Source: Lophium mytilinum
Lineage: Eukaryota; Ascomycota; Dothideomycetes; Mytilinidiales; Mytilinidiaceae
Length of the DNA stretch: 64,000 nucleotides
Assembly: GCA_010093605.1 (NCBI GenBank)
Contig: MU004197.1
Location: forward strand, 620,001 to 684,000
Direction of reading: 5' to 3'
In this document: positions 1 through 64,000 of the stretch, piece by piece
Layout: the number at the start of each line of letters is the position of its first letter
Position numbering within the stretch: the stretch's first letter is position 1
The notes under the pieces: model-generated
What the model was told of the DNA's origin: nothing
What the model saw: only the letters and a program-made list of their open reading frames with translations
Database searches by the model: none
Program-made: the position numbers and the translations under genes

Positions 1-188
1 CCTCCGCTGTTGAATCTGAGATGTGTTTCGACTACCTACATACTGCTGCTCACATGCTCGTGGATCTTTGACATTACAAATATCGTGACATTGATGGCTG
101 ACTCGACTCATTACGACGTCATTGGATATATACTCACAACGTCCGAAGGGTTCTTCAAACGCTTGCCAAACCGATAGACCATCCCACC

Positions 189-1729
189 TCACGCCTTGCC
201 CGTGGCAACACCTTCCATAGCCGGGCTTCCACCAGCAAGTCTGTTCTTGCTAACCACCCTCAGACCACCGATCAACATAGCCGCAGCCAGCGTAGCCAGG
301 ATAACAGCCAGAGTAACAAAAGCGCCAATTACACCACCTACTGCAGCCGAGATGCCTCCGTGGCCACCGCTGCTCTTCGCGGCCGCGCTAGGAGTAGCAC
401 TAGAAGGAGCATAAGCAGCACAAGTCCCCGTAGTGTTACCGCACTTGGTGCACCAATCCTGCGTCGTCGTAACCGCGAATTTGGAGAGCGAGTCCGCAAA
501 GCTGTTCCACGAGATAGCCAGATCCTTGCCGCCAAACAGCGGGTACGCGATTGGCTCGCTGGAATTCGAGGCCGTGCCGTTGTGGAAGGAGAAGCGGACC
601 TGCATGTCGCTGGTTGCCGGGAAGCCCCCCGATGGAACCGTAGCTTCAGTGAAGAGCTCGAAGACCATGGACGACGAGTAGTCGGGCACGCCCATGAAGT
701 CTGGGTTGGCGGCTGGGAGACTGGCGAGGCCGAAGAAGGAGAGGAAGGAGGCGTAGGCGCCGAATTGGATGCCGAGTTTGTTGGACGAAAGGCCGCTGGA
801 GCCCGAGGTGATGGTGCTGTTCATGTATTTGAGGACCTCGCCGGCAAGCTGCATGCCGGTCATGGAGCGCATGTCGTCCGAGGCGTTGTAGGCTAGGCCC
901 CATTCGTGCGCGTCGGCGAGAGTGCGGGTTTGGAGGAGGACATCGGGCGTGAGGGTTGCGTTGGATGGGATGGAGGCGTTGTGGATTTCGGCCACGTTAA
1001 TGAGGTCGTAGACTGGCGATGTTAGCAAGGTTGGCCTCGGCTTCATAGAGAATTGCGAGAGGAAACGGAAATCTAGCTTCTGCAAGACTTACCAATATAA
1101 GCGTTCTTGAATGATACAGTGCTGGCGGCAAATGTAGCATTGACAACAGGGACCAAATCGTCATAGAAGCCTTTGGTGCTGTTCAACAGCTGGGTGTACT
1201 CGCTGCTGGTGAAGTAGTTGTTCGAGCTCAACTTCGCGTTTTCGCACCCTGATGCATCCTGGAGCCAGCCACTGTCCTCACTCCCGGAGCCTTGCGCGAC
1301 TGCGTTGACGGGGATTAACTGATAGCCATTCATTGGGGTCTGGACTTTGCTGCCATTGGACAGCGTTTGCACGCCCACGTCCTCTCCAACCGGAGGATAC
1401 AGCCCCTGGAGGAAGCCCATGGCAGAGTTCTGCAGCACATTGTCGACTGGCGCTGTGACTGAGATCTGGGAGAGCTTGACAACGTCCGAGTTCAACTTGT
1501 AGATCTTCGAGGTCTGGTTGGACAGGAAGCGCGAGCGGTAGTATTGGCCGGAGGTATAGACCTGGTCATAGCCCAGGGAGGTCAGATTCGCGGGCGGGAG
1601 AGACTTTGGCGTACGGTCACCATGACGGTGGAAGATGTAAGCTCCTAGGAGTGTTTCTGCAGCTTCTGCAGAGGATAGAAGCGCGAGCGTGGGGAAGACA
1701 ATGGAGAAATGCATGATGGAGCTTCTCAA
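189..1729 (-). CDS. histidine-acid-phosphatase-like membrane protein
   Basis: Two exons, 1729..1093 and 1012..189, are joined across an 80-nt intron (GTAAGT...CCAG) and read NAYI-VYDLINV through the junction, giving 486 aa. Residues about 6-24 form a signal peptide; starting at the internal Met6 (1714) would place it at the very N-terminus. The phosphohistidine motif RHGDRTP lies at residues 35-41, which places the protein in the histidine phosphatase clan 2 (phytase/acid phosphatase) family. Where family members carry the catalytic His-Asp pair, this protein reads QFGAYAS at about 295-301, so the proton donor seems to be missing. Near the C-terminus a Gly/Ala/Val/Leu membrane segment followed by basic residues predicts a type I surface protein rather than a secreted enzyme. 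Function as an active phosphatase is therefore doubtful; the family assignment is firm. Confidence 0.88.
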
Positions 1730-2504
1730 TTGACGTCCAGAAGAGCAATTAGAGCTTCTGATAGAATTGAGGATGGTCTGTGAAGAAAGAACAGAGAGCA
1801 GAAGACTAGAAAAGGCATGCGGTGCGGGGATGGGTGAGGTTTATCTACGTGTGGCCTCGTCCGGTACAGAAAAAGAGCTCGTGTCGAACGAACCATTGGC
1901 CGAAGGTGGGGCACACGAAGGGCTAAGCTGTTAGGGAAACCCTCGCCGGCACTGTTATCTATTCCATGCAACCATGCCGCTTATTGGCTGAGGTGTTGTT
2001 CTAAGCTGCCTGTTAATGCTTAGTGGTCAAGCCTCTTACAAGCTTGCCAAAACAAAGTTACCGCGCCATAGTGTTTGCGAGGGGCGGCTGCGCCCGAGGA
2101 GATGTTTGTCGTTGCAAGCCTTTCCGCCCTACCCGTGCGGCCCGATATTCGGAGCGCAGGGGTGGGACGAACTACTCGATCCACCATCACCATATATCAA
2201 AGAGTGGGAGGAATCCATCGCTTGACGGGAGGGGTGCCAATGGTGACACTGGCAATTGCCCAGGCTAATATCGTTGTACCGAGGTTGATCAATTCAGGCA
2301 GAGTGTAAGATGTAATAGTGTGAGCTTGGTTTGTCTTCAAACAGGCGTGAACAGGATGGATAACAACGACGTCGCTATCGAAAATCGAGCATCATGGTTC
2401 GCGTTGAAGGCTATGAAAAGCGTTCTGCCGGTCAAATATGTACAAGCAGCGCCTTCTGAAGGCTGCTGATGGTATGTATGTACTACCAGATGTGATGTAA
2501 ACGA
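1730..2504. other. intergenic, nothing recognised
   Basis: This 775-bp stretch separates the start of the phosphatase-like gene from the end of the hydrolase gene. Short open frames at 2016-2308 in three phases overlap each other, lack protein-like composition and have no splice-supported extension. I see no RNA gene or repeat. Confidence 0.5.
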
Positions 2505-3563
2505 TCAGTCCTGCTCCTGCAAGAATTCGACCACAGCTATATCAAGTCAGCATTCATAGCCCATCTTTGACCATTTGGGGACTGCAGAAGCTTCACGTAC
2601 CTCGTCTGAAAGCCTCCGGATTCTCACTGATGACCCAATGTCCGCAATCCACGTCCACCAGCTCGAATCTCGGGAAGAACCGTCCTATGATAGGCAGTGT
2701 CTCATCACTCACGTAATGACTCTTCGTACCTCTCACAAACAGCGCTGGCTTCGTGAACTGGTGCTTTTCCGGATCCGTGAAAGGGAAATCAGCCATATCA
2801 TCCAGCGAATGACCAAGAATTCGGACTGGTATACGGAATACTAGATGGTCCACAGCAGGATCGGGTGATTTGATGAGGTTGAGTAAGAGGAATTGGCGAA
2901 TGAGGAGGTCCTTCACGTACGCCTCTAAAATCTTGTCCGCCTCTTTTGGCGTCTTTACCTTTGCCTCCTCCACCTTCTGCATTCCCATAACAAACTTAGG
3001 GAAATCGCTCGTGAGTGCCGCATCCACCGGCGCATTGTCCACCGCGATGATATTTGCGCAGCTATCCGGGTTCCTCAGCGCGAGTGTCATGACTGTTTTG
3101 GCGCCCATAGAATGTCCAATTAGCGTCGCGTCTTTCAAGTTGTGCTGTTGCAGAAACCCCTCCGTGTCGTCTGCTAGGGCTGTGTATTTGTGGTTCTTGT
3201 CGTGAGGGCTATCGCCATGATTCCGCAAATCGAGCGCGTAGACAGGTCTGTTGAGATCTCTCGATAGAGCCCTAGCCACCAGACGTCAGCAGGAAGCTCT
3301 ATAGAAGCTTGATAACAGCTCAAGAAGATCTCAACGTACTTGCTCATGCTCCGATTGTTCTTCTTGCTCCCGAATAATCCATGCAGAAACACGATAGGTG
3401 CCCCGGTGGCTTTCCCGCCATTCTCGTGATAGTCGAACGCGAGGTCGAGGGCGCGTAGGGAGGCGGAAGTCTCGAACCCTCTCGAGATCTGAGGGTGTAT
3501 GCTTATCCGATTAAAATGTTTAGGGTGGAGGAGCGGCGGTATACGCCGTGGGAGCGCGTTCAT
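2505..3563 (-). CDS. IMO32: mitochondrial alpha/beta hydrolase, Imo32/ABHD11 type
   Basis: Three exons (3563..3340, 3271..2601, 2536..2505) join in phase to give 308 aa. Both introns are short (68 and 64 nt) with GTACGT donors. The last exon encodes only AVVEFLQEQD and a TGA, so the gene ends beyond the longest open frame. The N-terminus is basic and lacks acidic residues, as in a mitochondrial presequence. The oxyanion region reads FLHGLFGS, the nucleophile elbow is GHSMG, and DLRNHGDS and DCGHW supply the other conserved blocks, the last with the catalytic His. Yeast Imo32 and human ABHD11 are the closest families known to me; the related Eat1 makes ethyl acetate, so the substrate cannot be fixed from sequence. 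Confidence 0.9.
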
Positions 3564-4267
3564 GGTGTTGTGGATTGTGGGTTGCGGAGAGTCTCGGAGG
3601 TGAGAGCTCGGGCGAAATTAAAGTATGCTCATGTCGTTGGTGGAGAATTCGGTGCTACAGCTTCCTTGTAATTATGTGTTAATTGGAAGGGCATACAAGT
3701 CTGCGTGCAATCTAATGGCTTGCCATGGACTCATCCTTAGAGTTGATGCCCATAAAAATCCATTTTTGTTCATGTGAAGATTCCCTTTTGTACGCAAGTT
3801 TCTTGGTCTCGCTCGCCGACCCCCCTCTAAGTCAACGATTCGTACGAAATAAATTCCCAAATTCTCACATACTATGCGCTTTGATATGAAGAATGCAGTA
3901 GTGCTGTCAAATATATTCTAGGACCTGTCGTTGTGGGTTTATAGGTGGAAACGTGGTCGAAGTGTCGCAAGTCGTCAAATCGACCTCTCTCGCACTTCAA
4001 CACTTTTGAGCTCAACTTTCTGCCAAGACTTGCCAAATGCGGCCTTGGAAGTTCCCAAGTTTCACCGATGGGAAGATGCAAGACGAAGCCATATTACAGC
4101 CATTCTGAGCATCATGTAGCTATATTACTATATTTCAAGAGAATCCACCTGGGTAGAATAGCTAAGCTCCGACCATCCCACCGACCTCGGCATGCCATGA
4201 CACGACCTTTAATCCTCACCACCCCACCTCCCCATAACCCTCCTCTACCATCCTCGCAGGCCGAGAG
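3564..4267. other. divergent promoter region, no gene seen
   Basis: About 700 bp between two divergently transcribed mitochondrial-protein genes. The small open frames inside it overlap on both strands and have no protein-like character. The last 60 bases before the downstream ATG are C-rich, as is common in fungal 5' leaders. Confidence 0.5.
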
Positions 4268-5522
4268 ATGCAAAACATGCTCTCCCGCCTCTCACCCACC
4301 CGCCTTCTCCGCCAATTGACCCCCCTCAAACCCTCCACAATGTCCCACCTCACGCGCAATCCCCCCTTCCCCCGCCACGCCTCCACCCTCCCCCACGCCC
4401 TCCGCGACGAAATGACCTCCCGCCGCCTGCCCCTCATATACGACTTCCTTACCACCGACTCCGACCACAAGCTCCGCCGCTCCCTCCAGTCCTTCGCCGC
4501 CTACGATGCCTCCTCCATCCCCGCCCAAGACCAGTTCAATGGCTCCGTCTACGCGAAAGCCCTCACGCCGAACTTAGACGCTGCGCACCACCTCGTGTAC
4601 TTCAACCCCGCGATCCCGGCAGACGAGTTGCTGGCAGACGGAACGGACCCGCTGCAGTCGCCTGGCGAGCCCTTTGTGCGGCGGATGTGGGCGGGGGGCA
4701 GTTTGCGGTTCCGGCCGGGGGGAAAGGCGGTGCTGGATGGGCGGCGGTGGGTGTGTCACGAGTTTGTGCGGGACGTGCAGGTGAAGGGACGGGAGGGGAC
4801 TGAGAAGGTGTTTGTAGGGATTGAGCGGCGGATGGCGAGTCTAGAGGAGCTGGGGGTGGAGCAGCAGGTAGAGATAGACGAGGATGTGGTGAGGGCGAAG
4901 CTGTGGCATGCGAGCGAGGAGGAGTTTGGGGCGGCGAGTGTGATTGAGCGGCGGAATATTGTGTTTATGAGGGAGAGGACGGGGGAGGAGTTGATGGTGT
5001 TGAAGGAGGCGGTTGGGAAGCCGGGGAAGATGCTGTTGCGTAAGCTCTCACTGCTCTTACGTTCTCAAGGAATTTGTGTTCTACGGCCCTTTGAAACTGA
5101 TATTCTGTCTAGCCCAGCATAAACCTGATTGCGAGCACGTCCTGACACCGACCCCTTCCCTCCTCTTCCGTTTCAGCGCCCTGACCTTCAATGCGCACGC
5201 CATCCATTTGGATCCCTCTTACTGCCGGGACATAGAAGGCCACCGCAACCTTCTAGTGCATGGACCCCTAACCCTCACTTTACTCATGGATTTGCTAGGG
5301 AACCATCTAAGGGTTGACCCCTTCCAAGTGCATCCATCCATTGACTCCTTTGAATACCGGAATCTTGCTCCTTTATATGCGAACGAACCGCTGAGGTTAT
5401 GTGGTCGATCGATCGACCACAATAAGTATGAGCTCTGGGCTGAGACGCCCGAGGGCGGTATTGCATGTAAAGGGGTTGCGAGGACGACGGTGGATAAAGA
5501 GGATGCGAGGGCGAAGCTGTAG
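4268..5522 (+). CDS. HTD2: mitochondrial 3-hydroxyacyl-thioester dehydratase, Htd2-like
   Basis: Two exons, 4268..5039 and 5113..5522, flank a 73-nt intron (GTAAGC...CTAG) and encode 393 aa. The acceptor is CTAG at 5111-5112; using the CAG 4 nt later would create an immediate stop, so the choice is forced. The second exon carries the HotDog segment LLFRFSALTFNAHAIHLD and LLVHGPLT, which match type 2 hydroxyacyl-thioester dehydratases. These act in mitochondrial type II fatty acid synthesis, removing water from 3-hydroxyacyl-ACP ahead of lipoic acid formation. The N-terminus (MQNMLSRLSPTRLLRQL) looks like a mitochondrial targeting peptide. A second Met at residue 25 is a less likely start. Confidence 0.88.
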
Positions 5523-5648
5523 GTCTAAAATAAATATAGAATTCTAAATCAGATTCAAAACCAAATACTTTTGAGATCATGCTATCCAGCCCAATGCCAG
5601 CCCCCTATCCCAAAGATCATCCCAGATCCCTCGAAATCAACGACCACC

Positions 5649-6910
5649 TCACCTCTTCAACTTATTCTCCCAACTCCCCAACCACCTCCACCCCTTCGCA
5701 GCCTTCCCCAGCTCCTCCAGCGCCTGATTAACCACCCCCTTTCCCCCTTCCTCCCTCCTCCCCTCGATCTCCACAAAAAAGATGTAATTCCACGCCACAA
5801 TCCCACTCGGCCGCGCATTAATACTCGTCAAATTCAACCCAAACCGCTTAAAAACCTCCAACGCCTTCGCCAACGCCCCCGGATCCTCATGATCCACCGT
5901 AAACCCCACCAGCGTCTTCCACTTCGGGTGGGTGGCCTCCTGCGCACCACCTGCCTCTCCAGATGGGTGGGTGAGTAGGTCGCCCCCCGCTCTCCGCAGC
6001 ACAAAAAACCTCGTCTCATTATCCTCCGCGTCCTGAATCCCCCTCGCCAAAAACCCCAACCCATGCATCCCCGCCGCGATCTCCGACGACACAGCCGCCG
6101 ACTCCCCCGACCCATCCGCCTTCGCAATCTCCGCCGCTCTTGACGTCGACGACACATCGATCCGCTCCACCCCCTTCAGATACGTGGCTAAGAACGCATT
6201 GCACTGGCCCCACGCCTGCGGATGCGAGTACAGCTTCTTCACGCGGCTGAGATCGGCGAGCGGCGTCGCGCGGGGACGCGAAGGGTGCGGCGCCGAGCGG
6301 GTTGGGGTTGCGGTGCCGTCGTCGTGCGTGGTGATTTGGGGACCCGCCCACCCAGGAGGCAGGTGGCCGACGAGGCAGTGGCGCACGGGGACGTAGATTT
6401 CGCCGCAGACGAGGATGTCCGGGTGCTGGGCGCGCAGGTCGGCGAAGAGGTCGAGGGTGGAGACGACGGAGCCGTTGGTGGAGTTCTCGAAGGGGACGAC
6501 GCCGTGGGTGGTGGTGGCGGATTGTACGGCGGTGAAGACGTCGGCGATGGTGGGTTGGGGGTGCAGGTGGGAGGCGGGGAGGGTGGGGAAGGTGGTTAGG
6601 GTGGCCTGGGGGAGGTTAGTGTGGAGGTGGGGAGGGAGGAGGAGAGATGGGAGAGTGAGGATGGGGGTGGTAGATGATATATGGATGGAAATGACCGTTG
6701 ATTGATATAGACGATGATTTTTGAAAGAAATGAGAGGCGAGAAATGACGAAATTTTGCGGGGATTAATGCATGAGAACGCGGGTCTTAGGGAGGAATTGA
6801 GACAGAAGTGAGAATATTCGAGTAGATTGACTAAAAGCGTGCTCTCGTACCTGATGCGTATATGAAGCTTTTGGGCCTAAGAAAGCCACGGTCTCGGGTT
6901 CGTCTGCCAT
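5649..6910 (-). CDS. PHA2: prephenate dehydratase
   Basis: Exon 1 (6910..6851) encodes MADEPETVAFLGPKASYTHQ. A 245-nt intron, the longest in the conserved part of the window, leads to exon 2 (6605..5649). The joined protein is 338 aa. The N-terminal AFLGP-SYTHQ block, the GVVPFENSTNGSV segment and HPQAWGQC are diagnostic of prephenate dehydratase, which makes phenylpyruvate in phenylalanine synthesis. A C-terminal ACT domain (GFTVDHEDPGALAKAL...LTSINARPS) is the usual phenylalanine feedback sensor. The first 60-nt exon is essential: without it the catalytic N-terminus is missing. The gene is convergent with the HotDog dehydratase gene, with only about 125 bp between stop codons. Confidence 0.93.
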
Positions 6911-7158
6911 CTTGTTCGTTCGCACAACGTTGCTTGTCAATGGAGTGGAGGAAGTCAGATGAAGATGTTAGGTTCAGAGGATGTCAGATTGTGTAACCAA
7001 GGAGCTGAGTTTAGATTGATTGCCATTGCTGAGGTTGGACGAAATTTGGTACAGAAGTGATGTATTCTAGCGCTGATTAGCGAGATCGTCCGAGGTCACC
7101 ACGGGAGGCCGCAGGAGACGCTTGTCAATTTCGGCCACATCATAGTTAATTCTTTATT

Positions 7159-7434
7159 ATGAAAACTCGGGATATTGAGGGCTGCCTATGTCTGACGAGT
7201 TTCACAACGAGCTGGATCGCTCTAAATGTAAGTTCTAGCTAGAATGGCCTTTATACATCTCACGCAGCAATCAACAATTCACGTTTATACGGTTGATAGG
7301 TGGTTAGAAAGCAAGTATTGGACAAACTAATAACAATCTGATTGCAGCCCGAAACGACTGTAATCGGTCGAAAATTCACCATCAGTGAACTGACTAAACA
7401 GAGCATTCAGATACTGAGACGTCCACCCCCCTAA
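7159..7434 (+). CDS. two-exon 51-aa microprotein, function unknown
   Basis: Exon 1 (7159..7227) and exon 2 (7348..7434) join in phase 0 across a 120-nt intron with GTAAGT donor, a perfect ACTAATAAC branch site and TTGCAG acceptor. The product starts MKTRDIEGCLCLTSFTTSW and ends ELTKQSIQILRRPPP before TAA. Neither exon is long enough to stand out alone, but the three consensus intron signals and the continuous frame support a real gene. A competing ATG at 7188 in another frame gives no continuation. I do not recognise the family; there is no signal peptide or membrane helix. It sits between the divergent PHA2 gene and the convergent eRF1 gene. Confidence 0.5.
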
Positions 7435-7772
7435 GTCTCTTGTCGAGCGACTTCAACAGGCTCGAAACCATTGCCTCTCCACTGTAGCGAGAGTGGAGTG
7501 TTGTGCGAATGCGACTGAGACAATCCATCGTTCTAGATACCGCATGAGAAGGGTTCTTCCGAGTGAATTGTAGGTAGTACTCACGGCATATCATCTTCGA
7601 CCGCGACTCGACTTCCCCTTTACAACCTGGAGAGGCGGAGGGAAGAGCACGATTGGCCTTCTTCCCCGGACCTGGGTGCGTCCTGCGGACGCCGGGAGCG
7701 AGGGGCCGTATCAGTGCTCGAAGCGGGGAGCTCTGGGCGTTCGGCCTCGCTCTTTGCGAGGGTGCTCCACCG
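7435..7772. other. convergent 3' region
   Basis: This 338-bp gap between the microgene stop and the eRF1 stop codon should hold both 3' UTRs. Open frames crossing it on the minus strand only continue eRF1 sequence read in the wrong phase. Nothing else was recognised. Confidence 0.45.
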
Positions 7773-9404
7773 TCAATCATCGTAGAATTCATCTTCGTCA
7801 TCGTAATCAGCGAGCTGCTCGAAGTTGAGCTTGTAGCGGAGGATAGCTCCAATGCCACCAAAGCCTGAGATTGTGTCAGTTGAGTTCGAGATCGGTCTCT
7901 GAAGGGAAGACATACCCTTAACGAACTGATTGCCCTCAGAGGAGCGATCAGAGACAAACTCCAGCGTGGCACCAAAGTCCTGGTATTTTTCTGCCAGCCA
8001 TTCCAAGAACGGCATCTGTTCCGCGACTTCCATCTCTTGGCCGGTCTCCTTATCCATGAACAAAGTTCGGTCAGACTCCTGGAACTTGTTGGTGTGGAGG
8101 ATGACGTCGCTTCCTTCTGATGACTTCAAGGTCCAGCGAGTAATCTCGAGGTTCTCAAAGACGATCAACGTTTCGGCGGCACCAGCTTCAAGCGCCTTCA
8201 AGGTATCGTCTACACCGTAGCAAACCTTGCCAGAGTCTTGGGAAATCTCATCGAAGTACTTGTTGATAAGCTGGAAAAATTAGCGACTGGCACGAGTTGA
8301 AGAACGCGGAAATAGTACCTTCTTCTCTTGAATGAACTTGACGTTGCTCAACGTTTCAGATGACAGCTCGATGGCTTGGTTGAAGCCGTTCTCACCACCG
8401 TACGAAACGTCGACGACCTTGATGACTTTGCTTTGGAGACGCCCGTCAAACATGTCGGACTGGTTTAGATCATTCTTGAAATCGGCGGAACCAGCAAGAA
8501 TCAACCCAGCTACGTTGACCTTGTCGTTGGTAATGAAGTTCTGCACCGCAAGTTCGGAGACTTTACGGACATAGTTGTGACGCTTCTCCTCGCGGAGACG
8601 GGCGAAACGCAGCGCAGACTGCCCACCACGACCGTGCTTCTTAGGGAGATCGACGGAGAACCTGAATAGTCAGTCAGCATGCCGACTTCGAAACCTGTAT
8701 CTAACTCTAGTCCCGCTTACTTGTGCACAACATCCCGAGTATTTCCCGAAAGTGTTCCGAACAGCGCTCCGTTTCCATCCATGATGATGAAGCCAAACTT
8801 CTGGTCCGACTCGAGCAGTTCGCTCAGAGCCTCGGTATGGAACTTGTTGTCGCAGAGGTACAGGGAGGTGTTGATTGGCTTGAAAGGCTCGAAATCGATG
8901 TTGATCTTTCGTTCCTTGCCCTCGCTTGTAATGATTTCACCACAGTACACGACCAGGCCATTCGGAGGGACCTTAGAGTAGAGCTTCAAGCGCTGCTGCG
9001 TCGAGGTGATAGCCGAGAGCACGGACAGCCGATTGACACGGGACTTGATGTTGGAGGCGGTGCCCTAGAGTCTGTGAGCTACGTTGCAGCCTAGGTATGT
9101 ATGAGTCGGAGACGTACGAATTCTTCAGCCAACATCTTCGCCGCGCGAGAGACCTGGTCCTTCGGCGCTGAGAGTTGTTAGCAAGGCTGATTTGTTTCGA
9201 GAATTTCTTTTGCCGGGCTTACGGATGATGAGCGAAATCATGCTGGTGCCATTGCCACGGGCGGCTTCAAGGCGCTTTATGAGCTGTGTCCAGTGTTAGT
9301 CCTGTTTACAAAAGTTCCAAAGCATATCTGCCAGAAATATGTACCTTCTTGACCTTCCAGATCTCAATGTTCTTCTCGGCGTCATTGGCCTGGGGAGCAC
9401 TCAT
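7773..9404 (-). CDS. SUP45: eukaryotic peptide chain release factor eRF1
   Basis: Seven exons (9404..9345, 9283..9223, 9167..9118, 9064..8721, 8661..8319, 8270..7916, 7864..7773) total 1305 nt, giving 434 aa, the expected family length. Stop-codon recognition motifs TASNIKS and YLCDNKF (YxCxxxF) lie in domain 1. The GGQ motif, in [17 protein letters not shown], triggers peptidyl-tRNA hydrolysis in domain 2. The acidic C-terminus, [11 protein letters not shown], is part of the eRF3-binding domain. All six introns are short, and the first four exons are small, as often seen in fungal translation genes. The last intron (51 nt) has no stop and keeps frame, so its retention would insert 17 codons. 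The start context is unambiguous because [17 protein letters not shown] is a standard eRF1 N-terminus. Confidence 0.97.
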
Positions 9405-10122
9405 GTTGGCGGCGGGTAAAGAGTATGCGGGCTAGTTGCGGTGGGGGTTTGCGGTCTGGGAAATTTCTTTCGAAGCGACTCGTGCAGTGCCGCAACAAAG
9501 GATGTGAAGGCCGACCTTCGCGGCTTCGAGGACGTAGAGGGCCGCTGCAAAATGTCGGAGCGAAAAAAGCGGTGTTGGTGTAGGAGAAAGGATGCGCCCT
9601 CAGCTGGAGATTTAGGGCTCGGGCTGTGTGTGAGGTGGGACGGACTGACAGGGCGCTTGGCATTGTTCGTCACCGCGCCCGCTATCGCTTAGAGGCGGCG
9701 GGACTGAGTTTTAGGGCTTGCGGCCTCGTTTTGCTGCAAAATCCCAAGTCTTCCCCGGAGCTGCGTCCATGTGGTGCGAGCGCGAGAGGCGGGGGTGAAT
9801 GCCATATGGGCCCACCCCGTGATCCATCCTCTCTGTCCCCTAGCTTCCTATCTTGCGCCTGACTAGATAGACCCTCATTCCTTCCAGGTACAGCTTCACA
9901 ATGAAACGCCTTTAAATCTCTGCAATTCTCGCTGCTCCCCTGCTTCCCGATGTCAATCCGGACGCCATCGTGATAGCTCCCGCCATTGTCGCCGCCAATC
10001 TAGAGCCCGCTCACGCTACTCCACTTTTCTAGCAGTTTCATTTCCTACATTTTCTGTCATTCCCTCCTGCTTGAGGCTCCCAGCTTTTCACTCCTTCCCC
10101 AACAAGTCGTGGGACCTAGAAA
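9405..10122. promoter_or_regulatory. shared divergent promoter, eRF1 and transporter
   Basis: About 720 bp lie between the divergent starts of eRF1 and the amino-acid transporter. The transporter-proximal half is pyrimidine-rich (for example 9935-10110), a common fungal 5' leader composition. No TATA element stands out. Open frames at 9382-9862 on both strands are G/C-biased shadows. Confidence 0.4.
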
Positions 10123-12273
10123 ATGGACATAAAGGGCAAGCGGCCCTCGAATTGGGACGAGTATGAGCATGGGCATCGGGGGTCGGCCGAGTCTTTGGGT
10201 AGCCGGGTGCAATTTGGAGGACTCGAGAGGCATCAGAGTGGCGAGAGTAATACCTCGACAGCGCATTCAAGGTCTCCAGCTCACAGTATTAGCCAAGCGG
10301 AGCTCAGACGACGTCGGTAAGCTCTTTGTGGATGCGATATCGCCATATCGAGACCAGCAAGAACAACACGCGAGCACATCAGACCATGCTAACACTATTC
10401 AATTACAGGTCGTCGATGACTCTGCGAGTTCAGGCCCTCGCGGATGCTGGCGGAGTGAACAGCATCAACAACTTCGCGCGATCATGGCAGCGAGCCGCCG
10501 GCTTTTTCGAGATCACGCCAGCCAGACCCTCTTTCCGCGTCGAGTCGGACGATGACGAACACGGTTCCTTTCCTTCCCAAGGTCTTCCCCCACCTTCCGA
10601 ACAGCGATCTTCCTTACGAGCAGCTCTCGAGCAGGACGGCCGGCGAGCATCCGAGAATGTGTTTGACGAAGAGGTTGGACCTTCGGAAGACACTCCCCTA
10701 CTGCCTGATCCCGCGGAGGAGCGCATACATGAGAGGAGATCCGTCAGAGATGATAGCATCTTCAGCATTGAGCCTTCCCTGGCGTCGCCATTCGGGGGCA
10801 GTTATGGCACGTCCTATGGCAGTCTCACAGCACGTGTGAACGAGCCTTCAATGCGCCACGCTGGTAGGCTGTTTAGGGAACAGCAATTGAAGGGCGTTTC
10901 CGAGCCGGATAAAGAGCGGGAACCGTTGATCGTAAAGCAGATTGAAGAGGATGGGCACATCATCCACGTCGTGGTCGGCCAGTCCACTCTGCCTCAGACA
11001 GTCTTCAATTCTGTGAACGTATTGATTGGCGTGGGCCTTCTAAGCCTGCCACTGGCAATGAAGTACTCGGGCTGGGTCATTGGCACCATTTTCTTCCTAT
11101 ACTCAGCTGTAGTCACATCATATACTGCCAAGCTACTCGCCAAATGCCTCGATGTAGACAGCTCTCTCATCACATTTGCAGACCTTGCTTTTGTCTCCTT
11201 TGGCCAAAAGGCTAGAGTTGCTACGAGTATTCTGTTCACAGTCGAGCTGCTAGCCGCCTGCGTCGCCCTTGTGGTTCTCTTTGCTGATAGCTTGGACGAC
11301 CTGATACCTGGCTGGGGACTCATCTTCTGGAAGATCATGTGCGGAATAATCCTAGTCCCCTTGGGTTTTCTCCCTCTCCGACTCCTCAGCTTCACCAGCG
11401 TGATTGGCATAATGAGCTGCCTAGGAAGTAAGTCAACACCCTGTCGTCTACCTCGCCAATCACACCTGCATCCCCTCTAACCCAATCACAGTCGTCCTCG
11501 CCGTATGGGTCGACGGAGCCATTAAACCGCACCAGCCTGGCTCCCTCCGCGAACCCGCAACCCAATACCTCTTCCCCAAGAACTGGCTCACCGTGCCGCT
11601 CAGCATCGGCCTCCTCATGTCGCCCTGGGGCGGCCACAGCGTCTTCCCCAACATCTACCGCGACATGCGCCACCCCTACAAGTACCGCAAGGCCGTCAAC
11701 ATCACCTACGTCTTCACCTACCTCCTCGACCTCGGCATGGCCTCCGTCGGCATCCTCATGTTCGGCGACACTGTTCGCGACGAAATCACCTCCAACATCT
11801 TCCTCACCAAGGGCTACCCCCCGGCTCTTTCTGTCTTCATCGCTATCTGCATCGCCATCATTCCACTGACCAAAGTCCCGCTGAACGCGAGGCCGATCAT
11901 CAGCACCCTCGAGATCCTCTGCGGTCTCGATAGCCGTGCCGTCGGGCATAGCAGCCCGATGCTCGGCATGTCTGGCATGAGTCGCGGCTTCTTCAAGTTC
12001 TTCCTGCGCATTGCGGTTACGGTTGTGTTCGTGTTCATCGCGATCGTATTCCCATCGTTCGATAGAATTATGACGCTGCTGGGGAGTGTGGCGGGGTTTA
12101 CGATTTGCATTATCCTGCCGCTGGCGTTTCATTTGAAGCTGTTTGGGAAAGAGTTGGGGGCTAAGGAGAAGTTGTTGAATTGGGTATTGATCGTTGTCAG
12201 TTCGGTGATGGCCGTGGTGAGTACGGTGTTTGCGTGTCTTCCGAGTGAGATACTCGGGGCTGGAAGAGGGTAG
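10123..12273 (+). CDS. AVT1: vacuolar amino-acid transporter, Avt1-like
   Basis: Three exons, 10123..10316, 10409..11427 and 11492..12273, join through ELRRRSSMTLRV and MSCLGIVLAVW to give 664 aa. A long hydrophilic N-terminus (about 290 residues, rich in Ser, Arg and acidic patches) precedes the transporter core. The core opens with TVFNSVNVLIGVGLLSLP, the hallmark of the amino acid/auxin permease family, and shows about 11 hydrophobic segments up to the C-terminus. The block LLMSPWGGHSVFPNIYRDM is typical of fungal Avt1/Avt-type vacuolar proton antiporters, which move neutral amino acids into the vacuole. The cytosolic tail is probably the regulatory part. Confidence 0.9.
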
Positions 12274-13189
12274 GGGTAAGGGTAGAGGTAAAAGTAGAGG
12301 TAGATGATGACGAGGAAGAACGGGAAAGAATGGAGTGGTAATGGGTGGGGATTTTATACTGCATTACGCATGGACGGTGTTCAGGGATTTTAGACACACT
12401 CATAATTATCATATAGTTAATGAGCTAGTCTGATCTACGATGCTGTTCGTAATCCATTTCGTTATGGCTTAGTGTATACGCGCCTGGCACTGCTCGGAAT
12501 GCCTAAATGCTTTTCTCAACGTTAAGTAGCATGAGGTATTGAGCGCCATGTAAACTTGTGGGCTGAGTCCAAATAGCAGACAATGGCTGTACATGGATTG
12601 AATGTCTACGTACAGATATATCCATAGTAATACATAGCATAGTTACCAGCGTTCATCTCTTGAATGTCAGCAGACGGTAACATCAGTTTCGCTAGCCTTT
12701 AGATTCCTCCTTCCATCAAGGCAGTGCGCTAGATAGCGAATTAAATAACTAGATCTTGGAAGAGCAAAATAAGACACGTCCGGATGCAATGACCTGAAGG
12801 TTTATCCATGTAATGAAGCTAGGCAAAGGAGGCATATATCTAGGTATGTACGAAAGAGCCGGGGTGCGCCTCCTATGTCCAAGCCAAACGTATACTCTAT
12901 CGCTCCAGATGTTCGAATCACGCAGAGAAACCACGGTACGTGACTGCGAAATATGCACAGACCTACACTGGCAATTTGACATACCTTTCACGACGTGTGA
13001 TACGTCCAACTGGTTCCATGTTCCTGAGCATCCGCTTCCACATATCATTGGTGAATGACTCCCGTCGTCGCCGCAGTGAGCAGAATGCTCAACCACGGTT
13101 CTCTCCTGCCCACATGATGAAAATTCCAAAACTCACTCGCATCTGTCTTCTCTCATCTCCTCTCACCTTCACCAATACCGATACTAAAA
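12274..13189. other. intergenic, nothing recognised
   Basis: A 916-bp gap between two plus-strand genes. It contains the 3' UTR of the transporter (a G-rich purine run at 12260-12320) and the promoter of the next gene. A 126-codon minus-strand open frame at 12749-13129 has no start context or recognisable motif. Confidence 0.45.
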
Positions 13190-13991
13190 ATGACATCCAA
13201 CGGCGAGCCTACCGGATCTGGGGCCGCTTTACCTAGCCAGCCGACCAGCTCTATGCCAGACGCTACGAGCACCAAACGCGCAGCCTCCACGTCTCCCCCG
13301 GCGGACGAGGCTACTGTCAAGCGTGTTGTTAAGAGACAGCGTTTCCTCCCGGAGCGTGTCCAGCAGCCGTGGGCAAACGTTGCTTCCCCCTCCGTGGCGG
13401 GAGTTGTAAGTAACGGCCTGGTATGTAACTCCCAAACTTTCTAGCAATACTCAACTTCCTAACGATACTTCAGGTCCGAGAACCAACCAAGCAGCAGAGG
13501 ATACTCCCTCGAATACCGGAACTGGATGTCGCTCTCGCTCCTACAGCCAATAATGCGAGTAACACCTCTAGATGCGGCTACGAAGCTTGCTAACTTTACT
13601 CTAGGTGCACGTTGAGCCTCCGGAAAGGCAGTTGATGTTTCCACCGATCCTGTCGCAGGGCCTTCCTGATGAGCCGGTACGCGAAAAATTCTACGCTGTG
13701 TTCAAGGAGCTGCGCAGTTATTTCCGTAACTTGGCCGCGCAGGCTCGCTGGGAGGCTCTCAAGCCGAAACTGGATCAAGCGGAGCGGAAGAGGGTTGAAG
13801 AGGATACTTTCGGCCTACCCGTTACCTTGATTAGTGACACCGCTGCTGCTCAAGGGCTTGATTACGAGACGGAAGTGAGGAATTATATGAACTGGAAATG
13901 GGAGAAGGATGCGAAGGATCTTTATATGGATACTCGTATCACGGAGTTTGAGTTGTATGCGCTGCACGGGCGTGTGTGGAACAGACAGTAG
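13190..13991 (+). CDS. hypothetical protein, three exons
   Basis: Best model: exons 13190..13405, 13474..13554 and 13605..13991, 227 aa. The first intron is GTAAGT...TTCAG. The second has the rare donor GC (AAT|GCGAGT) with a CTAAC branch site and CTAG acceptor; the nearby GT at 13559 would break the frame. The N-terminus is Ser/Thr/Pro-rich with a basic stretch (KRVVKRQRF) that could act as a nuclear signal. The C-terminal exon is helical and charged (KFYAVFKELRSYFRNLAAQARWEA cut short here, then RNYMNWKWEKDAK). I do not recognise the family. Exon 3 is certain to be coding; the exon 1-2 joins are less sure. Confidence 0.6.
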
Positions 13992-14434
13992 CTGTTCTAC
14001 AGAGCCGTGGCAGGGACGTGGCGGTGGCTTTGAGGAGTCTCCTGATACCTGGATACAGCCCCAAATTTTCTATCTTCCTTTGCGGAGGGTTAGCATATCG
14101 TTAGCCAATATTAATGATATGTGATTTTGCGCTGTTAAAAGCGGTTTACGCAAAATGAAAGACTCAAAATGACATCTAAAAAGCCTAACCACAAAAACAG
14201 GGCTATAGCAAAGATGGATTGAAGGCACCAAGTAAAACGTTCGTGGGAGCTATGCACCCACCAAGCTTTGGCATACCTATCCTAAACTTCCAAAGTTCGG
14301 ATACTGTGGCTCTTTCTGTTATTCGACCCACGGTACCGCTTTCCCTCTTGATTATGAGAAGCCCACACGCCCACCGGCTCAAACCTTCGCTTTTCACACA
14401 CCCTCCAACTTTCAAAGGCCTCAACAGCATCAAG

Positions 14435-14848
14435 ATGATGACCACTACCAGCACAGACAGCGATGCCTTAACGATCGAATCTGCCGCTCTGGGAGGCGCA
14501 AACGCCGCTATCGAAGGGATTCTGCAGCTCGAAGAGGCACACGACTGTCGGAGCGACCTGAAGGCCGACCTCGGAGAGCTGGAAATGGACTTGCACAGGA
14601 TTGATCAAGAGTTGGGGACGTTGAAACGGCATATGGGAGAAATACGGTCTTTCACGTCCCCCGAGCCGACGGACGACATTCCTGATATCACGAGAAAAGG
14701 GGCAGTGGGGCAGCCGCGCCGGATACAAGCTCTGCGGAAGGCCCAAATTGACAGGTTAGAGAAGGAAGAGAACAGGAAGAAGAAGAAGAAGAAGAAGTCG
14801 AAAACGTGGGATGATAGCGAAGGAGGGAAGTCTGGGAAGCAGAGATGA
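14435..14848 (+). CDS. small charged coiled-coil protein
   Basis: A single-exon frame; I start it at the MMTTTSTDSD methionine (14435), giving 137 aa, because the upstream extension to 14219 has no protein-like bias and lies close to the previous gene's end. The body (LEEAHDCRSDLKADLGELEMDL and following) predicts a helical coiled coil. The C-terminus is a poly-lysine run (KKKKKKKSK) followed by a short acidic and basic tail, suggesting a nucleolar or nucleic-acid-associated protein. No family is recognised. The stop lies 188 bp before the TIM8 start, on the same strand. Confidence 0.55.
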   Translation: MMTTTSTDSDALTIESAALGGANAAIEGILQLEEAHDCRSDLKADLGELEMDLHRIDQELGTLKRHMGEIRSFTSPEPTDDIPDITRKGAVGQPRRIQALRKAQIDRLEKEENRKKKKKKKSKTWDDSEGGKSGKQR

Positions 14849-15036
14849 AGCTAAGGCATCACGTGCCCGTGGCGTTCTAGGTCGTCTGTGCCATCTCTAT
14901 TAACACGACTAAAACTTAAAGCATCAACGTCAACGACTTCGGACACGCATCTACAAATCTCAATCGCAACATCTCGACCTCTCAAACGAATCAGTATCTC
15001 CACAAATCCCCTTCAATCAAGCTTCCGCTCAGCAGA

Positions 15037-15452
15037 ATGGACTCCCTCGGTGGCGGCCCCGGCTTCAATGAACAAGACCTAGCAAAGCTCTCAGAGCGCG
15101 ACAAGCAAGAGCTGACGCAGTTTGTGCAAAACGAGTCGCAGAAGGCGAGGATACAGTCGGGTATGCTACACCCCTTCCCGTCTTCTCTCTTTCCAAAACC
15201 AAGATTCTCTCCCATCAATAGCCTCGAAATACATTCCTCGCCTCCCACGATCTTGAACCCATAAGCTAACATATTTCCATGACAGCCATTCACAACCTCA
15301 CCGACACTTGCTTCCGCAAATGTGTCACCTCCAAAATCGCGTCGAGGGAGCTGGATAAATACGAGCAGCCGTGTATGCAGAACTGTGTGGATCGGTGGAT
15401 GGATGCCAATAATGTTATTATGAAGGAGCTGCAGGCTTTGCAGAGGAATTAG
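15037..15452 (+). CDS. TIM8: mitochondrial intermembrane-space chaperone Tim8
   Basis: Exons 15037..15160 and 15286..15452 flank a 125-nt intron (GTATGC...GACAG) and encode 96 aa, the usual small-Tim length. The twin CX3C motifs, CFRKC and CMQNC, are spaced as in this family and form two disulphides in the intermembrane space. With Tim13, Tim8 carries hydrophobic precursors to the TIM22 inner-membrane translocase. The N-terminus (FNEQDLAKLSERDKQEL) resembles Tim8 rather than Tim9, Tim10 or Tim13. There is no cleavable presequence, as expected for Mia40 substrates. Confidence 0.94.
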
Positions 15453-15866
15453 AGTGGTTGATGACGATATGAGGTTTATTCGTTAGATGATGGAGCGTAG
15501 CAACTGGCGACAGAGCTGTACGATACACTTTGCATGAGCGTCAGGGCTGGACTGGCGGAACAAGTCCACAGCATTGTACAACAATGGGTTTGAAGCGACA
15601 ATGACGACGGGTGCGGTCTGGCATTCTTCGTATAGCTCTAGATGTACAAATACAAAATTCCCCAACAAGGTCAAAATTCACGAACAAGTCATCACACGCA
15701 ATTCAAATCATCTGGCTGGCTAATCTCGGGCTTTGGATTCGAAGACTTTGAATTCGTCTTGTCGTAACTGCAGTCTAACGCCGTTCCATGCCACAATGAA
15801 AGAGCCCAGCCAGCCGTAGCCGGCATCTTCAACCCGCGCCCATGTCCCCATTTTAGATCCACACAC

Positions 15867-16589
15867 TTAAACAATCGCCAACTTGGTCGCCGCAATATCC
15901 AGAGCGTCGACGTCAGTGGTGAGCCGGGCGAAAGCCTTCTTGGAGCCGTCCGGGCGGATGAGGGTGTTGACCTTGACGCAGTCGACGTCGTACTGGGTTT
16001 TGAGCGCAGCCTTGATCTGGCGCTTGTTCGCCTTGACGTCGACGATGAAGACAAGGGTGTTGTTCTCCTCGATCTTCTTCATCGCGCTCTCGGTGTTGAG
16101 CGGGTGCACGAGGATCTTGGCGGCATCGAGACGGGGCTGGTGAGGGATGCTGCGGCGGGGGTACTTGGGAGCGCGGGACCTGAAGTCATAGAGTATTAGT
16201 ATCAATGCCAGAATTCGAGCTTTCGAGCCGAGAAGTGAGGTCGTGGTGCACTTACAGCTCGAGGGTTTTCGGCCTGTGGAACGAAGTCGAGTTTCGGACC
16301 TTGCGAACCTTGTGCGAATTTACCTTGATTGAAATGTGAGCATGTTGTGCGATTTCAAATCAAGGCAGTCAGAGATGGGGTTCTGACACGCCTCAAGTAG
16401 TGGTTCTTACGCCTCGTAGAGTCGCTTTGGCAGCGGCATTCGCCTGCTTGCCGGCCTTGGTGGGCTTTCCAGCTGTGAAGACGTTAGTGATGGCGCAAAA
16501 GACGGACGGTCGCTAAAGTGAGATCTAGCTGCGAAGCTGTGCTGCACACAGTCGATTGACATACCCTTCTTTGCGTCCTTTGGTGGCAT
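15867..16589 (-). CDS. RPL25: ribosomal protein uL23 (L23a/L25)
   Basis: Four exons (16589..16565, 16472..16411, 16323..16256, 16179..15867) give 155 aa. The first exon is only 25 nt, encoding MPPKDAKK plus one base. The junctions read [11 protein letters not shown] and [14 protein letters not shown], both diagnostic of eukaryotic uL23. The basic N-terminal tail is followed by the globular uL23 fold ending [13 protein letters not shown]. The protein binds 25S rRNA near the peptide exit tunnel and docks nascent-chain factors. Introns crowded at the 5' end are typical of fungal ribosomal protein genes. It is convergent with TIM8 and divergent from BMT2. Confidence 0.96.
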
Positions 16590-16785
16590 CGTGATTGGCG
16601 ATGTGGTGGTTAAAGCTGGACGTTGAACTTGAGAAACAAATTCGTGGTGTGGACTGTTCGCGCTTCCCTCGGTTAGCGGACAGATTTGCGACTAGCGTCT
16701 CACGTGGGACTCATCCTTGCACAACTTTCATTGCATCTCCATCCTCTCGGAGCATGGCCTGAAAATTGCAATTGGACTCGCAAAA

Positions 16786-17676
16786 ATGGCAGTTAAGAAG
16801 CGCCCGAGCGGAAAATCGAAATCTCTATCCCATGGTCGGCCACCTGTGCTGTCTGGAGGGAAGGAACAGCCGCATTCACTGACATCGAAAGCCACAAGAA
16901 CACTGATCCGAACTCATCACAGGCTTCAAAAGCAACACGCCACTGCTGTCAAAGCCGGAGAGGCTACCAGGGCATCACAGCTCGAGAAAGAGATTGAAGA
17001 TAATGGAGGGTTAAAATTGTATCAGGTGGCCAGCATCAAAGGGCAGAGTGCTGAACGAGGCGGAGATTCCAGTCGAGTCTTGGTGGAGTGGCTAAGAGAA
17101 GATGGAGTCTTGAAGGGGGCACAGGAAAAATCTGCCGACGATTCTTCTAAGAGTTATGCCGTCCTTGAGGTTGGAGCGCTGTCTCCTACAAACGCTATAG
17201 CGCGGACTCCCAAGTTACATATCACGCGTATCGACCTCAACTCTCAAGACCCAGCCATCGCACAGCAAGATTTCATGGAAAGACCATTGCCGGAAGACCC
17301 CGAAGATCAATTTGATGTCATCTCCTTATCTCTGGTCTTGAACTATGTACCCGAGGCTGCCGCTCGAGGCGAAATGCTCAAAAGAACTTGCAGTTTCCTA
17401 CGCGCTCCGTCCCCAACTGCCCCTAGCCAGAATGGACTACCGGCGCTCTTCTTGGTACTCCCTGCTCCCTGTGTCAACAACTCTAGATACTTGACCGAGG
17501 AGTATTTGGTGCTGATCATGAGCTCGCTCGGGTACCAGCTCAAGCACAAGAAACTATCTGCCAAGCTAGTGTACTATTGGTGGTCATACACTGGGGAGAC
17601 AAAAAGTCGGAAGGTGCCAAAGAAGAAGCTCAAAGATGGTTTACATCAAAACAACTTTTGTGTTGTACTGGAATGA
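16786..17676 (+). CDS. BMT2: 25S rRNA adenine-N1 methyltransferase Bmt2
   Basis: A single exon; the start is placed at MAVKKRPSGKSKS (16786), since the upstream in-frame Met at 16717 would add an unlikely leader. The 296-aa product has a basic nucleolar-type N-terminus and a central Rossmann-like methyltransferase core with LEVGALSP and ITRIDLNSQDP, followed by FDVISLSLVLNYVPEAAARG. These match fungal Bmt2, which makes m1A2142 in 25S rRNA using S-adenosylmethionine. The C-terminal NNFCVVLE closes the last strand. It is divergent from the uL23 gene with about 200 bp between starts, so the two ribosome-related genes may share a promoter. Confidence 0.9.
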   Translation: MAVKKRPSGKSKSLSHGRPPVLSGGKEQPHSLTSKATRTLIRTHHRLQKQHATAVKAGEATRASQLEKEIEDNGGLKLYQVASIKGQSAERGGDSSRVLVEWLREDGVLKGAQEKSADDSSKSYAVLEVGALSPTNAIARTPKLHITRIDLNSQDPAIAQQDFMERPLPEDPEDQFDVISLSLVLNYVPEAAARGEMLKRTCSFLRAPSPTAPSQNGLPALFLVLPAPCVNNSRYLTEEYLVLIMSSLGYQLKHKKLSAKLVYYWWSYTGETKSRKVPKKKLKDGLHQNNFCVVLE

Positions 17677-17855
17677 AGGGGGGAAGAAGGTTGTCCACCT
17701 AGTCTTGATCACGAACGGAGGACCATGTTCTCCATCAACATACTCAGCGATTCTGCCGCACAGGATCTAGTCTAGCGAAGAAGTAACACGCTCAAATCAA
17801 AGGTGTTGTCCTATCAAAAGCCGCCTCCTCCACTCCAGTCGTACTCGTATCTCCC

Positions 17856-18397
17856 CTAGGTACTCCGTCCCATTTCACTCTCGACAGGGCCTAGACATCT
17901 TTCCATAAACTCCATCGCTCGATGTCTATCCAGAAATCTCGACTTTTTGTAAATGGCTCGCGACATTTGTAGCCGCTCTTTGACCCAGAAGACCTTATCG
18001 TGCGGCCTTGCTCCCAATCGTCGCGCAACCTCGATCTCATCGTCCGTAGGCGGTGCATTGTAATTGCCCTTCGCGAGTGCGATGCAGGCTGCTAGTCGGT
18101 ACGGGTATCCGTAAATTGCGTCGACTTGGGATATGCGCGTTTGCTTCATCTCGAAGACCAAGTCGCTGTCCATTTTGAGAGTGGGATCGAGTGCTCGAAT
18201 GTACTAGGGCGGGTTGGGACCCAGTTCCGGGTTACCCATGGCTGTATAGTTTTGCGCGGTTGGTGGATGATGAAGTGCTGCACCGCCGATGAAGAGTCCG
18301 TCTAGGTTGTTGGTCCTCTTGCTCGTGTCCTCTGCATCTCTCTCCCGTCCAAAGGAGGGCAAACCATGTTACATACCGAGGTATTTGGCGAAGACAT
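17856..18397 (-). CDS. small conserved-looking protein, frame cut by one TAG
   Basis: A Met-initiated frame of 105 aa runs 18173..17856 (MDSDLVFEMKQTRISQVDAI to GPVESEMGRST). The same frame stays protein-like upstream: YIRALDPTLK precedes the Met, and beyond a single TAG (18206-18204) it continues with NLDGLFIGGAALHHPP and NYTAMGNPELGPNPP to about 18330. An ATG at 18397 (MSSPNTS) with a GTATGT donor may start the gene. No phase-compatible intron removes the TAG. Either the gene is recently disabled, translation starts at the internal Met, or the stop is read through. The product is basic and helical with no recognised domain. It is convergent with BMT2. Confidence 0.5.
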
Positions 18398-19342
18398 GGC
18401 CTCAGCCTCAAGGTGGGCGCTGTCTTATCAGAAGCGTGAGTGCTCAGCCTCGTTGCGATTGCGCTTGTTTATAACTCAACTCTGCTTTGCGCGCTCCATC
18501 TCCGCAAGTCGCGATAGTAGTCAACTGCAAGGCGGGCACAGCCTCACATGCTCGCTATTTCTCCCCCGGTTTGGGTTAAGCGCTGCACGACTCCAGACCA
18601 CCACACACAACATCGACAGCAAGTCAACCTACAGCCACCCGTGTCACCTGCAGGACCGCAGATTTCACAACGATCAACACGCCACAAACCACAACTCAAG
18701 GCCGCGAAACCTTGCCGTCTGAAAAGCCACAATCCTCCCCTCGATCAGGGGCGTTTCTTCCTCCCATTTGCGTAGGATCCTTGCAATGGGGGCGAGCCTC
18801 ATGCACTCATGGGCAGGTTTCGCAGCCAATTCTCTGTTGCCTAATGCTCCCCCGGCCAGCAGCCTCCCATGTCGCTTTCCTCGGGTTCTTATCCCGGCCG
18901 GTAAGATGCAGGGGGAGCAAAGACTTTTGCCCGACCCCATGTCGGGCCGGTAGTACTGATCACGTGGTATCCCGAACCAGCCCCCCGAAGCCGACATGAT
19001 AGGCCAGACCAACCCGCCAAGGCAGCTGAAATGCAGCACAGCTTCCCGCGAAGCTTGGCCTCATTAATTACTTGGACTAAAATCAGCCCAAAGGCGCCCT
19101 CGCCTTGTCTTGTCTAACTATGCCAGCCAAACGAAGTGGCTGGCCACGGGATAACCTCGTATTGAGCAGATCGCATCTTTCGTGGACTTAAATCAGCCTT
19201 ATGCCCACCACCATGAGCTTTCTGACGGTGCTACATCCCATTGCTTGTAGTGCTACCCGACTATATTGACAAACTGATCCCTCTGTCCACACGCGCTTCT
19301 GGCCCCCAAACGAGACTAGCCAATCCCCAGTCGAGGATCACC
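18398..19342. other. intergenic, nothing recognised
   Basis: About 945 bp lead up to the GPI-protein gene. Overlapping frames at 18366-19039 on both strands are shadows without motifs. No repeat or RNA gene was seen. Confidence 0.45.
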
Positions 19343-20645
19343 ATGGTGTCGATGCGATTCTTTGCAATTGGCGCCGGTCTGACCCTCGCGCAACTTGCTA
19401 TTGCAGACTCTGGGTTACTCCCGCGTGCGCCTTTCGAAGCCTTTGGAATCGTCAAGGAACAAGAGGAGGCGACCACTAACGAGTACGCTGCAAACTTTGC
19501 GCCTCATGCAACCCTCGGAGAAAAGAACGCGTCTCTGCCTTTGGTAAAAGAAAGGTCCCTGGAACTCGAGGAGAGGCAAACGTGCAACCCTGGATATGGG
19601 TATTGCTCTGGTAAGTGTATTCTTGGTCTACTTCTAGCCATTTCAAACGCCAATAGTTTTCTGTCACCCTTCCTGCTATCACCTCGACTAACGTGGAACA
19701 GCTTTTGGGAGATGCTGCCCGAGCACGGACAACTGCTGCCCTTACGGCTATTGCATCGACCCCGCCGACACCTGTTGTCCAGACGGCCCCTGCAGGCCAA
19801 ACTGGGGATGCTGCGGGCCCAATTGCTATCCGAAAGGCGGGGACTGTTGTAGCGACTACAATTATTGCGAGGCGGGTAACATGTGTGTGAAACTTGGGTC
19901 AACCGGCGAGATCGTCTGCTGTACGGATCTCCAGTGCACCGCCGCAGTTGTGAGCGGAACAACCTCATACGTCTCTACTCAAGATTTCTCTACTCAAGAA
20001 TTCTCCACTCCAGTCTTCTCGACTGCAGCTGCCTCTATTACGCCTCCCCCCAGCGCCACTGCTCAAGCGACGAGCCTTGTCGGCGGTGCCGACGAATGGT
20101 ACTGGACTGTGACTTGGTAAGGCTCTTCCCTATCCCCATCATACGTGTTTTCAGTGCTAATAGACCCCAGGTGGTACCTTCAATTCTATTGGACCGTTTT
20201 GAAAACCTCGGAAGTTACTTGGACGACGATCTACGAGACAACAACCTTTACCACCACTGCAACAGATAGAGCGCAGGCTTTGTCCGAGTTCTCTGCACTG
20301 TCCGCCACTCTCACCTTCCCAGTACCCGCGGACGCACAAACCTCGTTGATCTATTTCCTCACGGCCCAGCCATCCCAGACAGATAGTTTCCCATCCGCAA
20401 CGGGCTTTACCTTCAACCCGAATGCATTCAGTAGCAGTGTTCAACCTAGCGAGGTGACTATCATAAAGACTGCAGCGCAACACACATCCACAACCACAAC
20501 CACCTCGAGCAGCATCACAGTTCAATCAAGTTCAAGCACAGCTACTCCTGCTCCTGGCGCGGGAGTTCAAGCAGTACAGGTGGGGTACTTATCCCTGGTT
20601 GGCGCATTGGTGGCTGTACCGGGAGTGTTGATGGTGTGGCTTTGA
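19343..20645 (+). CDS. GPI-anchored Cys-rich cell-surface protein
   Basis: Exons 19343..19610, 19702..20116 and 20171..20645 join in phase to give 385 aa. A signal peptide (MVSMRFFAIGAGLTLAQLAIA) opens the protein. A compact domain at about 85-150 holds many paired cysteines (GRCCPSTDNCCPYGYC, CCPDGPC, GCCGPNCYP, GGDCCSDYNYC), resembling knottin- or chitin-binding-like modules of fungal wall proteins. A Trp-rich piece (EWYWTVTWWYLQFYWTV) spans the second intron. A long Ser/Thr tail follows, and the C-terminus ends in a hydrophobic GPI-attachment signal (YLSLVGALVAVPGVLMVWL). It is probably a plasma-membrane or wall glycoprotein; a ligand cannot be assigned. Confidence 0.85.
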
Positions 20646-21404
20646 GTCTTACGACTAGAACTCACTTTCGGTGTCAAGATGCTTACGATGATTTTGATTT
20701 GATAAGGGTAATGCCCACTATGGGAATAAATCTGCTCGCCCCGAATACTTAATATCTGTAACCTCATTTCTTGAAGATATAAGACCTTCTTGAGCGATCT
20801 GCGTCACGTTGAAAAACGGAATCCTGCTTCTGCTGCCCTTACCCCACATCCCAAGTGGTACAACTCTCCGCCTCTTTTTTCTCCACACTGCTGCATCACA
20901 ATGGTGTAGCCTTGTGCAAGCTTCACTCGGGACCGTCGATATCACATGCCCGTTCCCTTCCGCTGCCTTCGGCTCTTTGTCTGCCTGGCCATTGTCCCGT
21001 CTTGGTGACGTTGGATCAACCTTTTCCAATATTGAGATTATCCTACTTCGGTTTGTCTCCTTTCCGTTACAAGTTTGCTGCATTCCAACGTCACAAGCTC
21101 CAATCAGCTTGCTCGGTTCAAACCTTGGTGTCTCAAATGACAGTACAAGTTTGCTCGATCCCGTGTCTGCACGGCAAATTCCCTTCCACACAAGGCCTGC
21201 GTCACGTTATTTGCCTTCATGACTGCTTAGCAGGGTGTCGACGACCATAAATTGAGATGAGGCTTCCGCTTTCATACTGGAACTGATATCCGAGAGAAAG
21301 AAGATCACAAACTCGACGCCGGTATTGCAAGGTTATCGGACCTGACTTTGTCTTCAGTCGACCTCGCAAAATTATTAGGAGGAATTGAACCACTCGACTG
21401 AACC
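20646..21404. other. intergenic, nothing recognised
   Basis: A 759-bp gap between two plus-strand genes. Several 100-150 codon frames overlap on both strands without motifs. It should hold the GPI-protein 3' UTR and the promoter of the next gene. Confidence 0.45.
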
Positions 21405-22100
21405 ATGCCTCCCCGAAAACATCAGCGAGTACACCAATGGGAGCAAGCCTATGTCCCAGACCCACGATACTTTCATTACGACTATCAAGAACCCTCAATG
21501 ATGCACCAACCGCCTTCACCTCACCAAACTCACCACCATCCCTATCAGAAGCCCCAGCACCACCACGACCTCCCTGACGAGACGTACTTCAGCGGCGAAT
21601 CCCTCAGCGACGACGACTACGCACGGCGTGACCGCAAGCCTCCCCATCGCCACCAAACACACAGCAACCATCATCTCACTCCAGCGCCGTCGTATTCGCG
21701 CCACCTACCCAGCATGAGCACTTACCCCATCAGACACCGCCAGAGTTCTATCAGAGATGACAACGGTAGCTTTATCTTCCCTGAGAAACCGATTCACGTC
21801 GATATCACGGTTTTAGATAATGGCTATGTGGTCAACCGCATCCAGACGAGCATGGGCCAGATGAGCATTCGAGAGATGAGGCGTGGGATCTTCAAGAATC
21901 CGGCGTTTGGTGTTCAGCCTGGGGCGAGGCTGATGATTGATGTGCATGGGGATGAGCTGGACTCGACGCAGTTTGATCCCAAAGACAGCGTCAAGTCGGT
22001 GCTTGGTCCAAATCGAATGCTAAGGGGGGTGATACACCAGGGGCATGGCTATGGACGTTCTGGGCATAGGCAAGGCGCGATGCGGTCGTTGCAGTATTGA
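21405..22100 (+). CDS. His/Pro-rich protein with small folded C-terminal domain
   Basis: A single-exon frame of 231 aa. The first 120 residues are low-complexity and rich in His, Pro, Gln and Tyr (HHHPYQKPQHHHDLPDE). The C-terminal half looks folded: FPEKPIHVDITVLDNGYVV, MSIREMRRGIFKNPAFG and a final Gly/Arg/His tail. No known domain is recognised. The His clusters could bind metal, but that is a guess. The codon bias and clean ATG context (AACCATGCC) support it as a true gene. Confidence 0.65.
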   Translation: MPPRKHQRVHQWEQAYVPDPRYFHYDYQEPSMMHQPPSPHQTHHHPYQKPQHHHDLPDETYFSGESLSDDDYARRDRKPPHRHQTHSNHHLTPAPSYSRHLPSMSTYPIRHRQSSIRDDNGSFIFPEKPIHVDITVLDNGYVVNRIQTSMGQMSIREMRRGIFKNPAFGVQPGARLMIDVHGDELDSTQFDPKDSVKSVLGPNRMLRGVIHQGHGYGRSGHRQGAMRSLQY

Positions 22101-23140
22101 GGTGAAGGGGGATGGTTCGTTCGCGACTTTGGTAGCGTGGATAGCGTCTCTTCGGTCTTGCTAGCGTTTGGGATTTGTGCTATTGTAGGTAGCACTTTTG
22201 GAGTTTCTGTCCGTGTTCGAAAATGCATTACGCTCCACAGGCGAAAGAGTTTCGAGGTTGATGAGTGAAGTGGCCTGGATCACGTGATAAATCCTATACC
22301 ACGTGCGATTTCGACGAGTATACCTATGGTAAATCGCCGACTCGCCTACAGCTTCCAGATGATTAGAGCGAATTAGATTGATTCTTCCATCTCGTGCAAC
22401 CTACGTGGTGTTATGGTACTCAAGTCCACGGGTCCTCCCAGGGCAGATCTTCGGGCTGCAAGATTTCGGCGATGAGGGCTCGGCTGCGTAGGTACTCTAT
22501 CATCACCTTGGGGAAAGGTCATGATGCGAGGCTTGCGACATCAACCAACCCACAATCAGCCCGCCCTCGATCTGTCGTTCTTCCTATCCTGGCCCAATCA
22601 ATCCGCTCACAAAAGTTGCTCTTGCCATCAACATCCGCCATAGCCAATCTGCTCCCGCTTGGCCTGCTCCCACCAAAGAACTAAGCCTCCCCAGTGTCAC
22701 CACCGCATCCGCCTTGTCTTCTACTGCAGCCTCCCGCCCTATTTAGAACTACAACAATCCAGCTGTTGGCCTTTCTCTTCTCATATCCCTTTGTACTAGT
22801 CAATAACACGTGGAAAGTCCTGCGATCTGCTGTAGCCTGCCAGACTGTTCCGGACAACTGACAAGCACGTTGTCGAATCGCTTTCAACCCTAATTTATAG
22901 CTGCGACCTTCCTCCTCTCTCCGCGCAGTTCGAAACTTTCACCCCGTCCATCGTTGAACCGCCGCCGAGCCCTAGCACCCTCCCCTGCGATCTATCTACA
23001 TCTTCTTGCGACACGGCATTAAGCAACGGAGCGCGGATACTCTACGCGAGAGGTGGCAGCAAAGCTTAACTCGAGCTCATCAGTCTGTGCGACTCACTTT
23101 ACATTCACCGTAACGCCTCTCCTGCCTCCCGTGAATACAT
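22101..23140. promoter_or_regulatory. HSF1 upstream region with paired CACGTG
   Basis: A 1.04-kb gap. Two CACGTG palindromes lie 19 bp apart (22281 and 22300), the core bound by fungal bHLH factors; they are nearer the upstream gene's end than the HSF1 start. The final 250 bp before HSF1 are C/T-rich, like a leader. I found no convincing heat-shock element (alternating GAA/TTC blocks). Confidence 0.35.
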
Positions 23141-25516
23141 ATGACCTCTCGGAAAAGGCGCGCGCCCGGCGCTTCAACTCAGGTTCAACAACCCACCAAT
23201 CCCCAACCTACCACGTACCCCTCGAACCAAGACACCAACATGGCGGACCAATATGGCGGACTGAACTGGGAGGATCCGTCCTTGATAAACAACCTGGCGG
23301 CATCGTACGCTGACCCGGCACTGTACGATCCTAACATCTACAACACCACGAACGGCGTAGCGCAGAATGCTGCGACGGGTATATCGCAAGACCCGGCCTC
23401 ATATTCGGGACAGCTCGTGAAGCGGAACACGAATCAACAAGTGGCGGCGCGAGCGCGGACTCCTTGGGATGCTTTTCCTGGCGATGGCGGGGGACAGCAG
23501 CCTCCAGGGTGGGAGAACACAGACGACGATGAGGATTTGGAGGGTAAGGCGATGCTGGCGAAGAAAGATGCACAGTCAAAGCGCAAGCAGATACCACCTT
23601 TCGTGCAGAAGCTAAGCAGGTAGGCAGATCGTAGACCTTGGAAGTACTCGTATAACTGACTATTCACTAGTTTTCTGGATGAAAAGAAGAACACCAACCT
23701 TATACGGTGGTCAGACGATGGGAACTCCTTCATCGTGCTAGACGAGGATGAATTCGCGAGGACTCTAATACCTGAACTATTCAAGCATAACAACTATGCA
23801 TCGTTTGTGCGCCAATTGAATATGTACGGGTTCCACAAGAAGGTCGGACTTTCGGACAACTCTATGAAGGCTAGCGAAACGAAAGCCAAGGCACCGAGTG
23901 AATACTTTAACAAGTATTTCAAGCGGGGAAGGCCGGAACTGCTCTGGCTCATTCAAAAGCCAAAGAACCAGCCCGCAAACCCGAAGCGGAAACGAGACGA
24001 AGATAGCGCCAAGCAAGGCGATAGTGATGATGACGGCAGGAGATTCGGGACAGAGTCGATCGGCGTAACAAAACCTTACGCAGTGGATGACGGCGGAGGC
24101 GGTACTAATCCAGAGATGGCTATGATTCCCCGGACCGAGTATAACAGCCTCAAGCGGGAGGTTATGCAGCTCCAGCAGCAGCAGAAGGTCATTTCGAACG
24201 TTCTGAATAGGATACGTCAGCAAAACGATCAGCTATATCAGCAAGCTACCGCATTTCAGACCCTCCATGATCGACATGAAAACAGCATCAACGCCATTTT
24301 GACCTTTCTAGCTACCTTCTACAGCCGCAGTGTGGAAGGAAACAACGCTCCAAACATTGCGGAGATGTTTGCAAATGCTATTCCCCAGAATAATCAGACC
24401 CATGGCAACGTCGTTGATGTTGGCGATTACCCGGAACCTATGCCGAACAGATCTCCTCAGATGCATCGGATGGGAAAGCGACCACTGGCTTTACTTCCTG
24501 CTCCCACACCCAAGGAATCGGAATCCCCAGCAAGCCGGGCTGCCACCGTCAGTACCTCAGCAAGATCAACTGCAAGTCCAGCTGCTGCCAGACCGCAAGG
24601 AAGGCAGTCGGTGTTCAAATCTCCCCTCGTGCCTACTGGGAACGCCCAACAGGTATCAGGAAACACTGGAGACATGGGTGCTGCGTCCGGGCCACTACCA
24701 ATCAAGACTGACGCGGCATCGCCTACCGTCAACCAAATTCCAGAAAACAGTGAGATCATGTCAGCAATTCGCAACGCCAATGCGAACAGCGCCCAGAACA
24801 ATGCGAAGGGGCAGTACGACTTCGGCGCAGCTCTCAACCACTTCCAGAATGCCAATGGAGCGCTCCCTATGACTAATCAGGAACGAAACAACATGCTATC
24901 TTTGATGGTTTCCAACGCAAGCACAGCTTCTCCCAATAGCGGCATCGCTGATGGAAACAACGCGATGGTCAGCCCAGAGGCGCCCGCAATGCCGTCATTA
25001 GAACAAATGGCGGCGACGCAAGATCAGCTGGACTTCCTCCAGAAGATGTCAGAGCAGCAAAATTCAAGACTACAGAACGTGCAGGAGCGTCTACAACCTC
25101 TCAGTCCATCGGGCTCCATCCCTGGGCTTCACCAAGATGACTTCGGCTCTTACTTCAACCCAGGTCTAAACAACCTTGGGAACCCGAGCGATTTGAACCT
25201 GGACGATTCGTACATGGATTCTTTCATTCACTCGGACGACTTCATTCCCAACCAGCAGAATAACAGCAACGGTCTACCCGATTTCAAGTTTGATCTGCCT
25301 GACCCAGACACCATGGCCAATGATGATCTCTTCCAGAACGCGGATATGGGTAACGAGTACGGCAACGGAGCTGTGCAGCACAGCGGAGCTGGAGTTGACA
25401 ACAGTGGCAGGATCGAGAGTGTGAGCAGTACGGCGACGAGTCCTGCGAACACTGTCGAGGAGAATGGAGGGGATGATGCTGCGAGAAGCCCAAAGCGGAG
25501 GCGGCGAGCAAATTAG
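23141..25516 (+). CDS. HSF1: heat shock transcription factor Hsf1
   Basis: Exons 23141..23619 and 23671..25516 flank a 51-nt intron that cuts inside the DNA-binding domain (KLSR-SFLDEKK), giving 774 aa. The HSF-type winged helix spans about residues 150-260: IPPFVQKLS, LIRWSDDGNSFIV, FKHNNYASFVRQLNMYGFHK. A coiled-coil trimerisation region follows at about 315-385 (REVMQLQQQQKVISNVLNR). The remainder is Asn/Ser/Pro-rich and probably carries the activation regions. Hsf1 trimers bind heat-shock elements and drive chaperone genes; it is essential in fungi studied. The 160-residue N-terminal extension before the DNA-binding domain is common in filamentous ascomycetes. Confidence 0.94.
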
Positions 25517-26130
25517 GAAGGGGTTGGATATAGGGGATGTGGAGGTTGCGTTCAGCGTTCACGCAGGGTGGCAGTTCTATAACGAGCACCGTCCTCCTTA
25601 CACGACCGAAACGAATATTTATGATAAAAATTGGGCGGGCACATGGGCATGCTTGGTAGCCATGTTGGATGGCTCGCTGCTAGCGAAGGCGTTGTAGCTG
25701 CTGTATCTAGTAGATACCCTTTGGTCGCGAAATGTGATAGGAATTCGATCCTACAAGCAGATTGAAGATGTTTAAGATTCACGTGATTTATGAATTAGAG
25801 ACAAAGAACGAAATATTAAGTATTTAGAGCACAGGATCTACCTTAGTCTTGTACTACTTGCAAACGATAGTAATTTACCATGGTCCCCTCTAACGCTGCG
25901 TCATCGTAGCCTGAGAAAAAGAAGCTCTGACTTTTATCTATGAAAGGTCCGATAAGCATGGACGATATCGTAAATATCGCCAACCTCACCTCCCAAAACT
26001 TGCACACACCACCCACACGTCACCACCAACTCGACAGCTCTCAGACGCAAAGAGCGCACCCTCACACATATTTACTACTAAGATGGCTTGAAAACATCAC
26101 AACCCCCAAGCTACCATCACAGCCGTCGCA
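25517..26130. other. intergenic, nothing recognised
   Basis: About 610 bp between HSF1 and the P5B ATPase gene, both on the plus strand. AT-rich in the middle (25770-25880). No gene or repeat was recognised. Confidence 0.45.
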
Positions 26131-29100
26131 ATGGCCGACGACAACGACTCCCGCATGGCGGACAGCCGCCGCAGCAGCTTCGCCGCCAACGGCACCACCT
26201 CGCACCGCCGGCGCGTCAGCGGCCTCTACCGCCGCGGCTCCAACATGAGCGACGCCAGCTTCATGACAGACGTCGAGATGGCGCAAGAAGAGGTCAGCAG
26301 CATTCCTCTTACGCGCATGCCCGTAGCCTCAATACCTATCTCCAAATCCAAATCCACAATACCACCCCCTGCCCATTCAAAACGTGTGAAACCAAATTCG
26401 AAGGCGGCTGCGGATAGAGATTCGAAATCTAGGAACGATGAGCTGACACCACCCCCCGCGGTCCAGGTATTCGCGGGACCGATGTCTGAGAGCGTCCCCA
26501 CCAGCGTGTCGTCCTTTGCGCATCGGCGCCAGCGGTCGAGAGCGGATTCGACGGCGAGTTTTACGTATTATGATGAGGATCGGGATAGTGAGGAGGGGGT
26601 GGAAGAAGATGCAGTTGCGGAGGAGTATGGGGAGGTTGACGACGAGTTTGAATTTGAGGAATATGGATATGGGGACGACGAGAATGGGGAGGGCGATCTT
26701 GAAGCAGGTTTAATACAATCGCGGAGACCAAGTTCGAGAAGGAAGTCGTCAGGGTATTCGAGACGCAGTGTTGATGCGCCGCTTTTGAGAAGGAGGTCGG
26801 CGGAGAGTTCGGCGTCGGGGGACTGGAAGGGCGGGAGGGTCAGTCAGAAGATCTTTATTTTGACGGAGGATCTGACGATTGTGGTGGCGGGGTTTAAGAC
26901 GAGTGTTGCTGGGTTCGCGGTGTATACGGCGCTTTGCACGGTCACGCTGGGGCTGGCGTGGTTGCTGTTTCGGTGGCTGCCAAGGTGGAGAGTAAAAGTT
27001 ATTGGGACGCCGACGGCGCTTGGGGATGCGGACTGGGTGGTTGTGGAGAATCAATGGGGGGAGTTTGCGGTGCAAGATATCTCTAACCAGACGTATGGCC
27101 GGTCGTTGTCGACGGTGTTTGGTGATGAGGAAAAGGTGGTACCCATGGACTACGATGAGGATGATGATCCGGTCATCAAGCAGCTAAGAGCTCTGGATTA
27201 CCGGTATATTCGATTCTGCTATCACCCGTTGAAGGATAAGTTCGTACTCGCCAATACCTGGAAGGATCCCGCGTGGACCGACGTTAACGCCCTTCGCGAA
27301 GGCCTGGATAGCGAAGAACGGGATTATCGGGAAAGAGTATTTGGCAAGAATGCAATCGATCTCGAAGAGAAGTCGATCGGACAGCTCCTCGTAGATGAGG
27401 CATTCCATCCTTTCTACGTGTTCCAGATCGCCAGTCTGATTCTTTGGTCTTTGGACGAGTACTATTACTACGCCGCTTGCATTTTCATCATCTCCGTGGT
27501 CAGTATCGGTACCACGCTGGTGGAGACGAAGGCTACCATGAAACGGCTCCGGGAAGTTTCACGGTTCGAGTGCGATGTAAGAGTGCTTAGGAACGGCTTC
27601 TGGAGATATGTCGAGTCTAGCGAATTGGTCCCTGGTGATGTTTACGAAGTAACGGATCCGAGCCTGACACAACTACCCTGCGATAGTCTCTTGCTTTCTG
27701 GCGACTGCATAGTCAATGAGAGTATGCTTACTGGCGAATCTGTCCCAGTCTCCAAGTTTCCGGTGACCGACGAGGCTTTGGAACTGCTCAATCTGAGCGC
27801 ATCGACAATTCATCCTGAAGTGGCACGACACATGCTTTTCTCCGGAACCAAGATCATTCGAGCCAGGAGACCGCAGGAAGAAGGAAATGACGAGGCGGCA
27901 GCTCTAGCTATGGTGGTGAGGACCGGCTTCAACACTACCAAGGGTGCTTTGGTCCGATCTATGCTTTTCCCAAAGCCGTCCGGTTTCAAGTTCTACCGCG
28001 ACTCTTTCCGCTATATCTCGGTTATGGCAGGCATTGCATTCATTGGATTCATCGCCTCGTTCGTCAACTTCGTCAGGCTGGGGCTCGCACCTCATTTGAT
28101 TGTCGTCAGAGCACTGGACCTGATCACCATTGTCGTTCCACCTGCTCTTCCAGCCACACTTACGATTGGTACAAATTTTGCGCTTTCTCGTCTAAAAGGA
28201 AAGCAGATCTTCTGTATCAGCCCTCAGAGAGTCAATGTTGGTGGCAAATTGGATGTCATCTGCTTTGACAAGACTGGAACTTTGACCGAGGATGGCCTAG
28301 ATGTTCTGGGGGTTCGTGTTGCTCAACGACCGAATAACACTTTCAGCGACATTCTCACAGAAGCCCCAGACGTTGTTCCAGGCGCATCATACGAGCGGGA
28401 CCCCACGATCGACTACAGCATCAACAAGGGTATTCTTTACACGATGGCAACGTGCCACTCGCTTCGCATGATCGATGGTGAGCTGCTTGGTGATCCTCTA
28501 GACGTCAAGATGTTCGAGTTCACCGGATGGAACTACGAAGAAGGCGAGCAAAGGTCTGGCGGTGGCGGAGATGATGAAGACGACCACAAATTATCACCTT
28601 CGGTAGCCAGACCTCCTCCGGGAATGGAGTACGATATCGACGACGATCTGAATGATACGAATCGAAAACCAATTGAACTTGGTGTCTTGAAAATGTTCGA
28701 GTTCGTCTCCCAGCTGCGGCGAGCCAGTGTGGTGGTGCGTCAGTTTGGGTCGAAAAGCGGGAGTGTTTATGTCAAAGGCGCTCCTGAGTGCATGAAAGAT
28801 ATTTGCCGTCCGGAGAGCTTCCCATCGGATTACGAGGACCTTCTCGCCTACTACACTCACAGAGGGTTTCGCGTCATTGCGTGCGCTACTAAGACGATTC
28901 CCAAACTCAATTGGGTCAAGGTCCAGAAAATGAAAAGAGATGAGGCGGAGTCTGGTCTTGACTTCATGGGCTTCATCATCTTTGAGAACAAGCTCAAGCC
29001 TAGCACGACTGGGGTCATTGACGAGCTAGAGAGAGCTGGCATTCGCAAAGTGATGTGCACAGGCGACAATATCCTAACCGCTATCAGCGTTGCCAGGGAA

Positions 29101-30406
29101 TGCAACCTCATCGACAAAACAGCTCACTGCTTCGTTCCTCATTTCGAAGAGGGCGACTCTCGAACGGCCCTGTCTCGCCTGAGCTGGGAAAGCGTGGACA
29201 ATCCTATCTACAAACTCGACGAGAACACGCTCAAGCCTCTTCCTCCGCCAGCTGAAGGCGACGCTTCGCTTCCATACGATATTTCAAACCTCCGCAACTA
29301 CTCAGTCGCGGTCAGCGGTGACGTATTCCGTTGGATCATTGACTTTGCTTCCGAAAAGGTTCTTCGAGAGATGCTCGTATGCGGCCAAGTATTTGCCCGC
29401 ATGTCTCCAGACGAGAAGCACGAGCTGGTTGAGAAGCTCCAGAGCATCGACTACTGCTGCGGCTTCTGCGGCGATGGTGCTAACGACTGCGGCGCTCTCA
29501 AAGCTGCAGACGTCGGCATCTCTCTCTCTGAAGCGGAAGCGTCTGTCGCTGCTCCCTTCACTAGCCGCGTGTTCGACATTTCTTGCGTTCCTGAAGTCAT
29601 TCGAGAGGGTCGTGCGGCACTGGTAACCAGCTTCAGCTGCTTCAAGTACATGAGTTTATACTCGGCCATCCAGTTCACATCTGTCAGCTTCTTGTACGCC
29701 TCGGCCTCCAATCTCGGAGACTTCCAGTTCTTGTTCATAGATCTCCTCCTGATCCTCCCCATCGCCATCTTCAGTAAGTCCCTTGTCCACCTCCATCCCA
29801 CGTAACTAACCACCATCAGTGGGCTGGTCCGGTCCCTATCCCACCCTCTCCCGCAAACGCCCCACCGCAAGCCTAGTCTCCCGCAAAGTCCTAACTCCCC
29901 TCCTCGGCCAAATCGCCATCTGCATCCTCATTCAGGCCATCGGCTTCCAGTATGTGCAGCGCCAACCCTGGTTCGTGCCGCCTGTCGTGGACAAGAACAA
30001 GTCAAACTCGCACAACTCCGAAAACACCACCCTCTTCCTCGTCTCCTGCTACCAGTACATCCTCTCCGCCGTCGTGCTTAGCGTCGGCCCCCCATTCCGG
30101 CAGAGTATGGGACAGAATCTGCCCTTCGTGATTACGATGGTCGTCACGCTGCTGGTGGCTACGTACATGCTCTTCGATCCTGCGCACTGGCTGTACAAGC
30201 TTATGGATCTCACGAAGATGGATATGGGGTTCAAGCTCTTTATTTTGGTGCTTGCGGCAGGCGGGTTTACAATTAGCTATACGGCTGAGAAGTATTTGCT
30301 ACCGCGGCTGGCAAGTGGGATAGGCAGGTTTACGGTGTGGCTGAGGCCGCAGTGGAGGAAGAAGAGGAAGGAGTATAAGGTCGTGCTGGAGAGTATGAGC
30401 AGTTGA
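26131..30406 (+). CDS. YPK9: P5B-type ATPase, vacuolar polyamine/cation transporter
   Basis: Exons 26131..29773 and 29820..30406 (46-nt intron, GTAAGT...ATCAG) encode 1409 aa. The phosphorylation motif ICFDKTGTLTED has its Asp at residue 713. The M4 signature PPALPATLTIG identifies the P5B subgroup, with yeast Ypk9 and human ATP13A2. TGES, KGAPE and the CGDGANDCGALK hinge motif mark the actuator, nucleotide-binding and phosphorylation domains. The N-terminal 230 residues are Ser/Arg-rich then strongly acidic, and a membrane-associated hydrophobic stretch follows. The family sits in the vacuole/lysosome membrane and, for ATP13A2, exports polyamines to the cytosol. The last exon supplies membrane helices M7-M10. 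Confidence 0.95.
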
Positions 30407-30863
30407 GGGCGCCTTGGTGGGTCCTGAGGCGTGGCAAAACGATGACTGGGTTGAGGCGATGTTGGGCGCCGTGTCAAAACGCTGGGGTGTGATCCGAACC
30501 TGATGGATCCTGTAGCAATATTGCCGAAGAACAGCGATTTGAGTGCCGTGTGTGAATATAGGTGTGTACATAGGGGTCTTAGAGGTCTCGAATAGATGAG
30601 TTGTGTGACATTTATGGTCTCGTTTGCTCCCGGTTTAGGGTTTGGGGGAGGTGTGATGTGGCGAAGAGATACTTTAGAGGGATGAGGTAAGACATGGAGG
30701 TGTTGGAGCTTGGACCGGAGTGATTTTTGGTTCGTTCTGACTTGTTGGTTGGCTTGTTGCGGCACCTCGGACGATGCTACGCAGCTAGGTCTCATTTCAG
30801 ATTCATGGTCTAGTCTAGTCTACGTCTTTTCACCTCCATACTTGACACTTCCTCCAGCCTACA
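30407..30863. other. intergenic, nothing recognised
   Basis: A 457-bp gap. It contains the 3' UTR of the ATPase gene; minus-strand frames at 30277-30795 only mirror its coding end. Confidence 0.4.
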
Positions 30864-32221
30864 ATGGCGCTACGTATCGGGCAAACGCTTCGTGGAGCTA
30901 GGTGGGACTACCTCCTAGTTGAGTCTCTCGGCAGCCGCACCGTGAGATCCAGTGTCTTCAAGGCGGAGATCATATCGCGATCTCAATCTCAGCTCCCAGG
31001 CAAATGGTATGTCTGCCAGATGAGGCGTATGTAGAGCGACCTGCTAATGCCATTCCAGGGCTGTTATCAAGACGACCTCTCCACCCTCACACACGTCGCT
31101 ACCAAACACTCAATATACCATCCGCCCGCCGGCTCCCGGAGAATCAGGTTCCGTCATAGAATGGAATTTCAACTATGTGCCTGAAGTCTCAGAGAAGCAG
31201 ATCTTGAATATGCTGAAAAACGAACACGCTCGTCACATGAATCCTGTCATTCGCTCGTCTCGTCACTTCCGAGCGATGTACGAAGCCGTCGATATTCAAG
31301 ATATCTCGACGAAAGAGGATTCGTTATGCCTGGCCTATGAATGGATGGATTGCACTCTCAAGGATGTGTCTTCTGGATCTCACCTTAAAAGTTCTGCGTT
31401 GCACAAGAACATTTCCGAGGCGGTTCTGGGGGCACTTGCTGAATTGAAGTCGCAGCAACTAGCTCATACAGGTATGCTTATTCTCAAAACTATATGCTTC
31501 CACACATACTAAGCAAGTCAGACATCAAAAACGACAACATCCTCATCTCTGACCTGCACGGACCCTCTCCAGTAGTGAAACTGGGGGACTTGGGACTAGG
31601 TATTTGTCATTTCCGGTTCAGTGAGCGAATATGCTAACGCTATATAGTGCGGCCAGAGGGTTTCAACCGCTTTCCTATTCAGCCAATTGCTATGCGCGCT
31701 CCTGAGGTCTGGTCAGGAATAGGTTGCTTTCATTCCTCTGACGTATGGGCCCTTGCGGTCACGGTTAGCCGCTCTACCTCTTTTGCTCGTGTATCGACTA
31801 ACGGTGAAAGCTGTTCGATTGGCTTTCCCCCCGTGTCTTCGGCGCTCATGACATGCCCGAAGGCCACTGGCCACATCCATGGGCGATGGCGAAGCTGTTG
31901 CGGCTCTTTCCTGGTTCAGTGCAAGCTCACCCAACCGATCCCGACTACCAAGGCTACTTCGAGATTGCCGAGCTGATTCAGAAGTCGGGATGTGGTGATA
32001 ATACAGACCCGAAGTGTTTCGAAATAGGTTCGTTTGAGGAGGAGCTTGGGAAGCTGGATATCTCGCCACCCCTAGCGGACTTCTTGCGTTACCTGCTCGT
32101 CGTCGATTACAAGCGGAGACCGACGGCTTCGGATGCGCTGAAGTCGCAGCAGCTTCAGCGTCTTGGCGAGGGGGTTTGGCCTCGTTGCCATGACGCAGCC
32201 ATAGATCAGGTAGGAGCATGA
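30864..32221 (+). CDS. small protein-kinase-like protein
   Basis: Five exons (30864..31006, 31059..31471, 31522..31599, 31648..31763, 31811..32221) join in perfect phase to give 386 aa, so the gene looks whole. A kinase fold is evident: ATP-binding Lys in WAVIK (residue 51), catalytic loop HTDIKNDNIL (Asp186), metal-binding DLG (208-210), MRAPEVW and SSDVWALAVT in the C-lobe. The HRD arginine is Thr and DFG is DLG, so this is a non-RD, divergent kinase that could still bind ATP. The N-lobe glycine loop (LGSRTVRSSVFKA) is poor. Similar short kinase-like genes are expanded in Pezizomycotina. It borders a repeat-rich, gene-poor stretch. Confidence 0.75.
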
Positions 32222-33665
32222 GTAGCTTACTACTCTCTGTATTCCACTGCTTTGGCGTACTTTCAGCTGCTCGATGGCACTGGCAGGGGTAGCCCCATTT
32301 ATAAGTATCGGGTCAGTCAAGACTCTCCCTACTCTCAACTCTACACTTTACATCGCATCTGCATTTTTGAAAGACTATGGGTGCATCCTAAGAGGTGGTA
32401 AACAAATAAATGAACACCCTCGTTGTGAAGCAGTACACGAGGCGGTCGTATGAAGCTATTTAATGTAAACTCGAATCACGCAATCACTATAATGCTCCAA
32501 ACATCCAACGCCCAGGTCCGCCGGAACCGTCAACCACGCCCACATCGCAGCAGCTATCCAAATATATGGTGGGGACCGAAATCTCTTTATAGTCCGGTAT
32601 GATGAGTATTCGACATGATATGGAGGCAAAGGGGGGTTCAACCTTTCGACGTACTTAATGTGACGGTGCAGAGATAAGTCAATATCATCCTCGCGATGGG
32701 GCTGACCCTGAAAGTGGTATCCAGCATGCAAGAGTGACACTTATACGGTGATATTTGTGTTCCCAAACTTATAGCCTGATCCTGTGTAAACCTCACTCCC
32801 TTCCTAGACGGTACTATGAGTAGAAGCAGAAAATTAGAGGGAATGAATGTAAAAGGAGATGGGACTAGGACGACATTGGCTCTAGAAGATTGTTCTTTAC
32901 ATAAGTATACATATAGCTAACTCTTCCGTTTCCTATCTTTAGGCGGACCAATTTTCCTTAAAGAGGGGCCCCTTCGTGACCAGATCACCTCTATCTAAGC
33001 AAAACCGCCAGAAGTTCAACAAAGGCAGGATAATGACATATATCCAATCGGCACCAAATCATAAGAACCAGGTGAAATGTCACCGCCCTCTTCTATCACC
33101 TATTCTGCCGCCAAGGCGCTAGCCCGCTGATTTGGCTACGGCTCCTAGGTACAAAACGGCTGCCTCGCCCACCTCAACGAAGACTTTTCACCAACTTTCT
33201 TTTCAAACCTTCCTCTGCTCCTTGCTTCTCTCTCACTTTTTCTTGTCACGCTTTCCGCCTTTTCTTGTGGCGCTTCCGTCCCTTTCCTTTCTATCTATCT
33301 ATTCATTCTCTCTTCACCTCCAACTCCCTCGCCAACCGCACCTCGCCGACTGCACCTCACCAACCGACTTCTCGAGCCATCAGGGCACAAGGAGCTTCCT
33401 AACTGGTTAACCTGGGTGTCATCAAATCAATTGGGCACGCAGGGCTCGCGTTCCGGACAATCGAAGTGGCCAGGACGGGCGCCCAGGGAGCGGTTTCCCT
33501 ACCCACATGTTGTCACTACCCACATGTTGGACAAGGGGGCCTGGAAAATGGCAGCCGAATCCCATCACTAGGGAAACCTAGATAGGGCGCTTCGAGTGGG
33601 CTGGGGGAGTCTCCGTCAGCGGTCTGGGTCTCTGGCCTGTACTGAATCTGGCGGTTTAACATGAG
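32222..33665. other. gene-poor stretch before the repeat block
   Basis: About 1.4 kb. A polypyrimidine tract at 33170-33400 looks like a fungal promoter or leader, but no gene follows. A 94-codon minus-strand frame at 32740-32456 is the only candidate. The 16-nt sequence TCAAATCAATTGGGCA occurs at 33422 and again near 33667. The words CTACCCACATGTTG occur twice in tandem near 33500. Confidence 0.4.
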
Positions 33666-33689
33666 TGTCAAATCAATTGGGCATTTCTG

Positions 33690-34075
33690 ACGTGGATGGT
33701 GGTCGATGGGGTGGATGTGGGTTTTTCGACGCAGGCGGTACCGAGACCGTAGGACGACAAATGGACAGATACTGGCAGGGCAGGCTGCTTCCATCAGGAA
33801 GAGGAGGATCATGAGCAATTGTGACATGGATGGTGGCCAATGGGGTGGATGAAGGGTTCTCGACGCAGGCGGTACTAAGACCATAGGACGACAAATACTA
33901 GCAGGACAGGCTGCTTCCAGCAGGAAGAGGAGGATCATGAGCAATTGTGACATGGATGATGGCCGATGGGGTGGACGAGGGTTTCTCGACGCAGGCGGTA
34001 CCAAGACCGTAGGACGACAAAGGAGCAGATACTGGCAGGGCAGGCTGCTTCCATTAGAAAGAGGGGGCATTGGTT
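33690..34075. repeat. tandem repeat, about 126-134 bp, three copies
   Basis: The anchor CGACGCAGGCGGTAC recurs at 33727, 33861 and 33987. Each copy continues with AGGACGACAAA, then GGCAGGCTGCTTCC and AAGAGGAGGATCATGAG. Copy 2 is about 8 bp shorter. The minus-strand frame across it (34070-33516) repeats a Pro-rich peptide only because the DNA repeats, so I do not call it a gene. Confidence 0.85.
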
Positions 34076-34804
34076 GTCCAGCTTTATGCTGGAGACTGAA
34101 GTCTCCTCCGGATGAGCTCCGGGACTCTGTAGAGATGTAGTCAGATATAATATCTTAGATCGAAGTCTCTCAAGCAATTCATACTAAGAACCTTTCGCCT
34201 TTAAGAAACCATAGATAGAGAAGAGCTATTACAGTGTTAGAACAAAGGTCTGTATACTCCTTCCTAACGTCTCTTCTGAATTCTTTGAATATGGAGAGCC
34301 ACTCAGGCAACCAACGGCAACATAGGCTTTAAATCTCGCTTTCATTTACGCTGCCTGGTTTAGTACATCAATTCTCAATTCCCTCTACAATGAACCAGCA
34401 TACCTCACACAGTAGCAAGCAAATACGAACAGACTCTTGTCCAGGTATCGCAATACCAGAACCTTTCTTCTTCAGACCCCCGTACAAGGCGAGCTTTCCA
34501 ATGAAAAATTAAAAGTGTCAGTCACCTCCAGCCAAAGCTGCGAGTAACACCATCCCTTTGCCCGAAGACAAGGCACGAAGGGCAGGCCGTTACGCAGCGT
34601 GGGCAGTAATCCGGCCGCTTGATTTCGAGGGCCTGGATAGGATTGGATTGAGACGGTTACCGTTGAGATTTGATTGGATTAAGACAGTTGACTTTAAGAT
34701 TGATTGATATAGGTTTGCGCATGTTTATACCACTACTTGGGGTGCACATGCAGGAGTTTGATCCTCTAAATGCAATGTAACGGTCAACGCAGCAGAGATC
34801 AGGC

Positions 34805-35005
34805 TGCGCTTTGGTTGGCTGAACACTTGCTGGCTAATCCACCCTCCACGGTGGTAACGATCGATCAAGAGTCGAGTCCGTGGCTGAACGCCTGCTGACT
34901 GGGCCACCCTTCACAGTAGTGCTGAGCGGTCAAGAACAGAACCTGTGGTTGACAGCTTGCTGGTTGGGCTACCCTCCACGGTGGTGTGGAGAGATCAAGA
35001 GTGAA
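34805..35005. repeat. tandem repeat, 65 bp, three copies
   Basis: Copies start at about 34815, 34880 and 34945, exactly 65 bp apart (anchors TTGGCTGAAC, GTGGCTGAAC, GTGGTTGACA). Each contains a CTTGCTGG/CCTGCTGA core, CCACCCTCCACGGTGGT and GATCAAGAG. The CCACGGTGG core is itself palindromic. Confidence 0.85.
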
Positions 35006-35194
35006 ACATATTGAGTGCTATATCCGGCTTCCCAAGCTTGTGTCCTAGTAATGTAGTACAAGGGAACTTGTCGCGGAAAAAGGAGCTGTAGGCCGTGTAC
35101 TTGATGTATCAAAAGATAACGATAATAATAAAAGAGAAGGATAGGCTAAATACAAGGAACGAGACTCGTGCTGTTAGTTGGGTAGTGTAGGAAA

Positions 35195-35800
35195 TCAGGG
35201 TGTTTCGAGAAGGGACTTGGTGAGGTCCCGATTCTTGGTTCCCTGCTTTCAACATTGAAGCTGATTGCCTAGCAGTACGTTGGGCCACCTCAAACGCTGG
35301 TACACGGGCTTTAAATGGATGAGTGCTGTGGCCTAAATTAGACGAGATAGCAGAATTTTAGTGTTTCAAGCAAGGATTAGAAGAGTTGTAATTCTCGGGT
35401 GCTCGCTTTTGATATCGAAGCTGAGTATCGGGCAGTAGGCTGGGCCCCTTCAGACGGCACTATTCCGGGTGCAAACGAACGAGTGTCATGCTGCTAAGTT
35501 ATTGGGCTAGTGGATATATGGTGTTTCGAGCACTGATCCATTAAGGGTTTGATTCTTGGGTACTTGCTTTGGACATCAAAGCTAATTGTTAAGCAGTACG
35601 TTAAGCCACTTCAGGCGGTACTACTACGTGAGCAAATAAATGAGATCCACGCCTCTAAATAGACGATTTACCAGAAGCTTGATTTTTCGAGCGCGGATCT
35701 GGCACGGTCTTCGTTCTTGGGTGCTTGCTTTCGACATCGAAGCTGATCGCCACTTAGCATGTTGAGCCACTTCAGACGGTATCATTCGAAGCGCAATTTC
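35195..35800. repeat. tandem repeat, 160 bp, four copies
   Basis: The anchor TGTTTCGAG recurs (with one or two changes) at 35201, 35362, 35522 and 35683, so the period is 161, 160 and 161 bp. Each copy shares CTTGGGTGCTTGCTTT, CATCGAAGCTGA, AGCAGTACGTTGGGCCACTT-like and CAGACGGTAC blocks. Copies differ by scattered substitutions but hardly any indels. No open frame spans the array. The unit is close to a nucleosome repeat in length. Confidence 0.85.
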
Positions 35801-35959
35801 GTACCTACCATAGCCCTACCGCTGCTCCTTAACAGAAGTGAAACTACCAGATTAAACTCAGTGCACGAGTACTGCTTTGGGAGGTCTTGGCAATATCGAT
35901 TAACTTAATCCAAAGGACTGTAAATTAGTTTTTCCCGCGGAGCTTCCAGGGTGAATGGA

Positions 35960-36499
35960 TATATAGTACTAGGCCATAAGTCTAGGCACATCTAAATGCG
36001 ACTGCTCCATTCTCGGTTCTGCTCTATCGACACCACTGTAAGGGGTGCCCCGGGTGGGATGTCTCTAGTAAACCAAATAGCAGTGTAATTTCCACTGCGT
36101 GGACCAATATATTGTATTTAGAGGTAGCGTGCCAGCTTCTAAGTTTGCGCACATCTATACACAACCGCTCTGTATTCGCTCCTACTCTATCAACACTACT
36201 ATAAGGGATTTCCCAGGTACGATGTCCCTAGTTAACTAGATAGTAGTGTTATCTCCACTACGGTAACCCATTACATTGTATTTAGAGTTCGCGTGCCAGG
36301 TTATAAGTTTAGGAACAGGAGCATAACACTGCTCCGGCTTCACTCTTGCGTACTCGACACTACTGCAAGGAGCACCCCAGCTGTGGGGTAATGGCTAGAT
36401 CAAAAGGTAGTCTGATCTCTACGGTGTTAATTACCACATCGTATGCAAAGTTTCCAGAGCCTGCCGGGGCGCCCTAAGCAGTTGCAAAAGGTGCCCAAC
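35960..36499. repeat. tandem repeat, 163-164 bp, three copies
   Basis: The anchor TCTATCGACAC recurs at 36023, 36187 and 36350 (last copy GTACTCGACAC). An earlier block, ATAAGTCTAGG-like, recurs at 35976, 36139 and 36303. Each unit carries CACTACTGTAAGGGGTGCCC, TAGTGTTATCTCCACT and ACATTGTATTTAGAG versions. The third copy runs into the Cys-rich relic frame. A fourth, solitary copy is at 41241-41389. Confidence 0.85.
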
Positions 36500-36731
36500 G
36501 CGGCTGCCTCCGCCTCGTCGTCTATGCTGCCAGCATTACCACAAGAAGAAGTTGGCCTGCAACGGCTCGTTTCCCTGCTCGGAGTGCGTGCTGATCCGGG
36601 AGACTTGTGTGTTCCGGAAGTGTCCTCGCTTCCATAGTACTAGGCATGGTGGTGATGGGGTCGGCAAGAAAGATAGGGTCTGCAAGAAGAATGACCGCAC
36701 TCCAGTGCATGGGGAGCTAGGTCTGGAGTAG
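36440..36731 (+). pseudogene. relic of a Zn2Cys6-like finger
   Basis: A reading frame without any start codon runs into TAG at 36729. It encodes CCQHYHKKKLACNGSFP then CSECVLIRETCVF and RKCPRFH. Spacing from the second Cys is C-x2-Y-x6-C-x5-C-x2-C-x6-C, which is the fungal Zn2Cys6 pattern with the second Cys replaced by Tyr. The basic run KKK before the third Cys position and PCSEC fit the same family. The frame begins inside the third 163-bp repeat unit. It may be an exon fragment or a decayed gene; a full binuclear cluster could not form. Confidence 0.4.
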
Positions 36732-37415
36732 AGGGGTGGAGGCTGGGGTGGTATCGTGTGGTTGGGGGATAGGGGTTGGGTGGCCTTGATTCTTTATACA
36801 TTTTACATCATGTTCTTTCTGCACGTGCATGATTGTCTTCCTCACCAGAAAACCTTCGGGTGGACTACTTAAGCCGGACTCGGTGCTTTATAGAGCTGTG
36901 GTTCTGAATGCCTGGAATGTGATGGTTGTGCTCTACAAGTCTTACATAAGGACCATTGGAAGGCATAAGGTTCCTTAAGTATACATTGGTAGAGAGTAGA
37001 TGCTTTCTGCGAGCAGTGATGACGTTGTCTGAGGTAGCCCAGTGCCTTTTGAGCATGTGCAAGATGATTAGTATTTATGTCCAGGATGGGCTGCGAAGCA
37101 CGAGAATAGAATGCGACGAGTTTTGGCGAAGGCGACAAGAAGGTAGTGGGATCTTGACGAATTCATCGGCAGAAACCCAATTTCCCTTTCGCACAGTGCT
37201 ATCACCGCCTGAGGTGGCCCGGCGTCTTGTCAGAATGCGCAAAACTGTCAAGAACTTCGTACAAGCTGTGGTGCAATGCTCGAAGCTATCTGCGAGCCTT
37301 TCTCTGAGGCGATTAGGAGGTGGCAGGGTCAAAATTCAAGAGCTAGGAATCAATTCTCCGATTGCATACGTACATCCCCCTTCTCTGCAACCCTACAGAG
37401 GTTGTGACAAGCACC
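36732..37415. other. intergenic, nothing recognised
   Basis: About 680 bp separate the finger relic from the end of the transporter gene. Two overlapping frames on opposite strands (36869-37432) repeat short similar words such as GAGGTAGCCCAGTGCCTT and GAGGTGGCCCGGCGTCTT, 179 bp apart, hinting at one more degenerate duplication. No gene is supported. Confidence 0.35.
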
Positions 37416-39053
37416 TCAAATGGTATACTTGAAATGCGGATGTCTATATCCCAGCTTTCCTTCATCTCCTTCTGTGAGCCGCGAATCCCGTTGCCCCGTC
37501 TCGCGTTTCTTGTTCTCCCATTTGCAGTAGAGGATATTCGATGTGGAGAGTATGATGGAGAAGGCTAGCATACCGATATTGATGGCATGGCCGGTGTAGT
37601 AGCGCGGTCTGCAAGACGCAAGGCGTTAGAAGAATACCGTCTACATTTCGTAATGTGAAAAAGGGGGGCAGACTTACGCATCCTCTTGTAGATAAGTAAA
37701 CGTAGCAATAAAAGCTGCCATATTCCCAATCATGATCTGAGTCCCCGTACCAGTAGCTCGGACATAGTGGGGCGCGAGGTTGTTAGATAGCCAGCCCATT
37801 ACCAGCGGACTGCAGGGGAACACGCCGACGGCTACGAAAAAGGTGCCGCCGTAGCGAGTGTGAGGGTGAGGACTGGCTATGAGCATTATGTACCCAACGA
37901 TAGCGAGAGATGCGAGCCCAATCGCCAGGGGGCCGCGGACGCGGAGCTTATCAGAGCAATATCCAGTCAAAAGTACAGCGATGAACGAGCAGAAATTCGG
38001 CGGGACGGTCAGGAGCTGTGCCTTTACCTTGGTGAAACCGAGACCTTTGATGATGGTTGGGAGGAAGAGCGAGAAGGAGTAGATAGGCGTGATGATGGCG
38101 AAGAAGTTGAGGGAGAGAAAGACAGTATTCCAGTTAAAAATGGCTCGGCGCACCCAGTACCAGTCAAACTTCTCGTCCGCGACATCGGCGGCAGGTGCGG
38201 AGCCGTGTGCGTCGGAGCGCATTCGCGCAAGGGCTCCTTCATATTCTTCTTCGGTCAGGAACTTGACATCGCTGGGGGTATGTGGGAGGAAGAAGAAGGA
38301 TGTTATGCCGTAGGCGACTGTGATGGCGCCTTCTACGAAGAAGATAAAAGGCTAAGACATGTGAGCATTTGAGGCGCTGAAATTGCTCATGGGGAGACGT
38401 ACCCAGCCTTTGTAGCTTCCAGAGTTGATTTCCCCGAGTCCAGTTGCGAGTAGGCCGCCGAAAGCTCCACTTAGCGGTGCGGCGCAGTAGAACAGTGTGA
38501 TTCGATATAGCAGTTGATGTCGCCGGTAGAACATAGAAAGGTACACGATCATGCCACCTAGCAAGCCTGCTTCGCACAGCCCGAGAAAGAATCGAGCAAC
38601 TAGGAGACCTGAATAGCTCTTCACGAATCCAATGCACATGCTGACAAGTCCCCATGCTGTCACGAGGAACGGCAGGTAATATCCTGCCCTGAAGTACTTG
38701 AGCACCAAGTTGCTGGGCACATCATAGCAAACGTAGGGGACATAGAAGACCGCCAGCGCAATGTTGAACTTATTGGCATCGAGGTGGAGCTCATCAGCTA
38801 GACCATCGATTCGTGCGTTTCCTATGTTGCTTCGATCGATGAAGGCGAAGAGCCAGAATCCGAATAGCCATGGCACGAGATGCTTATCGAACTTGCGAGT
38901 GATTCGTTTGTCCAGCTCTAGGTCAATAGTAGCAGCACCTTCCCATGTCGTGTTGATCTTCTCGATATCAGACCGCTTTTCCGCATCAGCTGGCACGTAT
39001 TCAGGCTCTCTGTGGTCAATGTGTTCAGGTAGCGAGGAAGGTTTGGTATCCAT
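37416..39053 (-). CDS. MFS anion transporter, allantoate-permease type
   Basis: Exons 39053..38403, 38351..37678 and 37608..37416 join in phase to give 505 aa. The small last exon encodes PRYYTGHAINIGMLAFSII and a hydrophilic tail ending HFKYTI. The protein has the layout of the anion:cation symporter (Dal5/Tna1) subfamily: a hydrophilic N-terminus, FIDRSNIGNARIDGL after helix 1, RFFLGLCEAGLLGG in helix 4-5, FLPHTPSDVKFLTEEEY in the central loop and about 12 helices. Such permeases take up organic anions such as allantoate, nicotinate or pantothenate; the substrate is not decided by sequence. It lies between the repeat block and cyclin H, divergent from the latter. Confidence 0.9.
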
Positions 39054-39728
39054 GATGAAGCTAGGTAGAAAAGGAGGGAAGAAGTTGACTAAGACAGAAG
39101 ACGACGAAAGGGTGGGTGATCTTGACGAAAGCCAGTCTGTGCGACAGGCTCAGCCAGGTTCTTGTAGATAGATTGATCTCGGTGATTGGCCATCACGTGT
39201 GCTGCATCCTAGTAAACCTTCCCCGCAGTGCATTAGGAGCTCCCGGATGGGGACCCTTGGGCATCGTCATAGACGGCGATGGGGGTAGCATGCACAAAGG
39301 TTCCTATCATTCTCCGGTGATAGGTCACGAATGGCCTGTTGTTGCTTGCGATTCACCCGCTCGGTACCTACCTGCTCATTCGGGGCGCTACAGGTGACGG
39401 CCAAGAGCTATTGAGTGTCACAGCATCTGTGAGGGGAAACAAATGAGTGAGATCGGCAAGGATCTGCTTTGAAAGAGCGGCATTGAGCGGCGGCAGCTGA
39501 AAAAGCTCTACCTTCCTTGTGCCGTTAATTATTGGATCAGATTCGTGATAATAGTGAATGATCGATGCTAGAATAATGAAAACAACGTCGTGATAGGCAG
39601 TTTTGGTGTTGAGGTCGCGCCAAGCCAAATTGCGGGTCTTCCCGCGCTTCTCCAAAGCGACAAGACCTCTTGCTTTGACCTCACCTCTCGGTATCAAAGC
39701 CAATGATTACACGGACTCCGCTGGCAGG
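39054..39728. other. divergent promoter, transporter and cyclin H
   Basis: A 675-bp gap between divergent starts. The frame that opens before cyclin H has no ATG until 39729. No repeat or RNA gene was recognised. Confidence 0.4.
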
Positions 39729-41035
39729 ATGCGGTTGACCGAAGATGAGATCTATCGGTCCTCTACTCAGTTCCGCCTTTGGTCATTTACGCCCGGGCCG
39801 CTGGCTTCGCTGCGCGCCACCACCAATTCTACAGCGACTCAACGCGTCAAAGCCGCTGTAAAACGTCTGAGAGAGTCGAGGACCCAGAGCGAGACTAACA
39901 GTGAAGCCGAGAATGGAACCTCCACGCCCGTCAACTTCAACCGGGAGCCGGACTGCCTCACCACAGAGGAGGAGATGAAGGTCGTAGAAGCCTTCTGCGA
40001 GAGGGCTATTAAACTGGGAGAGTTTCTGAAATTCCCCAGCAATGTGACTGTAAGCTTCCACAGCCTCGGTGGAAATCGTGTCTCTTCTAATCACGATCGC
40101 AATGTTAGGCTACTGGCGTACAATACATAAGGCGATTCTACCTCTTCAACTCTCCTATGACATACGAGCCCAAGTCCATAATGATAAGTGCACTGTTCCT
40201 TGCAAACAAGATCGAAGACAACAAGATGGAATGCAGCGACTATGCCAACAGCATACCGGGTACAACCAAAGAACAAGTGCTCGCTCCCGAGTTCCTCATC
40301 ACGCAAGCTCTACGCTTCACCTTTGATATACGACATCCGTTTCGTGGTTTGCAGGGAGGTCATATGGAGATGTTGGCAATAGCGCAAGGAAAAGCTGCTG
40401 TACTCCCATACGTTGAGAGAACAGCGGGTGAACTCCAGCAAGAGATGCTCAAACTGCCTATACTGCCTGGAGGCGTGGCTACCAAAATGTCTCAACATCA
40501 GGTCGAGAACCGACTCCTTGCAGCTACGGACAAAGCGAAACATACTTTGAGGTCCTCTGCCATACAGTCGGATGCTTACTTCCTCTATACACCCTCGCAG
40601 ATCTGGCTTGCAGCCTACCTCCTAGCTGACGAAGTCCTCGCTTTATTTTACCTCTCCACCAAATTCCCTAGCACCATCGACGCTGAGACTCCAACCGGCA
40701 TCGCCAAGTTGAAGGTCGTGGCGACTGTTAGGGCATGCGCCTCGGTTCTAGCACCAGACCCAGCTCTGCAGAAGTTGAGCAATGCCGAGAGGGACGCGAT
40801 GGTAAAGCAAGAAGTCAATGCAGTGAAGGCTATCCTTGTCAAGCTTCGCCACTGCCAAGATCCTGATAAGATGGATTTGGTGAAGCTCAACAAGGCGCAG
40901 AAGAGGGATGCTGGGGCAGAAGGTAAGCTAGAGGAGAGCGTTGCCAAGAGGCGAAAGCTAGAGCGAGAGAAGAATGAAAAGGAAGCCGATGAGTTCTGGG
41001 GTCCAGAACTCCCTAAGAATGGGAAGAAGGCTTAG
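39729..41035 (+). CDS. CCL1: cyclin H of TFIIH / CDK-activating kinase
   Basis: Exons 39729..40049 and 40109..41035 (59-nt intron) encode 415 aa. The start MRLTEDEIYRSSTQFRLWSF is the typical cyclin H opening. The first cyclin box contains YIRRFYLFNSPMTYEPK and SALFLANKIEDNK; the second cyclin fold continues through IQSDAYFLYTPSQIWLAAYL. The C-terminus is charged and basic. Cyclin H partners Cdk7/Kin28 and Mat1/Tfb3, phosphorylating the RNA polymerase II tail and, in many species, cell-cycle CDKs. The first in-frame ATG is 39729, which agrees with the conserved N-terminus. Confidence 0.93.
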
Positions 41036-43834
41036 GTCTACGCCTAGACTCATTGCAAGGCGTTTTGGATCTGGGGATAAGAGGTTGAGATAATATCTCC
41101 GTTGGGTAAGCATTTCAGGAGCTTTTCGGGGTCTGCAAGGTAGCCATCCCTTAGGCATGAATGGATTTCTACTATTTGCCTAAATCCTCTCATCTGCGCT
41201 AGCCAAGTGATATTTCACAGCCCTGGCGCGATCCTTGCCCGACTGGCGCCACTGTGAGGGGTGACTCAGGCAGCAGCTGTTGCATTGGTAAAAGAGTAGT
41301 CTGATTTCCACTGAGTTGGCTTTTACATCGTATCTGGAAATTTAGCAGCGTATTGGACTACCCCAAGCAGTCGCAAGAGGTACCCAAACTTAGATCTTGG
41401 TACTGTACGATTTGATGCCGAAGAAGGATAAGTCGTCACATGCTCCCTAGGCCAACTCCGATGTAATCACGGGTATCACGTGTCTGACGCGGAGCTTTCC
41501 TATAAAACCTTCCACTCCTTCCGCTATTCTTTCTCCAGATCATTAGCAGGCTCGAGGTTGTTCAACAGTTGGGATCGGCCTGGCTATGGGGACGGGGCTG
41601 TCAACATCGCAATCGTGGCTATGTATGAGCAGTGGCGGTGTCGGAGGATCAAAACCAAACCACACGACACACACATGGAGGGAGCAGAAGTCAGACCGGC
41701 CCTGGGTACCTCCACGAAGCTGATGCTCTGCACCATCCCCTCAACCTATTGTCCGCCATCATCATCCAGAATCGCATCTCTCTAAAATCTGCGCCACTCA
41801 TTCCTCTCCCTCATCACCACGCACTCCAACACCCATCCCTACAGAACGAAGAAGCACACCATCATCATTATCCCCCTTCCTCCCTCCACTCCTCACGCCT
41901 TCTCCCCACTCATTCGGCATGTCAACTGGGTGATTTGCACCCGCACCCTCTTCCCCTCTTCCCACCATTCGGTTTGCATGGAAAGGATTGTTGCACCCTC
42001 CCCATGGGTCTTTGCTATAGCTTTTGTTGATCCTCCACACCTATCACATTGTTGATACATCAGCGTTGGTGCACCATTTGTATCCCCCTCTAATGATGTT
42101 GATCCAGACACTGGGCTCACGTAATATCGGTTTATGTTATGCGTTTGACCCCCTGAATCTTCTCCTCCTCTCCTCTGCTCTGGAGGAAAGATTGAGAGGG
42201 GGAGGAGGTTATATACCAGATTTAGAGACGGAGACGGGTAAGAGACTTGGCGGGCACGTGGGATGCGGCAGAGCACGTGATTGGAAAGCGAGAGAAGGGG
42301 TATAGCACTCGTAGGGGAACGTGTGATATAGGCAGAGACCCAGAATTCCAATCCCCAGCATTCCCCATTACGTTCCCCGCTTGCTCGCCATCTCCCAGAC
42401 TTCGAGAATATGATACCAACACTATCACAACACTAGCCCATAAGTCTGGGCCCACTCCTTCACCACTGCATGGGGTCCCCCCGCGGGATTTCGAAAGCCC
42501 AGTGGCGATGTCGACGTGCAAGAACCGCATATTAGACTAGTTTTTTGCTGTCCGCTCCGCCTACTCCTTTCGTATCACCTCTACGTACAAGATCCCGCTG
42601 TCTGGAGTGGCCCAATTACGAGGCAACTAGCCGGTCAAGAGGGTGTCTAATATAGACTGCGTGGATATCGGGATGCGGCTACTCACTATAACTGAATAGA
42701 CGGGCCGGCTAGAAATCACTCTCCTCAGGACAAGGATCTTGCGAGCGGGATGCCACCGTCCGGAGTAGCTTGAGTAGGTCAGATTTTTTGGGACAAACGG
42801 TAGCCTAGAATGCCAAAGCCCACCCACTCACACCCATAACCAAAACACTATTATCCTAATCTACCATTACACCCCCGTCATCCCTCCCAAAACGCCCAAG
42901 AACAAGAACACGCAAAAAGACAATCCAGTAGACATTTCATCTCATTGGTACTCGGTACTGTTGTTACAAAGTCCCTGCCACCCATCTCGCAATCTCGTTT
43001 TCCCGTGTCCGCTTCCGCTGTGCTGCTGCTCCAAACCCGCTTTACTAGAAACATCTCTCCCCGATAAAGAACATATGAAGTGTTATCCTAACCTCGCCGC
43101 TCGACTCCGCTCCGTTGGAGCTAGGATATATCATCCCCATCCCGTCGAATCTGTAGTCCTTCCACAATGCCGTCGTCGTTGCTAAGAGCCGTTCCATGCC
43201 GTTCATCCACACGAACGCATAGATGAACGACCAGCCCAGCCCAGCCCAGCGCGAAGCCACCGCCAAAGCGAAAGAGAAAAGACGGAAGTGAGAAGGTGGG
43301 AATACGCAATACAATACGCAATGCAATGCCTCCAGGAAAAATCATTGTCATACCTTTCTTTCCATCAAAACCAAAACAAACCCGGAATGTCATCTCCCAT
43401 CCACACCACCTCTCTGGTTCAGAAGAGAAACAAAAATCCAGATGCTGGTGTGTGGTTGACTCGCTCAGTTCCAGTTGCCACAATAGAATTATCCAGACGC
43501 CCCTCGTAATCGCATCCATGCCACCCGCATTTGTGTGTGTATGTGTGGGTGTGTGTACTCGCGCTCCGCATTGCCTTATCGAACCCAGGAAACTCGTTGC
43601 AAAAATTGATATTAAGGTGTTTTGGTATTGTGTTTTGGGGGAGGTCGAAGTCTTGTGGGTTCATGAAACGCCCGTATCCAGCGGATGTGTGAGTATGAGA
43701 GAGGTGGTTTAGTTGGAGTGAATCGAATATCCCACAATCCGCAGCCGGGCAGGAAATTAGCAAGAACGACGCTGGGCGCACTCTACTCGGTCCATCGAGA
43801 GCGCCAGAACCGTCCCTACTAACGTCAGCCTCGG
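41036..43834. other. 2.8-kb gene-poor stretch
   Basis: This region lies between convergent cyclin H and SMI1. It holds one dispersed repeat copy (41241-41389), a C/T-rich part at 41740-41990, two CACGTG words (42255 and 42272), a (CAGCC)n run near 43230 and a GT-rich run near 43530-43555. Frames of 90-150 codons occur on both strands but overlap and lack motifs. Long 3' UTRs may fill part of it. Confidence 0.4.
41241..41389 (+). repeat. solitary copy of the 163-bp unit
   Basis: This 149-bp stretch aligns end to end and without net length change to 36351-36499. Shared words include GTAGTCTGAT, TTTACATCGTAT-like, CCCCAAGCAGT and the junction GCAAGAGGTACCCAA versus GCAAAAGGTGCCCAA. It therefore covers both the repeat unit and the first codons of the finger relic. 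Here the two Cys codons of CKRC read as Arg and Tyr. Confidence 0.75.
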
Positions 43835-45406
43835 CTATATCTCGACTGTCTTCAGATCGCCAACTTCACTGGCAATCCCGTTCTTGACGATCCCGTCTAT
43901 CTTCTTCGTGTCCTTATTCTCCTTCTCGCTACCGAAGCTCGTCCGGGGTGTTGAGCCCAGCAGGTCGTCGCTCGGTCGGGGTGTGTCAACGGACACGAGT
44001 TTCTCGACAGGCGTGCCGTTCCTAGGCCCTAGGTCGGTATGGACTCGAATCGGGGCTGGGTTCTCCTCCGCAACCCTCGCCAACGGGCTGGAGATGTGCG
44101 CTCTTGGGCTCGCCGTTGGCTTGGACTTCTGCGAGAAGCGTTGGGGGCTTCGTCCGCGCTCCTCGGCCGTGCTCGTTGTCGGGCTTGCGTAAGGACTGTT
44201 TGCGCTATGAGCACTGCCTGGCCCCTGGGACCCACCAACATTAGAATTAATATGTAACGCGGACTGCGGCCGCCTCTTTGGCCCACGCCGTCCGTACTTC
44301 TGATCGCAACGCCAGCGGAGGATCTCGAGGTAGGCTGGTTCGACGTTCTGGCGCTTGAACTCGCGCAGCTTGAGCTCGCCGCTGTCTTCGTCTACGAAGG
44401 GCTTGTCGGTCTCGAAATCGTCGGCGGCCATTGCGAGCAGGTGGGCCCATGAGCGTGCAACGACGTATTTGCAGTCGTAGTCGCGGCCGAAAATGATGAT
44501 CTGGCCCCATGTGCCAGCTGGTCCGGGCGCAAGATCAGTCGCCAGGTAGTTTCCTCCCCAGTCTCGAGCGAGAGGAATCCAGGCAGGATGAGCGTACGCT
44601 TTTTGGATTGCATTCGGAGGCTGGGACTCCTGGCGACTCTGCAGCTGTTCCCGCCAGAGGGGATTGGTCGATTGCTGTGCCGCGGGTGGAGGAGCCGCGG
44701 AGGACGAGGCACCGGCAAACGCCTTCAAGGGCGCTTGAGGAATTCGGATGTTGGGCTTCTTGGCAAGATACTCTTCGGCGACCTTTCGCCAGTTTTGCCA
44801 CTCGTGGACGATTTCCTCGCAGTCGAGCACCATGCAACTGAACAGCACGCCGGTGGGCAGGCCTCCGCGCTCCTGGCCGTCGTGTATTTGTAATGATTCG
44901 CGGACATCTTGCGGCAATGTGCAGTCCAGCTCGTGCTCGAGCTCGTTGACGTCGTTGGAGGTGCAGCCCTCGCAGAGGTTGTCGAACAGCTCCTCGTAGT
45001 GGGTTTCCAGCCAGCGCTCAATGCGGCCCCAGGAGTGTCCCAACGGCTGGGCCGGCGGCAGGCCTTCGTTGAAGTCACGCATGGGGATCTCGCCCGACGG
45101 GCTTTTGGCGTCGAAGGCCTCGGAGTCGGCGGTGTTTTGGCGGCTCAGCGAGGACCGCATTCCAGGGGAGTAGGGCGAGTGCGGCGACATAGGCCCCTTG
45201 GGAGAGCCGATGAAGCCATTGCTCATGGCCGGGTCGTCCTGGGCGTAGGAGGACAGGTCCACGCGTGATTCTATGCCCGTGGTCGCAACGGAGGTGAGAG
45301 GGGCGTGGCGGCTCTGGGGCAAGGGGATATGGCGGCCGGTGCGGTAGGGCGAGTCGTGGGAGGCATGGCGGTCGTTGGAGGTCATGGAGTGCCAAAAGGT
45401 CCGCAT
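43835..45406 (-). CDS. SMI1: cell wall assembly regulator Smi1/Knr4
   Basis: The long frame gives 523 aa from MRTFWHSMTSNDRHASHDS. A Ser/Pro-rich N-terminus precedes the SMI1/KNR4 domain at about 130-360: WGRIERWLETHYEELFDNL, LHDGQER-like IHDGQERGGLPTG, NYLATDLAPGPAGTWGQII and FGRDYDCKYVVA. The C-terminal third is disordered. Smi1/Knr4 links the cell-wall integrity kinase Slt2 to glucan-synthase gene control. A consensus acceptor (TGCAG) lies just upstream, so a further 5' exon and a slightly earlier start (frame reads FADSM) are possible. The gene is convergent with cyclin H across the long gap. Confidence 0.92.
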   Translation of the reverse strand: MRTFWHSMTSNDRHASHDSPYRTGRHIPLPQSRHAPLTSVATTGIESRVDLSSYAQDDPAMSNGFIGSPKGPMSPHSPYSPGMRSSLSRQNTADSEAFDAKSPSGEIPMRDFNEGLPPAQPLGHSWGRIERWLETHYEELFDNLCEGCTSNDVNELEHELDCTLPQDVRESLQIHDGQERGGLPTGVLFSCMVLDCEEIVHEWQNWRKVAEEYLAKKPNIRIPQAPLKAFAGASSSAAPPPAAQQSTNPLWREQLQSRQESQPPNAIQKAYAHPAWIPLARDWGGNYLATDLAPGPAGTWGQIIIFGRDYDCKYVVARSWAHLLAMAADDFETDKPFVDEDSGELKLREFKRQNVEPAYLEILRWRCDQKYGRRGPKRRPQSALHINSNVGGSQGPGSAHSANSPYASPTTSTAEERGRSPQRFSQKSKPTASPRAHISSPLARVAEENPAPIRVHTDLGPRNGTPVEKLVSVDTPRPSDDLLGSTPRTSFGSEKENKDTKKIDGIVKNGIASEVGDLKTVEI

Positions 45407-47495
45407 CGAGTCGGCGAAACTGCAGCACGGTGAGTAGGGAGTTTGGGAAAGGGATTTTTAGGGGAGGTCGCACCCTGCCATGGCGGGCGACGGAGGTGCT
45501 GCAGCAGACAGCGTGTCGGCGTGTGGTGTTGACGGGGCCTAGGTGCAGTCGCAGAGCAGTAGCAGGCAGGAGAATGCAGCGATGGTGAGGGTGGTGAAGG
45601 GGGTTGGAGGTGTCGAGAAGTGAGAAGGGCGGTGTCGCGTTGGAGAGGATACTGGGAGAGAACCCTGCGGGATTGGCAGTGACGTGCGTTGGAAAAGGAG
45701 CTGGCGATGAATTGGGCCAAGCTTCGCACAAGCCTCAGGGCCAATCGAGCGTCCAACGGCCGTCAAATCGACGGCGAGGCTTGATGGCAGCAACGGGCGG
45801 CAATTGCTTGGTGCGAGGCAGAAAATGGACAACGCTGTCGCTGCGCTGGTCTGGTGTTGATGTTTCTGCGCGGTTGCTGTTTTGCATGCGGCGCTTGATG
45901 CATCCCAAATACCACTCGTCCACCACTCGCAGCATTCACTCCTGCAGCCGCCTCTAATCTACACGCCGCCACCATGCCGACCCTGTCCCGCCCGCATCTA
46001 CAGTCGATAAGTAGAGAAATACACACCACCCGGCACACATCTCTCCGTCCTCATGCCTCCTCGCGGACTAAAATAGGACGGCGATGCCCCCTCTCGCCTT
46101 CGTGCCCTGGCCACGCTCAAGTTGAAACACATCGCCCAGCGACGATCGGGAGGCAATCTCTGGCCGCTCATTGCAGGCCCAGCCCGAACTGCAACCGCCA
46201 TTCGCCGCTCGCTGGACGGTCCCTGGAACGCCGGCAGCCAAACCCTGCACCACCGCCAGAACCGCTCCAAACCGCTGCCGCCTGTGCCACACTCGCGAAC
46301 CGGCAGTGGCGAATCCTGCGAAAGAGGGGGGGGAAATGTGGAGAGGCGGTCGTCAGCAGCCTTGGACGCGAAGAGCCTCAGTTGGGAGCTTCGGTCACCG
46401 CGACGTCACTCCCGAAGTCGTTGTCGCACCGGGCGCAGAGCCGTGAGACATGTCATGTTGCCAGCGCGTTCTGCGGCATGAGACGAGGATGTTTGCGCTC
46501 CTTATCGTGATCCGGGGCAGCTAAGCAGCGTGTTCTATCGCGGGGTTGCGGGGCCGGCGAGGCTTCGAGCATGCTGGCTGCAGGTCAGCGGCGTGGATTG
46601 CTTAGATATGTAGGAAGTGCAGAGGAAGACGACGACGGTGACGCGTCTGAACACAGCCCTATCCGTGGTGCAGCTTGACGCGCTACTATCTTGTGGAGAG
46701 GTAGGATCTCAGACCCGGTCAATTGAGTTTATCAGCTGCATATGCGGTCAGAGGCATCGTTTCATTCATGATTGCTATGTAATACTAAGTATATGCTAGA
46801 TAGTAGCTGCAAATGCTAATGGCTATATTCAAGCTATGGATAAGAAGTTATATGCCTGCCGAGGATAAGTAGACCTAAGTTGTCTATGACCAACAACACC
46901 CTTTGAGACATGATATCGAGCGATCGAATTGGCAATGTGGAATTTCATCAGATTCTGAGAGCTTGTTGACCATGCTAGTTGTGCTGCCCGTGCAGTCGAT
47001 GTTCCCTCCGTCCTGCAGCCTCTTCATCGCAGAGTGCAACACCATCAGTGCATTTACCATCTTATCTTTCTAAGCCAAGCCTCACTCAGCCTGTGTCGGT
47101 TTCCGTGCAGCGGGAACCAGCTTAATCAAGTCGGCCATTTACCCGGAATCCTACAGCCGTCTCTCGGACAATTTGAGTTCCAAAGTCTCAGCCCCGTCTG
47201 CTATGCCATCCTCGCGGTCGCATCTATACGACGGTGATTGTGGCATGTGCTTCGAGGTGATGGCGCTAATTCCCCGGATCGTCGGGGCCCTGGACACGTG
47301 GGACGATCTGGTATCGAATACGAGGCCTTGGTTCCAAGCTCGCCATCAGTAAGCGCCGAGCTGAAATGACCGTCTCAGAGGGCAGCCTGTACGCCTGTCT
47401 CATTGGTCGCTGCGGGGTTTTTGTTTGAAGCATAGCTATCGCAATGCTCAGTTGGATTGCATGTTTCGAATAGATATTCATGCAACCGTTCGAAC
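45407..47495. other. 2.1-kb gene-poor stretch
   Basis: Between SMI1 and the DUF7580 gene's 3' end. The SMI1-proximal 1 kb is GC-rich with overlapping Pro/Arg/Ser-rich frames on both strands (for example 45974-46510), which read as composition artefacts. The rest is AT-richer. A long SMI1 promoter and leader is the simplest reading. Confidence 0.4.
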
Positions 47496-49396
47496 CTATA
47501 AGGTATTTTTTCCAAGAAACTGCGCCAGTTCGTCTTGCAGCGGCAACAAGATGCCTTCCACAGCGGCTTGCAGGAAAACGGGGTCCTGGAGACTGCTCCC
47601 AGGGTCGCCGAAGCATCGCAGGCAGTGCGTGACTGCTGCGAGAAAGGCGGCGGATAAATTCTCCCTCTCGACCTCTGTCCATTCGTAGGCCATCGCACAT
47701 ATCGTCCATGGGTTGGATTGGCCGCCAGCTGGAAAAAGCTCACCTTCCTGGTATTTCTCGGCAGAGACGCCAAAGTAGAGCTCCAAGAGAGCCACTGCAA
47801 GCGCGAGAAGGATCGTATTTTTGTTATGGAAGGCGCGGCTTGGGGGTTTTCCATTTGTGATGGCCCCGTTTGAAGCTTCGTGAAAGTTCTGCGTCACATA
47901 AGGATGCTCGATATCAACTGGACGACTGCCATTCGAGATACGATGGAACACGATGTCTTTCTTGCCCCACTGGTCGTTGAACCACGGTGTTGCATTGAGT
48001 TGGAGTGTCGACGATGCGAGTGTGACAGCAAGGCTATATCTTTCTCTCTTGGTAAGTCTGGCTGGCCTTCCATTAACCACCGGTGGGTGTGTCAAGAGTT
48101 CCTCGAGTGTGATGAGCTCACGCCCACCTACTGCCTTCTCTTTGCGAGGCGTTACTGGGTAAGCTCCTCGAAGCTTACCTTTCTCATCTAGGGAAAATCC
48201 GATGCACGGGACAGTGATCTGAAACTTTTGAATGGCGGAGCAAAGGTCATCAATTTCTTGCAAACGTTTGGCGTCGGGTACCGATCCAGGTTCAGGGTCT
48301 GCGGAGTATGGCGGAGGTGGGTTGATCGTGCTGGACCAACTTACCCCTTTGCTTAACCTGGAAGTTGATGTTAGCTATCTGGAATTCCGTAATATATCGT
48401 TCATTCTGATTCTCATTCTTCTAGGAAATAACTGCGTAACTACTCACCTTGGCTTGTAAGGAGAAGGAGCCGGCGAAGATTCTACCGTCTCCTTCTGTTG
48501 GATTTGGATTTCAGCCTCCTGCCATGTCCCAGGATCGCTCGAGAAAGCCACAGTAAAGCAGAATTCTCGACTCATGTCGCCCTTTTTCATCACCACTCCC
48601 GAAGCAACTCCTGAAATGCGCTGTTCCAACTGTAGATTGGTGCAATGCGAAGACCTGCAAGAGCAATTCCATGATTGCACCAGCACTTGGTGCAGGTTCT
48701 TCGCATACGATTGTATCTTTTGTAGTCGCTTCGCGAACGAGGGTTTGGAAGCCTTCCGGAACGGCTCAAGTCTCTCGCTCCGATCCGTGAACCTCTCCAA
48801 TTCTTTGTTGCACTCGTCCAACTCCTCCAGCAGACCCTTGATATGCTTCTTGTTCATCCCAAACCGCACCCGTTTCCGAAATTCGTATTTCTGGTTTGCC
48901 TGGCGGGGATTCGCTATGAGCATTGCTTCGAGTTCATTCCTGGTAAGCTAGGAAGCATTTGCGGTCAGCGACGTTCACCCCAAGCAAGGAATGTGGAGGG
49001 CCTGCATACATTACTCGCCCGTTCTAGATCCAACTTGCTCGCGATCTTCTTCATGATCCTCTCGATATCCTGAATAGTGCCCTGGTACGCCTGATACGAC
49101 TCCGCAAGCTTCTCTTGCAGCTTCTCCGCCATAGACTCCTCCTTCCACAGCTCGCCATTTGGGTCCGCAATCATCTCTGCGAGGTCGAATTCTGTCGTTA
49201 TTGGGGCGAGTAGCAGCCGTAAGGTCTGCTCGTAGTGGACATGCTGGTTTCGCAGCTTCCGAATGAACTGGGGGAGTTCTCGTTCCCATCTTAGAAATGC
49301 CTTGACGGGATCTAGGCCGTCATTGTAGTCTTCGAGCGCTGAGATGAAGAGTGGCATTACCGCCAGGATCAGCCCGGCAACTTCGGCTCCACTCAT
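47496..49396 (-). CDS. DUF7580-type fungal protein
   Basis: Three exons (49396..49010, 48947..48448, 48357..47496) close in phase to give 582 aa. The N-terminus MSGAEVAGLILAVMPLFISAL and the helical region behind it (RWERELPQFIRKLRNQHVHYEQTL broken by loops) resemble helical HeLo-like domains found at the front of fungal signalling and cell-death proteins. The middle is charged and coiled (KRVRFGMNKKHIKGLLEELDE). The C-terminal half, from about 340, has RLTKRERYSLAVTLASS, QLNATPWFND and CAMAYEWTEVERENL, which I assign to DUF7580. The biochemical role is unknown. It is transcribed divergently from the twin-macro gene with 442 bp between starts, so the two may be co-regulated. Confidence 0.85.
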
Positions 49397-49838
49397 GGCT
49401 GGACATGCATAGCAGGTGCTCTACAGTCCGAAGCATTCCTAGGACATGGAGTAGGGAATATCATGGAGGAGAGTTTGTAAGCTTGTGGGGTGAGGGGAGA
49501 CGAGAGATGCCTCTGCGACGCTATTACCATGCGGGCTGTGTACCAGCCCCATCGACCGGGCTTCATATTCATGTCAACAATCTGGGATCTTGAGTAAGGA
49601 TAGATCAAGTTGTAATATCCATAGAACTCAAGATTAGAACTTCCAATATTGTGTAGCGCATTTAAGACCGCATGGAGAATAGAGAAATAATACCATTATT
49701 CATTCCATAACCGGCATAGCTTACCATCAAGATAGCGGAGGCCGTTTGGCGGGACAGACTTCAGCCAGTCTGCCTCGCTGGCATCAGGAAGTTTTATCAA
49801 CGAAGAAAGTCTCGCATTCATTATGTTCCCATCCGATC
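49397..49838. promoter_or_regulatory. 442-bp divergent promoter
   Basis: This gap separates the ATG of the DUF7580 gene from the ATG of the twin-macro gene. The centre (49600-49720) is AT-rich. A shared control region for both is likely from geometry, but no specific motif is proven. Confidence 0.5.
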
Positions 49839-52800
49839 ATGTCGGATATCAGATTAGGCACCGCTGCCTGTGTGCTCCAATTTCAGTCCCTCTCCAACGG
49901 CCTTCAGACCGGCGATGACGCCGCCAGGGAACATATCACCCCGGAAGCACTCGAAGACGAGCATGGCCGCTTTAGGGTCTGGTCTGGGAACCTTGGAGCC
50001 CTCCAAAAAGGTCACAGCTCCTTGGATTACCGCCTCCGCGACTCACCACTGCTGCAAACCAATATACTGAAGTTGCTCGGAGAACTCCGGGCCAATCTCT
50101 CGGAGGCTCTCGCTGTGGTTTCTGGTAGCCGCTTACCCTACGAGAAGCAAGCTAAATATGAGAGCGAAGATGACGACGATGACTGGAGCCAGAATGAGGA
50201 AGACAGCGACGAGGACGATGACGGAGGACCCCCAAAGTCCGAGCTTGAGCAAAGATTCCTCGACACCGTTGATATAATCGACAATCTGTACAAGCTTTCT
50301 GTCAGGATTCGGTCTCCAACACTTCGCTCAAGGTCCTTGAAAGCTGCGTCTTTTAGACCAACGGATCCGGACACTGGCGTCGATACCTTTGAGCAGTATG
50401 CTCTCTTCGATGAGAAGTACACGCGGGAGCTGCTTAAATATTTCCGCCAATCTACTTCGGAGGTGGAGGATCCAGCGGATGAGTATCTCGTCGAACGCTT
50501 GAGTAAAGCTATTACTCTCAGAAGGCGTCAATTCAAGTACTGGCGACGACACCGAGATAAACTTGGGGGGTCCTCTACCGCCACTGATGCTATGCTGAAG
50601 CCGGTGCCAGTAACCCCAGACTTCTTGAGTCCTCAGCCCACACCGCAGGACGGCCAAGGAGAGCAAGAGCCGGTCCAACATACACCTTTGGCACGGAGCG
50701 AATGGGCTCCACTGTCTATGCTGTCAGGTACAGAGGCTACTCAGCACCATCGCTCACTCGATGAGATAGTGGACAGTCAATCGGTGACTTCTTACGCTAC
50801 TACCACACGAGACCTGACGGGACATGGTATTGACCTTCCTCCCCCTCCCAAACAGGCAATCGAAGACCGAGATTTCGAGTGCCCTTACTGCTACATTATC
50901 TGCCCGGCTCGTTATGGCAGAGGTCGCGCTTGGAGAACACATCTCTTACAAGACCTGCAACCATATGTCTGCACCTATGAGGATTGTACAGTTGGTGATC
51001 AGCTATTCCGGAGCCGCCGGGAATGGATTGAACATGAAGCCGGACACAGAAAGCTATGGCGATGTCCAGAGCACAAGAATTCCATTTACAAATCGAAAGC
51101 CGGGCTTGAAGATCATCTCCACGCCGAACACCCAGGAACCTTTCCAGAGGACCACATCAAGAGCATCTTGAGCATTGGAGAAACAACTTCCGTTGACTTA
51201 CGCCCGAAGTGTCCCTTATGCCTAGCTAATGCAACTATGGAGGGCGGGCTGCAAAATCACATTGCGAACCACCTAGAGAGATTCGCTGCATTTGCGCTCC
51301 CCAAGGACATCGATACAGCGGACGACCATTCTGATGCAGGAAGTGGTATTGCATCACGCGGGAGAAGTGAAGCGTACAGCGGCTCGCAAGACCTCAGTGT
51401 CAGCTCTGAAGGTGTAGATCTAGTTGATTGGGGTGCGATTGAGGGAGATACTCGATCTGGCGTTTTAATATCCAAGATAGAACGACTTGCTGGCAAGGTA
51501 GAGTCTCTTGACGCACAATTACCGACCCCGAAACCAGGGAACAAGCTCTTCAGCGATCTACTTCATCGCCTTCCTGATTCCAGAGATCAGAGAATGGACA
51601 TCTTCCTGTCTTCAGGCGAACTAGACAAACCTCCTCCTCCAAGCGAGAATACGATACCAGATTTAGTTGGTTTAGATCTGGAGACAACGGGGAGAACCCG
51701 TACTGCCAGACTGAATTTTGCAAACCTACCTCAAAGCAGTAGTGATCTACAGGCAGGTCTATTGCAACAATTTCTGGAGGCGCGCCCTGGCTACCGATCG
51801 ATGTCTGGGCTGAAATTCACCGAGGATAAATGTAGCGGTCACGCAAAATTCACAAATATCACCTCCGCAACGAACGCATTGGAAGCCATAGATGGCTCTA
51901 TATTCCCAGGAGTTATTTTCAGTATAGACGAGAACGTCGGCCCTGTCACTCGCTTTGCAGAGTTGCCTACGCTGACATCCGAATCATCAGATCGAGGAGA
52001 TGATGATTCAGATTCGTTGGTCGGTATCAAGCCTCAACGACGCAACCAAGTTGAGCATGGGCCTGCCTCTGACCCTCCTAATAAAAATCTGAAGGAATCC
52101 ACGCCGCTTTCGGGAATTCCCACTCTTCAGCAACTTTACAGTGGACAAACGATTCCGCGCAATAGCCGGCGCGACCAAAACGAAGCGTTCAATAACACTG
52201 TCTGCCTTGTGTTCACAGACATAACTGTACTCCACGTCGACGCAATCGTCAACCCCGTTGGCCGCAACCTGGCCAAAGTCGGGTCGGACCTAGGTCGTCT
52301 GGTACATAAGATCGCAGGTCCAGGATTACAGAAAGAGATAGACTCTATACAACGCCTTTACTCCACAGGCGAGGTGGTGATGACGGATGCGTACAATCTT
52401 CCGTGCAAAAAGATTATTCATGCCGTTAGGCCGCATTATGCATCCACGATGGAAGAAGTCTCTCGTGGCCTTCTTACGGAATGCTATAGACGTGCTTTAG
52501 AAACGGCCGAGCAGAACCAGCTGAGGACTATTGCGTTCCCAACGCTTAGCGCCGGCGGATTCGGGTTTCCTTCGTCAAAGGCCGCGACGGTGGCCATTCG
52601 GACAGTTAGAGATTATTTGGAAAGTGGAAGGGGAGCCTTACTCGATCGGATCATCTTTTGTGTTTTCACAGAGCGAGACTGGCAGACATATTGGGATACC
52701 TTGCCGTAAGCTCATTCTAGATTTCCGTTGTCATTCCTACCGTAGAATCGTTGGCTAATATGTTTACAATAGGATTTTCTTCCCCCCCAAGTCGAAATAC

Positions 52801-55800
52801 TCCTCAATTATTTTACCCGACCAGTCAGGTATCTCTGGCAACGACAACGCTGTCAATTCAGTCGATCCTGTCTCCACAAGTACCATCAAACCGTACTTCG
52901 AGCATCGATATTCGGCGTATGTATGGGAACTGAAAGAACTGCATGAACAGATCGAAGGCGTTGCAGAAGATCTCATAGTCTTCCGCGACAAAGTACCTGA
53001 CTTCCAAGAGACTAGCATCAGAGAACTAGTCTTCATAACTTCAACACTAGCAGAGCTGGAGAAACTGTTCGAGGGGTCTTCCACTATACACAGCATGACA
53101 GAACGAAGAGCAGCAGACCTTGATCTTATCTGCTGCGTTCTACGGAACGTCGCTGGTGGTATTCATGAGATTGTCATGCAGACAACCTATACTAGGAATA
53201 TTGGTGTTCCAACGCACAAAGATATCTGGGAAGGCTACATCTTTCATCTGCAGAATACTCAGGGCCTTACGTTCGTTGAGCTTACGGAGCTTTGCGGAAA
53301 TTTCCTCCAGAGCCTCTCCGATATCCTTAAGCTGTATGCGATGCTACTCCCACACTAAAACTTGGACTAATGAGTACTTAGAAACGGAAGAGAACCCGAC
53401 GATATGAGTTTATTACGAGACAAGTTATCTCGGTATCGCCTGAATCAGTCTGGCGGAGGTGTCCAACACGTCCCTACGAAAGTATTCGACGAAGCACTAC
53501 TTGCCCGGGGATTCAGCGCCGAGGCTTGGGAGAGCAAGGAACGTCAAGCCAACCTACTCAGGGCCAGCGACATCCCTTCCTTGAGCCGCCTGTACCAACT
53601 AGGCGAATTGGACGAGAATATGCCCACGAGTCAATCACCAAGCAGTCAAGCCAATAGCACAGTCTGTCTCATCAGACACAACATTACTCGTCTCCAGGTC
53701 GATGTCATTGTCAACTCAACGGACATGGCATTCGCCGGAGTCGGTACCCTTGATCGGGCAATATTTAAGGCTGGAGGGTTGACAATGCAAGAAGACTGCT
53801 CTAAGTTTGGCATGCTCAAGGAAGGCGGCGTTCGGCTCACCCAGGGATACTTGCTTCCATGCAGGCACGTCATACACACTGTACCGCCAGAATATTTCAG
53901 CGAGAAGTCGATGTCATTGTTAGGCAAATGCTACCAGAACGCTCTCAAGATGGCAGTCGATATTGGGGCCCGGACTATCGCGTTTCCCGCCATTGGAGCA
54001 GGGGAACTTCGATACCCAAGCGAATCGGCTCAGGTCGGCATGGCGGAGGTTCGCAAATTTCTGGACGAGAATAGAATCACTAAGATCGAGAAGATTATTT
54101 TCTGCGTGTATGGAGACTATGAGGAGAATACATACAAGAAAATGCTTCCGTAAGTCTATCCTAATCACCTCCATATCTTGGACACTCCAAGTTGAGCTCC
54201 ACCATACTAGTCCAGTACAAGTTTTTGACATCATTCAGGCAATTCTTCCCTCCAATCGATCATAATGTCAACAAGGCTTTGGCCGAGATCGGCGCCGAAA
54301 GAATAGTTGAAAGGCGACTCGAATCAATTGGCAGCACCCCAATCCAAATACCCAGCAGAAACCGGAACTCTCAATATACCCTTAGACCAAGTGCAGAAGG
54401 GTCAAAAGGGCAGAAAAGCGTCAAGTTCTCACATTCTCCAAACACAACTCCGCCACGTCCACTAAACCCCGATGAGATAGAAGCTGTTGAGAGATTCGAA
54501 GCACATGCGAACAGCTGTGACCACTGCGAGGATCCAATACACGTCTACCGGACCTATGGAAGCCTCTGCGAAGACGGGAATAGTCTCGCAGAAGAGGTAG
54601 CAGAGCTTCTATTCATCGAATCAGGCGGCAATGTCTACAGTACAGCGCTGCAAAATGGCCATCGAGTCGAGCTTGACTTCCCAGATGCTTACGGAGTGAC
54701 CAAGCGCCTGCTCAGGGCGATAAACGAAAGCATACGCGAGCCGGGTAGGGGTTCCTTCGTCAAGACGTGGTATACTCCAACTCCTCAAAGCGACTCCGAA
54801 GATCTGCAATGGAAGGAGTCTCCGACAAAGGAAGACGCTCCGCCAGAGGTGTGGAGTAAAGACTGGGACTCGTTTGAAGCTGTGAACTATGGCAGCGAAC
54901 CATTACAAACGAAATATCCGTTTGCAGCAGATGCAGATACCAAAGAGGTTATAGAGAAGACGAGCGACCAGCCTACAGCTCGGGAAACCCACGCCAGGTT
55001 CTCCGATCCTCCACATGAGCAGCTCGGCGGTGTTGAGTCCCAAGCCAGCAATAGGGAAAGCATCCCATCGCGAACGCGGTCACCTCCCCCGATAGGGCCG
55101 CCATACGATCTCCAGCCTCTTCTGGAAGGCCTGATCCACGGCCGTGCTAGCAAAGAAGCTTTTGAACCCCACGCCGACAGTAGTGAAAGCTTTCCAGCCG
55201 AGCTGCTAGAGGGGCACTATTCATACACGGATCCCGCCGGGATGTATAGAGATACTATTTCCTGGCGAGGGACCAAACAGCCTACAGATCTGAAGCCTTC
55301 TGATCCCGACACTAAGAAATCCGGTTCCTTAGCAATACCCGCCCGCGGCAGCCAAAAGAGCATCTTGCGGCAACCTACCCCGAAATTCCCGGAAGACGCC
55401 AATGTGATACGAGAAGGCGCTGCTCCAGCCAAGGGCGCGGAACCCAAAGGAGTACCAGCCGGAGCCCGGTGGACCAAGATCGACCGACGTCTCGTCAACC
55501 CTGCGGCTTTGGACGAGGCAAAAGAGCGGTTCGAAGAGCGCATCGACTCCGTCGTCGTTTTACGCGTGCTGACGAAAGAGGAGATCCAAGCGCTGGCAAC
55601 TCGCACAGAGCAGATCCGTGAGTCGAGAACGGACGAGTGGCTTGAGAAGCGTCAGGAAGCAAGACGGGGTTCCTTCGACGGAGTATCCAAGCCTAGCAAA
55701 GGGCAGCGCACGCGGTTGACTACGCTTGACCGGCAACTCGTGAGTCCTGAGGCATTGAAAGAAGCTGGAGAGAACTTTGAGGAGCGTCTGGATAGCGTTG

Positions 55801-56315
55801 TTGTACGACGCGGCTTGAGCGAAGAGGAAATTGAGGAGCTTGCGGATCGGACGAGAAAACTTCGGGACGCGAGACCTGCCGCGTTCACGATCGAAGCGCC
55901 TTCGCAGCTCTCATCAGTACAGGTTTCTACAAAGCCACCTCAGCCCCAGAAACCGGATGATCCGCGGGATCATTTCATGGAAGATGGGGGCAAGAAATAC
56001 CCCGGGAAGACCGTGTCGGCAGCAGAACTCTTCGCTCTCCCCGAACTGCGCCGTAATTTTGAGGCTCCCTCTCGCTCGTCAACGGGGTCGCCGCATGTCC
56101 TACCCAGCAGCTATCTCAATCAAGTCAAGGGAGAGTATGCGGACCAGCCTGATGTTGTTGGACGCTTCCAGCAGGTGCTAAGAGATTTCCAGAGCGGGCG
56201 GATCGATTCGCCTGCTGCTTTACATGAGATCTCTAAGCTTTTTGAGGGAAAGCCGGACCTGATTCGAGGTTTCAATATTTTCTTGCCGCCTGGATACAGG
56301 ACCGAGGAGTCGTGA
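49839..56315 (+). CDS. giant twin-macro-domain protein with C2H2, RRM-like and PAH domains
   Basis: Four exons (49839..52705, 52773..53333, 53382..54149, 54239..56315) close in phase: 2090 aa. The start is MSDIRLGTAACVLQFQSL; in-frame sequence upstream has no ATG. Order: fungal N-terminal helical domain (1-230, with acidic run); C2H2-like fingers (345-485: FECPYCYIICPA, CTYEDC, CPLCLANATMEGG); RRM-like segment (620-700); macro domain 1 (785-955: VDAIVNPVGRN, IIHAVRPHY, TIAFPTLSAGGFGFP); helical linker (956-1142); macro domain 2 (1234-1398: VDVIVNSTDMA, VIHTVPPEY, TIAFPAIGAGELRYP); Cys/His motif near 1480; duplicated DUF8035-like motif (1809-1856, 1891-1942); C-terminal PAH (2019-2088: YLNQVKGEYADQPDVV, PGYR). 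Macro domains bind ADP-ribose; PAH domains bind repressor peptides as in Sin3. I infer a nuclear ADP-ribose-linked regulator. Confidence 0.85.
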
Positions 56316-56647
56316 TTGGAGCGAGCTTAGTCATAGGCCCTGTTTGGATAATGGGATAGAGCTTGTTGAGACTATTAATACAACGTGTTTGAAACTGGGG
56401 ATAGTCGCAGTGTTCCCTAATGTTCCCCTGTCTCATGATCCTATTCTTTCACTGGAACAGTCAAAATGAGGCAACTCCTTCCAAGGTCAATGATCGCTAC
56501 GCGCTCTCTCCTCTCGGCGAGCCACTCCAGCGTTCCTCGCGCCTACCAAGATTTCATTGCCGTCGCTGTCTGCTAGCTTTTGCTGACTCATTTTCCTCGG
56601 ACACCTTTCTTCCCCTAAATCGGTACCAAAGTCCCACGCAGCATAGC
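56316..56647. other. convergent 3' region
   Basis: A 332-bp gap between the stops of the giant gene and the small membrane-protein gene. Nothing beyond 3' UTR sequence is recognised. Confidence 0.4.
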
Positions 56648-57121
56648 TTATTCCACAGCTGCATCCCCTTGGTATCTGCACCTAGTCTCGCATCCCGGAA
56701 GCTCTAAGATGGTCTTTCCTGCCCTGCATACTGCCTCGTCGGGGTAGGCCTTCCACTCCTGATTTGCCAAATGTTCAACACTCTGCTCAGCCCCCTTCGT
56801 GAGCGGGATGTCGTCCATTTTGACCCAGCCTAAGACGCTCAGGTTTGCCGCGTCGTAGAATACACGCAACACGTCATCTGTAAGGGACGTCGCGTTCTCC
56901 GGGCAGGCGATGCAGCCATTGCTCGCACAGCAGTTCGTAGCTAGCGCAGGTGTCGGAACCTCTGGTATAATGCACGTGCTGGCGTTGGCTTTAGCGTACT
57001 CGTATTTCATGCGCTCCATGTCCAATTGGAACGCGCGGTCCATAACGAAGAACATAATTGAAAGGAACCCGAAGAAAAACCCGAGGGGAATGAAGGCCAG
57101 TACCAGCAGGATGCAGCACAT
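56648..57121 (-). CDS. small Cys-rich single-pass membrane protein
   Basis: I start it at [19 protein letters not shown] (57121), giving 157 aa; the frame opens 12 codons earlier but only with GTG. A TATAAAT element at 57227-57221 lies about 100 bp upstream and supports a nearby transcription start. Residues 1-28 form one hydrophobic anchor. The rest holds paired cysteines ([13 protein letters not shown] and CETRC) and N-glycosylation sites (NAS, NAT, NLS), so it probably faces the lumen or cell exterior. No family is recognised. Confidence 0.6.
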
Positions 57122-57767
57122 GTTGAAAATGAGACGTTTTGTGTTCTGACGGACCACTACGAAGTCCGTTAGTACTTAGTTACTGCTCTCAAAAGCTTCA
57201 GTTAGCGTTGCGACCTTCTTATTTATATCGGGGAGATGGGTGGTGTGTGGAGTGCAGCTGACCTGGCGGATGCAACTCTCCTCTTTTCAATCTCGCCTCG
57301 AGGACTCTTCGTCGGTTGATCGCTCGGTGTGCGTAATCAAAGTCTTAATAGAGGGACGCCCTGATTCAGGTGAGTTCAACGCTATGGTGTTGTCGTTGGT
57401 AGGGGAATGTCACGGCACACGGGGCTGTAGGCTGGGTACGTGATGTATTTGAGAGAAAGATGTCTGGAGCAAGGTGAGACTATATACAAGGTAACACGTG
57501 CCTGCCGTAGCCCTCACCGCTCCTCTCCGATAGAGAGGAAGGACGAAAGAGACTGTGAAGTTCCCAACTCCAGCAATCGTGCCTCCTTTTTCGGTAGCGA
57601 GCTGCCAATTACGTTATACTCATCCACTTTCGAACTGTAATAGATTACCTGCCGAACCATGGCAACGTCCCTTCGATACCAGAGATGCCATAGTAGCCAC
57701 CTGTCCATTTTCCGCTTCTATAAATTCGCCCAACTCTTCATCGTCTTCCTCATCACTACCACGCAAT
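57122..57767. promoter_or_regulatory. divergent promoter with two TATA elements
   Basis: The gap lies between divergent membrane-protein genes. TATAAAT occurs at 57227-57221 on the minus strand and TATAAATT at 57719-57726 on the plus strand, the latter 49 bp before the ATG of the next gene. No other feature was seen. Confidence 0.5.
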
Positions 57768-58779
57768 ATGACAAAAATCAAAATCATGTTGCCAACTCCC
57801 TCCAGCAACGAGGCCACGATGGCCGAGTGGGACGCGCTCAGCGACCTTTCAGGGGACGATCAGCCTGAACAGGGCCAAGAAAAAGATGCAAGTGGCCACT
57901 TGGAATCCTTCAACAGAGGTTCGACCGACGAGGCGCCTGGAAATCGCGAAAAAGAAGCCAAAGCGCACGACGACGATCAAGATCTGAAGTTAGGGTCAAT
58001 TTATCAAGGTATGGCGTACCGAAGCCACCGTTGAGCTCAGTTTCAGGCTAAATATCCCTCTAGCAGCCCTCGACGACGCCTACGTCTTTGTTGCCTGGTT
58101 CCTCGGCGCCCCTCCCGCCGTCTTGATCCAGGGCACACGTTGGATCAAGGCAATTCCTATGCTCGCGCTATTGTTTTACGGCTTCATCTGGTGCGGTCAA
58201 AGTCCACCAAAGCAGCAGCTCGCCGTCGAGCCCACACCGATCCATCCAATGGTACGACAATATATAAGCGTCCTCGCAGCGGCCGAGCCCACACCGATCC
58301 ATCCAATAGTGCGATCATATATGAGTCCAATGGTACGATCATATATGAGCGTCCTCGAAGCGGCCTACACTGCGACTCCTGCGCCGCCTGCTGAAGCATC
58401 CGCGAGCGAGAAGGTCGTTTACATTACGTTCCACCATACTACTACTGTTACAGCCACTTCGACTGATCCTGCTACCACTGCCCCGGCTCCCACTGCCTCT
58501 GTTCCATCGCCCCAGCCGGAGGGGCACTGGGAAGAGTGTCCAATAGACGCCCTATGCCGTTTCGTCAGTGGCTGGAAGAAGTGCACGCCACAGGCACGAT
58601 GCTGGAGTAAGACCGTCAAAGAAATCAGTCACGGTCATACCTTCGAGCTGGGAATCTCCGAGGACAATGGGGTCGTCTGTGTCTGGAAGACCGGCGAGTG
58701 GACCAAAGACATGGTTGTTCCTTCAGAATTTGGGAAGGTAGGAATACGAAGCGTAAGGGTTGTACAACACGTTGGTTAA
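57768..58779 (+). CDS. membrane protein with Cys-rich tail, paralogue 1
   Basis: Exons 57768..58008 and 58067..58779 join in phase to give 317 aa. The acidic N-terminus (MTKIKIMLPTPSSNEATMAEW) is cytosol-like. A hydrophobic stretch near 95-125 (FVAWFLGAPPAVLIQG and KAIPMLALLFYGFIWCG) anchors it. A short repeat EPTPIHPxVRxYxS occurs twice, with a partial third copy (SPMVRSYMSVLEAA). A Thr/Pro stalk leads to a C-terminal Cys motif, HWEECPIDALCRFVSGWKKC...ARCW. The same motif ends the next gene, so the two are diverged tandem paralogues. Function unknown; the Cys-rich tail is probably outside the cell. Confidence 0.7.
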
Positions 58780-59262
58780 AGAGGATTGTGGGGATATTCT
58801 CGTCCAGTCGTACTGCCTCTAGGAGTATCTTGATAGCTATCTAGAAGCCCACATATTATGAAGGCTTCGCCAATAGTAGAGCTATACGAGTCTCCTCAAG
58901 GGTATAATCAACCCCTCAACCTCGGGCTCCTAAAACATGTAAGGGTAGTCCAAGAACACAAGTGATCTTCGTACTAGCACTCTGCACCCTCTAGACTTCT
59001 GTAAACTTGTCCAGCGCTGTTGGAGGCCCTCTGGTAAATCACTAATTCCAGTAGAGTGGCAGTTTTGACAACCCTAGTAGCTCTCCGAACCACGCCAGAC
59101 GTTGTTGGACCGCCACTCTACATTTAACGCAAGACTCACAAACCTACAAATCAACTTTATATACTGTACAGCTCAATGAAAATGCCTTTGAAATACATAT
59201 TATCAGTGTCGTGGTATCAATTCTTTTACTCACGTCACAGAATACCGCGCCCGTTCCGAACC
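58780..59262. other. spacer between the paralogues
   Basis: About 480 bp. It contains an imperfect inverted repeat: GTAGAGTGGC at 59051 and GCCACTCTAC at 59112, extended by GACAAC / GTTGTT. A TATATA-like element at 59157 may serve the next gene. The word CGAACCATGGCAAC just before the next ATG also occurs upstream of paralogue 1 (57654). Confidence 0.45.
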
Positions 59263-60924
59263 ATGGCAACACCCCTTTCGCTTCCAAAAATATCCTCACA
59301 ACCCACACTCCACAGCTCCACCTTAAGTCCAGTCCGTCCTCCCCTCCTTCCATCTGTCCTCTACCTCTTCCCTTTTTCCTTTCCACCTCTCCTCCATCTC
59401 ATTCATCTGGCTGCCAGCATCATGACCCGCAATCTATCTGACCTCTATGAGGAGGCCCTCGAGCACACCACAGCTGAGATGATGGACTGGGAAACCGTCT
59501 CCACCAAATCTACCTCCTCCTCAGACGAAATGGAAGTGGTCGCCACACCTCCCTCTTCTTCGTCTTCTTCTGATGACGGGAACGAGGTTGACTCCATCTA
59601 TTCAGAATCCGACAGCGACGACGAGCTCCCAGATCTCATCCCACTCCCGGACGATATCGTCGACGCCGACGCTGACGCCCAGCCCCATCACTGCCGCAGA
59701 TTGCACGTCGACACCGTCTTGCGCTACATGGTGGTTTTCTTTTGCCTGATGCACTTCACCCCGACGCTCAAGCTCGTCGAGTTCCTCTTAGACCAATACG
59801 CCAGTGTCGTGGCCGTCTCACCCACGATTAAGAGCGCATACGACTCTAACAACTCCTTCGTGAATCCGGAGCGCTTTGAGTTCGTAAGAGATCGTGTCTA
59901 CGATGTCCAGGAGGATCCTGAGTCCATGAAATTTAGGACCGAGGCTCTCGAACTGCAGATCGAGCGCCTGACGGAAGAGCGAGACGCAGCCAAGGATTAC
60001 ACGCGCGAGGTGATGCAGGACGTCGAGCACCTGACGGAAGAGCGAGACGCAGCCAAGGATTACACGCGCGAGGTGATGCAGAACGTTGACCGGTGGGAGC
60101 ATTCGCTGAGCGAGATCACTGGTAGAAAGCTGATCAAGCCCTATGTCACACTGAACGTGAAACCTATCGACATGGATACTGCACTGTGGCCTGCGAAAGC
60201 TTGGATTGAGCAGAGCTTCCGGACAATGGAAGAAAATAGAGGCTCCTTTGCGGAGTGGGCTGAGAAGAGGAGGACTTTTATGAAGGAGATCTTCACCGCG
60301 CTAGAGAAATTCGCTGGGCCCCCCTGGTCTAAAGACGATGATGAGAGCTTCGAATCCGCTGGGAACGCCTGGTCTGAAGATGATGACGATGAGAGCTTCG
60401 CGGATGTTTTGTCCACCTCCCCGCCACTTCCAGAGGGAGCGGTTTGGGAGAAGTGTCCCCCGGAAGCGAGCTGCTTCATCGGAGACGCATGGACGAGGGA
60501 AGGGGGGTGTCCAGAGTACGCCCAATGCGTGCGTCATCCCGCCAAACAAGTTACCTGCGGAACTTACCGTTGTACCTTCAAGTACAACCCATGGAGGGGA
60601 GACAAGGCGAGGCTGCCGAACGTGCAAGATGGGGTCGTGCGTTCGTGGACTATGGTCGACGTTTTGCCAATGGGAAAGCTGGGTCACGATCAAGCTGCCT
60701 CATCTGAGGGAAGCTTGATAAGCTCAATTCGTTCGGCGTTTCAACCCTTGATAACCTTAAATCGTTTGGCGTCTCGACCGTTCGAAATATTGGAAAGCTT
60801 TGCCCCGACGTTCTTCGGACGTATTCTCCCCTGGATTCAGATAGGAATGATGTTTGGAGCGACGTTCTTCGGACGTATTCTCCCCTGGATTGAGATAGGA
60901 ATGATGTTTGCTCAGGCAAACTAG
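59263..60924 (+). CDS. membrane protein with coiled coil and Cys-rich tail, paralogue 2
   Basis: A single-exon frame; I take the first ATG after the TATATA element (59263, MATPLSLPKIS), 553 aa, but MTRNLSDLYEEALEHTTAEM at 59422 fits paralogue 1 better and the C/T-rich DNA between may be leader. A hydrophobic anchor (LRYMVVFFCLMHFTP) precedes a coiled coil holding a 21-residue tandem duplication, LTEERDAAKDYTREVMQ. The tail motif WEKCPPEASCFIGDAW, CPEYAQC and RCTF matches paralogue 1. The C-terminus repeats FFGRILPWIQIGMMF twice. The duplications at DNA level show recent repeat expansion. Function unknown. Confidence 0.7.
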   Translation: MATPLSLPKISSQPTLHSSTLSPVRPPLLPSVLYLFPFSFPPLLHLIHLAASIMTRNLSDLYEEALEHTTAEMMDWETVSTKSTSSSDEMEVVATPPSSSSSSDDGNEVDSIYSESDSDDELPDLIPLPDDIVDADADAQPHHCRRLHVDTVLRYMVVFFCLMHFTPTLKLVEFLLDQYASVVAVSPTIKSAYDSNNSFVNPERFEFVRDRVYDVQEDPESMKFRTEALELQIERLTEERDAAKDYTREVMQDVEHLTEERDAAKDYTREVMQNVDRWEHSLSEITGRKLIKPYVTLNVKPIDMDTALWPAKAWIEQSFRTMEENRGSFAEWAEKRRTFMKEIFTALEKFAGPPWSKDDDESFESAGNAWSEDDDDESFADVLSTSPPLPEGAVWEKCPPEASCFIGDAWTREGGCPEYAQCVRHPAKQVTCGTYRCTFKYNPWRGDKARLPNVQDGVVRSWTMVDVLPMGKLGHDQAASSEGSLISSIRSAFQPLITLNRLASRPFEILESFAPTFFGRILPWIQIGMMFGATFFGRILPWIEIGMMFAQAN

Positions 60925-61835
60925 GAGTAGGGTTTCAATGAGTTTGCCTAATTGGAAAGTTAAATGGGGGCGCTTTAAGGGGGTGTTTAAGATCAAATGA
61001 GGTTATTTTGTATGGAGGGATCAGATTCTTATTAACTCTTTGAATATGAGTTCAACAGACCTTGATTGGAGCAGATCCAAAGCGCGTATGATTCCTGTGC
61101 CCTCCGCGCCGATTTTTCTTGTCAACCCAGAGTATGTTACCAAGTATGGACGGAGTCTTTGCTCCATACTTCCCATGCTTGCCTCGCGAATCGTCTTGCT
61201 GAGATGGTGCACACTGGCTTATCACTACTTGGTGTGCCTCTGGGGTTCTTCAACTATCTGAATCTGATGTGACCTTCAACGTGGCGCGCATTAGGCAGCC
61301 CTTTGACCCCTCGGCCACCTGCCACTGGTACCGCTCTGAACACACTTCGATAGAGACACCGGAAAGTGAAATGGGATCCCTTGGCCCGTCGTATTTGGCT
61401 TTATGCTTTTCGTACAATAGCCTAGCACCGTCTGGGATCCTGTAGTACGTTGTAAGAGATCGGAAAAGGACAGTTTTGACAAGAGTGAAAGCTTTGTGGG
61501 CCTCCGCAAACAGTGCCAGACTGTCCCTTCACACAGTGTGGTCAATAGAAAGTCCGGGCATTGCGCCACGACGGGCCAAGAGATAATATGAGATTTGGAT
61601 ATGCGATATCTGCACAGAACATAAGAAAAGCCGACAAAAGAAATAGCAAAGCAGTTCGCTTAACGACGATCTCCGGAGTGATGAGATCAAAGAGTTCCAT
61701 CCCCCAAACCAGCCTGAGTCCCCACCCATCCAAGGCAGCCCTAATGTGATCCCCCCAAAAACGCCCGCTCGCTGAAATCTCGACGTGAGGATACAAAACA
61801 GCACCAGCATAAACCCCCTCTTAACCTAACCCTTC
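60925..61835. other. intergenic, nothing firm
   Basis: About 910 bp between convergent genes. Two overlapping plus-strand frames at 61040-61272 and minus-strand frames at 61291-61810 have fair composition but no motifs, splice support or start context. It could hold a decayed gene. Confidence 0.35.
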
Positions 61836-62287
61836 CTACGAAAAGCTGACAAACTTGGGATCCCTCGGCCTCCCATCCGCGCCGATCCCGTTCCGCCTGA
61901 ACCCCTCCTGCACCCACAACCGCCTCGCCTCGTCGAATCCCACGCGCTGCCTTTTCATGATCGCCTGTACTTCTTTCTTCGCTTTATCGTCTAACCCAGC
62001 GCGGGAATCCCCGGCTTCGATGTTCTCGGAGAGGTTGAAGGAGCTGGAGGATAGCCCGGCTTCGATGTCGCCGGTGAAGGAAGACGGGAGGCGCTGATAG
62101 AGATGCGGGAAGGGGTTTGGAAGGTTGACAGTCGGGAGGCGGTGGGTCCAGTGGGAACGGGTGTAGTAGAGGGCTGTGGATGGTGTTAGTTTGGTGGACG
62201 CTGGTGGAGGGGGATGAGGGGCAACGAACCTGTAGAAAGGATGAGGAGGAGAAGAAAGAGGTAGGTGGAGTAGGCTATGTAGCTCAT
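61836..62287 (-). CDS. DUF2015 family small membrane protein
   Basis: Exon 1 (62287..62230) encodes MSYIAYSTYLFLLLLILST, and exon 2 (62173..61836) continues ALYYTRSHWTHRLP to a TAG, 131 aa in all. The intron is 56 nt, GTTCGT...CACAG. The N-terminus is a signal anchor. The C-terminus GFDEARRLWVQEGFRRNGIG then GRPRDPKFVSFS is the DUF2015 signature, a fungal family of unknown function. The conserved end and phase agreement make the model firm although neither exon is long. It is divergent from the eL28 gene. Confidence 0.85.
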
Positions 62288-62689
62288 ATTTGCGGTTCTT
62301 GTGGGTTTACGCGCTGGGTGATGTAGAGGGCGTTGGTGCACTTCCGCCGCGTCCGGAGGGACTACGCGGTTCTGAACAGTAGTAACACAAGGAAAAGATG
62401 TCGCGGTGGATAGCTGGGTATACGCAGGCGGGAGGGCTCCCAGCGCTGCTATTAGAGCTTAGAGGTGGCGTAGTCGAGGAGAGTGAGAGAGTGAATGAAG
62501 CGTGATACCTACCTGTCTCTCCCCGAACGTGGTCGTCAGCTGCTGCGGCGGGTTGCATGACTAAACGGGTGTATTTTCGGATTGCAGTTCTTCCATGCCG
62601 ACCGCGCCCGCACGGACGCCCACACAAATCGAGCCTCGAACTTCACGCGCGAGACGACTTGCTAGACAATACCCAAACACGCAGGTACA
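62288..62689. promoter_or_regulatory. divergent promoter, DUF2015 gene and eL28
   Basis: A 402-bp gap between divergent starts. GC-rich with no TATA element seen. A minus-strand frame across it is not supported. Confidence 0.4.
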
Positions 62690-63499
62690 ATGGCGACCAA
62701 CATTTCCTCGGACCTGATTTGGGAGGTTACCCGTACGTCTACTCCCCTCCCGAAATACTAGGAAGAACAGGAAATCAAAATGGAGGATCGAGAGAAATTC
62801 GAGGAAGATCGAGAGCTGATGAAAGACCAGGCGGCCACAGTGCCTATCTCGTGAAGAGGAAGGGTGCCGGTGGTGTGCAGTTCTCGCGCGACCCGTTGAA
62901 CTTGAAGAACCAGTACAGGCGGAAGGTCAGATTCCATCCCGATCTTCAATTCCTGGATTTGAACATTTAGCTAACAATGCGCAGTACGAGGGTGTCGCCA
63001 ATGACCAGGTACGTTAACCACACCAGATTCCGAAGAGCTCGATTGAACGATTTGGATGCTTGGGATATTGAGAACACTTGGACAATGGCTTATGCAGGAA
63101 ACAGGCCTTCGGTGTCCAACCCTCCGCTGACGGCGGCGTTATCCTCTCGGTCAAGAAGTCCGACAAGTCCCACAAGCCCGCCTCCTCTTTGCAGACCACC
63201 ACATTCGGCTCCGGAAAGTCGTCGCGGAAGTACGTAGACCTTCTTCTCCGATTTCCAGGAGATATCTGTCACGAGCCACGTGGAAATGGGAGCACGCTGG
63301 CATTATTGAACCGGTAGCTAATCGATGTTTTAGGACCTACTCTAGCATCGTGAACAGCACCACCAAGCGCAGCTACCGCCCCGACCTCCGCGCCGAGGCT
63401 GTCTCGCGCGCCTCTGCCATCCGCAAGAGCCAGAAGCCCGTCAAGGCCGACCGACCAAGCAAGCTGAGGGGAGCCAAGGCGAAGGCTGCTGCTGCGTAA
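62690..63499 (+). CDS. ribosomal protein eL28
   Basis: Five exons (62690..62732, 62831..62925, 62985..63008, 63105..63229, 63334..63499) give 150 aa. Start: MATNISSDLIWEVTRGHSAY. The core SAYLVKRKGAGGVQFSRDPL and NLKNQYRRKYEGVANDQAFG fits eukaryotic eL28, a large-subunit protein absent from baker's yeast but present in filamentous fungi. Exon 3 is a 24-nt micro-exon encoding YEGVANDQ. The second intron has the weak donor GTCAGA; the third uses the AG of AAACAG because the earlier CAG would shift the frame. The C-terminus is basic and ends AKAAAA. Confidence 0.93.
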
Positions 63500-63775
63500 G
63501 GGACTTGTTGAAGGAATGAGGGGTAGCATGCGGCATGAGAACGGCGTGCAATTCAGGAATCAGATACCTCCAATGTCCAAGTGAGGGCAGTTGAGCATCA
63601 AAACATGTTTCATTTTGGGTGACTTTCGCTATCGCCGCTGTAGGCTCATGCAAATTACGCCCCTTCCACCAGCCTTTTGACATAGCCCAGCCTGTTAAGG
63701 CCACCCAGACGCCGCTCCAACGCCATACACATGCAAGAAAAGAGAATACCTACTTACATGTCGATCAGTTCGGCA

Positions 63776-64000
63776 TCACCGTCTGGGGAACCCAGGTGGT
63801 GGATTGAAACCGGCGGGCAGTCCAGGAGGCGGTCCAAAGCCAGCCGCAGGCGGGGGTCCAGAGAAACCTGGGGGCTGGAAGTTGATGGGTCCCCCGTAAC
63901 CAGCGTTTGACTGAGGTGGCCTTGCGGGGAGACCAGCTGGCGGCGGCGGCAGTGGCGTACTCGACATAGGCCGCTGCTGATGTGGGGGCGGGACGCTGTT
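63776..64000 (-). CDS. C-terminal end of a proline-rich protein (partial)
   Basis: The minus-strand frame is open from the right edge to TGA at 63776. It reads NSVPPPHQQRPMSSTPLPPPPA at the edge side (first 22 codons, shortened here) and ends LPAGFNPPPGFPRR. Gly/Pro/Phe-rich tails of this kind occur on splicing and RNA-binding proteins; fungal SF3b49 (Hsh49) ends similarly, but no RNA-binding domain is inside the window to prove it. It is convergent with eL28. Confidence 0.5.
   Translation of the reverse strand, partial: NSVPPPHQQRPMSSTPLPPPPAGLPARPPQSNAGYGGPINFQPPGFSGPPPAAGFGPPPGLPAGFNPPPGFPRR

Follow-up and report, generated by a model that had tools for sequence, protein, structure and literature searches.

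The gene for the 2090-aa macro-macro-PAH protein of Lophium mytilinum is one of two genes that form a head-to-head unit recurring at ten loci in the genome. The pairing of the two genes, their co-inheritance and the exchange of C-terminal tails between copies of one partner are supported in the one genome studied, that of L. mytilinum. The copy described here lies in a window of 64,000 nucleotides, to which the coordinates below refer.

The macro-macro-PAH gene runs on the + strand from an ATG at 49839 to a stop codon ending at 56315, and its four exons make up one frame:

49839..52705, + strand: exon 1, with the N-terminal domain, C2H2 fingers, a segment without assignment and macro domain 1
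52706..52772, + strand: intron 1, GTAAGC..TAG, 67 nt, phase 2
52773..53333, + strand: exon 2, 186 aa
53334..53381, + strand: intron 2, GTATGC..TAG, 48 nt, phase 2
53382..54149, + strand: exon 3, with macro domain 2
54150..54238, + strand: intron 3, GTAAGT..CAG, 89 nt, phase 2
54239..56315, + strand: exon 4

The original prediction had four exons closing in phase, and the frame of 2090 aa, with all three introns in phase 2, was confirmed. An open frame alone is weak evidence for this exon model, because 441 GT/AG combinations also leave the frame open and a 2069-aa alternative for intron 2 ties with it under a crude splice scoring scheme. Introns 1 and 3 are independently backed, since they have the position and phase of the intron in an unlinked single-macro gene of the MacroD type, L001 (phase 2, between LP and xFFPP). 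Intron 2 has no comparable outside support; no homologue spans the junction, and the 186-aa region of exon 2 has no second match anywhere in the L. mytilinum genome. The model could fuse two or more genes, the first stopping at 53356-53358 within an unspliced intron 2, upstream of macro domain 2 and the PAH, and the second starting near 53404. The shortness of intron 2, its GTATGC donor and the equally scoring alternative are consistent with such a fusion, which we nevertheless judge very unlikely: the MacroD gene has an intron equivalent to introns 1 and 3, the second gene would begin only about 46 bp past the stop of the first, and intron 2 has a donor, a CTAAT branch-like site and an acceptor, all in phase.

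Upstream of the macro-macro-PAH gene, and divergent from it, lies its partner:

47496..49396, - strand: DUF7580 partner gene, 582 aa, with exons predicted at 49396-49010, 48947-48448 and 48357-47496
49397..49838: 442 bp separating the start codons of the two genes, presumably their common promoter region

The partner matches DUF7580 in Pfam with an E value of 4.9e-26. The 29 PDB matches listed for it are all kinases (23 IRAK4 and 6 B-Raf sequences), but at weak E values of 0.76-0.97; an hhalign comparison of DUF7580 with a kinase gave P 0.0012, a probability of 19.5% and a score of 31.6, against 10.9 for a reversed-kinase control. An AF2 model of the DUF7580 exon had a pLDDT of 35.7, too low for the fold to be read. 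Scans of the partner's N-terminal region in seven family members detected no HeLo or other death domain at E values up to 1, and a further Pfam search showed no HeLo at E 0.1; exon 2 searched alone gave HeLo at E 0.095, under the cut-off. A HeLo/MLKL reading of the partner was set aside, there being no HeLo match above cut-off and the kinase likeness being only suggestive.

Seven contigs carry the N-terminal domain and fingers, at ten loci in total. Each of these loci has a DUF7580 gene head-to-head with them, three of the ten being recognised by partial or weak matches that visual inspection completed. Uniform placement would give 0.009 head-to-head pairings among 11 finger loci. The locus C5:609259 was excluded from the family because its match is limited to the finger part. 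DUF7580 also works outside the pair, since 8 of its 18 matches in the genome have no detected finger partner; one such locus, on C14, has none within 6 kb. Four terminal pairs, (P01,P02), (P06,P07), (P08,P10) and (P04,P05), appear in the maximum likelihood trees of both partners, with P01 and P02 on long or poorly filled branches. A Mantel test of the two partners gave r 0.735 (0 of 10,000 permutations), and r 0.70 (0 of 10,000) when P07 was left out. We found no description of a DUF7580/zinc-finger gene pair in the literature. The original prediction included neither the divergent DUF7580 gene nor the family of ten loci, and both alter what the domain order is likely to mean.

Linked pairs inherited as units would also be expected of allorecognition (heterokaryon incompatibility) or of a selfish killer/antidote system, in which an effector stays linked to the gene that triggers or inhibits it, since separation is harmful, and the tails diversify between strains. 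Fungal NLR/effector and protease/gasdermin pairs are likewise clustered, an arrangement thought to favour joint inheritance of the whole pathway, according to the available sections of PMC9815663. Pfam recognises no known toxin, HeLo, gasdermin or amyloid component in the DUF7580 partner, which argues against this explanation. So do the tails resembling host regulators, which are not known to be typical of killer systems, and we consider the explanation unlikely.

The part of the finger-bearing protein that is common to the family comprises its front end, which is followed by a segment first described as RRM-like:

49839..50573, + strand: N-terminal domain, about aa 1-245, common to the ten-member paralogue family
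50856..51308, + strand: four C2H2-like zinc fingers, aa 340-490, with Cys/His kept among paralogues
51636..52043, + strand: the supposed RRM-like segment, aa 600-735, RRM unsupported

No Pfam family matches the N-terminal domain above its cut-off. The C2H2 fingers that had been proposed hold up in the conservation of their ligands among paralogues and fall short in Pfam, where the best match (zf-C2H2_4) scores 22.0 bits against a cut-off of 27. When 10 paralogues were aligned to the query, all aligned rows retained 13 of the 14 assigned Cys/His columns (two of these columns cover 8 aligned rows), and C383 was retained in 9 of 10. Four conserved ligands occur only in fingers 2 and 4, fingers 1 and 3 having three. 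The RRM, and with it nucleic acid binding through an RRM, was not borne out: Pfam gave no RRM match at E values up to 10, neither of the segment's two PDB matches is an RRM, and a single-sequence AF2 model had a mean pLDDT of 39.7, too low for fold reading. A photosystem I protein among the PDB matches (E 0.0054) was discarded as a probable chance hit.

Beyond the fingers the ten copies diverge. Their tails are of NB-ARC-TPR, ankyrin, kinase, Rsc7/Swp82, DUF6590 and macro-macro-PAH types, and Pfam finds a bromodomain and an Rsc7/Swp82 domain in paralogues. Among the 45 pairs of loci only 3 have detectably similar tails (tblastn, E 1e-3), and three of the four sister pairs show no such similarity. 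The tails of P02, P08 and P10 have DUF6590 in common and are less different than the rest; P03 and P07 share a DUF8035-like piece. Some tails resemble other genes of the same genome, strongly so only for the Rsc7/Swp82-type domain (78% over 152 aa) and a DUF8035-like stretch (67%, see below), most tail similarities to other genes lying at 34-48%, the range expected of any domain family. The suggestion that the front end is shared with fungal NLR-like proteins applies to one paralogue, P01, which has NB-ARC together with a TPR match that stays under the cut-off; the other nine copies have no NB-ARC. Pfam found neither NACHT nor NB-ARC in the four exon translations of the macro-macro-PAH protein.

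The tail at this locus begins with two macro domains:

52248..52595, + strand: macro domain 1 (Pfam match), MacroD-like, with a degenerate catalytic motif
53710-54030, + strand: macro domain 2 (Pfam match), within exon 3

Both match PF01661 well above the curated cut-off of 22 bits, the first with 91.1 bits (E 6.2e-26) and the second, for which an HMM search had been proposed as a check, with 82.1 bits (E 3.9e-23). The motifs read from the sequence at the outset (VDAIVN/VDVIVN at the start, IIH/VIH and TIAFP) are all present, and the PDB match lists are headed by MACROD1, MACROD2 and PARP14. Macro identity to L001 is 43%, and both copies share its intron site. The fold signal is strong although the catalytic motif is lost. 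L001 has NAAN / GGGGVDG in loop 1 and a hydrophobic-aromatic loop 2; macro domain 1 has NPVG / KVGSDLG and G-F, and macro domain 2 has NSTD / GVGTLDR (with the Asp kept) and E-L. Neither copy therefore has the NAAN / GGGGVDG and L001-like loop 2 of a MacroD-type hydrolase, a definition drawn from the available parts of PMC10221186 and from general knowledge. Because most of the catalytic motif is missing from both, they are probably readers of ADP-ribose and not erasers. Sensing of ADP-ribose by this protein is plausible, given that four PARP-domain loci exist in the genome; Pfam found no PARP catalytic domain in the exon translations of the protein itself.

Exon 4 encodes the remainder of the tail:

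54330..54776, + strand: FEAHANSC region, 34% identical over 149 aa to locus C10:1780735-1781190
55461-55628 and 55707-55874, + strand: two DUF8035-like repeats (a label taken from the original prediction)
56154..56285, + strand: PAH domain, nearest to Sin3 PAH1

The tandem repeat is degenerate (32 of 56 positions identical). A stretch overlapping its first unit, 55461-55628, is 67% identical over 94 aa to C13:1701268-1701549 and 66% identical to family member P03. The C-terminal PAH domain, correctly recognised as Sin3-type, matches PF02671 (E 2.6e-10, 40.3 bits against a curated cut-off of 21.3), and all 17 of its PDB matches are Sin3-type proteins. In three alignments it scored about 52 bits with PAH1 and about 26 bits with PAH2; it is 48% identical over 50 aa to another L. 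mytilinum gene. The original prediction of two macro domains, fingers and a PAH in a single protein is backed by the frame, by Pfam and by the conserved Cys/His. The accompanying proposal of contact with a corepressor probably reverses the roles. PAH is a domain of the corepressor Sin3 itself, where it binds short motifs of other factors, and the only three PAH matches elsewhere in the genome are all at the Sin3 locus. The macro-macro-PAH protein has a single PAH and, by Pfam, no further Sin3 domain.

The PAH and macro domains, together with the bromodomain and Rsc7/Swp82 domain of paralogues, are of chromatin type, and with four finger-like motifs and PARP-domain loci in the genome they would suit a nuclear regulator. 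Such a protein would read ADP-ribosylated chromatin proteins, bind DNA through its fingers and gather Sin3-binding factors through its PAH; the family would be chromatin adaptors with differing readers, and the DUF7580 gene merely a co-regulated neighbour. We are doubtful of this account, which does not explain why a DUF7580 partner occurs at all ten loci, why the trees of the partners match or why sister pairs have unrelated tails, and NB-ARC-TPR, ankyrin and DUF6590 tails do not point to chromatin. A single-gene ADP-ribose/corepressor adaptor was found insufficient as the whole story, as it does not explain the partner gene, and is kept as a rival.

The explanation we prefer, and to which we give nearly an even chance, is that the two genes form a sensor/executor pair in which the sensor's tail copies host domains and can be exchanged, as in plant paired NLRs with integrated decoys. 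The macro-macro-PAH gene would be the sensor half of a unit present in at least ten dispersed copies. The constant half consists of a conserved N-terminal region and DUF7580, and the variable half of the conserved N-terminal domain, four zinc fingers and a tail that differs between copies, which at this locus comprises two probably MacroD-derived macro domains, the DUF8035-like repeat and the Sin3-type PAH. The tail may be a bait or probe assembled from host proteins. Its engagement by an attacker's protein, or by abnormal ADP-ribosylation, would lead the finger-bearing front end to free or activate the DUF7580 partner, which in turn would set off a defence or cell-death response. A more specific form of this proposal is possible but tentative: these would be non-NLR paired immune receptors of fungi, convergent with plant paired NLRs, whose decoys copy host chromatin, ADP-ribose and signalling domains, the macro-macro-PAH copy guarding host ADP-ribosylation and Sin3.

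Should the pair serve in defence, fungi evolved the plant-type layout outside the classical NLRs, and surveys based on NB domains would miss such pairs. The tails would then list host targets of fungal attackers, namely a Sin3-type corepressor, an Rsc7-type remodeller, ADP-ribose biology and kinases. Whatever its function, this is an unusual evolutionary unit, a gene pair that has stayed head-to-head over many duplications as the tails of one partner were exchanged.

Several known systems share parts of this arrangement. In available sections of a 2025 survey of Sordariales (PMC12258605), NLRs with putative integrated decoys, including a CHK-2-type kinase, likewise carry a host-derived C-terminal domain on a receptor-like protein, but they are NACHT NLRs, unlike the finger genes. 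The same sections report head-to-head NLR pairs as rare (13 of 225 two-gene clusters) and state that plant-type paired organisation has not evolved there, and the survey's main text does not mention a macro domain. Fungal NLR/effector clusters such as NWD2/HET-S also keep adjacent receptor and effector genes together (available parts of PMC9815663 and PMC12881547), whereas no HeLo domain was detected in the DUF7580 partner. The vertebrate macroPARPs PARP9 and PARP14 have tandem macro domains, some without hydrolase residues (PMC10221186, in part); the macro-macro-PAH protein differs in having no PARP domain, and its MACROD1 matches rank as high as PARP14. With MacroD-type hydrolases (L001 and human MACROD1/2) it shares the macro fold and an N-terminal IPTLxxLY helix region, and with L001 the intron position, but the catalytic Asn and glycine loop of L001 are lost. 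Its PAH1-like domain recalls Sin3, but it has one PAH in place of the three at the Sin3 locus, and no other Sin3 domain was detected in it. Plant paired NLRs with integrated decoys include RPS4/RRS1, RGA4/RGA5 and Pik-1/Pik-2. The fungal pair, known from sequence alone, differs from these in that its partner is DUF7580 and not an NLR, that Pfam finds no NB domain in the macro-macro-PAH protein or its partner, and that NB-ARC occurs in one of ten sensor copies. It resembles them in having head-to-head genes, one constant and the other with an extra host-like domain, and in the exchange of such domains among related pairs.

A search of the Lophium mytilinum genome with exon 1 of the window gene gave 22 matches, which fall at eleven loci with fingers; at ten of these the N-terminal domain is present as well (that of P02 was assigned by eye). 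DUF7580, first met in the minus-strand, head-to-head neighbour of the window gene (47496-49396), had 18 matches in the genome, 17 of them over the cut-off, and a divergent DUF7580 gene adjoins every one of the ten N-terminal/finger loci. These ten, called P01 to P10 (the window gene being P07), lie on contigs C1, C5 (two), C6, C7, C13 (two), C15, and C17 (two). When the stitched loci were searched by tblastn, both partners were detected at 10/10, with P01, P02, and P03 covered only in part. Uniform placement of the 18 matches would give 0.009 such neighbours among the 11 loci, a figure that ignores duplication as a unit and so speaks against an accidental link, not for a number of independent events. 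At the remaining locus (C5:609259), the match is confined to the fingers and there is no DUF7580 nearby. No finger gene was found at C14, the one examined of the eight unpaired DUF7580 matches.

The DUF7580/finger pairs have duplicated mostly as units, since the partner trees correlate and share four terminal pairs. Partner matrices of p-distances on query-anchored alignments gave r = 0.58 (8 of 10,000 permutations as high), and ML trees of freshly aligned segments gave r = 0.735, with 0.70 when the window pair was left out and 0.74 without P06 and P07 (0/10,000 in all three cases). The common terminal pairs, with bootstrap values in the DUF7580 and finger trees, respectively, are (P04,P05) with 98 and 93, (P06,P07) with 100 and 80, (P08,P10) with 100 and 83, and (P01,P02) with 94 and 95, the last carrying a tree program warning of long branches and a P01 DUF7580 row only 31% filled.

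The tails, the parts following the fingers, differ between copies.

Tails of the paired copies other than the window gene
P01: NB-ARC and DUF7779; a TPR match under the cut-off
P02: DUF6590-like piece related to P08; same-gene membership assumed
P03: DUF8035-like piece; no Pfam family
P04: nothing recognised
P05: Rsc7/Swp82-type CRC_subunit domain
P06: protein kinase; bromodomain and SH3 in following ORFs
P08: ankyrin; DUF6590 in following ORF
P09: ankyrin repeats in following ORF; same-gene membership assumed
P10: DUF6590

A recognised tail element is in an open frame with the fingers at seven of the ten loci (P01, P03, P05, P06, P07, P08, and P10). By tblastn at E 1e-3, tails were similar in only 3 of 45 locus pairs and in none of the four sister pairs, although P08 and P10 have DUF6590 in common by Pfam. 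P06 and P07 can be followed together as far as the finger region (about aa 518), beyond which they are unrelated. L033 (C17:1335500-1343000), a finger-family member with a DUF8035-like piece, by eye has serine-protease GDSG-like stretches with Thr for Ser; its main ORF is without a Pfam match. Beyond the NB-ARC member, a 608-aa frame (L055, C1:1033000-1035600, minus strand) resembles by eye a HET-domain (incompatibility) protein.

The P05 tail (L041, C15:529000-535000, ORF 1945-3075) and C8:859723-860178 share 78% identity over 152 aa. In P07, identities to other genes are 67% for the DUF8035-like stretch (94 aa, C13:1701268), 48% for the PAH (50 aa, Sin3 PAH1), and 34% for the FEAHANSC region of exon 4 (149 aa, C10:1780735); only the 78% and 67% values are high. 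The window gene is thus a mosaic, its pieces having relatives at five or more other loci; the direction of copying between tails and other genes is one that we infer. A separate 118-aa frame at C15:783374 matches the last 32 residues of the L041 ORF with 84% identity. In the long frame of L035 (C13:1698500-1705000), the DUF8035-like part is preceded by numerous PDPRxxDPR-type repeats and a region rich in RD/RE.

The original prediction of a four-exon, 2090-aa protein was recovered exactly by a script enumerating GT/AG combinations.

Exons of the window gene, from the listing of GT/AG combinations
49839-52705, + strand, exon 1
52773-53333, + strand, exon 2
53382-54149, + strand, exon 3
54239-56315, + strand, exon 4

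All introns are in phase 2. The frame stays open in 441 combinations and a 2069-aa variant has an equal score, so that the open frame alone is weak support for the model. The stronger argument is homology to L001 (C1:2510k), a MacroD-type single-macro gene whose LP|xFPP-type tail has its Pro codon interrupted by a phase-2 intron: in the window gene, introns 1 and 3, one per macro copy, occupy the same codon and phase. This support covers introns 1 and 3, and intron 2 is without it. If intron 2 (53334-53381) were retained, the product would be shorter and would lack macro 2 and the PAH, a possible alternative form. The exon 2 region has no other match in the genome.

Both proposed macro domains (Pfam Macro, E 6.2e-26 and 3.9e-23) and the PAH domain (E 2.6e-10) scored over the cut-offs; in PDB comparisons the former group with MACROD1, MACROD2, and PARP14 and the latter with Sin3 PAH1. 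Across the genome, the PAH model has four matches, three at the repeats of the Sin3 locus and one in the window gene; the macro model also has four, two of them in the window gene, one in L001, and a weaker one in L004. The C2H2 fingers fall under Pfam cut-offs, but their Cys/His residues are kept in the paralogues: 13 of 14 assigned columns in every aligned one and the remaining column in 9/10; fingers 1 and 3 have no more than three such ligands each. Pfam and PDB searches did not support the RRM-like segment.

L001, with NAAN and GGGGVDG motifs, is presumably an active hydrolase. The corresponding motifs are NPVG and KVGSDLG in macro 1 and NSTD and GVGTLDR in macro 2, and loop 2 has lost a hydrophobic residue in macro 1 and an aromatic one in macro 2. 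By the criteria in PMC10221186, both should be catalytically inactive; they may retain ADP-ribose reading. Pairwise identities among macro 1, macro 2, and L001 are 37-40% in our alignment (43% for macro 1 and L001 in the genome search). An ADP-ribosylation writer is likely present, because four loci (L009-L012) match the PARP model; L009 looks by eye like a fusion of a PARP with a ubiquitin-conjugating domain.

The joined partner product has 582 aa, with DUF7580 at residues 203-574. Its N-terminal region opens with an MSGxEIAGLILG-type sequence in seven aligned members, in which a profile scan found no HeLo match. All 29 PDB matches of the DUF7580 profile were kinases (E 0.76-0.97, from two kinases only), and hhalign against nine kinases of the genome gave P 0.0012, a probability of 19.5%, and a score of 31.6, versus 10.9 for a reversed-kinase control. 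DUF7580 may thus be a degenerate kinase-like C-lobe, a lead rather than an assignment.

The genes are laid out in pairs, their front end is constant while the tails are exchanged, and some tails strongly resemble other genes; these features fit a sensor/executor pair with integrated decoys, the reading that we propose. Attackers that bind a Sin3-type PAH or alter ADP-ribosylation could be sensed by the window copy, whose N-terminal domain and fingers would then relay the signal to the DUF7580 protein. In the open-access papers searched, we found none on DUF7580, DUF6590, DUF8035, or DUF7779, nor one combining "paired amphipathic helix" and "macro domain"; novelty is judged on those papers and general knowledge. 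Among known systems, PMC12258605 counts 13 of 225 two-NLR clusters as head-to-head pairs and presents a CHK-2-type kinase as a putative decoy, and PMC12881547 describes fungal helical-bundle domains fused to a kinase or pseudokinase.
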